This document shows, one piece after another, positions 1 to 64,000 of a stretch of DNA of 64,000 nt. The position numbers and the translations under genes are program-made. Position 1 is the stretch's first letter. Each line of letters begins with the position of its first letter. The DNA is from Tetmemena sp. SeJ-2015 (lineage: Eukaryota > Ciliophora > Spirotrichea > Sporadotrichida > Oxytrichidae), in assembly GCA_027382625.1 (NCBI GenBank), contig JAJKFJ010020786.1:1-64000 (forward strand), written 5' to 3'. The notes beneath the pieces are model-generated. The model was not told where the DNA came from. It did no database searches and saw nothing but the letters and a program-made list of their open reading frames with translations.

Positions 1-129
1 TTCTGAAAAAATTTTGGTTTTTTTTCCATTTCTTTACTTGACAAAACTTCACTGCTCTCAATTATATATTCAATAAAAGGGCTTTGCTTAGGCTTAAATG
101 TTTCCTTATTTCTTATGATTAAAATAATC

Positions 130-465
130 TTTATTATTTATAGGAACAACAATTAAAAAACTTTCAAATGCTCTATCACTAAAGAAAACACAGTTCTGGA
201 GGAGCTCTACATTGAGGAATAAAGAGATTATACCTGTAAATTTAATAAAAACAGAGAATTTAAATGGAATGAAGACAGTTGATATATCTCATATTTGTAT
301 TCACCATTCGATTCAAGTGAAATAAGAGCATTTAATCCTTGTAATTTTCGAGTGGGAGCGCTCAGTTATAGTGACAAAAATTTATATTTGGTCATAGTTG
401 AATTTAATATACTGCACACATCATATCTCTTGATAATGAAAGCTGAGGCAATGAACAGGAGGTGA
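130..465 (+). CDS. Possible 3' end of an unidentified gene (fragment)
   Basis: With TAA/TAG read as Gln, one + strand frame from about 145 to the TGA at 463-465 has protein-like composition (TKENTVLEELYIEE, then NPCNFRVGALSYSDKN) and is interrupted by one in-frame TGA at 280-282. The frame follows a possible intron acceptor (TTTATAG) near 143. In this window in-frame TGAs usually mark small eliminated inserts, so the two halves could belong together. No family was recognised. Open frames of about 50 codons are expected by chance under this code, so this is a weak call. Confidence 0.25.
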
Positions 466-1137
466 ATTTGTTATTTTATCTACTAAGTAGTTGTAACACC
501 CGGTTAATTATTTTAACCAATTTCAGACTTAAATTATTTTTAAACAATTACTCAAGGACAATAATTTATGAGAAAACTAAGCCAAAAGGTATTTAAAATA
601 AAGAATATTTGAATGTCATTATCTTATTTGTAAATTGAACTTCAATCATTCTCAAATTCATTCAATTTATCTTTTTTGAACTTCAAACCTTTAAAGCGAG
701 CATTAACTCTGAATAATAAGTAGTTTTTATTAACTAACTTCTTAAATATTAATGATTAATAATTTCTTCTGTGTCTAAGTAGGTCAATCGAGTTAATAAT
801 GGATAATTAACTATGTTGTGAATATCAAGTAGTGAAATTTTGATTTTAACTGTCACCGTATTACTACTACTTTCTCTACTTCTTTCAACCACTGTTCTCT
901 TTTCTTTGAGTTATCATCAATATATATTAGAATTTGATTTTGCCATCTTGAAGATACTGAATGCTTAGCTTGCTATTTATTCTAAATGAGAATTAATTAA
1001 CATAAAATTTAATCTCAATAAGAGGAATTGTAAATAATTTCTAGAATCTTAGAGGAGTTAAATAATATATCACTTATTAAAAAAAGAATGATCTTAAATT
1101 AACCCCCCTTTGTAATCAGTTTAATTTGAATAAATTA
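466..1137. other. Stretch without a recognised gene
   Basis: This AT-rich stretch lies upstream of the PDZ gene. I see no frame with a conserved motif on either strand. It probably holds the promoter and 5' flank of the gene starting at 1138. Confidence 0.4.
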
Positions 1138-1734
1138 ATGTCTACCACTAACAAGACTATCCTACTTGTCAAAAGATTAACTTCAGCTGTGGCTTACTCT
1201 ACGATAGCTGGCTACTCAGCTTATCAACTCTCCTCTGAATAAAGCAAAGAGAAGATGAGGCAGATGTTTGCACCTTCTAATTTAAATTAAATTGGGACTT
1301 GATTTTCGGAATTCAGTAGCGCGTTATGATGATGTAAATGCAGCCACTTTATGTTTAAGTTTTAAGTTATATATGTGACAACTGAGCCAGAAAACAATGA
1401 ATGCGAAGACTCTTAAGACAGCAATTTAAACAGGCCCTACTTAGGATGCAGTCTCCGATCCATGATTGACAAAGAGGGCATGGCAGTTCTGATGGTTAAC
1501 ACTGAATCTCCAGGCTGGAAAGCAGGTCTCAAGGTAGGAGACATCATTCTAGAAATAGATGGACTCAAGGTTAACAATTCACTATAATATTATTCAGTCC
1601 TAAAGTGTTACCTTGTTATAATTATGAATATTAAGGACTATAACTCTGCACTAGCTCAGAATCAAGAGAAGAAGAAAACTTTCTTGATTGTAAGGAGTGG
1701 AGAGGAGAGAATATTCATCGTAGAACTCGTCTGA
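1138..1734 (+). CDS. PDZ-domain protein
   Basis: A small protein whose C-terminal half is a PDZ domain, a fold that binds C-terminal peptides of partner proteins. The N-terminus (MSTTNKTILLVKRL) is followed by a short variable part, then LGCSLRSMIDKEGMAVLMV (carboxylate-loop region), ESPGWKAGLKVGDIILEIDG (the typical PDZ core) and a final strand ERIFIVELV before TGA. TAA/TAG codons inside are read as Gln. Between about 1292 and 1350 the frame holds TGA codons. Removing a 10-bp ATT-bounded insert near 1290 and a 31-bp GT-AG intron (GTAGCG...TGCAG) gives one continuous frame. The PDZ core resembles those of HtrA/DegP-like and trafficking proteins, but no protease domain is visible. The PDZ call is good; the N-terminal splicing is inferred. 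Confidence 0.7.
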
Positions 1735-1931
1735 CTAAAAGTTAATACAACTAAGTTCATTGCCACTAAAAACATACTTACTTTTAAGACAAAGATTTTC
1801 CTTTATATTTCTCTAGTTCTAGAGTTAACATTACAACCATGGAATAATATTATATAAGACGATATGGAAACTGTCTAGAAAAAATGTGACTGAATTTTGA
1901 ATGAAATAAATTAATTTGATTTCTACGCAAA

Positions 1932-3118
1932 ATGGGTTAGACTTGCAGCTGCACTGACAAAGACGATGAACAAGAAGTTAAGGTTGACATCAAGGTAGGC
2001 TTATAACTTTTGATAATACACATCTGTTCTAATCTTATTTTTAATATAGAAAAGCGGAAAAGAGAAGTCTTAATCTCAATCTCTGGCAGCCACAAATGCT
2101 GGCAGCAAGGTCACTGCTCCTACAAACGTAAGTTCCTAAATTCAAATTTCAAAGCTCATCTCGTTTTTCTAGACTTAGCAATAAAGCAATAACTAAAAAG
2201 GCTCAACCAAAGACGATGAACTTACTTTCATTGAAGAACTAGTTTAATTACCATTTAACATTATACTTGTAGTTTTTGAGAATGGAGCAGTATACAGAGG
2301 TAGTTTTTTACAAGAATCTAATTTGACAATAGGATATATGAAAGATGGCATGAGGCACGGATAAGGAACCTAAGTGTGGCCTGATGGAGCTCGCTACGAG
2401 GGTGATTGGAGTAAAAACCAAGCTAATGGAAAAGGAAAGTTTTGGCACGCGGATGGCGACATCTATGAAGGAGACTGGAAAGATGACAAAGCTAATTTAT
2501 AACTTAAAACCACATAATCTTTTCAATATTTCATTATCTAATGGGTACGGTGTTTATGTACACGTTAATGGGGCAAGATACGAGGGCTACTGGAAGAATG
2601 ATTTACAAGATGGAAGTGGAGTTGAGACCTGGTCAGACGGCAGCAAGTATCAAGGTGAGTACAGAGAAGGTCAGAAGCATGGAAAAGGAAAGTACATTTG
2701 GAACGATGGTTCTCAATACGACGGTAACTTCTTTAATATACTATTATAACTGGTACGAAAACAAGATAAATGGATATGGCGTGTATGAATGGCCTGATGG
2801 AAGGTGCTACAGGGGAGAATGGAAAGATAACAACATGCACGGCAGAGGCCTCTACACATGGAAAGATGGTCGTATGTATGAGGGAGAGTATCAAAATGAT
2901 AGAAAGCATGGATTTGGAACATACACTTGGGCAGATGGTAGACAATTCATACCTGAATTCCTAAGTCTAAGTCTCAATTTATTATGAGTTAATACATCGG
3001 CTAGTGGCAAAATGGAAAGTAGCACGGAGAAGGGAAATACAAACAATAGAACGGAATAGAGAGAAGTGGCGTCTGGGAAGACGGCAAGCGTATTAAATGG
3101 CTAGATGAGCAACAATGA
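1932..3118 (+). CDS. MORN-repeat protein with lipidation-type N-terminus
   Basis: The protein starts MGQTCSC, a context suited to N-myristoylation at Gly2 and palmitoylation at nearby Cys. A low-complexity linker follows, then at least eight MORN repeats of the pattern YEG-W-nnG-GxxxWpDG, for example [18 protein letters not shown] and [19 protein letters not shown]. It ends WLDEQQ before TGA. MORN arrays act as membrane- or lipid-associated scaffolds in protists. Two GT-AG introns are visible (1995-2049 and 2128-2172). Three non-intron inserts interrupt the repeats and are removed exactly at pointer repeats (2492-2537, 2725-2746, 2944-2990). After excision every repeat is intact. The start is the first ATG of the exon carrying the MGQTCSC motif. 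Confidence 0.85.
2492..2537 (+). other. IES, 46 bp, pointer CTAAT
   Basis: CTAAT occurs at 2492-2496 and again at 2538-2542. Deleting one copy plus the AT-rich insert joins DDKA to NGYGVYV and restores the MORN repeat. There are no GT-AG ends, so this is not an intron. Confidence 0.85.
2725..2746 (+). other. IES, 22 bp, pointer TAAC
   Basis: TAAC lies at 2725-2728 and 2747-2750. Precise deletion gives [17 protein letters not shown], a correct MORN junction, and removes a frameshift. Confidence 0.85.
2944..2990 (+). other. IES, 47 bp, pointer AAT
   Basis: AAT lies at 2944-2946 and 2991-2993. Deletion gives DGRQYIGQWQNGKQHGEG and removes an in-frame TGA inside the insert. Confidence 0.85.
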
Positions 3119-3295
3119 ATATAAAGAGTTACAAAAGTTCAAATTTTAAATTCCTTTCCCTATCATTTTCACACATTAACATCAAACATTTTTATATACA
3201 ACAGTTCTTTCAAAAGTAGCCTCAATATGCAAAATTAACATTCATTATAAAATTAACAGTATTCGATGACGTTTTCTTACTAAAGGGTTTTGATT

Positions 3296-4559
3296 TCATT
3301 CTTGGATCTTTTATTCCTCTTCATGTTTTTCTAAAGTAAATGAACTCTTGAGAGGGTCTATTCCATTAATTTTGTTTTACTCTTAATAGGTGAATACATT
3401 TATAAAAAACACTTTTTATTCATTATAAATCCCTTGAAGTGCATTTAGTGCAGGAGATCTTGATCCCCTTCTGCCATAACAAACTATCCTCTGTTGTCTG
3501 GAGTTTCCCTTATGTCTTCATTTAAGAAAGCCCTATCGACATGCTTTGTATCCCAGGGATTTTTGCATTTTAATTTCAGAGGGGGCTTCTGCCAGGTTTT
3601 GTTTAACACTGCTTGCCAGTCAACATTTTCGAAAAAGGGATGAGACTTAATGGCTTGAATCCCACCACTTTCTATTCCGCCAAGCCTTGTTTAAGGATTC
3701 TTATCAAGCAACTTTACCAGCAAGTCTTATAGCTTTTTGCCGAACCAGTCCTTAGGTACAAAGGGGTTATGGATTATCATTGACATAACCCTTGAATTGT
3801 TTGCGTCATTGAAGGGAGGCTGTCCGAACACCATTTCATGAATCAAGATTCCCACTCCCCACCAGTCAACCATCTTGTTATAACCCTTCTTCAGAATTAT
3901 CTCAGGCGCTAGGTACTAACAAGTTCCACAGAATGTATTAGCAACCCCATCGTTTTCCTCATCAATGTATTTAGAGAGTCCAAAATCTGTGAGCTTCAGA
4001 TGACCTTCTTAGGTTATCAAAATATTCTCAGGCTTAATATCCCTGTATATGAAACCCCTCTCATGTAAACTTTCAAGAGCTAGGATTATTTCAGCCGCAT
4101 AAAATTTGGCTTCCTTTTCCGTAAATCTGACCTTCTTTCTCAAATGATGGAACATGTCTCCTCCATTAACATAGTCTAGCACAAAGTAAAGTTTCTCAGG
4201 TGTTTAAAACGCAAAATGCATCTCTACTTTAATTATAAATCGGTGAGAAATATGCATGTTAAGAAATAATCTTAATAAATTAATCTCTACTATAAAAGGA
4301 TGCTTGAGCTCCATAAGTATTTTTCTCTCTTGTTCTATATAGTGGAGTTGATTCTTGTCGTGAAGAAACTTTTTCTTGAGAACTTTAAGTGCAAAATAGC
4401 AAACTAAGTTATGATCATCTTCGTGATACTTCTTGATAAGGAATACTTTAGCGTAGGAACCTCTCCCGATCACTTTCACAATCTCGAAGTTGTCATAATA
4501 TTAAAATAATTCAGATTCTTAGAGTAGAGATGGTCAAAACTGCTTGTTTTTCCAGTCAT
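3296..4559 (-). CDS. AGC-family Ser/Thr protein kinase (S6K/AKT/SGK-like)
   Basis: After removal of three IESs the minus-strand gene is a single uninterrupted frame of 388 residues without introns. It starts [12 protein letters not shown]. It has the Gly-rich loop [10 protein letters not shown], the lysine motif [10 protein letters not shown], the catalytic loop [16 protein letters not shown], the activation segment [25 protein letters not shown] and the AGC C-terminal tail. The tail hydrophobic motif, FINVFTYQ, appears only when the IES at 3400-3422 is removed, which supports that excision. It ends at TGA (3296-3298). It is transcribed divergently from the second AGC kinase at 5394, and its 3' end faces the MORN gene only 177 bp away. 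Substrate and pathway cannot be told from sequence. Confidence 0.9.
3400..3422 (-). other. IES, 23 bp, pointer TTTATAA
   Basis: TTATAAA (plus strand) lies at 3400-3406 and 3423-3429. Deletion restores the kinase hydrophobic motif FINVFTYQ and opens the frame to the stop. Confidence 0.8.
4220..4282 (-). other. IES, 63 bp, pointer GTAGAGAT
   Basis: ATCTCTAC (plus strand) lies at 4220-4227 and 4283-4290. Removal joins KHPFIVE to [18 protein letters not shown], the expected beta-4/beta-5 region of an AGC kinase. Confidence 0.9.
4495..4505 (-). other. Minute IES, 11 bp, pointer ATTAT
   Basis: ATAAT (plus strand) lies at 4495-4499 and 4506-4510. Deleting 11 bp corrects a frameshift and fuses the N-terminus SKNLNY to [14 protein letters not shown]. 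Confidence 0.75.
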
Positions 4560-5393
4560 ATCTTCGTGCTATGCCTTGAGCTCAGTTATTAAAAAATTCA
4601 CAAGGGAATTAAGATATAAAGACTTTGTGCATGAAAAAGAGGATTAGGTTTTTACAAAAATTCTATCTTGCATTTAATTAAAATTTTTTAAATATTTCAA
4701 GACTTCAATGAAATTTATTATTTTTCTCAATATCTATCTTTGGATTAAAATTTTAAGCAATTACCAAAGTTGAAATTAAGTTTTGTTTCTTTTTCCTCTG
4801 AGTGTTAGGAGTATATGGAGTGGAAGAATGATCAAGGTCAGAACTTAGACTTTTACTATATATTAATTCAAAGTTGTTTATGAGATACCTCTTATTTTAG
4901 TTTTTGCCATTCTTCCTTTTAATCTACGTTTCATTAATTAAAATTATATAAATTTCTAAAATTTAATATTTTTAATTTTTAAACTGATTTTATTCTGGAC
5001 AATCTTTTTATAAATACAAATTAGATATAAAAAAAAAATTATTGTAATAAAATTCTAATTAAGCTATAATTAATATAATTGGTTTCTGAAGTGTAGTTGT
5101 TTTTGCCTTAAAGCATGGAGATGCAATGACTATTTCCCATTTTAATTAATTATCCAAATTTAATACCCAAATCCTATTAGGGATTGCTTAATGATAACTT
5201 ATGAGCATTTATCTAATTTATTAAGCATTTTAAAGTTACTTGCAGTATTTATTTTCACAGTAGTTCTAAATTATTCCAGAGAAAGTGCATTTAATAAGGG
5301 AAATTGTTTAATTTCTGTATTCACAGCATCCTCCTCTTATCTATTTAATTCCTTTATTTTCTGCAATATTTAATATTTATCTCACAATACAAA
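4560..5393. promoter_or_regulatory. Divergent intergenic region between two AGC kinase genes
   Basis: About 830 bp of very AT-rich DNA separates the two divergent kinase starts and so must carry both promoters. No coding motif or specific promoter element was recognised. The 60-codon open frame inside it is compatible with chance. Confidence 0.5.
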
Positions 5394-6718
5394 ATGGAAA
5401 GCTCAAATCCCACATGCAGTCCAGAGATTGAAATGCAACAGTATGAAGAGCTGGTTTAAAATCAGCAGAAAAAGACTGGCAAAGTTTCTAAACACGATTT
5501 CATAATGCTCTCTGTCATCGGAAAAGGCTCCTATGGAAAGGTTATCCTAGTCAAAAAGATTGATACTAACGAACTTTACGCACTTAAGGTTCTAAAGAAA
5601 AGTGAAATCCTCAGAAGAAATTAAGTTGAACATACTATGACTGAGAGAAGAATTTTGGTAAGTTAAATAAACTACAGCATCATATCATGTGTTGGCAATT
5701 GAAATTATTGGAGATTGGTTGAATCTTAAATTTCTTTGTTAGGGAACTGTGAAGCATCCTTTCATAGTTAAAATGGATTACGCCTTCACATCTGAAACTA
5801 AACTCTTCTTTATAATTTTCATGAAAGTATATTGATATTTTCTTTGCTCTCGAGTATTGCCCAGGTGGAGAATTGTTCTTCTATCTCTCACAGATTGGAA
5901 GATTCAAGGAAGATGCAGCCAGGTTCTATGCCTCAAATATTCTGCTCGCACTAGAAAACCTTCACTCTTTGAACATCTTATACAGAGAGTAAGTAAAAGT
6001 GAGATGGTCTCAGCATCCATGAATTCTTCTTTGAGCATTTGGATAGATTAAATTTTAATTTCTGATGTTTGATGTCTTTTGTAGTTTAAAGCCAGAAAAT
6101 GTACTTGTTGGAAAGGATGGCTATGTGAAATTAGCAGACTTTGGTCTATCAAAGGAAAACGTGGAGGGTAATCATGATGCAAAGAGTCTGTGCGGAACAG
6201 CCGAGTACCTCTCACCTGAAATCTTGCTGAGACAAGGACATGGAAAGGCTTCCGACTGGTGGTCCTTTGGAGCTATGATCTATGAGATGCTCTGTGGTCT
6301 ACCTCCTTTCTATTCAAAGGAGAGAGAGAAGCTTTACAAGAACATTAAGTACGGAGAACCCAGACTTGATATGCCATTCCTTTCTGAAGCAGCCAAGGAT
6401 ATCTGCCGTAAATTGCTTGAAAAGGATCCTAGTAAGAGACTCGGAAGCAGTGAGAGAGATGGAGCTGACATTAGAGAGCACCCATGGTTCGAATGCATCA
6501 ACTGGCAAGCAATCGCTGAGAAGAAGGTACCTCCTCCTTACGTCCCTCAGCTTGATTAATCTACTGACACCAAGCACTTCCCTCAAGAGTTCACTGGCAT
6601 GAAGCTCAGTCCATAGGATGTAGAATCTCTCAAGGAGGGTAACTCTCAAGGCTGGAAGGGATTCAGTTATGAAAACACTGGCGTCGGAGCTGATGCTGAT
6701 TATGAAATGAATATGTGA
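5394..6718 (+). CDS. AGC-family Ser/Thr protein kinase (AKT/SGK/PKA-like)
   Basis: The gene starts MESSNPTCSPEIEM and contains IGKGSYGKVILVKK, YALKVLKKSE, EHTMTERRIL, LEYCPGGELFFYL, ILYRDLKPENVL, DFGLSK, SLCGTAEYLSPE and DWWSFGAMIYEM. The C-terminal tail carries a turn region and the hydrophobic motif WKGFSYEN. It ends ADADYEMNM before TGA. Two GT-AG introns (5658-5742 and 5989-6084) and one IES (5806-5839) are removed to obtain the protein. The 5989-6084 intron splits the Asp codon of the YRD motif, and its removal restores it. It is a paralogue of the kinase on the opposite strand, but the sequences differ enough that duplication is old. Substrates are unknown. Confidence 0.9.
5806..5839 (+). 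other. IES, 34 bp, pointer TTCTTT
   Basis: TTCTTT lies at 5806-5811 and 5840-5845. Removal joins ETKLFF to ALEYCPGGELFF, the hinge of the kinase. Confidence 0.85.
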
Positions 6719-6895
6719 GAACAGTCCGAAGTGTACAAACATCTCATTCAGAAATTGAATCCTTATCACATATAAAATTAGTGCTTGAAAATAGAGCTTG
6801 AATCTGACACATCTATTGAATTAAATAAGTCTTGAAATTTCATCATAAGTCATAAAGTAATTCAGTTGAAAAAATTAGAGTTAATAATTTTTGAA

Positions 6896-9729
6896 ATGAT
6901 TGCCTAAACTTGTCAAGAAGCAAATGAAAAACTTGAAGATTTTGACAGCCATTTAGAAAAGAAGATGGATGAAAACTAAGCATTAAGTTTTTGACCTCTA
7001 GAGATCAAACAGTTCAATTTCTTTGAAGAGGAAGAGTAGAAGCAGCTTTACGCTTCTCAAAATTAATAAGATGAGTTTTAAAAGTTAAGCCCATTCGTAT
7101 TAGATTCAAGACTTTAGAATAGATCAAGGGAGAACTTATTTTATAGAGTATACATTATACTTCCCCTATTAATTATTTCCACCATTTCGAAGGAGTTAAA
7201 ACGATTCCAAGATTAATCTTAACTCTAAGAGAAGTCAATTAAGAATAGTTATCTTAACTTTCTATTTTTTTAATGAATAAGCTCTCTTCAACCTACTCCA
7301 TAAATAGATCACTCAAAACGATAAGCGGTTATAATAAAAACTGGAAAGAAAGCATAAAACTAAGATTTGCTATAGCTTCAAGTAGAAATAAAAAACATCG
7401 ATGAGGTTAATTAAATTCAGAGCAAATTTATTGCCTCTAAAAATGGCTACGAACAAAGGACAGTTGCACCTTAATCCTTTATCAAATCTAATGTGCTTCC
7501 ATCTTAACCCAAATAAAGATCAATGACACGAAGAACTGAGAGAATCAACAAGTAAATACAGGTAGAAAATACCTAGAGAGCGCAATCTATTTTGAGAGAT
7601 CTGCTTTTGAATTAAGAAGACACTTTATAATAGTCGACAGAGCACATTTTTCAACAACCCTCAACCTATAGGTTTACTGAATTCAGCCTGGATTCTTAAA
7701 GTAGGTCAAATATGCTTTTAAAGAGGCAAAGCAATCAAACTTAAATAAATAGCAGAAGAGGATAGCGGCTAAGATAAGCTTAATATCAAGATTACAATAC
7801 TTTTGGAATAGGGAATTAAATCCAAGGGTAAAAAGTTGAAGATTCCTCATATTTTCAACACATAAAGTAAAATGACAGCAGTTTCATTTCACCATAAATT
7901 GAGAACGAGAGTATTGACTTATTAAATTCTCCATTTCAATAAATCGTATAAGGATAGAACATCTCATTTAATAACTAATAGACCGCTCTAAGATTCTAGA
8001 AATAGAATCTTTTGCCTTAAAATATTCGTAGGTATTCTGAAACTAAGATTCACATGGATTAAAATCAAAGGCAGTCGCAGTTTTACTCTTAGAGATTAAA
8101 CTCCTCAGTCGTTATGGACAACTAGAATTCATCCCTGGGGATAAATTATTACAAGCCAGACGTCTATTCCTCACAAGCCTTTCCGAGATCTTTTCAAAGA
8201 CGCGAAGATGGTTCACTCAGAAAGGAGGAAATTCTTGTTCCTATAGTAATCCCTTAAACAACTGAAGTCAGACTAAACAAAAATCTCATCAACAGCAGAA
8301 GAAGAAGTAAAAAGGAGAAGGTTAGTTTTCATCCTATGAATTTACTAAAGAGCCTCAAGAATAAAAAGTACTTAGAATAGAAGAAAGACTTTAATCACAA
8401 GGCTTAAGATGTTGCAGTTGAGACTGAAGAGTAGTAGTAGCAGTAGTAGTAATAGTAGTAGCAATTTACAAACCTAGTTCACAAAAATTTCATTTCTAGT
8501 CATAATGAATCGACTTTAGAATAGCCTGAACATTTTAATAATCTTTAATAAAGCAGAAGGGAAGAAATGATAAATCCCATTGGACTATTAAACAACTTTT
8601 CTGAAGCTTAAAAAGCTCAAAGACAAGATGTTAAGTTAATATTTTAATAAATAAATGCTTTGAGTTTTTTATCAAAGCTAAAAAGAAAGTACACAAAGTT
8701 AAAGAGTTAATCCCCCTAAGATAAAACTTTCAATGATCAGACAGCTATGTAAACTTCTAGAAGGTTCGAATAAACTTGAGAGAAATAGAACCAAGAGAAC
8801 TTAAGTTCTTCCCAAATTATAAGAAATGCCTAAGCTCAAAATTGGCATCCTCCTCTAACAGGAGAGATATCTAAGACTAATTAGTCTGAAATTTATCCCA
8901 ATAGAGAATTCAATTCGGAAAATAAAATATATATACACCAATTTCTTGAATAAGATAAAGAAGCAGTAAATCAGGACCTTTAGAGTTTAATATTTCAGTA
9001 AACATCAGCAGCAAAGAATAGGATTCTTCTTTCAAACATAAACCAATAGAATGAATTTTTCATTAATTCCTTCAGGAATTAGAGAGACCGAAGAGACGAG
9101 TTTTAGAACTTAGAAGTGAGCACTTTGAGATCACCTCATGATGATAATCAGTCCTTAGCCTTTATAGGGAGCTAACAGGATAAGATCAACTTATCATAGT
9201 AATTTATAAACTACTCTACGAATCTTTCTCTCAACTAAGCATCAAACGAAGGTCCCTCAACAAATAGAACTTTTCATTAAGAAAAGTATCAGAAGAAAAA
9301 ATAAGTTAACTACCAAAAGCATATTTCTTAAAGCACAGCACAGGCAAAGTAGTTCATTTTAGCCCCCTCTTACATATCTCAAGCTCACTTTACTACCAAA
9401 GATGATTAGATTAAAGAGAAGCAACTAAGACTCAACAAGTAAAATGCAAAAACAAATAGAAGCAACTATATAAATATATCAGAGTAAAATGCTTTTAGAG
9501 AAAAAATTAGGCAAATTTCAGAATAGGCTCGAGTGAATAAATTGCTTATCTATTTAGTAGAAACTTATTTAATTTGAAGAGAGTCAAAATATAAGGTGAG
9601 GAAAAGATTTAATCTGCCTCTACTATCAGGGACACGATTCTTGAAAAAAGAACTTAGCTTTTCGCCCAAATGAGGAAATATTGCACCAATCCAGAATTTA
9701 TAAATAACCAACAAAGAGTAAAAAGTTGA
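6896..9729 (+). CDS. Gln/Asn/Ser-rich hypothetical protein
   Basis: A long, mostly open + strand frame starts near ATG 6896 and ends at TGA 9727-9729 (NPEFINNQQRVKS). It is rich in Gln (largely TAA/TAG), Asn, Ser and Lys and has no recognised domain. Short motifs include KRQAVIIKTGKKAQNQDLL and NSRRRSKKEKVSFHPMNLL. A polyglutamine run lies at 8432-8464. In-frame TGAs at several points are explained by small inserts; the clearest is the 15-bp AATA-bounded one at 8769. A GT-AG intron near 7144-7190 is likely. It ends only 48 bp from the convergent kinase-kelch gene. The function is unknown; such disordered proteins are common in ciliates. Confidence 0.6.
8432..8464 (+). repeat. Polyglutamine tract with mixed codons
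   Basis: Eleven consecutive Gln codons are made mostly of TAG with single CAG, TAA and CAA codons. Under the standard code this would be a run of stops, so the tract directly illustrates the reassigned code. Confidence 0.85.
8769..8783 (+). other. Minute in-frame IES, 15 bp, pointer AATA
   Basis: AATA lies at 8769-8772 and 8784-8787. The insert is a multiple of three and contains an in-frame TGA. Deletion gives SRRFEQNQENLSSS with no change of frame. Confidence 0.6.
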
Positions 9730-9777
9730 CAGTGGTATATTTATATTTTCTTATTTCTTCATTCAGTCTTGCAATTT

Positions 9778-12700
9778 TCAAGAGTAATTTTAAATAAGAT
9801 CGTATATATCAATCTGGACTATATGCTAAAGTGCTCCTGTGTCTTAAATTAGCTAAGCGTTGCTGCTTATTCCAAATATCTAGTACTCGCTTTTACAAAT
9901 TTAATCGCAAACTATGCTTTAATGAGAGGAATATGTAGATGTATCAATTGCTTCCTAGCCTATTATAGGCGATTTTAATTAAGAATCTTATCCTGCCATT
10001 GCCTAATTTGGCTTGATGTATCTTTCCTTTTCCTTAAGTTCAGTTTCATACTCATTTTGTGAGTCAATCACTGTGAACAAAATAAAAATAGGACAAGAGA
10101 GATTTGCCTACCTCTCCATCTGACTGATAAGAATTTACTCCTCCGAATATGTATATCTGGGTTTCTGAAATTTATATGGCTTGCGACTTAGGAGAAAACC
10201 AACATGATCCAAAAATATTTCCTACTTCAAGCTCCTCCCATTTAGTGTTCTTTTTTGACAAGTCAAGTCTCTCAATAGATTCTGAGATGCCGATACTATC
10301 TAGCTAACTCTATGTGACTTAGGCCTCTCCACCAAATATGTAGACATATTTACCATTGAAAAGGCAAGAGCAGGGGTTACTTCTCTTCTAGTTAAGGGAG
10401 GGTAGAATACTCCAGGAGTCACTATCTATTGAGTAGATTTCACACAAATCAGTGCAAGATAACTAGTTTTCCTTCTCTAAAATCTTTCCTCCCAACAAAC
10501 ATATAAACTCAGAACTAGAGACAAGCCTATCAAATCAATATAGAGAAGATAATGATATTCTGAAAATAAATTTCAATGATTTTCAAAAATCCCTAATTAC
10601 TATCTCCATTATTTATTTTTAAATAAAGGGGAAAAAATTTAGCCCAAAACTGACTTTCTTTACGAGAAGCTACTACTTAACTTGTAGCTCATAGACAAAA
10701 CTAAACTGTTCAGTATTCATACCAGTCTTTAAATATAGTTTAATAAATAAAAACAAACTTATTTTAAAGACTTTCCTTTGGAAAATTTATCATCAGGTGA
10801 AGTCATTTGTTTGACATCATCTGGAAACTCAAAAGCCAAAAGAGAGTTACTTATCACATTAGGAGTAAAGGCATCATAACCTCCAACCACAAAAGCTAAA
10901 TCTGAACGGACTAGAACTGTTTGGGATCCATGTTCTATCTACTGCAAAGTATTGAAGATCTTGTAAGTGTTTTTGATTGGGAAGTATTGAAGCATCATAT
11001 TTGAGTTCCAAATTCCCTTAGCTAGGAAGATTTTGCCTCTTCTATTATGACTCTAATTTAATCCTTATACAGTTTGAGAAAAATCATCTCCTCTGTCAAA
11101 TAACATCTCTGATAATTATTTTATCTGAGATACATTAATCTGAGATATATTTTGATTTTCTGATCTCTTGGTCTCGCACAGCTAGCTATTTTCTTGCAAA
11201 GAAATATCGTATTCCACTTAATGATCTATATCACTCAACAGCTGCTCGTTAATAATCTTAGCCATTTCAAATTTCCCCACTACTAAGATTTCATCATCTA
11301 GCATCTCAAAAATTTAGTTAAGAGTTACAAATGACATCCTCCTAGAGATCTACTATGTCAAAAGTTTATAAGAGAAATTAATTTGTGAATATCTTATAAA
11401 TTTAGTTCTTTAACTAGTCGAATAAAACCTGGGCTTATTTTGAACTACCGACCAACTTTATAAATGAGCTACTCTGGATTGTCTTTGGGGTCAAGTCCTA
11501 GAATTATATCTGTTTGCAGCAGCTAAAAGATCAAAACTCCAAAAGAATAAGTGAACTAATTGTACCCACTTGAATACCTAGTTTTCTCAAAATATTAATT
11601 TATTTATCATTTGAAAATTCTCAGCTAACTACTAAGGCAAGTATATTTCCTCTTGATTAATTAAATTGGTAGGCAAGTTTCTCATTGCGTCTGAAAGAGC
11701 CTCAACTCCAGTGGGTGTTTAATCGCTGTAGTGATACCATTTCCTTCCTATGACTTCGCAAACCTAGCCTATATTGAAAAGCTATACCTGCAAGTCTTTT
11801 TTATCTAGAAGAATGTCCATAGCTGAAATGAAGTAGCAAAGTTAAAAATTATTAAAGGATTCCTTGCTCCTAAAGAAAGGAATATATACGAGATAGCTAC
11901 CTTATGATGAATACACAATCTCGTTGGTTCAAAAACTTTTCTTTTTCTTGCAAAAGTTCCACGTAGTCTTACAATCTTATAGTTTTGGAAAGCTAAAAGC
12001 TCTCATAGATTATTCCGATATATCGTTATTTCTAAACTTTATCATCATAATATATGAATGTATCTTATTTAAATTTAATTTACTAAGATCTGGAAGATAT
12101 ATACTGACCCTCTATGAAATCAATGCCTAATCGTATTCCCATATTTATAGCTTTCTGAAGCTCTCCGTTTCTTTAGAGCAACTTCAATATTTTAATCTCA
12201 GATCTAAAGCTATAAAATTCCTATCTTGCTAAATGATTTATCTGATAATCAATCTTCGAATCTTCCTAACTTTTTATATTAGTCTTCTTCTACTATGAAG
12301 CGGCATAATCTTGGCTTTCCTTAAGATTTAATTCTTCATCTAGAAATGTTGCAATTTTCTCATCTATAAAAATGTATCTCACTAGAATAAGCTTCTCAGT
12401 TGTAGGGTTCCTGTCATTTTAAGTTTAACCCTCGTTTCTTTACTGATGGATCTACTAGAAAGAAAAAAATTCTCCCGTCTCCGTTATCATATTCTTGAAG
12501 GAGAATTAGTTTGCAATATAAGATTAGCCACTGAATGTTGCCCCTTATTACAAGTCTTGTAAGATTTATTGAAATGAGTTAGAGATATTGCTATTGTAGT
12601 TTCCACTAAAATTAAAGTAAAAGAAGAAGTTAATTCACTATCATTCTATCTCCCAAATTATTGCTGATTCATTTGATTATAGGACATATATGAGCCACTT

Positions 12701-12849
12701 TCATATTATATTATAAATATCTCATTGTAGTTTGGATTAGGTTCTCCCGCATTCTTTAATTGATATTAGTTTCCTTCCTCATTTTCATAATAGGACTCAT
12801 TTTCATAATCATCTTAATTTTAATGGTGTTCTTGTGAATAGTTTTACAT
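9778..12849 (-). CDS. Pseudokinase-kelch fusion protein
   Basis: A minus-strand gene starts MQNYSQEHHQNQDDY with an acidic, Asn/Gln-rich N-terminus. The middle (about 12600-11350) resembles a TKL-type kinase: EFYSFRSEIKILKLL (alpha-C-like), AMDILLDKKDLQVQLFNIGQ (subdomains VIb-VII) and FTYSFGVLIFQLLQTD (subdomain IX). The metal-binding DFG is replaced by NIG and no HRD is visible, so it is probably catalytically dead. The C-terminal half (about 11150-10120) carries kelch repeats: AFVVGGYDAFTP, YVYIFGGEAQV and IQISETQIYIFGGVNSY. A tail follows to TGA at 9778-9780. A 45-bp insert near 10110 and other IESs or introns must be removed; not all borders were resolved. The likely role is scaffolding. 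Confidence 0.7.
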
Positions 12850-13538
12850 TTTCAAAATTAAATAATCTTCTAAATTATTATAAAAAAATTTACTTTAAAT
12901 TACTTAATCATTAAGCAACAAATTATATTTTTAAATTAAGATTTGATTTATATTTGATCCTGCTTTTGCTAATAAATTATCTTTTTATTAACAAAGTTTT
13001 TAAAAAAATATGGCTATTATTTATAGACTAACACCTAACCTTTTGAGTCCATTATATATTTAAATATAGCACTTTAATAAACAAAAAAAGTTTCAATGAA
13101 AAATTGTTGCTCCTTCAAGAGCATTATGCGTACTTGAGAAAAATTAAGCATACATAATTTCAATACCCATTTCGAAATAATCCTAACTAGTTGGGTCAAT
13201 AATTTATATTTTAAACTATGAAATAAAGAGGAGTTAAAATTCTGATTTTTGTATATAAAATAATTGATTAAATAAATGAATTTTAATGGCAACATGAAAC
13301 TAAAATAGGATTCAATGGAATTTAAACTAAAAACAAGAGATCAAAGTCCCAAAAATTAATAAAACTTACATCAAGATTTATCAAATCATATCAAAAATTA
13401 GAATGACCCTCAACTTCAAGACAATTTATAATAGTCTTTAACTAAAGTTCAAGGCTATGACTATGCAAAATAAGGACTTGGCGCGTCCACTAAGATTGTT
13501 TTATCATCATTGATTTATTTGTTAAAAAAAGGAAAATA
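12850..13538. promoter_or_regulatory. Divergent intergenic region
   Basis: About 690 bp of AT-rich DNA lies between the divergent starts of the kinase-kelch gene (-) and the coiled-coil gene (+). No conserved coding motif is seen; a 73-codon minus frame here has no recognisable feature. Confidence 0.5.
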
Positions 13539-14927
13539 ATGAGTGGAAAACTGTTTAACAAAGGCAAGGCTATTGGTTTGCAAATTCAAAGTCCAGTGAA
13601 TCTACTGAGATCCATAACCAATCCTAGTGAGAGAGACTACGACAACTACGCTGACGATCCATCCAACTAATCTCATCTCTTTCAACCTCCGCCTAATTAA
13701 TAATTATTTTTCCTTTACTATAATTCTAATCAGTTCAACCTTTTTACTCATCTAAATACCATATATATCCTCCTTATTTCATTTATTTTCATCAAAAGAT
13801 TGCAAAGGAGAAACGCATAGAAACCCTGGTGTTACTGAAACTAGCAATTTTGGAATTGTACTTGAGTGTAAAGATTAGATCAGATGACGAAATAGACAAC
13901 TATAATGAGTAGATGTACCAAAAAGAGAAGGAATAGATGAAGCAGGTAGATGGATATACTCTAGTAGATTTAGTCAAGAGCTCAATCGAGTAACTCATGA
14001 ACATGAAAGCAGATGATTTAATTGAATGCTTTAAGTTAATTCATCTTATGAAGGGGGAGCATAAAGGGGTGATGGCTAAGACTACGATGACGAGGATGAT
14101 GATTATAGTGGTGAGAGGAGTCCCTCAGATTTCTCAGTTGAGAAGCCTGTTTTTCAAGACTTCTTAAAGAAGCAAAAAATTCAAAAACTTCAAATTAAAA
14201 ATGAAGAGGAGCATTTGAAATCTAGCCCCAAGTCATTTATAGTTTAAAGTTAAAGAGGTAGTTGAATTAGGTGGGAATAACTGAGTAAAATTTATTGTTA
14301 AGTAAGATGCTGCTGGGATTCCAGTAAGCTAAATAGGAGGTAATATTAAACCGATCCCTAAAATAGACGACAAGACACCAACTTCATCAATAATAAATCT
14401 ACAAAAGAAGCTAGATCAAATCCCTTCACCTCACTCTTATCTGTCCAGACCAGAGTCAGTATCGATAGTTTCAATACCTATGGCTCATAAAGAATACGAG
14501 AAGCAGCTTAGACAATTAGAGCTAGAGTGCAGGAACCACATTAAAGTAGAACAATAAATGAAACTGCACATAGATGCACTCTAAGAGAAGCTTTCCAATT
14601 CACGAAAGGAAGGAGAAACAATTTTTATGAGTTATCTTTTTATAGATAGACTTAACTCTTTGGTAGCTTAAAAAATTCAAGAGCAATCAGAGATGGTTCA
14701 AAAGCTAGAGGGCATGACTCGCTAGCAAGAGCTAGATCTTCTTGAGAAAATGGAAAGAACGAAGCAGCTAGATCAACAAATGCAAGCTTATAGAGTTGAG
14801 AGAGACCAAGAAAGAGAAAAAGTAAGCTAGCTACATCGAAAAAAAGGATAAAGTAGTAAAAGAGCTAGAAAAGCATAAGAAACTTATTAGTTAGCTTTAA
14901 CAGAGCTTAATGAAGCGACACTTGTGA
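13539..14927 (+). CDS. Coiled-coil protein with acidic middle region
   Basis: The gene starts MSGKLFNKGKAIGLQIQSP and ends QSLMKRHL before TGA (14925-14927). A helical region (KRIETLVLLKLAILELYL) is followed by an acidic stretch (DYDDEDDDYSGERSPS). A long coiled coil then includes EYEKQLRQLELECRNHIKV and EGMTRQQELDLLEKMERTKQ. A GGG-bounded 11-bp insert near 14055 must be removed to enter the acidic stretch. A short GT-AG intron near 14820 joins the last exon (KVVKELEKHKKLISQL). A larger insert probably lies around 13690-13795. It is the first of three tandem + strand genes, 43 bp before the next start. No family was recognised. Confidence 0.65.
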
Positions 14928-14970
14928 ATCAAAGCAGTGGGCTACTATTTTTTATAAAAATAAAAATTTA

Positions 14971-17826
14971 ATGATAAAATGGCTAATGAGTAGAGCTGGA
15001 GGATTGACTGGCCTTCCTGAAGTAATTGCAGACTATGCTGATATGGTAACTTATTGCTTCTCTTTATTATAATTTTAGAACACATCGGATCTTCTGCAGC
15101 ACTAATAGCAAGTCATATCCAAGAATCAAAACGTAGTGAGATAATATGCAGAAATTAAAAATATTCAGTTCGCCCCTAATGGAGCTAATTAATCAATCAA
15201 TTTTGCTTAAAATTCTGGGAGAGATACCAACCATAGAAACAGCAAGCCAAAAAATATGTCTTATATTTTAATAAATCATGTTTCCATAATTAATGTCAAT
15301 GTAGATTCTGGATTCTTAGTTTTAAGGCCAGACTATAGGATTGAGCGGTCCACATAGCCATAGCAACCAAACTTTTGATTCGCATTTAAAATCTCCTTTC
15401 ACAGATAGAAATACTAGCTCTGGGGCTGTTGTAGGAGCATTGGAAAGTGCGTCTCTCATTGTAAAAATGAATCCTAACTAATTTGCTACTACAAATTTAA
15501 TATTTTTAAATTGATTGTAAAATGGAAACCCTTATATTGTTGATGATTAAGGGTCTATTCAGAATTAGTAACTGCAAATCAATTTTCATAACTAGCAAAA
15601 TTAAAGCAGGAGTTAAGCTAAATATGGATCTCTAAATTTCCAAGTAATATAGCCTTTTTATCCTTTTTAAAAAATTTTTTAGACATTTTCAAACAATTCC
15701 AAGCTTATCAATCATTCAATAATTCGATAATTTTATAAAATTTAGCACATTTATTGAATGGCGACTCACTTTCATAGGATCTGAATCAGCAGTATTCTTT
15801 TAGACCAGGAGATCCGCAAACAATATCTCTTCATGGAAATAATTATCCAACACACACTGATGCCAATGATTCCAATAGGGATAATTAAGCTGACTAACAC
15901 AAGCGGAGCAAATCCTACTGTAAGTAATCTTGAAATATAACATTTTCTAGAGCAAATGAAATAACTAAGCAAGTCAATAAATGTGGTAAAAAAGCAACAG
16001 TAGAAGTTACTGCAACAGTAGAACTAATCCTAAAACTTTCATTCTAACTCTACGTCAAAGAATCACTAAATACTGTAGTAGCATCTTATGAGCAGCAATA
16101 ACCTTACTTCAAATTTCTCACTCAATAATTTTGAGGGATAAATCAATCAAAATTGTAAATGCTTTAAAATTTAAGATAGAAGTCTGGCTTTAAAAGCAAT
16201 AAGAATCATTAGCTCTCATAGGAAATATTATAACTAAAGAAATAGCATAAGCTTAGACAAGCTACTAACTTTTCAAAAGTAGGAGTCAAGAATAATCATA
16301 CTATTTTACAATTAAAATATTAGTATTCAATTTAATAAGCTAAAATTTGGAAATAATGGAACGCATCAGCAATCTTAAAACTAGTTAGTTCAAGAAAGTA
16401 ATTTGAATACATCTGCGATAAGCCAGAGTTTTATTATAAACAGTAGCAGAGACCCTCATTTTAAGTAAGCGATAACTCATCGATCTATGAGCAACAAGAA
16501 TCAAAATGCCTAAACTCACAGAAGTAACTCATACAACACTAATCTTACCTATGACTAGAGAGCACCAAACCCAACTACTTATTCTAATGCTCTCGGCTAC
16601 ATGAATATGAAAAGAGATGAAAACTCAAATCTCTCTTCTTCTCGTGCTTTTAATATATTTTATAGAGTGCGCCAAATTTGGAAACTGCAGATCTGAGCTG
16701 ACTTAGTTGTACAACAATACTTAGAATAGTCACAGGAGATTCGTGAATAGCTACTCCTCACTCCAATAGCATTAGTAATTTTAGCAGTAATCAAGTGTAA
16801 ATGCTAATTCCTCTTTAAACGACCAAGGAGTAGCGACTGGATCCATAAATGGCGCATCTTAATCTAATACAAACACCAACTCTAATTATCACTCAACCTA
16901 AGCCACGCATGGGAATCAAAACATGCACCACAAAAGCATGAGTATCACTGCCATTCTCCCTCAACAACAGTAATAAGAATAACAGCAGCAATAATTCACT
17001 ACTTAAAATGGTTTGATTCTCAAAAATGATAGAAAACCAAACCTTACTGCAATAATAAATTTATATCCATAGATATAATAACTTAATTTAAATGCGATGT
17101 AGAAGTTGAGTGCTAACTAAGCCCTTGTAGTAGGAAGAAACAGCAGCAACAATTAAGCAAACTAATTCTCCGCAGTTTAGTAATAACAACCTTCTCTCAT
17201 CAATTATATTATTTATCTCTCTCATATAGCAAACCTAAAATAGCGACAGTTTCGATCATGGAGCGTTTGCCAACAATCAAAGACTCAAAATAGGAAAAAT
17301 AACCAAGCAATCATAAAACAAAAGTTTCATAGGACAAGTAAGCGTAAACAATCTTTTTTCCCAAGCTTCAAATGATTACGAAAATCCGATGATTAATATC
17401 CAAAATCAAACCAATAATAACAGCAATATCAATTCTTCTTTCTAAGACAATTTAATTATTTTAATCTACTCAATTTATTCTTTCTAAAGTGCTTAAAACT
17501 TATCAAGCAATAATTAAAACAGTTTTAGAGATCCTAGTTTGGAAAAATTGGCCTAAATTTATAACTAAAAGATCTAATTAAAGAAGAAGAATTCAAAATC
17601 TTCTGCCCAAATTAATAGATCAGCTTTGGTAGGGTAAAATGAAAATCAAGTTTAGGAATCTCGTAGAGTAAACTCGATTAATTAGAGTGCTATGAAAAAG
17701 CATGGCTAGAATCAATATAGTGCATAAAAAGATATGAGTTAGCTGAAGTTATAGAATAATAGTGAAGATCATATAGCTAAGGAAAGCACTGCTGAAATCA
17801 TAAACTTGAAGTTTAATATGAAGTGA
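14971..17826 (+). CDS. Asn/Gln-rich hypothetical protein
   Basis: The gene starts MIKWLMSRAGGLTGLPEV. A GT-AG intron of about 33 bp follows (GTAACTTATT...TTTTAG), then NTSDLLQHQQQVISKNQNV. Most of the rest is low-complexity Asn, Gln and Ser with homopolymer runs near 16970. It ends AKESTAEIINLKFNMK before TGA 17824-17826. Several AT-rich inserts break the frame, but pointers are hard to recognise in low-complexity sequence. An alternative start, MANEQ, lies 8 bp further on in another frame. The composition suggests a disordered, prion-like or RNA-granule type protein, but that is speculation. Confidence 0.5.
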
Positions 17827-17907
17827 AGATATTATTATTTTAAATTTATCATTTGAAGATTATATTGAAGTTTGAACTTTGTTTTTACTCTAATAAATTA
17901 AATCAAA

Positions 17908-20900
17908 ATGGAAGAAATAAGACACAACTACAGTGAAGCTTTAATTTAAAAATAATTGAACTAAGACTCTTCTGGAAACTTTAATGCGTTAACAGAAAGC
18001 TAAAACTTTTAACTAAAGAATAGCTCCTTATATAAATAGCAAGACAGAGTTTTATCAGCATCTCCTAGTTTTCAATCTCTATTTAATTTTATTATTGTTT
18101 TATTCAAAGTGGAACCAGATTGAGATAAAAATAAGAACAAGAAACCAAAAATTAAAACGATGAATTTCTTACTTCAGGTGAGTTCTTTATTTTTCATGTT
18201 AATAAGTTATCAATCACTCTCTTGAATTTTGTCGTAACAAAGTATTTTTAGAAATCGTTAAAAAGAGAATGAAGATTCCTCTGGCAGAGCTAATGAACCA
18301 ATTAATTGAGGCTAAGGAGTATATACCAATTGTTAAGAGAATGCCTCATTAGATGAGTGATTTAGAAAGTCTTAGAAAATGTATCACTTTTATAATTAAG
18401 TCTCGTATCTGAACTTACCGACTTAGTAAGGAGGCAATATGTGAGCTATGCGCAGCTGCAGACTTTGAATTCAACTCTCGCACTGACATTGAGTAACTTC
18501 TCGAAAGTGGAAATTCTCAAGTTCTCAGGAAAGTCATGCAAATTATAGAAGATAAGGTCCCTATGGATTACTTGACTGAACTCATGAAAAATAAGGCCTC
18601 ATTTGAATCCTTTAGAGTAAGCAATGCGATTAGATTTTGAATTTGCCTTTTAGAGACAAGAGAGAGAAATTATTTAGCTTGGAGCTGATTTTGATAGATT
18701 ATCAAATCGATTCGGTCTCATAGAAATGGATCATAAACATTACTAAACGGCACTTGAAGGTTTAACCAGGGAAGACGTCGAGGGAATGCTCAACTATAAA
18801 GAAGATAAGATAGAAAGTGATAGGAAAATTCAGGATCTCTATACACTCATAAACAGCCTGAATTTCAGGGTAAAATATTTTGCATCATTATCTTCTTATC
18901 TAATCCTTTGTTTTAGTTTGATGTTGACAAGAGAAACAAAGATGACTTTTTCAGGAAAATAGAAAAGTCTATCAATGAGTTGGATGAAAGCAGTCAAATG
19001 CATATTGAAAAATCTCCTCTATATTGTATTGATAAATGCAAAAATAAGAGCAAAACAAGTTTGATGATATGGATTCCAAACTCAACGAGTTAAAGCAAAG
19101 GCTAAATATGAATGACTATAGAATGGCTGATTTTTAGAAGAGGATAACAGATGTTCATCAGAATCTCTAGGAGCAGTTGGCTCAAAGCTAAGAGTAGTAA
19201 TTAGCTCATCTATCCTCATAATTGGAGAGAACACTTTCTGAACAGCAAGAGAAGATGAAAAGTTTGCAAGGATAGCTAGAAGGAGATATGCTAAGACTTG
19301 CGGGTTAGGTTACTCAATCTGTTGAAGCTATGAATAGTCAAGCATTGACTGAGTTTGGATCAAAATTAGATTCAATAAATAAACGCTTATTGAGAGCGGA
19401 GACACTTTGTGGAGAAATCTAACATGACAACGAGTAGTTGAAGCAGTACAAGTCAAAATAGCTTTAAAATTAATTTGCTTGCATTTTTAAATATCAAAAT
19501 AAATGGAGGAACTTAATGAGCAATTCCGATTGCTTTAAAATCATGTCAACTCTAAAATGATAAACAGGTTAGCTTAAGTTGAAAAGGATTTGGTGAACGG
19601 CTTTTCAGAAGTAGTTCTGAGAGTTGCAAAATTAGAAGGGGAAGTTTAGACTATATAAGGTCCTCTACTTACAGAGTTCAAACTTTTAAAGAATGAGTGT
19701 TTTGGCCTATTTAGAGAACTAGAAAGAAACCAAACCAACTATAGATAGTTGATATTTTTACACGTTCTTATATTAATTAGACTCTATAATGATTGGAGAT
19801 TATCTGAAGACTTTAGATGCTAAAATGATTTAGGTCATTAGTAAACCTGAGAGTTTGCTAAATAACCTTGAAACTTAGGATGGATTAGTAAGAGCTTCAA
19901 CACAAATCAAGTTGCTTAAAAACCAGAACTAAGGATTAAGAGCCTTAAATTAAAAAGATACAACTATATAAGATAAAAATGATTAGGGTGTGACCAGCAG
20001 CTAAAACATCCTAGCAAGCATAGTAAATTAATAGCTATAGAATAACAACTCTTTACTAAGCTTGGGTTCAGATATAAGTCTCTATAATTATGATTATTTG
20101 TTTTGTCACTATCTGAAGAAGCACAAAAATTTGCCAGAGAGTGATATGAAGAAAGCTCTTCAAAATATTGAATATCATCAATCACTAGCTAGATCTCCTC
20201 TCTCCAAAAATAATGATAAGTTAAAGATGACCAATAATATAGAGAAATTTATATTAGATGACTAGTCGCAATAACCAGTTTCATCCTTGAATTTAAGGCT
20301 TTTTTCCTCTCCTATGAGTTAAAAATCCTAATCCATCAAATACGGAGATTATGTGCAAGAATAATCTATGATAGCTCGGAATCTTCATAAGAAGCAGACA
20401 TCATAAATGGTAAGCATCAAACCGAGTTTATTCTCTCAATATGGAGCGGAATAAATATCACTACTAGAGAATGCTCGTATGTCTGGAGCATCGCCTTATA
20501 ACCTCAACAAAAGAGAAAAGGATTAGAACACGATTTCTTATCTAAACTTTACTAAAGAAAAGCAATTAAGTTCTCCTTTAAGTTAGGGGTTAAAAGATAA
20601 AAAAAAAGAAACTTCATCTCTAATCCAAACTTAGACGATGAGGCAAGTAAAGTGAGGATGAAAATTAGAACCAAAAGTGGAGTTTCAAGGCCAATTAATA
20701 AAGTGGAATCAATTAATTAACAAGATATCTCTGGGATTTCTAATGCTAATGAAAGTCCATTAAACTAACATCATCATTAAAGAGCATAAACTGCGAACTT
20801 AAAAGGGAGAAAAAGGAATAACTATATATCGAATGCTTAGTCAGACTTCCCAGGCTACACGAATTTTTTTTCTTTTAGAGAGAATTTTTTGAAACTTGAT

Positions 20901-21869
20901 CAACAAGCTGATTTCCCCGTATAGCAGGAAAATTACCACGATAAGAAAGGTTCCTAAATCAATTCCTTAGTCTTGAAGGATTCTCATAATCAAGGGGCTT
21001 TTGATTCAACTAATTACATTATTTATAGTTTTATTAACTTTAGCTGGGACACCTATCGGAGCTGATTATTCAACCTTACTTCAAAATGTAGCTATTCTAA
21101 AAAAGAAAGGGCAAAGAAAAGGCAATCTTTAATCTTTAGGAAGCAGAACTTATCAAGCCTTTCAAATAGTCTTCTAAGCTCTACGAAAAATGACTTTTTC
21201 TATTTATTAGTCTAATTAATTTAAGACTAGTCTTAAACGAGACCCGGATAGTTTGGCAAACTTATATTATATTTATCTATTTAAATTGATTTAAATAGTT
21301 GAATACTATATCTTCTCAGGCGGTTGGTTCTTCTAAGATGAAGCGAAAGAGAATTCAAGCAGCTAGGACTACTCATAATTAAAGCATGGAAATCAAAGAA
21401 TCTAATTTTATAAAGGATAAACAATAAACCCTGAGGCAAATAAATACAAACGACAGAAATAAATTACTCAAATGTTAAAGTCTTTAATTTTTATTTTTGG
21501 TGTGATGTCGAGCAGATAAGAGATGAGTCGCAGCACACCATCGATCAGAAGAATTCTAATGAATCTAAATTTAATTAGGACAAGAGTACTTTCTTTATCG
21601 ATGGTTAAAAATCTCATAACAGTTCTAAAGCTGCTTACAATATTCCAACCTTCAATCAAGGACATATTCTATAAATATTTATAATTATTTTCTAGAATGG
21701 CTCTGCTTTTGATAATCAGACTTTCGTGCAAGAAGTTGGAGATCAAATGACTGCAAACGAATATATGTTGTAATTCGAACAAAAACCATAGTCTAAACTT
21801 ATGCTTGAGAAAAATGTCCCTTTGACTCTTCATAGATTCACACACTTAATGAAAGACATAAAGTAGTGA
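17908..21869 (+). CDS. Large coiled-coil protein, unidentified
   Basis: The gene starts MEEIRHNYSEALIQKQL and ends HRFTHLMKDIKQ before TGA 21867-21869. Well-formed helical segments include IPLAELMNQLIEAKEYIPIV, DIEQLLESGNSQVLRKVMQI, KVPMDYLTELMKNKASFESF and FRKIEKSINELDESSQMHIE. At least two GT-AG introns are visible near 18179-18250 and 18870-18916. A Ser/Lys-rich C-terminal half follows. I cannot exclude that it is two genes. It ends about 90 bp from a convergent minus gene. Structural or ciliary roles are typical of such proteins but are not shown here. Confidence 0.5.
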
Positions 21870-21958
21870 ATGCAGTTATTGTTGAATGAATAATATAGAA
21901 TGTGAAGCAATTAAGTTATGAAGTATTAAAATTAGTAGCAAATTAATAAATCGTCAAT

Positions 21959-24684
21959 TCAAATAAGGAATTCAAATAAGTCATGGAAAAGGGACGTATA
22001 ATGGTCTGTTTATCTATTTTTAAATAAACTCATTCTTATAACTTGTTTTAAAATGATCTTTTGTTCCTCTTAAACTACTCATAGCTACAAAACTAGTCTG
22101 CTAATCTTTAAGTTTCGTCTTCTAGTTATTATTTTTGCTCAAACTATATCTATTCATATATAATTTGCAATTTCTATTTTTTTAATAAAAACTTGAAATT
22201 TTCTTTGTTCTTTCTTTTAAGATAAGCCTCTACTTGATCATCATTTTTCATCTTCAAAGTTTGATAGTTTGAAATAAGCTTTTGATCAGGAAATTAAGTT
22301 TGTTGCATTTATGAAGCTTGTTTCATTAGTGCCATCTTCTGGACTTAAGTTATTTGATTTATGAAAGTTAGATTTGTTCTGAATCTCTTTCCTATAAAGT
22401 AAAGTGTTAATTTCTTTTTGCACCAATCTTTATAAGAGGAGGAACCCATGAACTTTATAACTTAGAATTGGAAACTCTGGTCTCCTTTCAACTTATCTTA
22501 AGATATAAACATTTTGGAAAGGGGTATTGGTTTTCTAACTTATCTTCATATTTTAATCATCTTAAATCCATATATAAACATAATTGATGTAAGTTAGCTA
22601 ATTAGAGTGAAAGTTATAATAAAAACAGCACTCTTTCCACATCTCCTCTGACTTCTTGCACTTATAGATTAATGAACTTTTGCGGATGAATGGGAAACCA
22701 TTTCAATTAAGCGTTTTCAACAAGTTTCACTCCTTAACCCCAGCCTAAGAAATCTGTTTGATAAGAGCTGCCTTTTGGAAAATACTATTCTAACTTATCT
22801 TCTATCTTCAAATCATTTTAAGGTTAAGAAGCTGAAGATTTGCTCCTAACCTGGTTGTTATATCTAGGGTCTTGAAAAGCATCTTTTATTAAATTAAGGA
22901 ACTTTTAATTTGAATATCTGAAAAGAAAAAAATTTCCTAAAATTTAATCTCTGGTAGATGTACTGAAATTATTCTTCAAAATTTACTAGTATTTAGATTC
23001 TTGAGGCTGTTTCAAATTTCTATGAAGATCCTTAACTCGAGCATCTAATTTGTTGAACTATTTTAAATCTTTCATTTCATCAGTAAGGAAACTCTAATTC
23101 TTTTCTTTTGCTGTTAGACCTTTTAATTGCTCTAGGTTAAATATCTCCTAGGGAATTTTCTTCTTTGAATAAAAATCTTTCTTGTAGGAACTTCTAAAAA
23201 GGTAAATTAAAATGCGCAAATGAAATTTCTGATTAGTGCTTCTGCGTATGGGTACTTTACTGTTTAATTTTGAGCTGTATTAAGGATTCTTTTAACATAA
23301 TTAAATAAGATATGAGATTAATTTAATAGAAGGAAGATTTAGGATTTAGAATTTTAATCTATTAAATAACAAAACAGCAAGTGAAATCTTTATAATTTCA
23401 CTTTTTTATGAAATCTAGATACACAAATTTATCCTTAATAATTTAACACCGACCATGGCTTAATCCTGATTTTTGCTTAGATACTAATGATACTCGTCGC
23501 TATCTCTCGCATCGATGAAGCTGTGCTGATTCTTTAAGAGTAATTTATCGAAAAATTTATGCTTTCCAATTAGACTTTAATCTTTTTTATTGTAGTTCTA
23601 AGCAACTGTCTAAGGCCTCGAAGGAGAAACGAACGAATTGAAATTATTAAAATTATTAATCTAAGGCGTTTAAGAAACTTGCCCATAATAGAGCTCTCTC
23701 AAAGATTTAGAGCTGCTTCTTTATCTTAGATTATTTTGAGAGGTCTAGGGATAATTAAAGCTCGGATTTATCATATAAGAGATATCATTATCAGTCTCGA
23801 CTTTAGCGAGATTTTGTCCTATTTTTACTGAATTTATTGATCTTTAAGAAAGACTATTTTTAATATGGCCATTCTAAGAATCTCTACTTTTCAGCTAAAA
23901 ATAATTTGAAACTAATGCTCATTCTAGAAGATGCTTCTTTTTTCATTTGAAAGTTATTATATTCAAAGTTATTCTTGCTAGTGTATTTGTTCGTATTTGT
24001 TCTTTCTAACTAAGGATTGAAATGACTTTGAACATTTTCTCTGCTTGAGGATTTCTTATTTGCACTCTCTATCATTATTGAGCTGAAAATGGAGCTATTT
24101 TTCTTAGTTCCACTTTATCTTGTCTGTCTATCATATTAATTAGAATTTCTTTGAGAATGAAAGTTTGGCTAAGTTTGCTGTTTCCTAAAGTCAGATCTCT
24201 TCATAGATGAACTTTCAAAGCTTTCTTCTATCCCATAGTTGCCACCCTAATAAATAAGATAATACCAATTGATTTTAATTTGAGTTGAAAATTGAATACG
24301 ACTATTTCTAATTCAGTTACTGCTTATTTTTAAGTTTTCTTTGTACATCGGCCTTCGAAAGAATAATCCGATTCTTGTCAATAATTTACTTTCCTCTTGA
24401 CTATCCTTAAGTTGAGAGATACCTATTCTAACCTTAACTATTCTTCTTTAATTATGAGTAGTTATTTAATATCATCGTTAAATTAGGATTTTTAATTTGG
24501 TTTGAGCTTTTATTTAATTGAATACTGCCTTCAAGCAAAGTAGAATCAAAAATTAATTTATAGATAAAATGCCAATAAGAATCAGGATAATCTTCTTAAA
24601 CACTCTGGTTTTATTTCCTGAGCAGGTATTCTTGTTTGCTATGGGTATTTTACAAAAGCATTTGCTATCACTTTTTTTACTCAT
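21959..24684 (-). CDS. Ser/Asn/Gln-rich hypothetical protein
   Basis: A minus-strand gene probably starts MSKKSDSKCFCKIPIANKN at 24684 and ends SLFHDLFEFLI at TGA 21959-21961. The body is rich in Ser, Asn, Gln and Lys, with a basic region and no recognised domain. Many frame changes suggest several IESs or introns that I could not place. It converges on the coiled-coil gene with about 90 bp between stops. Confidence 0.4.
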
Positions 24685-25028
24685 TTTAGTAAAAGCTTTT
24701 GTAGAAAATTAAAAATTGAGATAGGGATTTAAAACATAAAGTATCATAAATTAGAGATAAAAAAAATATACAAAATACTTTAATTTAACAGAGAATATAC
24801 ATCTCAAGAATATTGTTTATTAAAATTTTTAAAATTCGTCTTAGAATATTAGCAGAGGCAAAAGGGTTCTGAATTTAGATTTCTGAAGGGCTCATCTCTA
24901 AAGCGAAGCCTTGCTAATTGAAACTGTAACCTTAGCTCTACAGCATTTTTATTAACTATTTTAAAAGTGGGATTAAAATCTAATTCTAACATTCAAATTT
25001 GATATTAGAGAATGACTTATTGACTTTT
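24685..25028. other. Intergenic stretch upstream of the scrambled channel locus
   Basis: About 340 bp of AT-rich DNA lies between the start of a minus gene and the first scrambled channel segment. No gene was recognised. It may include eliminated DNA. Confidence 0.4.
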
Positions 25029-26017
25029 TATTCCCTTACATAGTGATATCTTAAGTTATGGAAGATCCTCAAAACTTTTGGAGTTACTTTGTTAGGATGC
25101 TCGATGTTCTCAGGCTAGTGACTCTTTGCCTCTCTCTACTAAATGTTTTCAAAGCTTTTTCGACACTTACTTCTTCATTATGACTACAATTTCAATTGTG
25201 GGATATTACTCACCCGTGACCTCGTTTGAAGGAAAAATAAGCATCATTGTCCTCATGGCGATAGTGGTGGTCGTTATTCCTTAGTATTCCTCTAAATTGG
25301 TGCAGCTTATAAGCTCAAAGTCAGTCTATGCCAGGAGACATTAACCTTTAAATAATTATACCTCACATAGTCCTAATTGGCTCAGTCTCTTCACATATTG
25401 CATACAGATGTGCTTTATATTGAAGGAAACCCACTCGATCAGAGAGAATAAAATATTTATCATATGCAAGCTATCTTACAACGCACAAAAGGAGGACACC
25501 CACACCATTTTGCAAGCAATGGTAATCAAGAACTATCTCCAGTCCAAGGGAGACAAAAATAAGAACTCATATACTCAAGTATGCATGCAACTGCTTAAAC
25601 CAGAAAGCATCACTCACTATGAGCTATCACTATAATTTAATATTTTTAGTGTTAATCATTAATTTTATAAACAAAGAAGACTTGAAGAACGATCAAATAG
25701 TCTGCATTGAGTCTTGAATAAGTGTTCTCAGTTTTAATCACGAACCTTATTAAATCTTCCAAGAATCCTCCTAAGGAGATAATAGAATCAAAGGATAAGA
25801 AGAACTGGACTTGGCTGCACGATTACTGGCAAGGCAAGAAGTATGAAATCTACAGAATTGAAATACCGAATACCTACGCAGACCAGTCTTTCAACAGTAT
25901 CGCTTTGGAAGTATATAAGGACTAAGGATTCGTTCTTTTTGCTCTAGAAATAGTGGAACCTATGTAAGAATAGCATTTGATAAATTTTGGATATATCATC
26001 GCCCCTGATAAAGAAGA
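25029..26017 (+). other. Scrambled MDS cluster A (alternate channel segments)
   Basis: Four segments alternate in the protein with those of cluster B. They are 25029-25127 (pointers TATTCCCTTACA in, AGTGACTCTTT out), 25149-25391 (TCAAAGCTTTT in, AGTCTCTT out), 25467-25713 (CAAGCTAT in, ATTGAGTC out) and 25731-26017 (GTTTTAATCA in, GATAAAGAAGA out). All are in + orientation. Short spacers of 17-75 bp separate them. Confidence 0.92.
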
Positions 26018-29000
26018 TACCTATTTATGATCCATTAAACGATTTAATCTTGCTTAAATGGAGGGAGGGTGGGAGGATACATATTTTATTTAAGACTTTG
26101 GAGACAAGCCTTATTGTAAGGTTTTGATGTTTTACTCATTTTATTCTTGAACTGATATAACTCTCCAAGACTCTAAACTTGCTGATAATCGAGATGAAAA
26201 TTGAATCTTCATGATGAAGAGCTAACTGGAAAGTAATTACAATTTTATAGTCCAAACATTAACAAAATATCAAGAGATAAGCAAATTAATAATAAGTAAC
26301 TGAGCTAATTTCCTAAGATAATATAGCATTTCTTACTCGATAATCCACTGCTTTATCATTTGATGAATCAATTGAATGGAATTATAGGACTCACTACTGT
26401 GTCAAGCTTATTAAGGATTAAAGAGAGAATTAAAAATTATATCATCTTCCGATACCTTCGAATATTTTCAATATTAAAGATACATTGTAATCAATCAAAT
26501 TAATTGGATGAAGAGGCTTCTAAATATACTTAAAAGAGAAATAAAAGCTTTACTTAAAGAAGGAGACCAGAAACAATGATGATTATTTATCATTTAAAAG
26601 ACATTTAGGCAAAGAATAGCAGAGAGAGTTAGATGTTATAGTATTTTTATAAATTACTTTCATTCATTATCTTAATGTTTCAATTTCTAATTGAGTACTT
26701 GCTAAGATTAATGACAACCAAGAACATTCAAAACTTTTTGTTATGCATGGATAACTATATTGACATTCTCACAATATTCCCTTACAGTAAAGTTATTTAA
26801 GTGACTCTTTTTAGGACCTTGAAATACTTTGAGGATGATATAATGCGTGAGTTAGCAAGAATCATGATAGGCGCAGTTCTTCTCACTTTTGGATTTTCTG
26901 CTTATATTCAACTGATAGAAAACAGAGAGCATCTGCTCACAGGAAATCTTCAGGAATATCAAAGCTTTTAAATTGAAATAGTAGAGACATTATAAATCCA
27001 TTGACAAGATACCTTATTTATGATAATCATTCAGGAATTTGAGTCTCTTAGATAGCGCTATTTAACTTTCTAGAAGAGTACTTTCATTAGGATCACGGTT
27101 AGTATGGAAGGCATTGTGTTATAATGATGCCTTAAAGACCAGATCCTACTTTTGAAATGGAACTTATGCAGTCTAAGTATGCAACGAGTGTGCTTTTAAA
27201 ACTTTAGATTTATCATCAGAGAGATCTTAAGCGATGCCTAGTGGAAAAGTCAAAAGCAGTTGTCATTTTAAGTGACAAGCTATTTATATGGAAGGGTAAA
27301 AATTGAGTCAATGAAGCTAAGTTTGTTAGCTAAGAGTTGTCTTTGTCCAGGACTGGTGGTTTTAATCAAGAATAATTGTATTAAGGAAATAGTAGTCAAC
27401 GATAGATTAAATGGTGAAATACTTCTAAACCCAGGATCCTAAAAGTTACCAAGACCACAAGGCTCAAATGTCGTGTACACATATTTTGGATTTGATATGT
27501 AGATAAGATAAAGAAGAAGCAGAGGAAATCTTCAAAAAACAGAGCTTTGATTTTTATGATTTTAAGCAAGGCGTTGTCAATTGCAAAGACTTTGGAGAAT
27601 AAAAAAATCAATCATTTTAGAAACAGCTTAACATGCAAAAGAACGCATTCGGATTTGGAGGCATAACAATCCTAAATATTTCAAGGAATTTAAATGTAAT
27701 CCTAATAATTTATGAATGGGCGAAACAGAGCTTGAAAATGAGAATGCTGTTCAGGTTGACAATATTGAAGGGTAAGTACATTTAATGGCCAACTTTCTTT
27801 TTATAGAGATTTGCTGAATATGTGCCACAAAGCTTCAAAAGAAGTACTTAAGCAAGATATTGAATTCAAAACTCTTCAAGATTATGACTATGATTTGCTG
27901 AGAATCATATTGTAATATGCGGAATGGTTGAAAACATTATTCATTTCGTGATGCCCTTAAGAGCAGACCATCTGATAGATCCTTCTCCGATAGTTATTCT
28001 TCATGAATGATTTAAAATAAAGTAATGGTAACAGCTTAGATACTTTACTGAGATTTATTTTGTAAAGGGTTCTCCATTAAATGAGAGCTCCTATGATAGG
28101 GTAAATATTGAGAAGGCAAAATAAGTAGTCATCCTAACTCCAAAAATGAATGAATAGTATAATCAAGAGATAAGGGAACTAAAACCGATTCTAAAAAGGG
28201 TGGAGACTCTTCAGAAGACTATATGATGGGGAAGGATGAGGAAACACTTCTAGATGCGAAAACAATATTCAAGTATAATATCATAAAGAAGAAGAATCCT
28301 AGGGTTAAGGTAGTAACTGAGCTTAACAATTGATGAAGAAATACGAGTATGATCAGACGCCTACCTTTGCGTCGGGTGAAGTATACCTTTCCTCTTTAAT
28401 GGACTCTAAAATTAAAGATGCAAGCTTATTACAATCCAGCACTTCCAACTGTTTTGAGATAGCTTATTGTAGGAGAAACTAAGAAGAAAAGAAGAAGGTT
28501 GAATTCTGCGAACCACAACACTGGGTATGGCTCAATATAAGCTTTACTAGGAATGAATAGTATAATTCCAGATGGAGACTTTTCTCACATTAAGACTAGC
28601 AATCTCTATCATCTTCGTTTTTTAATTACCTTCGAAGTTTATAGGAAAGACTTACTAGAAACTTTTCTCTCATTTGACCAAAAAAAGGTTCATGATACCT
28701 CTAGGACTCTACAGAACTGAATACGTGTCCTTCTCTTCTTTGGATGATTTTGAACAAAATTTAAAGAGAAAGACAATGAGAACAACTCCCTAGGACGAGG
28801 GTGGTTCAGAGATTAAGTATGTAGTGACTAACCCTGCATAGGATTTGATATTGAAGGATGATGATGTAGTCTTTGTACTTGCTTAAGCTGACCCCAGAGA
28901 GCACAACACTTGGGATGAGGTGAGACGCTCAGGTTCAACTCTGGATCTTGATAAACTAGATTCGCAGAAGGAGACACATTTCAAAAATGAATGATGATTT

Positions 29001-29341
29001 GTTCAACAACGCCGAAACGAAGAACACATAAGGCGATGATGACGATATCATAGAGATCAAACCTAATGATCAGATGCAAGGGTAAGGACTTTATCACTAA
29101 TAAATTTGATTGTAGAGCCAAACAGGCTAAGATAGATTTCGACCACAGAGTGCAAAGAATTATATTATAGAGAGTTAGAAGTCTAAGAGGAGATGTTGTG
29201 TACCTAAATAAACACATAAATAAGAGAAACAGTAACTTGGTCAAAGACATAGTTGACCAAATTGAAGAGCTTTTGAAATTTGCGGGTGTAGAAGGCGTTG
29301 ACGAAGTAGGTGATGATAATCAAAGCAACATGAATCAATGA
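25029..29341 (+). CDS. Scrambled BK-type (Slo) potassium channel gene, main locus
   Basis: The assembled protein is a Ca2+-activated-type K+ channel of about 1,100 residues with six membrane helices, a pore and two RCK gating modules. The segments are out of order. Protein order is 58454-58753 (S1-S2), 26687-26786 (S2-S3), 25029-25127 (S3-S4), 26800-26969 (S4-S5), 25149-25391 (pore, S6), 27042-27283 (RCK1), 25467-25713 (RCK1), 27302-27368, 25731-26017, then 27507-29341 (RCK2 and tail). Each junction has identical 8-12 bp pointers and keeps frame. Family motifs: TTISIVGYYSP filter, SSKLVQLISSKSVYARR after S6, PDPTFEMELMQSKYATSV and LSLLAKSCLCPG in RCK1, ENIIHFVMPLRADHL and YYNPALPTVLRQLIVGE in RCK2. 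It ends DNQSNMNQ at TGA. Expected location is the plasma or ciliary membrane. Confidence 0.92.
25341..25347 (+). other. Minute IES, 7 bp, pointer TTAA
   Basis: TTAA lies at 25341-25344 and 25348-25351. Deleting 7 bp corrects the frame so that SVYARRHQIIIPHIVLIGSV reads through, as expected after S6 in BK channels. Confidence 0.7.
26058..26686 (+). CDS. Unassigned open frame embedded in the scrambled channel locus
   Basis: An ATG at 26058 opens MEGGWEDTYFIQDFGDKPY. After removal of a likely GT-AG intron (near 26117-26170) and a 20-bp GATGA-bounded insert near 26195, the frame stays open to about 26686 (LQFYSPNINKISRDKQ, then LDNPLLYHLMNQLNGI). It is not needed for the channel, whose S1-S2 is supplied by 58454-58753. 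It may be an MDS of another gene nested here, an alternative channel N-terminus, or eliminated DNA. The family is not recognised. Confidence 0.35.
26687..29341 (+). other. Scrambled MDS cluster B (partner channel segments)
   Basis: The segments are 26687-26786 (CTAATTGAGTAC in, TATTCCCTTACA out), 26800-26969 (AGTGACTCTTT in, TCAAAGCTTTT out), 27042-27283 (AGTCTCTT in, CAAGCTAT out), 27302-27368 (ATTGAGTC in, GTTTTAATCA out) and 27507 onward (GATAAAGAAGA in). The last segment encodes RCK2 to the stop and itself contains GT-AG introns (for example near 29083-29115) and small IESs. Confidence 0.92.
28006..28023 (+). other. Minute in-frame IES, 18 bp, pointer AATG
   Basis: AATG lies at 28006-28009 and 28024-28027. 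Deletion removes an in-frame TGA and gives IVILHEWQQLRYFTEIYFV, matching the RCK2 family pattern. Confidence 0.7.
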
Positions 29342-29589
29342 ATAGTAGAATTAAGTTTTAATTTTGGTTAACTATTGAATATTTTATAATGTTTTTCCCA
29401 TGATCTATATTGTGACGGTAATAAAAGAGTTTGAATTAGATGAAATAAAGCTGTGTTAGCTAAAATCAATTAAAAAATTGTCTCATCCGTAGAGCTTAGT
29501 AATACCTCAGTAATTTAATTTTAATCGCTTACTAGATAAATTATTTATTTTTATCATGAGATATAAAAAGAGAAAGCAAGAGAATTGAT
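29342..29589. other. Short intergenic region
   Basis: This AT-rich stretch lies between the channel stop and the reductase start on the same strand. Nothing specific is seen. Confidence 0.5.
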
Positions 29590-30756
29590 ATGGAAGAATA
29601 CTACGCAAACAAATCAATCCTTATCACAGGAGCTACAGGTTTCTTAGGTATGCAAAGATTCGCTAATTTATTCTGATAGGAAAGGTCATTTTGGAAAAGA
29701 TGATGAGAAGTTTAACAGGAGTCAAAGCTATATATTTGGCTATCAATGCAAAAGTAAGTTTGCTAAAAATGGTGAATCAAAATATTAAATGCACATATCA
29801 CAAATAATTATACAAATGTGAATCGTCGAGTTCGTGTGCATCATTTTCAGTGACGTTGCTATATCATAAACTGCGCACTTAAGATTAGACGCACTAAATT
29901 ATATTCTCAACTAGCATAGAGTTTATTAATGAATTGCATAGGGTGACAATAACGCAGAGTACGGTAGATTCAAAAAGGAGATTCAGGAATCTCTAGTGTT
30001 TGATCGCATGAGGACTGATCTAGGGAACAAAGAATTTAAACGTATCATTAAGCAGAAAGTGCGCCCTATTGCAATGGACTTGGTAATTATTAGCATTCAA
30101 TTCTAATCTATATTGATAGTCAAAGGATGATCTGGGGTTAAATGATTAAGTAAGAGACAGACTTTAGCAAGATCTAAGTCATTATAATTACTTCTGTTTC
30201 GTTTAAGGGTTATAATGAATCTAAACGTTATAATAAACTGTGCAGGAGATGTGGAGTTCAACACCAGGCTAGATTAGGCAGTGAAAGTTAATGTGACTGG
30301 CCCTCTAAGTTTGCTGCGTCTAGCTGAAACTTGCCAGAACTTCCAATGCTTTGTGCAAGTCTCCACTTGCTTTGCACTTATGGACAAGGATGGATTGATC
30401 GAAGAGAAATTGCTAAGCTCTCCCGTTGATTGGCCTGCAATCTATTCTTAAATTCTAAAAATGACTCTAGTCGATATAGAGCATTATGGAAATAAATTCT
30501 CGTTCTCATTTAATAATTAAATGAGGAAAGACTATTATGGGAAATTTCGCTAATACATATGTTTTCACTAAGAGAATGGCTGAGCATTTGCTAGTAGAGA
30601 GCAACACCAAGGGAATTCCTATGACAATCATTAGACCTTCAATCATCGGAGCATCTCTTGAGGAGCCGGTACCAGGTTGGACTGACTCCATTGGTTTAAT
30701 GGGTGGCATCTATTTGCTAGCTGGATTGGGTATTTTGAGAGAAATTCCAGGCAAGC
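29590..30756 (+). CDS. Fatty acyl-CoA reductase, 5' portion only
   Basis: The gene starts MEEYYANKSILITGATGFLG, the NADPH-binding Rossmann motif of alcohol-forming fatty acyl-CoA reductases. These enzymes make the fatty alcohols used in ether lipids and waxes. Also present are SLVFDRMRTDLGNKEFKRII, NVIINCAGDVEFNTRL, VNVTGPLSLLRLAETC, CFVQVSTCFA, the catalytic YxxxK in NTYVFTKRMAEHLL, and TIIRPSIIGASLEEPVPGW. A 32-bp intron (29648-29679) and a 188-bp one (29754-29941) fit GT-AG. Further inserts lie near 30085-30125, 30170-30210 and 30440-30540. Homology stops after LREIPGK at 30756. The rest of the reductase (roughly half) is not found nearby, so the gene is truncated, or its remaining MDSs lie elsewhere as for the neighbouring channel. 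Confidence 0.85.
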
Positions 30757-31407
30757 ATTATTCCTTTAATTCAATATCAAAATTAAAGATAGTAAAGACT
30801 AAAGTTGCTGAATATAATAATCTAGTTTTAACCAAGGAGAGTAATTATATATTCAAAGAGATAGGCTATTTTGCACTTTTTTAAAAATGGAGGATATTAT
30901 TTTTATTTTAGGAAAGAACTTAAAATGACACCAATAATTAGAGACATCCTAACTCAATTTTAATTAAAAACTTCAAGCAAGAAGATGATTCATTAGCTTA
31001 TTTAATTTAATATAGTTGAGCGTTCTTCGAAAATTATTTGCATAAGAGATTTTTTAACAATTAAAATGAAGAAAATTAACTCATTTTTTTTAATTGAAAA
31101 GGTGGTATTAAAATTTAAGCTTTTTAAATATTTGGATTATCAATTCGTGTTATTTTTAATTTATTAATATTTTTCTTACTTAAATGGACTATTTAAAGTA
31201 TCAATAGCAGATTTTATCGCACCCAACTATTTTTTCAGAAATTTTAATTTTCCAATAAATTTTATAATATATCGGTTTAAATTTAAAGCCGACAGGAAAC
31301 AGATTCAATTTTTAACTATACATTTATCTTAATAAAAGATAATATTTTCTCGGGAGTCTCAATAATCTGGGAATGACGATTTGTAAGAATAAAGTAGAAG
31401 CAGCATA
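30757..31407. other. AT-rich stretch after the truncated reductase
   Basis: Immediately after the last conserved reductase codon the frame runs into an uncharacterised 40-codon tail and then AT-rich DNA. No reductase sequence continues. It is probably eliminated or intergenic DNA. Confidence 0.45.
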
Positions 31408-34400
31408 ATGAAAGACTCCAAGCAAAGCAGAAATAAAATTATTACCTTTAAATCAACTGAAAAATTCTAGACACCAGATTAATTCAATAATCATTGTATT
31501 CTATTTGATATTTTAAGATGCTATAAAATCTGCTAGAGTGATGGAAGTGAGGATAAATTAGCAAAGCTCTTTGTATAAAGATAAAGTATCAAATCTCACT
31601 AAGCAACAATTGGAAGACCTGCAATAAATGAGAATGAAGATTCTGCCGGTGATCACAGCAAAGTCCATACAGAGACCTGAAAACCACTCATAAGTTACGC
31701 AAAATAACATTCCTTCCCAGAATTTAACTCTCCATACTTATAGATCATTTTTGTTAAATAATTGGATTTTAAAGGCACAACATTTTTAAGAAACTTTTTA
31801 TTCAAAATATGTATTGCCCTTTCTTCATTCATTTTTTTCATTTTAATATTTGTCATTAAAGGGACAGATAAAATATAGATTCTCTTGAAGTAAAGAAGAT
31901 ATAATCCTTCCCATCCATCAGTTAATTAAAATTTATACATTCTCTTCTTTATCAAAAGTCCTTAAGTCGAGATACGAGCCCAATAGTCAAGACTTTAGAG
32001 AGGATCAGTTAGAAATCTAATTAAAAATATGGGGAGAGAGGAAATTGATAACTTTGATGATAAGTGCCTGATCACCCAGATACCGATTAAATTATATGCT
32101 TTATAAAAAATAGTAATTTTTATTGAGAATTTAAATAGATTCTATTTAGAACATCAAGAGCTAAAAAAACAATTATAATTATAGCTTTATAACAAAAGCT
32201 CTTTTTAAGATTTCCTTTTTTAATTTATTTAGCTTGTACTAACATTATAATATAATTATGAATTTAAATCGATGACTGTGAGAGAAAAAGTGACTGAAAT
32301 AAAATTCTAAAACCCCAGAGATAAAAATATTCAAAAAAGAGCTTCCTCTCAAAGTCTTGCATAGTCTGAAAACTCTAATATAGAAATCATAGATTCCAGC
32401 AAAGTGAGCATGCTTGATTATTAGTTGAACCTCGCACCAGCTTTTAGCACGGACTAAGAGTAAATTTAGAGAAGCCCACATCAGAATACATTAAAAGAGG
32501 GTATCAGTTAAAAACCTCAAATCACCATCATAGCTCCTCAATCTTCATAAAACTTTGTTATTTTTATAATATATGTTTCATAAAGTAGAAAATCCTTATA
32601 GAGAGCAACTGAGATGAAGAATCGAATTAGATTTCAACGACCGTTTTTAACTTCAAGATAGATGACTAAGGAAGACGAAAAGCTTTAAAGTCCATTTCCA
32701 GATGTGTAGATTAAAGCGGGAAGCATCATAAAATAAATGTCTATAGCAATTTTATAATCGAGTAAATGGTGTTATAAACCGAGGAGTCAGAGTTCTAAAA
32801 TAGAATTTCATCTCAGGTTTACTTTGAAAATGACGATAAACAGACGCTAATGAGAGATGGCGTCTCCACAAGAAATGAGCTACTCTCAATGGAAACAAAT
32901 AGACCGCTTCTATACCCTCTTACAATCTTTAACCCTTAGTAAATGATTAAATTGTTTGCATTAATTTAATCTAAATTGAAATATTGAGCAATGTTTATGG
33001 AATAAATAAAGGAATGATTTTTAAATTTTTCCGCTTTTTTAGGAGCTATAATTAGTTTCTACTTTATTGTTTTGTGACATAGATAATAACTTAAAAATAC
33101 AATTAAATTAAATAATTTCCTCTCAAATATAAAAATAACAATAGAATTTCTCAAACTTTGCATATAATTTGAATTTAAATATGGTTTATCATTAGTATTT
33201 ATTCTTCAATTTATTTGTAATAAATTATTACATTATTTTTTTAATGAAGGGCATTGAGACAACACGAAATGAGGATTAAAATAGGGAAGATAGAGGAATA
33301 ATGACATTAAAAAATTAACCCAAAATAAATTATAACTCTTAATTTCTGAAGAAACAGAACTCAGAGTCTTTTAATTTTTATGAACTATATAAATTTGGAT
33401 AGTCTGTGCTTATAAAAAAGTCACAGCATCTTCAAAATTAACTCACCAATCTAAAATATAATCCTTCACATGTGATAAATCGAAATAAGCCATTTTTAAA
33501 AGAGAAAGTTAATTAAATTCAATACTAAATATGAAAAATAACTAGAATTTCTAGAATTTAAAAGAAACAATCTAAGATAATAATTTTAAAATTAAAGATA
33601 AAGGGGGGGGCCTTTCCTTGTCATCCACTTTTTTCATTAAAATACGAAAAAACACTATCTGGCCTAAAATCAGCTAAAAATACCGATTCTTTAGTCCAAA
33701 CTCAAATCAGACTATCCGTCATTTTTCTTAAATTTAAAATTTTTTTGGAATAGTTTCATAGAAAATAAATGTTTAAAAATTTAAATTGTAAAAGAATGCC
33801 AATTTAATAGAAAAAATCAAAACTTGAATAAGTAAAAGATATTTTATGTAACCATAAATTCATGGATTCTTAATAAATATTATCATAGCCTTCGAGTCCT
33901 CTTTATTATTTAGAGCTCTCATTAAATTAAGATAATCTTAAAATTAATAACTAAGTCTATTTATATTTATTTAAATAATTTTGTTCCTTTTAAGGATGAT
34001 AATTAATGGAGTCCTATTTATTCTATTTCTATTCCGAATATCTTATAATTGAATATAATTGCCTTTCCTCTTAAATTATTTATAGGATTTTTCTTAGATT
34101 GCCCTCCCTATTAATTTTTTTTAAAAAAATCATTATCTTTATTTAATAACTAATTTATTGAAAGAGAATTGTCTTATTTAATAAAAATAAAATTAATTAT
34201 AGCATTAAGAAGCCTCAAAAATAATTTTTTGTACTTATCTTTCGGAAAATATTAGCTCATTTGTTAAATTAAAAAATATGACAAGGATAGGCCTTCTGGA
34301 TTTGAGTTTTTTCTAAAAAATCGGTATTTTTAGCTGATTTTAGGCCAGATAGTGATTTTTCGTATTTTCATGAAAAAAAGAGGATGACGAGGAAAGGCCC

Positions 34401-37166
34401 CCCCCCAAGATAAATTATAAATAATTTCTAAATTTTATAGATAGATAATTTTATTGAAAGAGTTTTCGAATTAAAAATGGATAAATGAATTATAGTTCAT
34501 GAAAATTTAAGCTAAAACTATCATTACAGATAATTATCATGATCTCATCATTCTTGCAGATTAAATACCTCAATAATCATTAAACTAATAAATAATTTTA
34601 GCAAATTTATCTTTTTTCTACAGTCGCTATTTTAATAGCTAATTCTGCTTTACAAGAGTAATAAGTTTTGAACTCTCACTCGAACAATACCACTTCTGAA
34701 CATGAAATTGTTAAGTCTAAAGCAAGTAGAGCTACCTTCCTCAGTCCTTAAAACTCTAACTATGCACTAGATTTGACTGAGAGAAAATTCAACATTTCTA
34801 CCATCTCTATGAAGAAGAATAAATTACAACCATTTCCACTCACTACTACGCCAAGACTTAAATAGTCCATTCCACTTAGCCAAATATCCGAAAATGAGAG
34901 AATGAAGGAAGTGTCTTTAAAACTTTCTCAGTCAAAGTAAAGCATTTTCAAAATTGAAAGATGTGGGGACTAAGATTAGCAAAGAGATAATTATGATCAA
35001 TTTATTTTAAAGGAACGTAGTTTTCGAAAAGTCCTCTATTCCGATCACTTTAGAAGACAGAGAAAATATCTACAACTTGATTATTCAAAGAATGTAAGGA
35101 TATTTTATTCTATATAGATATGATCAATAATCCTTTCATGGAAATGAGAGATGTGAAATGTGAATTTTACTAGATTATGAAATCTTTGGAGCCACGCTTA
35201 CTACTTTCAGATAGCACAATAAAACCAAATAATATCAGCAATCAAATTTCTACTAATAAAGCCTAGTTGCAATCAAAATTGGAGCACTAAAAATTATAAG
35301 GACTGATCTAAGAAATTACATTACTCTAAAATGCATAACTTGACTTAAATAAAGGTAAATGGGCATCTGAATTTGATTTGCAATCTCTTACTCTCTAATC
35401 TATGCTTAGCTTTATCACTCAGCAAGAGGATTATTATTTATTTAAGGTTTATTAGGATCAAGAAGCAGCTCTGCAATAAAATTAAGGAGACTCAACCTTC
35501 AAGTCACCATTTATAGTCCACAAGCAAAGCGCTTAATGTGAGCTAAGAAGTTTTAAAATCACGGGAGTGGTTTCTTGGGGATAGAAGAAAATTAAGTATA
35601 GGAGAACTAATGAATTATATATCCCTTTTAAGTATCTTCCCTTCCTCTTCTTCATGAGTCAATCAAAAATTGAAGAAGTGCTACTTACTTGTATAGAAGT
35701 TAATCCTAAATATTTCTCTCTAGTTTTTAAATCGATATTATAAGTTGACTCAAATGATGAATATAGAATATGCTTGCATGAAGAGAGATTCTTTCGCTCT
35801 CTTTAGAGATTAGATCCAACTCATCACCGGGAAGAGATATAAAAGGTCTCGTTTTAGATATATTTTCAAAATCCTGAGGGGAATCTTTTGATAAGATTTT
35901 GAAAAGATGATTTAAATAATTTATTTAATCGCAAGAACTATATAATAAAAGTGAAGTAAGAATTTATATGGTTTCATTTCATTCAGATTTCCGCATATCA
36001 AGCTTATCCATGGAAAAAAGAAGATCACCTAATATTTGAGCATATTCCAAGTTCATAGTCTGGTTTGCATTTATCAACTAAACAACTGGAAGAGATTTGT
36101 ATGATAGATTCATTTATAACTCTGTTTTTAGGTTCTCAGAACAGTTGGAGAAATGGATTTAAGCTCTTTTTAAGAATCAAATTAAAAACTAGGACCAGAT
36201 GAAATCTATCATAAGTTAAAAAATTTTGTGAATAGCAGCACTGATGCGAAATTAGTGAAACATCAAACTCAAAATCATTAGAGATGCTATTTCCTCGAGT
36301 ATTCATGATAGCTTCTTCATTATTTTTATAGGCCAATAAATTTTGGATTGATGGAGATTAAAGATGGATAGGCTCATACTTTAGAAATCTAAAGAGTTCC
36401 CTATGACTAAACTTAGATCTTGCACAACTTCTTGAAGAAGAACGAATTTTAATCGTGCATTATAATTTAATTAGAATTTAATACCAACGCTTTGATCTCA
36501 CAGCTTTTGCAGCATGCTTTAATTATTTTTCAAATAATAAGTGTTTTTAATATATAGTGACCCTTCGAAAGATCTGGTTAAAGCCTCTTATGACTTTTCA
36601 GTGCTTGAATAATCACTTTCAAAATCCCACTTAAGCTTAAATTCTACTACTCGTAAATCTAATCAATCATCACAAACATCACAATAGAAATCAGAAAGCT
36701 AAAATCATAATTCTATCAGCTCAATCACCAAAAGATCTTAAGGTGAGCATTAACTAAATAAAAATTAAAGGAGTCAGCTATCAAAATCTAGATTTAACAA
36801 TCAGATTCATTCTTAATAAATGTCAAATCATAAATTTAATTTAAGAATTGTTAATATATAGCTATAATTTAAACGAATATAAGCCCTGATTAGGGAATAT
36901 ATTAATTCTAGCTTTAAGATTGATTCAAGAATATATTTTAAATGATATTTAAGTAGATTCCTTGCATCCTACTCGATGGAAAGAAAAAATTAAGGCTTCA
37001 TATCCGCAACCCAGTCGTTAGTATGATTTTCATAGACTCCAATGAGCCTAGCAAACAAGGAAAAGTTTATTAAAAAGAATTAAAATTATTCGAGCTAGTT
37101 CAAGCCGCGGAAAATAACTTTGAAGTTTGGGAAACAACTCTCATCAATTTAAGTCATCTAAGTTGA
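31408..37166 (+). CDS. Hypothetical protein gene split by about 1.6 kb carrying a transposon
   Basis: The probable start is MKDSKQSRNKIITFKSTEKF at 31408. Coding-quality pieces follow to about 32950 (for example VREKVTEIKFQNPRDKN and METNRPLLYPLTIFNPQ). They resume at about 34660 (SHSNNTTSEHEIVKSKAS) and continue to KLFELVQAAENNFEVWETTL and TGA 37164-37166. The central part includes ELYIPFKYLPFLFFMSQSKI and LLTCIEVNPKYFSLVFKS. Between 32950 and 34610 no coding sequence is seen, and an 804-bp inverted-repeat element sits inside. No family was recognised. The extent and unity of the gene are uncertain; it could be two genes. Confidence 0.45.
33595..33602 (+). repeat. Target-site duplication, left copy (AAGATAAA)
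   Basis: It directly abuts the left terminal G-run of the inverted-repeat element and is identical to 34407-34414. Confidence 0.85.
33603..34406. mobile_element. 804-bp terminal-inverted-repeat transposon (MITE-like)
   Basis: Long imperfect inverted repeats bound the element: left 33603-33735 and right 34264-34406, about 85-90% identical by eye over the outer 100 bp. They start with a G8/G9 run then GGCCTTTCCT. The element is flanked by a perfect 8-bp direct repeat, AAGATAAA, which reads as a target-site duplication. The 530-bp interior is AT-rich with no transposase frame, so the element is non-autonomous. An 8-bp duplication fits hAT, Merlin or P-type superfamilies, but the G-run ends are unusual and the superfamily is unresolved. 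Confidence 0.88.
34407..34414 (+). repeat. Target-site duplication, right copy (AAGATAAA)
   Basis: It directly abuts the right terminal C-run of the element and is identical to 33595-33602. Confidence 0.85.
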
Positions 37167-37330
37167 ATAAAAACTTCATTTAAAAATTAATACTTTTAAA
37201 ATTAGAAAATTGATGCTAAGTGAACATATAAATTAAGATTTAAGTGAATTATAACAAAATTTTGAATTTTTCACCAATGGAGAAGTCTACAAACTCAAAA
37301 GTAAATTTTACAAAACTTAAAAGACATTAA

Positions 37331-39020
37331 ATGACTTTCATTCTTAGGGAAAAAGCGCAACTCAAAGGACAAAGAGCTCACAAAAAGGGAAGCCTTTAGA
37401 GCTTAAGGAAGATCATAAAAGGACATGAAATAGTAAAGATGTTCTTCACGAAGAAAGGATATATTACTATTTATTTACAGTTTAAAATTTTTGAGGAAAG
37501 AGTCATCTTAGACAAGGCTAAAACATTTCAATAGCTTTGTAGAGTAAAGCTATAATAAGAGTACTGAAAAGAGAAAAGACAAAGAGAAGGAAAAACTTAT
37601 TGTGGAAAGAGCAAAGGGAAAAACTTAGATCATAGATGAAAAAATATAGGCTAAACTCAATAAACAGAAGAAAGCTCAAAGGGTAAGTTATATAATCAAT
37701 CTTTTCATTCAGCATCTGTTGATTCTGATTATAAAGGGCTTTATTTTAGGAATTCTACAAGTGCTAGAAAGTAGTTGGATAAGGGGCATTTGGAATTGTT
37801 TACAAAGCATTTTTATGCGATATCCTTTTGTTTTAGATAGCAAAATGCATGGAGACGGATGAAATAGTTGCTGTAAAGAAAGTTCTGTAAGACAAAAAAT
37901 ACAAGAATAGAGAACTTGACATATTACAAGAACTGGTGCACCCAAATATCCTAAACTTAAAGCATCACTTTTTCTCGACAGATGAGAGTAATGTAAGTTA
38001 AGATTTTTTACTGATAATGATATGGTAGGTTACAGATGAGTATCTGAACATTGTCACTGACTACTATTCTGACACCTTATCTAAAGTTTGTCAATATAAA
38101 CTTTTTTAACTATGGAAAATATTTCTCCAGGTAGAAGAAAAACCTTCCCTACTTTTTGACTAAGCTATACATGTTTCAGCTTCTCAGAGGACTCGCTTAT
38201 TTGCATGCCAAACATATCGCGCACAGAGACATCATTTCAAATTTATTTTAGAATCATTTTATGAACACAAAATTTTATCAAACCTCAAAATCTGTTGATA
38301 GATTCCGAAACTCAAAAGTTGGTCATATGTGATTTTGGAAGTGCCAAGGTCTTAGCTTCCAAGAAAACTGATGTTTCAGTAGCCTATATAAGCACAAGAT
38401 ACTATCGAGCACCTGAGCTGCTCTTGAATTACTAAAGATATGGCGTGGCGATCGATCTTTGGGCAGCAGGATGTGTTCTAGGTGAAATGCTAAGAGGAGG
38501 AAGAGTTCTTTTTGAAGGTGATAGCAATTTATAATGCCTTAAAATTGTTGAAAATAAGACATCGATATCTGAATACAGATCAGCTGGTCAAGATTATTCA
38601 GCTTTTCGGGACACCGACAGAATCCCAAGTAGCACAAATGAATCCAGAGTTTCCTTATAAGGATCTAGTGTAGATAAAGAAGTCCGACATCAAAAAGTCT
38701 TTCTCTTCAAGTGTACCTCCTGAGGGAATCTCTCTGCTCGTTTAATTGTTGCAGTATGATCTTTAAAAGCGAATATCTGCTATAGATGCACTCGCACATC
38801 CTTTCTTCGATGATCTAAAAGATAAATAGGCCTCTCTTCCAAATGGAGCCCCTCTATAAGTTTTATTCGCAATTTTATGTTTTTAAACATCATACCTGAG
38901 CTTTTTGAGTTCACTATAGAAGAGATGGAGTCGACAAATATTAGGCATTTAGAAACAGTTATTCCAGGTTGGAGGAAGGACAAAAGGTATAAGAATCGAA
39001 TTAAAAAAGTGTTTCTATGA
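37331..39020 (+). CDS. GSK3/shaggy-like protein kinase
   Basis: The kinase reads [54 protein letters not shown] then [15 protein letters not shown], the GSK3 activation loop [31 protein letters not shown] and [16 protein letters not shown]. The C-terminus is [16 protein letters not shown] and then KKVFL at TGA 39018-39020. Introns lie at 37683-37749 and 37993-38038. Five IESs (37806, 38095, 38231, 38526, 38861) must be removed. The N-terminal extension is Lys/Glu-rich ([18 protein letters not shown]) and its exact start is uncertain; 37331 is only the first plausible ATG after the upstream gene. The family phosphorylates primed substrates in developmental and ciliary pathways. Confidence 0.88.
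37806..37838 (+). other. IES, 33 bp, pointer AGCA
   Basis: AGCA lies at 37806-37809 and 37839-37842. Removal joins GIVYKA to [13 protein letters not shown]. Confidence 0.8.
38095..38131 (+). other. IES, 37 bp, pointer TA
   Basis: TA lies at 38095 and 38132. Removal restores the frame DTLSKVCQ to [16 protein letters not shown] 45-bp GT-AG reading of the same region gives the wrong downstream frame, so an IES is preferred. Confidence 0.6.
38231..38276 (+). other. IES, 46 bp, pointer ATCA, inside the HRD catalytic loop
   Basis: ATCA lies at 38231-38234 and 38277-38280. It splits the catalytic loop HRDIKPQN between I and K, and exact deletion restores it. There are no GT-AG ends. Confidence 0.92.
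38526..38571 (+). other. IES, 46 bp, pointer AAT
   Basis: AAT lies at 38526-38528 and 38572-38574. Deletion gives [20 protein letters not shown], the standard GSK3 sequence context. Confidence 0.88.
38861..38880 (+). other. IES, 20 bp, pointer TTTT
   Basis: TTTT lies at 38861-38864 and 38881-38884. Deletion shifts the frame so that [18 protein letters not shown] reads through. Confidence 0.7.
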
Positions 39021-39267
39021 TTGCATCAATGTACAACCAGTTTATATTTTAACACTTAAACTTTTTTTGCTTTAAATTGGCTTTAGAACTTTCTTAAAGG
39101 GATATGGCAGATTAATTATCTTAAATCCAGTTTACCTAGAATATAGAAAATGGATAAAAACAAAAAAATATTAAGGTTTAGTCCTTATTCTTGGCCAAGT
39201 AATAAATCTCAAATTTATCCCTTCTTTATACGACTGATCTCATAAAGTCTACTTTAGTAAAAACATA
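39021..39267. other. Short intergenic region
   Basis: AT-rich DNA between the GSK3 stop and the membrane protein start on the same strand. Nothing specific is seen. Confidence 0.5.
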
Positions 39268-42200
39268 ATGGTTAGCTTTAAATGTAGGAATAAGTTAAAG
39301 GAATAGTGGTGTTTTATTTGAGATTTCAGTGATTATAATATTGATAAACTTGATTGGCCTCATTCACTGCGATGTAAGATGGGAATTCGATACCGCAAAC
39401 AGTCTATAAACTATCTATTCGGATACTAAAGGAAGCACTGCTCTCATTAAACCAAATTCAATAATAAAATTAATCCCCTATATAACTTGATTCATTTTTT
39501 TAATATGTAATTCGATCTGTTTTAATGATCTAATAGTTTTATTATTTTTTTAAGGTTAACTATGGTAAGTATTCGTACCTTTGATAGACTCATTTTTTCT
39601 CCCTTGAAATTTCTCAGTCAAAGTCTATTATTAACTTAAGGATGCCAATCAAACTTTAGGTAATATGGCATCTGACACAAATTCCCCTATTGCTGCCCCT
39701 TAAGGAGGTCTCTACGAAAGTAACAACCAAGCTTGCTAGGATCTTCAAGAGAACTCAAATACAACTCAAGCTTAAAGTCTGTTATTATTATAAATACTTT
39801 TTTTCAAGCATCTACCTATTTCACTGATTCGATTTCTTAAATTATTAGAACTTATAATAAGAGTTGTATATCGATGCACATATACTTATTCTTCTATCTC
39901 TTTGGTAAGAACAACTTTATTGGCCAATCTAATTATAGATGTCTCTGGAATTTAAACTATAATTGCTAAGTACGGAGTAAGTAAAACTGCTCTCTTCTTA
40001 TAAATTAATTCAATCTTTAGGATTCTCCATCAAACAGACTTACCAATCACTTCAGACTCTTCACAAATGGAAACTCACTTAATATTGAAGTCACTAATTC
40101 ATTTTCTTAAATAAAAATCTACTTTATGAAATAATGCAGTAGATAATACAGACACCTCGTACACAACATCAACTGGAACTTATCCGGGAATTACTGTCAA
40201 GAGTAATAAATTATTTTAAATCTAAAAACTTACTAAATTTGTAAAATAATCTTTGCACAATATATTCTTATATTATGCTTTAGCTGGCTGGAATTTATTT
40301 ATTATTATATGAATTTCATTGCAGTTGATGTTGCATCCATGAAATAATTAAAAATATATTCTTTTTTTATCCTAAACAGGTAACTATTTTTCTTAGTTTT
40401 TAAAAGGAGGGTTCTTTGGAGGAGGATCAAGAACTGACACAAATGTGTACTATCTGAATGAAGCAGACTGCTCCTCAGGACCTACCTATGCTAGAATAAG
40501 AAATATACAAAGTGATTTAAATTTTAATTTAATGTTTTAATGATGTGTGGACGGACGACCCATCTTTTAATTTTTATAAGATTAATTGTTTTGTCATATC
40601 TTACTACTTCTGCTTTGGTAAATAAGCAAAAGTATTTCAACTCTCTTTTAGGAAATCAACTTACTTAGTTAGAAAATACTTTATTTATGAAAGCTATTTT
40701 AGCCAGGTGGAGCTGGAGCAAGTTTTTATAAAGGAACATCTGCTATGTCAATAATAGATTTACTCAAAGCTAATAGTATTAATATTTAAGTTGTCCGGCT
40801 ATATAAAGAATGCCGAAATTGGCTAATATGAAATAAATGGAACAGGGGACTTAAAAATATTTTATGATTTAAACTTTTCAGGATAGTACTAGTGTGGAGC
40901 AAGCAATTTAGCCCATATTATATTAAAGCTGCTCAGGCAATTGCACAATGTGTGATGATTCTGGAAATTGCATATTTGGAGCCACAAATCCAGAATTTCT
41001 GACATACGATTTCACACAAGGAAGTCTTACCGGAGGGAGCTCCTGGGTTGGTAAACATACAGACTTAAATGTATAAATAAATAATGTGATAATGATATAT
41101 ATTTACATAGTCTCCAGCAAGTGGAAGTGGTCCCACTTTTACAATTGCATAAGATTGGTTTGTAAATACACCATACTAGTAAGATTATTTGAAGGCTTAT
41201 GTATTAAAAGTGTTGACAACTAAGGTTTGTACTACGATTCGTCTGAAATGTGCTCTGCAGCAGGAATGACCTTTGGGTCCACTAAGAAGGAGATGTCTCT
41301 GGGAGTATGGTTTAAGTATTAGTCAGCTGGTTCCATCCTAACACTTAAGAATTTTTCATTATAGTTTTTAATGGAGGAACTGCTTACTTAGATCTTAGAG
41401 CTACAGGATCTGGATTCACAGTTATTTTGAATGGTTAGACTGCAACAATAAGTTGCGCTTTTGGTAGCAATCGTTGGATCTATTTTATTTAAATGATAAT
41501 TTTAGATATCTATGTTGTCCTTACCATTACAAATAGAGATGCAACATCTTCAAATGTCTGCATCGTTGCAGCTAATTTAATATATACATCATTGATTTTA
41601 ATTGTGCGTCATGTTCTACTGTTAATACTCTCTTCAGTAATTCTGGCTCTTTCACTATCTGCAATGGAGGAAATAGCTTCAGTCTATATATTATATATTC
41701 TTTCAAGGGCACCATTTTAAATAAAAATACTTAAACCATTAAGTCGTTCAGCTTTTACAATTATCCTCTTAGTTAAGAAGAAGCAACGTATACATATAAA
41801 TCTAGCGGCTGCACTAGCTTCAATCACTTCAGGCTTTTATATTTTATTATATTTTAATTATGATGAATCTAAATGGAGTGGGATGCACCTACTGCTCCAA
41901 AGTGACTGGAGCTTGCTATCCAAACTGCAATAACAACCAGTATGGAGCATCTTGCACTGCTTGTGACACGAACTGCAGTTCCTGTTTCAACAGTAAGAAC
42001 TATTAATGCTATTATAACCACCCTTATTTATTAATGCTACTCGTGTGTGAATGACACTACTCCAGCGGTCCCTCAATAACAGTTCACATACGCCTCTACT
42101 CTTTGCTCATATTGTGGAGACTCTTACATCAACACTGCATCTCCTTTCCTTGAGCATCTTTAACACTCTCTATATTTTAGCAATGTGATGATGGCAATGT

Positions 42201-45200
42201 AGTATCAGGCGATGGCTGCACCAAGTACTGTCAAGTTTATATATTTGATTAGAAAATGATTATTTGTGAAGTTGAAACAAATTGGGTATGTACGCCCTCA
42301 TTTACTACGGTAATGGGGCCAAGTGTTTGCGGATTTAGTTGCAGAGACGGAACTAATCCAACGGTCTTCTCAAACGCAACTGTAACGATTAAAAAGAAGG
42401 ATTGTGATGACGGAAATACGGTTGAAGATGATGGCTGCTCCTCTTAGTGCTTTACGAATACAGGTTGGATTTCCTTAATACTATATTTAATATATAACTA
42501 TTTACTAATTTGCGCTAATGGCACTTCAACTGCTCCTGATACTTGCAAAGAAATCTGTGGAGATGGTCTAGATTACCATACTTATCCTTGCGATGACGGC
42601 AAATTATAAATTCAATATCAAAGTACCAATTTTAATTAGCTGATTAAATCATTTTTAAAATGAATAAACTTAGGCAACTATGTGAGTGGTGATGGTTGCA
42701 GTGCAACGTGTTAAGTAGAGGCAGGTTACACATGCACAGGAGGAGACTTCCCCTGGCCAGACACTTGCACAATGGGTTGTGCGGTCAGAGCTTTTGACTA
42801 TGGTGAATAGGCATGCATTGATGCTAACTCTGCTAATCTAGATAATGCATTACTTATTTAAGAATAGATGGCTGTAATAGCAATTGTGAAGTAGAATAAG
42901 GCTGGGAGTGCACCAGAGGCTCTCCCACAGGAATTGATACTTGCACTGAAGTTTGCGGAGACTCCTGGGATATGGATCAGTACTAATGTGATGATGGAAA
43001 CGTCAATTATTTAAAACTACCTTACTTTCTTAAAGATTATCCTTTCTCACTTTATGTCGATGGATGCTCTTGGAATACGTGCCTAATAGATGCTGGCTAT
43101 GACTGTCGATACTCAGATTGGTTTTCGAGAGACGCTTGCAATGAGATATGTGGAGACGGTTATAATTACGGAGTTTAGGGATAATGGAACTATCTAATTA
43201 TTTTTCTTAGGTGCTATCTTAACAACAACGAATGTGACGATGGAAATTAAAGACCTGGGGATGGATGCAGTGATGATTGCAGAATTGAAGAAGGATGGGA
43301 TTGCTCGGGTGGCAACACAGGCAGAGAGGATGTATGCACTCCTACATGCGGAGACTGATATAATTTAATATATATATATATATATATATTATTAGGTTAA
43401 TCAATGTAATAGGTTTTTATAATTTAAACAACAATTAATAACTATTATTAAATTTCAGATAGAATTTTAAATTGACTGGATGCATAATTACAGAGAGCAT
43501 TGCGATGATGGAAATTTACAAAATGGAGATGGATGCACTTCTGCTTGTATCGAAGAACCGGGTTTTAGATGTACAAGAGGACAACATGAATGGAAAGATA
43601 CTTGCTACGAAATTTGTGGTGATGGAAGAAATGTAGGCTATTTCGTTTGCGATGATGGAAATACCGTGAGTGGAGATGGCTGTAGCTCAACCTGCACTCT
43701 TGAATCAGGTTTCTAGTGCACTGGAGGCTCAAAGACTACCGCTGATACTTGCAGAGAAATTTGTGGTGATGGAAAGAATCTTGGTCAAGTTGAATCAATA
43801 GATAAAATTGTTGAGTTTAAGTAGAATGTGATGACGGCAATCTACTGACATCAGATGGGTGCGATGGCACATGTGACATTGAAGCAGGTTATGCCTGTAC
43901 TCATCCAGTGAACGGAAAAGACACTTGTCTTGAAGTTTGTGGAGATGGTCTTAACCTTGGGCGATTTCAATGTGACGATGGAAACTTTATAGACAATCGT
44001 TAACTTTAGATTGAATATTAAGCATTCACACATCATCTTTATAAAATGATGGGTGCGACAAAAATTGCTAAATTGAAACTTGTTGGGTCTGTAACACTGC
44101 CTCGCCTACTTACTGTTATATTCCTTCATACAACAGCATCAGCATAGCTAATCTTAAGAAATAAATTATTCTGGTATTTAATTTTAAATAATGCGACCAT
44201 GGCTGATGATTAGTCAAATGTGACAATAAACTTTAACAACTCAATTATTCTTCTTTCAGGATACGATATATACAAGGCAATAACTGTCACTCTGGACGGC
44301 CCTCTGTCACCCTATAATTTCACATGGTATTTAAATGATGTGAATCTCATCTATGGAGGTGGAAAGACGCAGTAGTTTTCTTTATAATATTACCTATTTA
44401 AGATGAGAATAGTTTGCTATCATGCTTAATTACCTAGACACTTAGCTAATTATATTTTAAATAGATTACTGAAATTATAATTGGAAGTTACTATGAAACC
44501 CTTAAAGTGTGCTTAACGAATGTATCTCAAATAAAACATTGGTACTGCAACCAATATGTTAAAGATACTCCTTGCTGGGATTTCCCACTTTACTGATAAA
44601 TATTTATTTAACCCCATTAAATTTACTATGGAAAATCAGCTCCTTAGTCTTATTGTAAAAACATTGGTTTTGCCTCTTACGGGCTTTACGCTGTAGGGGG
44701 TCAACTTGCACTAGGACTAAATACAAATATTTATCTCTAAGTTATAATTAACTGGTGTTCTCTCTTCTTGGTTACTCTGCAGGTGGTGCGTGGGATGCTT
44801 TTTATGTACTCTAATTCACCCATTTACTGCCTACTATCTCCATGTCATCGCCATCATGCGCAACCTATTTTTACTAGACGTACAAGTGGGCTAATCTCTA
44901 AGATAGTTTCATTTCAACTTGGCTAAGAAATGCCATTCCTAATGACCAAAATTTAATGATTAGTCAAGTTTAATCGTATTTTGACCTTGGAAACATGACT
45001 TAAATGAAGCCTCCAACTTTCAATTTCTATCAAAATGGATACTACTACAATAACCTCATTTACAACATAGCTGATACTCTTACTCTAGCCATGCTCGCTC
45101 TGCTAGTGGTACCACTTGTATCAGTAATTAAACTACTCTTGCCCAACGCAGTGGTGATTGAAAATATGGACAGATTTATTAGAGGAAGGTATCTTATTGC

Positions 45201-46730
45201 AATTGCAAATGTCACATACTTGAAGGTTGCTGTGCTCACTATGCTTAATTATAACATGTTTGAGACTGACACACCCACCAAAGCCTTCAATTCTTATGCT
45301 TCGATATTCTTCTTGCTTTATGTTTCTCTCGTGCCAATTTACTAAATTTTAGGGGAGGTAAATCTTTTTAATATCTAAAAATTTATGCAGTTTACTTAGC
45401 CGAGACAATCTTTTTCCATAGGGAGCTCAAAGCATTGAAAAAAGTACTTGATTATGAAGAAGTGATTCAAGGATAAGAAGAAAATAGAAAAGTTCTAGAA
45501 GATAAGATAGCTATAATTCTTTTTTATTTGAATATAAAATGATTCGCAGTAATTTCAGAAACCAAATGCTCTTTGAAGAGTATCGTTTAGAAAGTCCTTG
45601 GCAGTACGGCTACATGATGGAGTTTTGTTTAAAGCGCATTTTAACTGCAATGGCGATCTCTCAAATGTATGATAATGTAGATTTCTAGTTCTTCTTCATT
45701 GCTGCCCTTTCGGTAGTTGTAAGTTTACTGCTTTTTATTTCACACAATTATTTAGAATATTACATATGTGGCTTCAGTGTAACCCTACAAGTACCCCTTC
45801 AGAAATAGTTTAGCCATAATGAATGAAGCAGGTCTTTTCTGTATGTATGCTGCCTCTATGGTTTGGGCCAGACCTGAAGCATTTGTCGGACAAGGCTTTA
45901 GAACTTATCTCACACCTATCATCAAATTTAATTCAACTTTTGAGCATTTATCAATGAATGAGAACAATTAAATTATTTTCATCTATGCATTTACTGGATT
46001 CTTGATTCTACAGGCAATAGTTTGGCTGATCTGTCAGATAGTATTCCTGGCGACTAAAAATGGAGGAAACGCACCTGTTTCCATAAAACCCGAGCCTGTT
46101 CCAAAGGAAGTGAGCATTAAACAGAAATATAAGGATCTTCATTCTCAAGTAGAGGAGGAGCGTAAAAAGCAAAAGCAAGAGCGAATGGATGAAGCTAAAG
46201 GCAAAACTACACCTAAACCTGATGGTGCAGCAACAAATTCAGGCTAGCCAACAGATCAAGCTCCGACCACGAATCCTGCTCCTGATGACTTAGACAAAAA
46301 ATAATAGGCTAAAGTCAACAAGGGTGATGATGATAATTTAAATTTAAGCAATGCTAATTATAAGATAATGTCGCACATGAGCCAGTTGCAGGATTACCGA
46401 ATCCGGATGAAACTCTAAATGATAGAAATGGAATAAGTCAAACCGAGGAAGAAAAAACTGAAACTTTGGTCTCAAGAACCTATAATGACACAACCAATAG
46501 AGACACAAGCGTTTTATATTTAATTCTTAATTAATTAGCAGAGATGTGACAGATGATCTCTCTGAAATTAGAGGAGAATCCCGCACAGAGAACAGTAGAT
46601 CTAGAAATGACAGATCATACGATGATGAAACTGAAAATGACAGAACTTACATAGTAAATATAATTTATTAGAAATTTAAACTGAAAGTCAATATAATAGC
46701 AGTTTCAGATAAGATAACAAGAGAAGATGA
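39268..46730 (+). CDS. Large Cys-rich repeat multi-pass membrane protein
   Basis: The gene starts MVSFKCRNKLKEQW and runs into a hydrophobic signal segment (FIIILINLIGLIHC) after removal of a 16-bp ATT-bounded insert at 39316. From about 41870 to 44090 there are many copies of the extracellular repeat CDDGN-x-GDGCSxxC-x-GxxC-x-DTCxExCGDG, for example NCEVEQGWECTRGS and DDGNTVSGDGCSSTC. These repeats occur in ciliate surface proteins. The C-terminal part (44640-46080) holds several membrane helices (TLTLAMLALLVVPLVSVI, FIYAFTGFLILQAIVWLI). A charged cytoplasmic tail (QVEEERKKQKQERMDEAKGK) follows to TGA 46728-46730. Many introns and IESs interrupt it. A surface receptor or adhesion role is plausible but unproven. 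Confidence 0.75.
42598..42672 (+). other. IES, 75 bp, pointer GGCAA
   Basis: GGCAA lies at 42598-42602 and 42673-42677. Removal gives PCDDGNYVSGDGCSATC, a complete Cys-rich repeat. Confidence 0.88.
43002..43055 (+). other. IES, 54 bp, pointer GTC
   Basis: GTC lies at 43002-43004 and 43056-43058. Removal joins CDDGNV to DGCSWNTCLIDAGYDC. Confidence 0.75.
43353..43473 (+). other. IES, 121 bp, pointer GACTG, containing a (TA)n run
   Basis: GACTG lies at 43353-43357 and 43474-43478. The insert holds an alternating TA run at about 43370-43390. Removal gives CGDWMHNYREHCDDGN. Confidence 0.85.
46644..46678 (+). other. IES, 35 bp, pointer AACT
   Basis: AACT lies at 46644-46647 and 46679-46682. Removal gives ENDRTESQYNSSFRQDNKRR followed by TGA. 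Confidence 0.75.
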
Positions 46731-46858
46731 TATAACTGAGCCTATCTTTATTAGGATTAATGGAAAATAATTTCTTTACTAGATTCTGCAAACAAAAATA
46801 TTGTGGCCATTTTAAACTATAGTGGATAAGTTAAATTGATATGATACAGCATCATTAA

Positions 46859-49800
46859 TCAAATCCCTCTTTTTATCTTTGAGATATTGTTGACTATGTA
46901 TGACGCTCTCTCTTCATCGTCACTATAAATATCCTCCTTTGCTCTTTACTTTTATTACTTTACGTAAACTATAATGATTATGAATTATACATTCAAACTC
47001 CATCTTATTTAACTTTTACTGTTGTTCATAGTTTTAGAGATACAACTTAAGTCTTTTATTTTCTGCCATCTTTGCATCCTCTTCAAACAACTACTTTTCA
47101 TTTCTTTTCAAGTTAAAGACACTTAGCTCTTCAAGATTAGCTTAGCTCTTGCTCTATTTCATTAAATTCAAAAGCTTTTTAATCATGATTTTCTTAGAAG
47201 ACTTATCTACTTAAGATCCATTTTTCTCAGCCTAATTTCTTTCCTTACTTGCTTCTTTTTAATCAAGAGTTTCAATTTAGCCTATTTTATTAAGGAATGG
47301 GGTCTTATTTTATGGCTTAGAATTTGAAAAGCGAGTATATTAGTTTTGTGGATCATCATAATTGTGAGGATTTTACTTTAAATTAGGAATTTAGGTTTGA
47401 GATTTATTCATTAACTACAATTTCCTAATCGACCCCTATTCTTATTTCTATTATTTCCTTGAACTATCTAAGATATATTAATATGTTGTATTTATAAAGA
47501 TTAGTCTAGCCTTTGAGTTTGAGTATTCGAGATGGTTATATTGCTATATCGCATTAAATTTTTTGACCTTAGATGGAGGTTGATATCCTTTCAAAGTACT
47601 GCTACTCTTAGTTAAAAATCCTTGCAACTTGAATCCATTTCTATGAATTTCTTTTCCTGAGTTATCTTCTAATTTTTCATCTTGGGTAGTTTATGATTAT
47701 TCAAATTAGAATTTATCTATTGACCTGTTTCTGAGAAGGTTAGAATCTGACTTTATATGCTTGAGTGTTAGTGGAGCTTAGAAGTTGTAATTTAATGCTT
47801 TTTATATATCCTGAGTTCCAGATGCTTTCATTTCCTTAATAAAGTCAAGGACTTTTTTATCTGGGCCGGAAATTTTGCAAAATTGTATTTAAAATTAAAT
47901 GGATTCTATTCTAGGAGAGGCTTGCTCGACCCCGTTAATGATGCTAATAGCTTTAGTTTCTCTCATTTTTTGTTCAATTTCTTCGTCGTAGTTTTTAATT
48001 AGCTACCTTAGATATATTTATTCTGCTCTTTTTTCAGGCGAGCCAAGCAGTTTTGCATTCAACTACAAAATCTGTTTTTCCTGCTTAATTTTTTATTGCA
48101 TCTTCTCAAAAACTTTAACAGATTTTCTAAACCATAAAAATTGTAACTTTAACTTAAAATGCTTACATTCCTGTTAGAACTTTGGCCTCCATTGAATTTT
48201 ATCCACTGAGATTGAGATCTTTGATACTTTCATTTAAAGGCTAGCTTTATTTCTTATCAACTGAAATGTTAGTCAGCTTCTTCGATTAAGTTAATTAGTC
48301 TTAAGGATTTTAGGAAGCAGGCGTCTGCTAAGTCTTTTTATCTTTATTCACTGAATTGGCGTCTTACTTCATTTAGGATCGCTCGCTCTCAATTCTAGCT
48401 TTCAGCCTTTAGAGAGACCTAAGTTACTGAGGTTATAAAACATGCTAAAAATGTTATTGATTTTAATCTTGCAGATTTTATTTCTCCTCCATCAAACTTT
48501 GATCCATTATCTTGTCCACATCTTTTATGTTTGGATTCAAACTGCTGAGTTACATAGGATAATAGTACGGTTTCTTATCTAGTACTTTTAAGTGCTGAGA
48601 TTTGAAATTGATTATTAATTCCATTCCTAAAATTTTACTTTACTTTACTTTACAAACTGCTGAGTTCACTAAGTTTCAGACCTGTCCCTCCAAGAAGAGA
48701 TATCTTGCTCAATAAATTACAAAATGAGTATAATAAAGATTGCTGTTTTTAATGTCTTAAGAGTAGTTGCCCATATTATGAACAGCCACACTTGAATCCA
48801 AAGACTTCAACTTGAGAATAGTCTTTCTCCGTTTAAAAAAGTTGCTCTCTTTTTGAATATCAATTATCGCTTTCTATTAGCTTTGCTTAATTACATCTCG
48901 CACTTTGAAAATAGTATCTGTGTGCAGCAGAGATATAAGCTCTATAATCTTAAACCGAGAACATAAAATGAAGCTCATTAAATTCTGCAACACTGTATCA
49001 TTCAGAGGCTTTCTGTCAAACACCTCATAAACTTATAGATGATGGAATAAATTTTTATAACTCATTCATTTGAACATAGTAATCAACTGCAGGCTTAGAA
49101 AACATGAAGAAAAGTCTTTGAAAGCAGTTGGCGTTTTCTATAAGTGCCAAGTGCTCAGTATTTAAATCTCCAAACTCAGAAATTTAATCTAAGATCTCAA
49201 TAGATTGATTGTTTTAAGCTAGCTATTGATTCAAGTAAAATTAAATAAAACTTAATCGAATATTAAAGTCTGGGTTTGTTTGAAATAGATCTTTAAGTTA
49301 AGATAAAAACTCCATTGAAGGTATTCTTTCATCACATAGCTAGGAGCTGTCCTCAAAATTCTCCAATGAAGAAAGTTCTTTAGAATACTCTAATCAAATT
49401 TTGTAAACTTCAAATGATAGTTCTTACCTTATAGAACAATTAGTCCAATTTATTATAGACTGAAGCAAATTTATTCAATTAGCTTATTGATTTTCATGCA
49501 TGTAGTTTTCTCAATATACTTAATCTTTACTGGCTCTTTTAACTGCAGTTTAGAGATTAGTCCATAAAGCTGTAGACCATTTAAAATTAAGATATAGCAT
49601 GAATAATTTTTCTCTATTGAGTTTCTATATTGCTCTATTATTAATTTCTCTTGATCTTTCACTGAATGGAACTGTGCAGTTTCAGTTTTCAGCAGAAAAG
49701 GATTAATCTCATAATATAATATAAGGGAATGTAAATATGAAAAAGGACTGACATGTTTATTTGCCTTCTTTATATCTAATTCCTTGTAGTATCTTTTTCT

Positions 49801-50152
49801 GGGTTGTTTCCCTTTAAGCATATTGTTATCCTAAATAGTTTAAAATCCTTTATCTCCACTGATCATATGAATATATAGGAAATAAAGAGGATAGAATTTT
49901 CATGTCATTGACTTGATCAAGTAAACTTATATCGTCCTAAAATGATGTATCAGTTAAAATAGGAGAAGTTTCTATGGATGGTTATCTCTTATCTTTTAAA
50001 TTGAGAGCAGAAGATTTTTTATTTGCATTGGAATTCTAAGGCAAGAAATTATCTAGCCCATAACTACTCTGATTGCTTTTTAATTTATTGATGTCTGTGC
50101 TCTTAAACTTCATTTAGTTCTTAGACTGAAGAAAAGGCAGTCTCTAACTCAT
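46859..50152 (-). CDS. Hypothetical Ser/Gln-rich protein
   Basis: A minus gene starts MSQRLPFLQSKNQMKFKSTD at 50152 and ends RASYIVNNISKIKRGI at TGA 46859-46861. Helical stretches (GNYSQDIKNSNLYYTHFVIY, LKLSELSSLNPNIKDVDKIM) alternate with low-complexity Ser/Gln/Lys. A 115-bp IES (48538-48652) with a 14-bp pointer is clearly resolved; others remain. It converges on the Cys-rich membrane protein gene with 128 bp between stops. No domain was recognised, although the first half has the helical look of ARM/HEAT-type repeats. Confidence 0.5.
48538..48652 (-). mobile_element. Repeated IES, copy 1 (115 bp, 14-bp pointer)
   Basis: The repeat AACTCAGCAGTTTG (minus strand) lies at 48653-48666 and 48538-48551. 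Deleting one copy plus the insert gives GGTGLKLSELSSLNPNIKDV in frame. The insert begins with a (GTAAA)n run, continues TTTTAGGAATGGAATTAATA and ends near TATTATCCT. The same sequence, diverged, recurs as the IES at 54201-54320 in the other orientation, so this is a repetitive, presumably once-mobile, eliminated element. Confidence 0.85.
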
Positions 50153-50908
50153 CGATTCATTTTTATGGATTGAGCTAGACTAGTCTCATAATTTTAAATA
50201 AATATTAATTAAAATAAAATTGCATTATGCCTCGATAAGAATGAGTATTGGTGAAAATTTTCTGTTTTTTGATCGGAGTGAGATATTCCATTTAAGATTA
50301 TAATAGATTTTGGATTGAGATATAAATTAATTATTTCAGAATATTAATCATCATTATTCTTTATTATTCTATCTGAAATAGAGAGATTGACAAATAAATC
50401 TTGATTAGGAAATTATTCAACTTTATTTAGGATGATTGTAATCTATAAAACTTTTTTTCAAAATCTAAACTGCTAATCTGCGGCACTTATGCGAGTCTTA
50501 ACTGCAGTTAGTTTTGTCTTTTTACTAATCCAGTATTCATCATCCTCCTAATGCAAAATAAATTTAGCATAAGTCGTTTTAGGAATGGATCTACCTCTTT
50601 AGAGCTTACTTTACTCAAAATTATTTAAAATTATAATAAGAATTTTTTTCAACACAGATTTGTCACTTGGTTTGAATTATACCATTTATAATAATTGCGA
50701 GTAAATAATAAATAGTGGAAGTTCAATCAGTAATAAAATTTCTATTCAATGTATCTTAAATATTTTTAAATTCAGATAAAATACATACATATCATATTAA
50801 ATTAGTGGCTAATAGAGAAGTTAATTAGATTTCTATCGATAAGCAAAGTTTATAAAATGTATGCAAGTAGAAAATATTTTGTGATAAATAAAAGGATCAT
50901 TCAGAAAA
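50153..50908. other. Intergenic region
   Basis: About 750 bp of AT-rich DNA lies between two minus-strand genes. I see no conserved frame. It should contain the promoter of the gene starting at 50152 and the 3' flank of the one ending at 50909. Confidence 0.45.
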
Positions 50909-53900
50909 TCAAAAAAATGAGGACGAGCTAGTCTATCCTAACTTTTCAAAAGAGAGCTGCGAAAACATAGGCGCTATGATTATTAGAGTCTTCGAGCTTC
51001 TAGTATTCTGATCAAAGAGACTTCTGTTTCCAGTAGCCAAAGATGAATTTCTCTCTTTTTGAAAATACTCTACCCTAATTTCCTTCATGCCTGGGTAAAT
51101 TAACTTACTTTTAAAATATCTTAATAGAATTTTAATATTTCTATTTGTACGTAATGGATTTTCATTTTAATTATAAATAGATTAAACCATTCTTAATTGA
51201 GATGTTGCTTTCCTTGAGACAGATCCACTTACATATGTTCTTGTTACAATATCCGATGAAGACCCTTTTTGATAAAAATTATAAACTGTAACTAAATTAT
51301 CATTATATTTGAAAAATTTTAGTTGTAAACAACAGATGCAGATGAGTGCTGTCCATTTTTCTTATGAATTGAGTATTACTTGGATAACTATTAGGTCTCT
51401 AGATATTGGCCATGAGCTCCACTTGCTCCAATAAGTCCATTATATGCCTAGGGAGCATTAGCATTTTTGCTATCACTAGCCATTTGAGGTTCTAGGTTAA
51501 GCTTTCTTTGTATGGTTATATCCTACTCTGCATCAAATACTGATAGTGACCCTTCTATTGATTGATAAACAAAAATTTAATCTTCACTGTCACTCACAAA
51601 ATTGAGACCGTCATCATATTAACCGATGTTCTCTTAATTTGAGTTATAAATTTCAAAAGATAAATTTATGAGCTGTAGTTAGCATATCTTGAATCGATTT
51701 GAGAATTATTTTAACTGGTATTCAGGTAGTTAGAATTTTTTCCGCTATATAGTGTATAATTTTATCCCTCATCATTGCTCTTTAGCATGATGCTATCAAA
51801 TACATTGTGTCCATGATGCTAATGCTAATTTTAGAGATGATGAAGGAACAAAAATAAAAAGTGATTATTCTAAACATATTTGACTCCGACATATGGACTG
51901 GGCCTCCTGTGGATATCGGCATTGAGAGAAGCTTTTATTAGCTGCCGCCTACTGATCCGTTTACATTCAATTAGTAATTGCTACCTGCAAGCACATCTTA
52001 GCTTAACTGAGCGTGAGGTTAGTGAGCTAATAAAAACCTCTAGCTTTGGCTAACTGATTTTTTATCTGATTGCATAGTCATCTGATTTATTAATATTCTC
52101 ATAGGAGTTTCGTTCACTTTAGTAAAATCAAAGTCACTTTTCTCGCTTATTTGCTGCTCTTAAGCGAAATCATCTATTTCTTCTTGCTGAACTGGAGTGT
52201 GGATATACAAATTTACGTCTGAAGACTTTAAAGAGGATTTTTATGCCTCATCATCATAGTCTGAATCAGATTCTTATATCATAAATAAAATAATTATCTT
52301 AAATGGTCCTCTTTGAAGAGGGATTGTCATTATTTACGAATTAAGATGTTTTCCTCTCCTTTGGTCTTTTCTTTCGTCTCTTGGATTTATTTGCAAAATT
52401 AGATTTGGGATTCAACTAATCGTTAGATTTAGATATTGATTACACACTTCCCATTACGCCACTAGAGTTCTGATTAGCAAAATTCAATGACTGATAAAGA
52501 AAACTTTGCTATTCATTGCCATTATGACCCCCGAAAGATATCGATTTATTTTCAGATTGGTTGTGATTCTTGGTATTTTAGCTTACTAGTCCAAAATTTG
52601 CTGTTAGAGCCACTGTCAACGAACTTTCTTTTGGAACTTAGGGATTTAAAGTTAAAATACTTAACGAAAGCAATAGGATTGTTCTTCTTAATTTTATTGG
52701 CAACCTCTTACAAATTATTCTGAGGCTTTTCAAAGAATCCGATATTTTCCTCCTTCTTGATTAGCGACATCGAACTCTTAATAGAGACCTTAACTTTCTT
52801 GAGAGTGTCTTTAAGTTCTCTTAAATGCTGCTTGTATGGATTTAAGCTGGATTAGCTTCTTTACTAATGAGAGTTACTCGAAGTGACGGGAAACTATTTA
52901 TTCTCAGAGAAAGCTCTCTTTCTTCTCTAGTGTTTAGTATTTTACTGTGGACTACTGTTTAGCAAGTCACTCATTTTGGAATTTCTCAATGGATGCAAAG
53001 TTATTTATAATCAATCTTTAATCTTATGATTAAAGTATTGAGGCTGTTAAGATGCTGATAATTATTATTTTGAAACTTATTAAATGAGGACACATGCGAA
53101 ATTCCATAGTTTTGTGGATCTAAGGTGCTCGTACTCTTTGTGAACACCAGATTCTGCAAGTCACCAGTCATTTGCTGATTACTCTAATAAAGTCCAGTTG
53201 CTCTTCCTCCCTGACTCTATAAGGGATTAGCCGAGAGGTTGTTTAAAGTCTGGTTTGTCATTTTCTTTCCCGAATCATTATTCTTCCCTTCAGAAGAGAT
53301 AGAGAAAATATCTTTCATAAGGGAAATAAAAAATTTAGAGTTACGATTCAAAACTTGAGGTTGCCGAGCAGTTGATTCGAAAAAGGCTGATGGCAAGTTT
53401 TTATTTGAGAAGATGCTATGATAGTTGAATGACTTATTAAGAGAGGAGTTATCTAAGTCCTGGAATACAAATGAGGAAGGATTGTTCTAGTCATCAAAGG
53501 GATCGTCGAAAATATTGATTTTGGGTAAAGTGTTGGTGTTTCTTCTTTAAGCTCCCCCATCAATTTGAGATCTGAGTGAAGAGTTCTCTTTCATAGTCAG
53601 AGACTTATTGGTGTTAAGTTTAGATGGATGCCTCCCACTACTTCGGTGATTGGAAGTTTTGCTATCAGTGCGCACAGATGGATTTTCCTTGCCTATTATA
53701 GGGAGATTTAAGGATGACTATTTCTATGGTTGTTTTATTGGAATATCTATCTTAATAAATAAAGTAATAAATCTTCTCAAAGTTTTCCTATGCATCAGGT
53801 TCCTCATGATCCTCAATGATTTTTACTTCTGGCAGCAAATCTACTTGCTCAGTTACATTGAATTCCTAAATAAAGCTTTCTTCACTCTCAGAGTCTGGCT

Positions 53901-55213
53901 CACTTATTATAGATTTCTCAAGGAAAGATGAAGTCTGAGTAAAAACTGGGAAATGGTGGGAAAATAATTAATTTCAATGCTAAATTTAATGAATGCTATT
54001 GCTTTTCATCAATCTATGTCGACTGCTATCTCTCTGTTTGTTTATTTAAGTTAATGACAATCTTTGGAGGTTTTGCTAGAGGATCTGTTCCTTCTATTTA
54101 GATATTCTCTGTAGTATAGTTTTGAAAGTTAATAGGATGAGGTGACTTTTGCGCAATTGGAATATTGAGAAACTTATCTGATCGTTTCTTTGAGGCAAGG
54201 ATAACTAATATAAAGGAAGTAAAGTAAAGTAAAGTAAAATATTAGGAATATAATTAATAATCAATTTCAAAAATCAGAACTTTCGTACTGTCTAGAGAAA
54301 TCAGTTATTATCCTAAGTAAATAACTAATTTAAAAGATTAAAAGTCTCAGAAAACTTACAAGTATTCAAGATGTATTCATAAAAACATAAAAAATATGAG
54401 AACACTTAAATTCAAATTCCTGCTCTTTGGAGGTGTCAAATCTCTTTTGTTAATTATATATCTAGAACTTTTTGAGACATTAAGTTCCTTCAACTTTCTA
54501 TCTTAAGTTTTTATTTTACCAAGATGTTGAGAGATCATCCTTCTCAACGAAAGTTATGATTTATCTATCATCTTTGCTTGGTGAATTCTTCTGTGTTATA
54601 CTTTTTCGAGTATCCGCTCTTTTAATAACATAAATTCTTTAAATGTACTTTGATTAAAAAAATTAATGAGAGTGTGATTTCTAACTGCAGGCTAGAAATT
54701 AAACCTTTCAGCGAATTTTAACTTATCTGCGTCTTTAATAGCTTACTTATCTTAGTTTGTAAATTTTTATTGCTTCTTCACCAGTAAGCTTGGTTTCCCT
54801 TTGCTGGTCTCATCCATATCTAGAAAACTTTTGTCTTAAGTGTAATTTATTCCATATTTGCTAGGAGAAGAAGCTTTAGTATTAGCTAATAGCTCTTTCT
54901 ATTAAGCTTTGAAAAATTGCTTGTTCTCGTTTAATTTTTACTGTTTCGCACTTGCAAATTTAAAATAAAAAAATGCATTTTGGTCTCTGAAGCTTAGATA
55001 ATTATCCTAGTTCTAAGGTTAATACTTCTTTTCTTTTTAGGAAATTAAGAATTAGTAGCTTTCTTTATCCTGTTAATTGAGTTGTTGAAACTGCGTCTTT
55101 CTGCCTCCTTTTTAATTATACTCACTTAATTCAAAGGTCTTATTGAAAATTCCCTCTTCTTTTGTTCTTCTTTTTTAATTATTATCATCCTTATGAGTTA
55201 TTTATTAATTCAT
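50909..55213 (-). CDS. Large Gln/Asn/Ser-rich hypothetical protein
   Basis: A minus gene starts MNQQITHKDDNNQKRRTKEE at 55213 and ends SQLSFEKLGQTSSSSFF at TGA 50909-50911. Segments include NYLSFRDQNAFFYFKFASAK, KLKFAERFNFQPAVRNHTLI, NFQSFKLVILASKKRSDKF, a basic patch NKSKRRKKRPKERKTSQF and GGSQQKLLSMPISTGGPVHM. It is interrupted by several inserts, including the repeated IES at 54201-54320. No domain was recognised. The basic patch could serve nuclear import, but this is a guess. Confidence 0.5.
54201..54320 (+). mobile_element. Repeated IES, copy 2 (120 bp, 9-bp pointer)
   Basis: ATAACTAAT lies at 54201-54209 and 54321-54329. Excision joins the minus-strand frame NFQSFKLVILASKKRSDKF. The insert reads (GTAAA)n, then ATATTAGGAATATAATTAAT, then TTATTATCCTAAG. 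It aligns along nearly its whole length with the IES at 48538-48652 (strongest over the first 55 bp), in opposite orientation and with an unrelated pointer. Confidence 0.85.
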
Positions 55214-55649
55214 AATATAAATGCAACAAATTTGATATATTCATTATGAGTATTGGGGGAGTTACGCTTGGATTAAATCTGCGATTGGATTTTTTATTTT
55301 AGGACAGAATAGTTTTAGATCTACTGCTCGATTCCTTATCGTTCTCGATCATTTATTTTCATGTAATGTTTTGAATTTTAGGCTTTATTATGGCCAAAGC
55401 TTCGATCATCTCCTTATTTGTGGGATAAATCAGGTTAATTTTATTAATTTTTGTCATAAAATTTATTTATTTTTTCTTAATATTATTATTCTAGAAAAGT
55501 TAGCTGCTCTCCATATTCTTATAATGAAATTAATAAGGAAAATTAAGCTTTTAAAATGAGATTTTTAAGTTTTTGTGTATATATTTAAGCACGATAAGTC
55601 TAAACTAATAAATATAAACTAGAATTCATGATAAAAAAAAATATATGTT
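55214..55649. other. Intergenic region, no gene recognised
   Basis: Very AT-rich DNA upstream of the minus gene starting at 55213. The 62-codon + strand frame here has no recognisable feature. Confidence 0.4.
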
Positions 55650-57052
55650 TCTTAATAAATTTTTGTAATATTATTAATTTTTATGAGCCTTGGTTTATTA
55701 ATGTCTTCTCGCAAAAGTCTGATTGCTACTAGATGTTAAACTTTAAGAGAGCAATTAGTTTCTCCGTCTTGCTTATTCTTCATTGTTTTTATTCTCTAAA
55801 TATCTTTGGTCACTTGACTCAGTTTGACTCTAGTATTTCTTCTTATGATTGGATATTGAAGGCAAAGAATGGAATTTTTCGGTAATTGAATCTTCAATCG
55901 ATTTTATCATTTCAAATTGAGTTAAGGGTTTGGAAGGTTTCAGTATTCCCTTTTTAGCAGGACTGGGAATATTTTATCTACTCAACTTTGAATATGTCTA
56001 TTGTACTTGGCTGATGAAATCCTTGCTAGATTTATCTTTCGTTAGTCCCTGATTATTTTCTTTCCCTATGATTTAAGGATTATTTTATAGGCCAAGCTTT
56101 GTTTGTTGGTTATTCGGATTAGCCAGATTTTATTTTTGAATCTTATAGCTTTTGCTTCTTCATAAAAATAATAATCATTATTTATATCTCTCAGGTAATA
56201 TGTGCTCACTTTCAAGGTCATCCTTATTGGAGGAACTAAGTTTTTAAAAGAATTGATGATTTTGAGAGGAGGATCTTTTCTTAATCTTTCTTTTATCTAT
56301 ATTATTGCTTTCCCGTTCTGCTCTGGGAGAAGAATTGCTAGAACTATCTTATTTTAGCTTTTTAACATTTTTATTACAGAATTAAAATGTATTTGAAAAT
56401 ATAAAATATCTAACTATTTGATTGATAGAAGGAGATGGTTGTTAATTTTAAGTTTGTGCAGGGTTAAAATGATTGAAATTTTTCGTACTTCTTTTCATAA
56501 GCAACAGCAAGTTTCTCTTTGAGTGGACAGGTGACTCTCTGTGGATGCTGCTATTATAAAAATTGCATTAAATAAAATGGTCTTTATAATATAATTAACT
56601 TCTGTAATAGAGTCATCTATTTGTTTTTGATATTTGAGTTCCTCAAGCAGTCTATTTCTCTTTTTCTTGCCACTTGAGTTTTCATCTAAGATAGGATAAA
56701 AGTCAGTTTGATTGTTGCTCTGCGTCTTCTGCACTCACTCTCTCTTCTACTTATTCTTAAGTTGCTTATATAAGTCAAATAAAATATCTACATTGTTATT
56801 TAGCTTGGTGTCAGTTATTTCTTAATTGTAAGTGTATAGCTCTTGCGATGCACCGTTCTTTAATGTGATAGATTAACGGTTGAGAGTGATGCGTTTAGCA
56901 GTTGTCTCAAATCTGCTAGTTTCTTCATTCACATTGCCATACACCATTTTTAATTGATAAGAAACAAAAACATTATGAACTTAAATTTGGAGTTTTGAGC
57001 TGGCTATGTTGTTAATTTTGTAAATTGTGGCCTTCGAGCTCTGGCAACCCAT
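55650..57052 (-). CDS. Hypothetical protein with MGC lipidation motif
   Basis: A minus gene starts MGCQSSKATIYKINNIASSK, where Gly2 and Cys3 fit dual myristoylation and palmitoylation. It continues MVYGNVNEETSRFETTAKRI and LKNGASQELYTYNQEITD. A charged region (SGKKKRNRLLEELKYQKQID) and further Ser/Lys-rich sequence follow. An in-frame TGA near 56735 (KQKRE to VQKTQSNNQT) implies a small IES. The 3' end is uncertain; the last coding-like sequence is around 55650-55760. It resembles small membrane-anchored adaptor proteins of ciliates but has no named family. Confidence 0.5.
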
Positions 57053-57439
57053 TAAAAAATTTTTACTATAATTTAAAATATCTATATATCGTCAGCTCAT
57101 TATGCATCATCGTAAAATTAAATTTCACCATTTATATTATGCAAGTTAATTTGCTGAGGCAAAACTATAACATTAAATTCTTAAGTCAATTTAATGTCTT
57201 TTAAAAGTATTCTCTACTTAAAGCTGATTAATTCGCTGCTTCAGGGAGAACTTAAAAGGTCAGATTTTTATCCTGGCATGTAATTATATTTCTCTAACTA
57301 TAGATAATGCAGTGATAAAAATAAACTTGATTGAAAATTGATATATGAAAAACACAAATACGCATTTAAGTAAAAATTACATTGACTAGCTAGCTTTCTC
57401 ACATTGTTACGAGTTGTTTCTTTTTAATCTTAGATAGTT
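57053..57439. other. Intergenic region between two minus-strand genes
   Basis: AT-rich DNA that should hold the promoter of the MGC-motif gene. Weak open frames only. Confidence 0.4.
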
Positions 57440-58137
57440 TCAGTCGTCCTCTTTATTGTAGTCCTCATCGAAAACACAAACATCATCAAAAGTATTATGA
57501 AACTAATTATGATTGGAATTAAGAATTATACTAAAAAATATGTAGATATAGCCCTCAGCTCTCCTGCACGCCATGAAAGCAATAAAAGAGTGGTACGATC
57601 CAGGAATAAACAGAATACTCTAAATTCACAAAAGATGTATTCATTTTAATTACTGCCTAGTATGAACAATTCGTAAGCTTGCATAAACCCTTCTTCAATA
57701 GTTTTCTGTGCTCCAAGAAGTAGAAAGATTAATCCACCCAGTAAAAACAAGAAAGCCTAAGTATCTTCAGCTACAAAATAATTCTTACAACCACGATAGT
57801 CTTGTATAATTATAAGAGAATTGATATAATTTATTGTATGGGATTTTCTCTCTGTAGAAAGGATTAGGTGGAACATTTTAGTGGAATCTTCTGCTCATAT
57901 TTCTAAGTGCATCATAAGTGAGTGGGGCCCCTCCTCTCCCTTGCCTTCTCTGTTAATCAGCTTGGCGTTGCTTCTCCTCGTATTATCTTTGAATATCGTT
58001 GTCCGAGTCGAATGAATCATTGAGCTCTGTAGATTTTACTTCTTCCTCTTCTTCTTAAATAAATACGCGTTATATTTATGTAATAATTTAAATTCTTCCT
58101 CGGTTGGGGTTTTTCCGTATGGCTTTCTTTTTTCCAT
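57440..58137 (-). CDS. TMEM230/TMEM134-like small membrane protein
   Basis: The gene starts MEKRKPYGKTPTEEEFKLLH. An acidic and then Gln/Arg-rich stretch follows (NDIQRQYEEKQRQADQQ), then NPFYREKIPYKTIVVAFLFL, a first membrane helix LLGGLIFLLLGAQ, a loop KTIEEGFMQAYELFI, a second helix LFIPGSYHSFIAFMACRRAE, and GYIY with an acidic tail FDDVCVFDEDYNKEDD before TGA 57440-57442. The PYKT-helix-LGG / PGxYHxxIAxxAxxG / DD-F-D pattern is that of the TMEM230 family, which acts on secretory and synaptic-type vesicles in animals. A 32-bp intron, an ATAC-bounded IES and further inserts (near 58070 and 57640) were removed by inspection. The family call rests on remembered pattern, not a search. Confidence 0.65.
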
Positions 58138-58453
58138 GTTATTTCTATAATTAATTAAATAATCTATTGAATTAAACTATCTAGAAATCTCCCAAAAAGG
58201 TAAAATAATTTTATAATTTCAAATTTATTTTTAGGAGTGGATTTAAAAGATGAAAAACAATAAAAAGAAAAAGTCAAGTTTTGGGTCAAATGTAGTCCTC
58301 CTTTTTAACAAAAAGTAATCATGAATATGAAACTACTAAATACTTTCTCTATATTTAGTACTTTTTTAGTTATTTTCTATTTCTAACTCATGTTTTAGTT
58401 ACTAACATAATAAAAGGGGAGGAGTTTAAACAACAGAAGAAGACATCGTTTAA
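58138..58453. promoter_or_regulatory. Region upstream of the TMEM230-like gene and the lone channel segment
   Basis: About 315 bp of AT-rich DNA lies between divergent starts. In the assembled chromosomes it would supply the 5' ends of both genes. No specific element was recognised. Confidence 0.4.
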
Positions 58454-58753
58454 ATGAAATAGTTTGTTTAAATATGTTTAGATGTTTAAATTTGGATTGT
58501 GGATGACTTTGATGATGAGCAAGCGCACAGCTAGGTGCCTGCTGCTATTTCCTTTAGTAAAAAGCTTCAGAAATTCGTGAACAGCAATCAAGTCTCTCTC
58601 CCTCTCGATGCGATGAACTGTATTCTAAGCGTTGTTCTCGCAAGCTTATACATATACTCAACTTTTGATCCTCTTAATTTCGCGAAGAAACAATGGACTC
58701 ACTGGTATCCAGTCTTTCTCATGATAGCACACATCTATTTCCTAATTGAGTAC
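58454..58753 (+). CDS. First MDS of the BK-type potassium channel (S1-S2), 32 kb from the rest
   Basis: The frame opens MKQFVQICLDVQIWIVDDF, passes DDEQAHSQVPAAISFSKKLQ, then S1 (DAMNCILSVVLASLYIYSTF) and S2 (WYPVFLMIAHIYFLIEY). It ends in CTAATTGAGTAC (58742-58753), which recurs at 26687-26698 at the start of the segment reading LLRLMTTKN and IDILTIFP (S2-S3). The join keeps frame and supplies exactly the helices missing from the main locus. Beyond 58753 the + frame loses channel character. It lies between two minus-strand genes, so other genes separate the channel's pieces. Confidence 0.85.
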
Positions 58754-61442
58754 ATCAAAATATTCTTGATAAAAATGACTCCTTTTGATTTCTCAGATAA
58801 CTCGCTTATTTTAGTAGATCCATTTATGATATCATACCCCACGAGCGTCTCTCTGCCTTTCCTAATTTTATCATGGTTAATTCCAATTTCTTGAGAGAAA
58901 TTATTATCGCTGCTCAACTCATTACCTCTCTTAGCCTGTTCTAATAATTTTTGGGCCACTCTTTCGGATTCTTAGATGGAGATCTAATCTCTTGGCTGTG
59001 ACTTGTCATCCTTCCTATCTAGTAATTTGACAAGCTTAGCTTTATGATTCATTTCTAGATCTCTTATTCTCTCCCTCTAATTTATCTAAGCTATCATCTG
59101 TTGTTTGAGTTACCTAACTCGCTTATTTGCATGAGATAAGTTTTCTAGGTTTTAAATTCTGTGATCCACTATGTTTGAGGAATTATTCATTTATTTTCTA
59201 TCTAAAGAGACAGCAGACAAGTTATTCTTTAAATAAATCAATCTTTGAAATCCCAATCTTTAAAGATTAGGAAAAATCTGCTGCTTTACTGTAGTCTTTG
59301 AACTCTTAAGTGATAGGATCGAAGCTCTGTGTCCCGGAATAATCTTATCGCAGAGTTAGATTCACGAGAGTATTATTTTATTTATTTCCAAATATAATGC
59401 ATTTAAAGTTTGATTAATGGATTATTAGAGAAAGGGGATTATTTTTAAAGCTATGATTTATTAAATCTAGGGTTTGATGAATAAAAGTTTTGTTCATCCT
59501 CTTATGAATTTTATTTATAAGAAAGATTTTGCTTTATTTTCAATCCATTTCCGAGTCTTAAGTTAGGAATTGCCATACAAATTATTTATTAAATTTAATG
59601 CCATGCTACGGTTTGCATATTCTTGGTCTTAAGCAAGAAATTGGTATTAATCAACTTGATCTCTCGCCAAGTTGGAAGAAGATGCATTGAGTTAAGCTCC
59701 ATTTATTATTTGAAGATGAATTTAGCAGCAATTACTCTTTCTTAAATCTCGCATGGTGAGAGGGGCGGGAGTTCACATCTTACAACTTAGTGGTGGTATC
59801 CTTATCTGAGATAATTAAAGGCGCTGATTCTCTTAGGTTATAAGACTTTAAACCAACTTGAGGATTTTGAGAAGAATGGGAGTTGAATTAAGTCAAAGGA
59901 TGATGAAGAGGAGGTTTCATTATGATGATGATTAATTCAATATTTTATTTATCTGCTGCTGTTGTAAATTTCTAATGATAATTCCTAACTTAAACAATAT
60001 TTACCAGAAAATCATTATCATTTAAACATTTCTACATCTTTAGATCATTTTGAATGAATCAGAGTCATAAATTTATTTCATTCAAAATATATTATTGTGA
60101 GAGAAGTTTCTTCAAATTAAAAAATAATTTAAAATTAAAAAAATTTATTGCAAAATCTGGGAGATTTTTTAAAATTAAGTTTATCCCATCTAACTTCTAC
60201 TTTGTTAAATTATATCTCTTTCATTGTTAGGATTAGAATATTTAGGTATATTATTGAAAATTTTAGCTTCTTGGGCGCCAAAGATATTTTAAAGGGTCTT
60301 TTTAGTGGTCGGGAATTACTTTATTGTTTAAATTTTCCAAAGGTCACAAAAAATCTCTGGTGGCTTAGAAAATTTTGAAACAAAAAATTAAATAAAATTG
60401 TGTTGGTCTTGTTGGAGGATGGCTAATCAGATACTCACTTTGATAGTTTCGAGTTTCAGAATTATTGTTCTTTTGAGATCTTGAAAATAATCCATCTCTA
60501 GAAGCTTCTTATCTCCTTGAAGCAGTAGGCCTGTTTTCAAAAGTAGGAGCAGGTCCTGTAAAATTCATGTCCTTTTACTTGGATTTCAAAGATATTTAAG
60601 GATGATTTAAAATTTGATTCATATATTCAATTTCATGAATTCTTTGAGTGTTTTGATCTGTATATGAACCTAGATTTGAAAGTCCTCCTATTTTGAGTCT
60701 TATCTTTTAATCTGAGTAGGCCACTTAAGGCAAGTCAAGTTATTCTTTTCTGTTTTATTTCTGTGAGCTCTATAGATTCTATCTTGAAAGGGAATTGCTA
60801 TTTAATGAAATATTCTGAGTCAAATTTTCATCACGAGCTAACTACTAATGAGAACTCGTTTGTTATTCCTGATTTAGGTTTGAATAGTTTTGTATGTTGC
60901 TCCACATATCTCTAGTTTATGCCTCTTACTATCGATTTGTAAGCTGCTTATCATTCCAACTCAAAATATCAAACTTATTTCTCTCCATCTACTGATACTT
61001 TTTAATTCCTTTTTTCACTATAAAACAAGTTATTTAGAACTCTAAGCCTTTTTACTCTTTAATTATTCAAAAAATATTCTGTAGTAGTTTAACTTACTTT
61101 TAGCTTACTACTAGTGATCCATTTTAAGAAGCTAGAGTTGGTGCACTTTATTTTCAAAAGCCTAGGGAGCTTGGTGTCTGCCTAACTTTATATTCAGTTC
61201 TAGTTGCTACTTATATTGAGCATCATAAATATCTCTAACGTTCATTTTTTCTGGAAGCGTTCCGGAGATAGGTTGCCCAAATTATTATACGCTTTGTAAA
61301 GAAGGCACTGCTCCTGATTAAACTAAATCTTCAGCTTATCTTTTTCTTCTAAGGTACTCCAGAGTCCATGTTTTGTCAACTATTCATAAATAAATTTAAA
61401 CTGGACCAGCTGTGCGTTCTTCACCCATTGCAATATATTCAT
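58754..61442 (-). CDS. Gln-rich coiled-coil hypothetical protein
   Basis: A minus gene starts MNILQWVKNAQLVQFKFIYE at 61442. It contains SGTLPEKMNVRDIYDAQYKQ, NIKLGRHQAPQAFENKVHQL, then low-complexity sequence. A coiled-coil end follows: ANKRVRQLKQQMIAQINQRE, LEMNHKAKLVKLLDRKDDKS, RVAQKLLEQAKRGNELSSDN. Its 3' border is unclear because the open frame continues antisense into the channel segment; the true stop is probably near 58760-58900 after IES removal. No family was recognised, and the unity of the gene is uncertain. Confidence 0.45.
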
Positions 61443-62098
61443 TAGGGCCGGTTTATTAAAACTCTTAAAGCTAAAATTCAATCATTAATTACAATAAGCA
61501 TTACATTTGGAAAATTAGGTCGACTATTTTACTTTAAATAATGATAATTTTTTTATTATCTATTGCTTAATGAACCCTGCTTTCTCAATGTGTGTTCATT
61601 AGATGTCTTATTAGAGGGACTCATTCTTATTTTATAGCTTTCTCTTATGGGAGATTATGCTAGATCTGATTATGATCCAGATTCAATCTAGTGAGCTAAA
61701 TTCTTTTTTTAATTGCTCATCAAAACTGGTTTAAGCTTTGATCTTCTTGTTATCAGCTTCTCAGATAACTCAATGAATTTAATTCAAATACTTGATTGAG
61801 TGATTATGAATAAAAGATAACTTTTTAATTTAAAAATACTTCCTTAAAAATTTCTACTCTTTATGGCTATGACTTTAATAAAAAATTCCCAGCTTTTAGA
61901 TAAAAAAAAAACTCCACTGCTCAAGCCTAACTTAATTAAAAAAGTTCCACTTATTTTTAAGATTTTTCCTTTTTGTTAAAGGGTCAAACGCTGGAATTTG
62001 GAATTTAAAATTGTTCAAATAATGATTAATTCGTTATCTTTGAGAGAAAGAATCTTTAATACCAATAAACTACAATCTGTATTACTTAAGTCCTTTCT
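61443..62098. other. Intergenic region
   Basis: About 650 bp of AT-rich DNA lies upstream of one minus gene and downstream of another. No supported gene; a + strand frame starting at 61998 is mostly antisense to the acyltransferase tail. Confidence 0.4.
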
Positions 62099-64000
62099 TC
62101 ACATCTTTGCCATAAAAGGGAAATCAGTTAGGACAGATCTCCTGATGCCGAAAGGAAGCTTGTCTTTGTCCTTCTTGCTTCCTGACTTAGGGTTAGCAGG
62201 TCCTTCAGAAAGATATAGAATAAAAATTGCAACAGTCTTAGGATCTTGCTGCCCGTTTTATGAGATTTGAGCAATTTGGTGTTTATTTAGAACTTCATTG
62301 ATGTTGCTAACCGATCTATAGCTTGAGATTTTGTCAACTAAGTCTTGCAACTTCTTTTCGTTTCTCTTGTATTCTTATAAAATAAAAAATCCAGTTATTC
62401 TTTAGAAAGCTGAAGGAAGACGCTTGCTCTTTGGAGAATCTTCATATCTAGCAGAGCCTAGACTGCGTTCTTGAAGCTTTCTTAGTTGCATGATTCAAAG
62501 AAGGGGATGGTGCCCTATTCAAAGAGGGACTCTCCGAACCATTGAATGCGCTTAGGAATAGCAGATGACTCCACTTACTTATTCTTTACCATGGAGAGGG
62601 TGAACAAAGCTGTTATGTAATAAGAGTCCACCATCTACCAAACCAAGGAAGCAGCAAAGATAATAAGAGTTTCGTGAGATGCCTTGAGAAATATAAACAT
62701 TTACTATGATGAGAGCAAGATTTTGATTGTTAGGACCACATTTAGCAAGTATTCTTCTATCAACCATGTAATTTACTACTTTCTCGAAGATCTGTGGGTT
62801 CTTTTCTGTAATTCTCTATTCAATAACTTCCTCTCTCTTCAGAAGATCTGCTATTTTTAATTTTCACAATGTTATAAAATTAACTATAATGCTAAGAATA
62901 CTGTCTTTTGGAAGACTTCTTGATAGCTAACTCCGACATTTGCGTTCCAGATTTAGTCTCCTGAGAAGCAAGATATCATAGTCGCCAAGATACATCCTTC
63001 GTTGAAGTAAACATAGTTCAGGGGGTTTCTATAGTAACCAAGCATGAGAATGTTCTTGTAATCGCTCTTAGGTATGATTCTTGGCTCATAAATATCTCTC
63101 TTTTTATTCAAGTAGTCATGCAAATAGTTAAGAAAATTAAAGGTCAATAATGTAAAGAAATTATACAAATGGAAGAGACCGATGTTAAGAGTATTGGTAC
63201 TAGGAAGTTATTTTTAAATAAGTTTATTGATTCATAGAATTATATTTTAAGTCCCTCAGTAGAGAGCATTACTCCTCTTTAAGTGAGATCGAGACCAAGC
63301 CATTTAACTCTCTTCTCTAAATCCTCATCGTTTATACCCTTTCTGTGAAGAAGTAAAATCGAAGAAACCAAGGTTGTTGGCATCATGCGAACATGTCTTT
63401 GCATATCATAGATAATCGTCAAGCCCAGGTCGTTAGTGATTGATATCTTATCTTTTTCGTTAGTGAAAGGGTCTAGTTTTGGGTTAGCAATAGTCTTCTA
63501 AGCAGAATACTCTGAAAAGTTTATGGGATCGCAAAAATCGAGGTAGATGGTTCCAAGATTCATGCTGAAAATTTGAACAGCCTTTATTATGCGACCTAAG
63601 CTCTCTTTCACCTTTTCCTCTCCTGTAAGCTCAAAGGGGAAAGTTTCTCCCTCGAGAGTACGAGTGTAATTGATAGTCACAGGGATGAAAGTTAGTTCCT
63701 CAACTCTCTTCTTGTAAAAAGCTTGGGTTAGAATTGAAATGAACCCATACTTAGGAGTGAGTATTTATTGGTCCTTGATCTTGTTCCCTCAATGAAAAAC
63801 TCCATGTTTAGATTATCGCTAGCTAAAAGAGTTACATACTCCTTGAAAATCACTTTGTACAAGTCATCTCCCTTAAAAGTTCTGCGCATGAAGAAAGCTC
63901 CAGAGCTTCTAAGTAGTTAGGCCACAAACATGATATCATTTAAGTTAACATCTTACAAAAAAATGATATTGAGGAAATCTTCTCCGGCACAAATGTGAGG
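62099..64000 (-). CDS. Dihydroxyacetone-phosphate acyltransferase (GNPAT-like), 3' part, runs off right edge
   Basis: Reading in from the right edge on the minus strand, the frame shows [52 protein letters not shown] and [16 protein letters not shown] (the GAFFxRR, FxEGTRSR and P-S-Y-R blocks of glycerolipid acyltransferases). Then come [20 protein letters not shown] and [13 protein letters not shown]. Such enzymes start ether-lipid synthesis in peroxisomes. The C-terminus is TDFPFMAKM before TGA 62099-62101. AKM fits a type 1 peroxisomal targeting signal, as in animal homologues ending AKL. A 33-bp IES (63930-63962) and others are present. The catalytic HxxxxD block lies beyond 64000. Confidence 0.85.
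63930..63962 (-). other. IES, 33 bp, pointer ATATCAT
   Basis: ATGATAT (plus strand) lies at 63930-63936 and 63963-63969. Removal joins GEDFLNI to [14 protein letters not shown]. Confidence 0.85.

Follow-up and report, generated by a model that had tools for sequence, protein, structure and literature searches.

How far apart can the pieces of one gene lie on a germline chromosome and still be joined into a working reading frame? This question is raised by a + strand segment at positions 58454–58753 of the window, the whole 64,000-base stretch of ciliate germline DNA analyzed here (bases 1–64000 of contig C1866, which has 188,428 bases). We assign this segment, with a probability of about 0.9, as MDS1 of a scrambled gene for a Slo/BK-like channel, joining MDS2 at position 26687; the join itself is one that we infer. 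With one piece and one 12-bp pointer at issue, the locus would be a clean case for how far apart joinable pieces may lie.

The scrambled channel gene

The Slo/BK-like channel gene forms an odd-even scrambled locus at 25.0–29.3 kb on the + strand. Its coding pieces, open under code 6 (glutamine for TAA and TAG, stop for TGA), fall into two + strand clusters (25.0–26.0 kb and 26.7–27.5 kb), and short exact repeats are common to the ends of the pieces. MDS2 to MDS17 were obtained by alternating between these clusters. MDS2 (26687–26786) holds the end of S2 and S3 and is connected by pointer TATTCCCTTACA to MDS3 (25029–25127, S3–S4 region), from which AGTGACTCTTT leads to MDS4 (26800–26969, S4–S5) and TCAAAGCTTTT on to MDS5 (25149–25343), carrying the pore and S6. 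Pointer GAGACATTA connects MDS5 to the short MDS6 (26984–27014), and ATACCT connects MDS6 to MDS7 (25358–25391), where RCK1 starts; RCK1 is continued by MDS8 (27042–27196), reached through AGTCTCTT. The path then runs through TGTGCTTT to MDS9 (25409–25447), ATCAGAGAGA to MDS10 (27215–27283), and CAAGCTAT to MDS11 (25467–25632), again in RCK1, which is followed by a non-scrambled IES and MDS12 (25668–25713). Beyond it, ATTGAGTC leads to MDS13 (27302–27368), GTTTTAATCA to MDS14 (25731–25954), GAAATAGT to MDS15 (27386–27491), ATTTTGGAT to MDS16 (25984–26017), and GATAAAGAAGA to MDS17. From the start of MDS17 at 27507 up to about 29338, the rest of the gene seems, by frame reading, to be colinear, though in changing frames. 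All of these pieces are on the + strand.

Including the one to MDS1, there are 16 joins. Fifteen are scrambled, with pointers of 6 to 12 bp (mean, 9.4 bp); for Oxytricha, an excerpt of PMC6765146 gives averages of 11 bp for scrambled and 5 bp for non-scrambled pointers. The MDS11–MDS12 join is a plain non-scrambled IES, and its 2-bp pointer, TA, was assigned from frame alone and is hence weaker. The pieces are out of order in the germline (3, 5, 7, 9, 11, 12, 14, 16, then 2, 4, 6, 8, 10, 13, 15, 17 and onward, then other genes, then 1), each of the 15 scrambled joins has a shared repeat, and the reading frame is open. The joined MDS1–MDS11 sequence has 421 codons and no stop, and the frame from 58454 stays open across all 16 joins, figures to be read in light of the procedure: joins were picked by homology and shared words were then sought near the expected borders, so that neither pointer nor frame is independent of that choice.

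The first 391 residues of the joined protein match Ion_trans (PF00520; 3.3e-7, 30.2 bits, cut-off 25) and Slo-like RCK (PF22614; 1.2e-22, 80.3 bits, cut-off 24), a transmembrane ion-channel domain followed by a Slo-type RCK, and they match BK channels in the PDB at 1.9e-22. This is the architecture of Slo/BK channels, which likewise combine Ion_trans with a Slo-like RCK and align to BK structures; the filter here reads VGYYS, not GYG. In published odd-even scrambling, too, MDSs alternate between two clusters (excerpts of PMC5940158 and PMC9797194), and here both clusters are on the same strand. The difference lies in MDS1, which would be expected in the odd cluster but is found away from it.

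The segment at 58 kb and its proposed pointer

The first-pass annotation of this DNA had described 58454–58753 as encoding S1 and the first part of S2 on the + strand, and the segment and its frame were found as described. An ATG stands at 58454, and the 100 codons that follow from it (code 6) are open and cover the N-terminus, S1, and S2 up to the motif LIEY, the C-terminal end reading ...HWYPVFLMIAHIYFLIEY. The 12-mer CTAATTGAGTAC at 58742–58753, which would close MDS1, is identical to 26687–26698, which would open MDS2, both on the + strand and with LIEY in frame at both places. These are the only two copies in the window, where shuffled sequence has a mean of 0.02.

S1 and the first part of S2 were also said to be missing from the main locus, and this was borne out: in a tblastn search of 84 kb with 14 relatives (E 0.001), they were not found at 25–29 kb, and the relatives placed S1–S2 at 58.5 kb. 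The exception was at 26.6 kb, where P0001, P0002, and P0004 matched a hydrophobic stretch with gaps; aligned gap-free, this stretch scored poorly. Across the assembly, the S1 segment had matches in contigs C1866 and C3720 only.

By itself, the identity of the two 12-mers is weak evidence. A match of at least 12 between the two 500-nt neighborhoods arose in 47 of 1,000 Markov shuffles, and all four LIEY codons would be identical between two independent paralogs about 2% of the time. Because the 12-mer encodes a conserved motif, it is thus only moderately improbable, a 2 to 5% event. In the assembly as a whole CTAATTGAGTAC has 18 matches (20 for the reversed control), four of which are this locus and its duplicate. 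At the 14 others no channel flanks were found, with scores against the channel of -26 to -6 before the word and -23 to 11 after it, where the true continuation scores 81.

Relatives across the junction

Since the 12-mer alone is too weak, the 58-kb piece was assigned by means of relatives from other genomes. The joined 391 residues retrieved 14 proteins and the natural protein P0001 retrieved 17, giving 29 distinct relatives in all. The coverage threshold was passed by 14 of these, the other 15 lying outside the junction. P0003 and P0016 begin no earlier than the junction and were left out, leaving 12 relatives that span both sides. The unjoined 170-residue reading through 58753 had no protein match at E 10, compared with 14 for the joined 391 residues, a contrast that was not used as a control because the two queries differ in length and content.

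All 12 relatives change tracks at the 12-mer. Over the 20 residues before LIEY, or as many as the relative has, each scores the 58-kb DNA higher than the DNA directly upstream of 26687; over the 20 residues after LIEY, each scores the 26-kb DNA (3 to 52) higher than the 58-kb read-through (-24 to 0). The changeover is clear in 9 of the 12. The other three, P0009, P0012, and P0027, are distant relatives whose alignments are gapped close to the junction; their scores before it are 5, 2, and 7 on the 58-kb side versus -9, -13, and 5 locally, P0027 being a near-tie at 7 versus 5. Of the 20 residues before the junction, the late-starting P0015 covers only the last 8. Eight of the 12 are gap-free over the 32 columns around the junction. 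The closest relative, P0001, comes from a 1,477-base metagenome contig and aligns with the joined protein over 260 residues without a gap through the junction (64%). On the 58-kb track it has 9 of 20 residues identical before the junction and 0 of 20 after; on the 26-kb track the counts are 1 of 20 and 7 of 20. It is this changeover of homology, as read from the alignments, that is taken to turn the weak evidence of the 12-mer into strong evidence.

The ranking of relatives is less uniform. Among the five relatives from the joined-391 search that cover both parts, P0001 is the top match of both, with 33 of 67 and 130 of 189 residues identical. The ranking of the others differs between the N-terminal part, where P0009 (25/59) and P0012 (26/60) are better than P0002 (30/78), and the body, where P0009 (108/288) and P0012 (104/272) are worse than P0002 (115/217), and this counts against the assignment.

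Two other readings of the junction bear on these scores. In one, the 5' end of a second channel gene lies at 58454 and the gene continues directly beyond 58753 (YIKIFLIKMTPFDFSDNSLILVDPFMISYPTSVSL...), its LIEY codons matching those of the main gene by conservation. The + frame is indeed open to 58891, VDPFMISYPTSVSL resembles an S3 helix by eye, the LIEY codons would coincide at the roughly 2% rate given above, and P0002 can be aligned into the read-through with gaps at 35%. A first impression that the S3-like read-through after 58753 was such a paralog's own S3 was rejected on the relatives' scores. With all 12 relatives favoring the 26-kb track after the pointer, and with no further gene body this close in type found in the assembly, where the more distant Slo-like genes of C4068, C259, and C2498 apparently have S1 and S2 of their own, we consider a coincidence between paralogs very improbable.

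Alternatively, MDS2 may start upstream of 26687 and contain its own S2 in FYKLLSFIILMFQ (about 26648–26686), with the S1 piece to which it is joined lying elsewhere. The stretch is hydrophobic and in frame, and search matches drift into it. Yet it scores -21 to 7, and every one of the 12 relatives scores the 58-kb segment higher (7 versus 5 for P0027), no other S1 piece was found in two relative-based searches of the assembly, and the GC content of 26587–26686 is 22%, compared with 30% in MDS2. A local S2 is, in our estimate, even less credible than a coincidence between paralogs. Joining of 26687 to the adjacent 26058–26686, which had been named as the result that would overturn a distant MDS1, likewise fared worse than the 58-kb segment in all 12 relatives, with the near-tie of P0027 and weak scores for P0009 and P0012. 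The assignment of 58454–58753 as MDS1 is thus the reading that we retain.

Other candidates and the 32-kb spacing

Apart from 58.5 kb in C1866 and its duplicate, no second S1–S2 of this type was found in the assembly (146 Mb, 5213 contigs) at E values up to 10. The S1–S2 queries were taken from relatives (P0001 and P0002) and are independent of the proposed join; the search scores the best candidates only, and an unassembled second copy of MDS1 may exist. Elsewhere, C2369 has one match that is short and weak (E 0.0098), and C4068, C259, and C2498 carry Slo-like genes that are more distant. The latter three appear, by eye from their translations, to carry their own S1 and S2, and so seem not to need the 58-kb piece. 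The Slo-like genes of C4068 and C259 (L036 and L037) are nearly identical and lie on opposite strands of their contigs; they may be alleles, recent paralogs, or products of a duplicated assembly.

The exact physical spacing of 32 kb is held with somewhat less confidence than the assignment, since the linkage rests on one assembly. The two pieces could belong together while their spacing is an assembly artifact. The assembly is single and redundant, C1866 and C3720 being the same where compared; the window has no N. We regard an artifact of this kind as unlikely, if less so than either alternative reading of the junction. C3720 shows no difference from C1866 in the first 70,000 bases or in 2,000 bases at 150 kb (150–152 kb), and we take it to be a duplicate. 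It was dropped as independent support for the 32-kb linkage, as it is identical to C1866 wherever compared. This letter-for-letter identity also indicates that the assembly is, at least partly, redundant.

The interval between the channel and MDS1

From the 3' end of the channel gene (about 29.3 kb) to 58454, the interval measures 29 kb. The first-pass annotation had placed more than ten unrelated genes in it, several on the opposite strand; that count was left unconfirmed, with three Pfam families detected at 29.4–58.4 kb, all on the + strand. They are NAD_binding_4 (Male sterility protein) at 30209–30758, in two frames, which we take to be of the fatty acyl-CoA reductase type; a protein kinase domain at 37756–38567, split over three frames; and DUF4215 at 43591–43695, at 26.9 bits just short of the cut-off of 27. 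The three frames of the kinase follow in order within 0.8 kb, and the gene is therefore probably non-scrambled, with short IESs or introns.

Three-frame Pfam scans of the minus strand at 43.85–58.45 kb gave nothing at E 0.01, as did a Pfam scan of the + strand at 43.85–50.0 kb; within the interval, the scans covered the + strand from 29.4 to 50.0 kb and the minus strand from 43.85 to 58.45 kb. Four of nine single minus-strand ORFs at 43.85–58.45 kb had matches (best E, 0.0049, 0.037, 0.25, and 1.5), all under curated cut-offs. A codon-usage score separated genes poorly. Pfam can miss ciliate genes that IESs interrupt, so that further intervening genes are likely.

Just beyond and overlapping the end of MDS1, the minus strand at 58741–59140 had the look of a Qb-SNARE, a candidate dropped for want of support from either Pfam or the PDB. 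Farther on, the minus strand carries a GPAT_C domain (Glycerol-3-phosphate acyltransferase C-terminal domain) at 62428–63632 in two frames, which means that one or more IESs or introns interrupt it.

Precedent and a proposed route

One protein's germline DNA had been described here as both interleaved and dispersed, and the locus fits that description, with MDS1 at 58 kb and the other MDSs at 25.0–29.3 kb. Scrambled genes with dispersed or nested MDSs are known from Oxytricha and Tetmemena, and this locus adds one instance. In the DNA polymerase alpha gene of Oxytricha and Stylonychia, the MDSs of one gene also occupy two germline places; the parts of PMC7599177 that treat it put those loci more than 3 kb apart, whereas here a lone first MDS lies 32 kb downstream on the same strand. 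In this assembly, three Pfam-supported families, including one with a borderline score, lie between MDS1 and MDS2. Russian doll loci of Oxytricha and Tetmemena similarly have MDSs of other genes between the MDSs of one gene (excerpts of PMC5940158 and PMC9797194). In a Russian doll, a single IES encloses the complete MDS set of another gene; here, domains of other genes lie between MDS1 and MDS2, and the locus may be of this kind. Within the same excerpts, a conserved pointer bridges three other loci (PMC9797194), and 1,301 of 15,811 macronuclear contigs of Oxytricha have other MDSs nested inside (PMC5940158). Chromosome isoforms derived from two paralogous germline loci are described in an excerpt of PMC6937825, and the portions of PMC1805493 and PMC4684698 consulted hold nothing on germline distances.

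In Oxytricha, long template RNAs from the parental macronucleus direct reordering together with pointers, and MDSs may come from distant loci (PMC7599177, in part). By a similar route, MDS1 and MDS2 would be brought together on a parental RNA template during development of the somatic nucleus. The 3' end of MDS1 would be joined to MDS2, 32 kb away and 5' on the germline chromosome, leaving one CTAATTGAGTAC copy; MDS2 to MDS17 would be joined alternately from the two interleaved clusters, and the remainder would follow in order to about 29.3 kb. The earlier claim that the guide for descrambling has to bridge 32 kb or more is not established: a template that carries the finished gene, as we infer, need not span the germline interval, and it is enough for the two DNA ends to meet. 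The genes between presumably must be cut out as separate chromosomes.

The odd-even weave predicts MDS1 just upstream of MDS3, at about 25.0 kb, from which MDS1 alone would have moved about 33 kb. No relic of MDS1 was found just before MDS3 (tblastn, 14 relatives, E 0.001). Tentatively, and with the odds against it, we suggest that the lone MDS1 left an established odd-even locus for space beside unrelated genes, 33 kb off on the far side of the gene, where joining guided in trans would keep it usable. If this is true, neither distance nor intervening chromosome ends set a limit on where an MDS may lie. A comparison of this gene among related ciliates would put a date on the move and reveal whether joining becomes less accurate with distance.

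The selectivity filter

The usual channel filter motif is GYG. In MDS5, the filter (25180–25218) reads MTTISIVGYYSPV, VGYYS, with GYY in place of GYG. Among the relatives, P0001 has VGYYS, P0009 and P0012 have LGYYS, P0002 has IGYNS, P0004 has IGYNN, and P0003 has VGYGS, and the more distant C4068 paralog has TVGYGD. Since the third position of the filter differs within this family, ion selectivity may differ as well.
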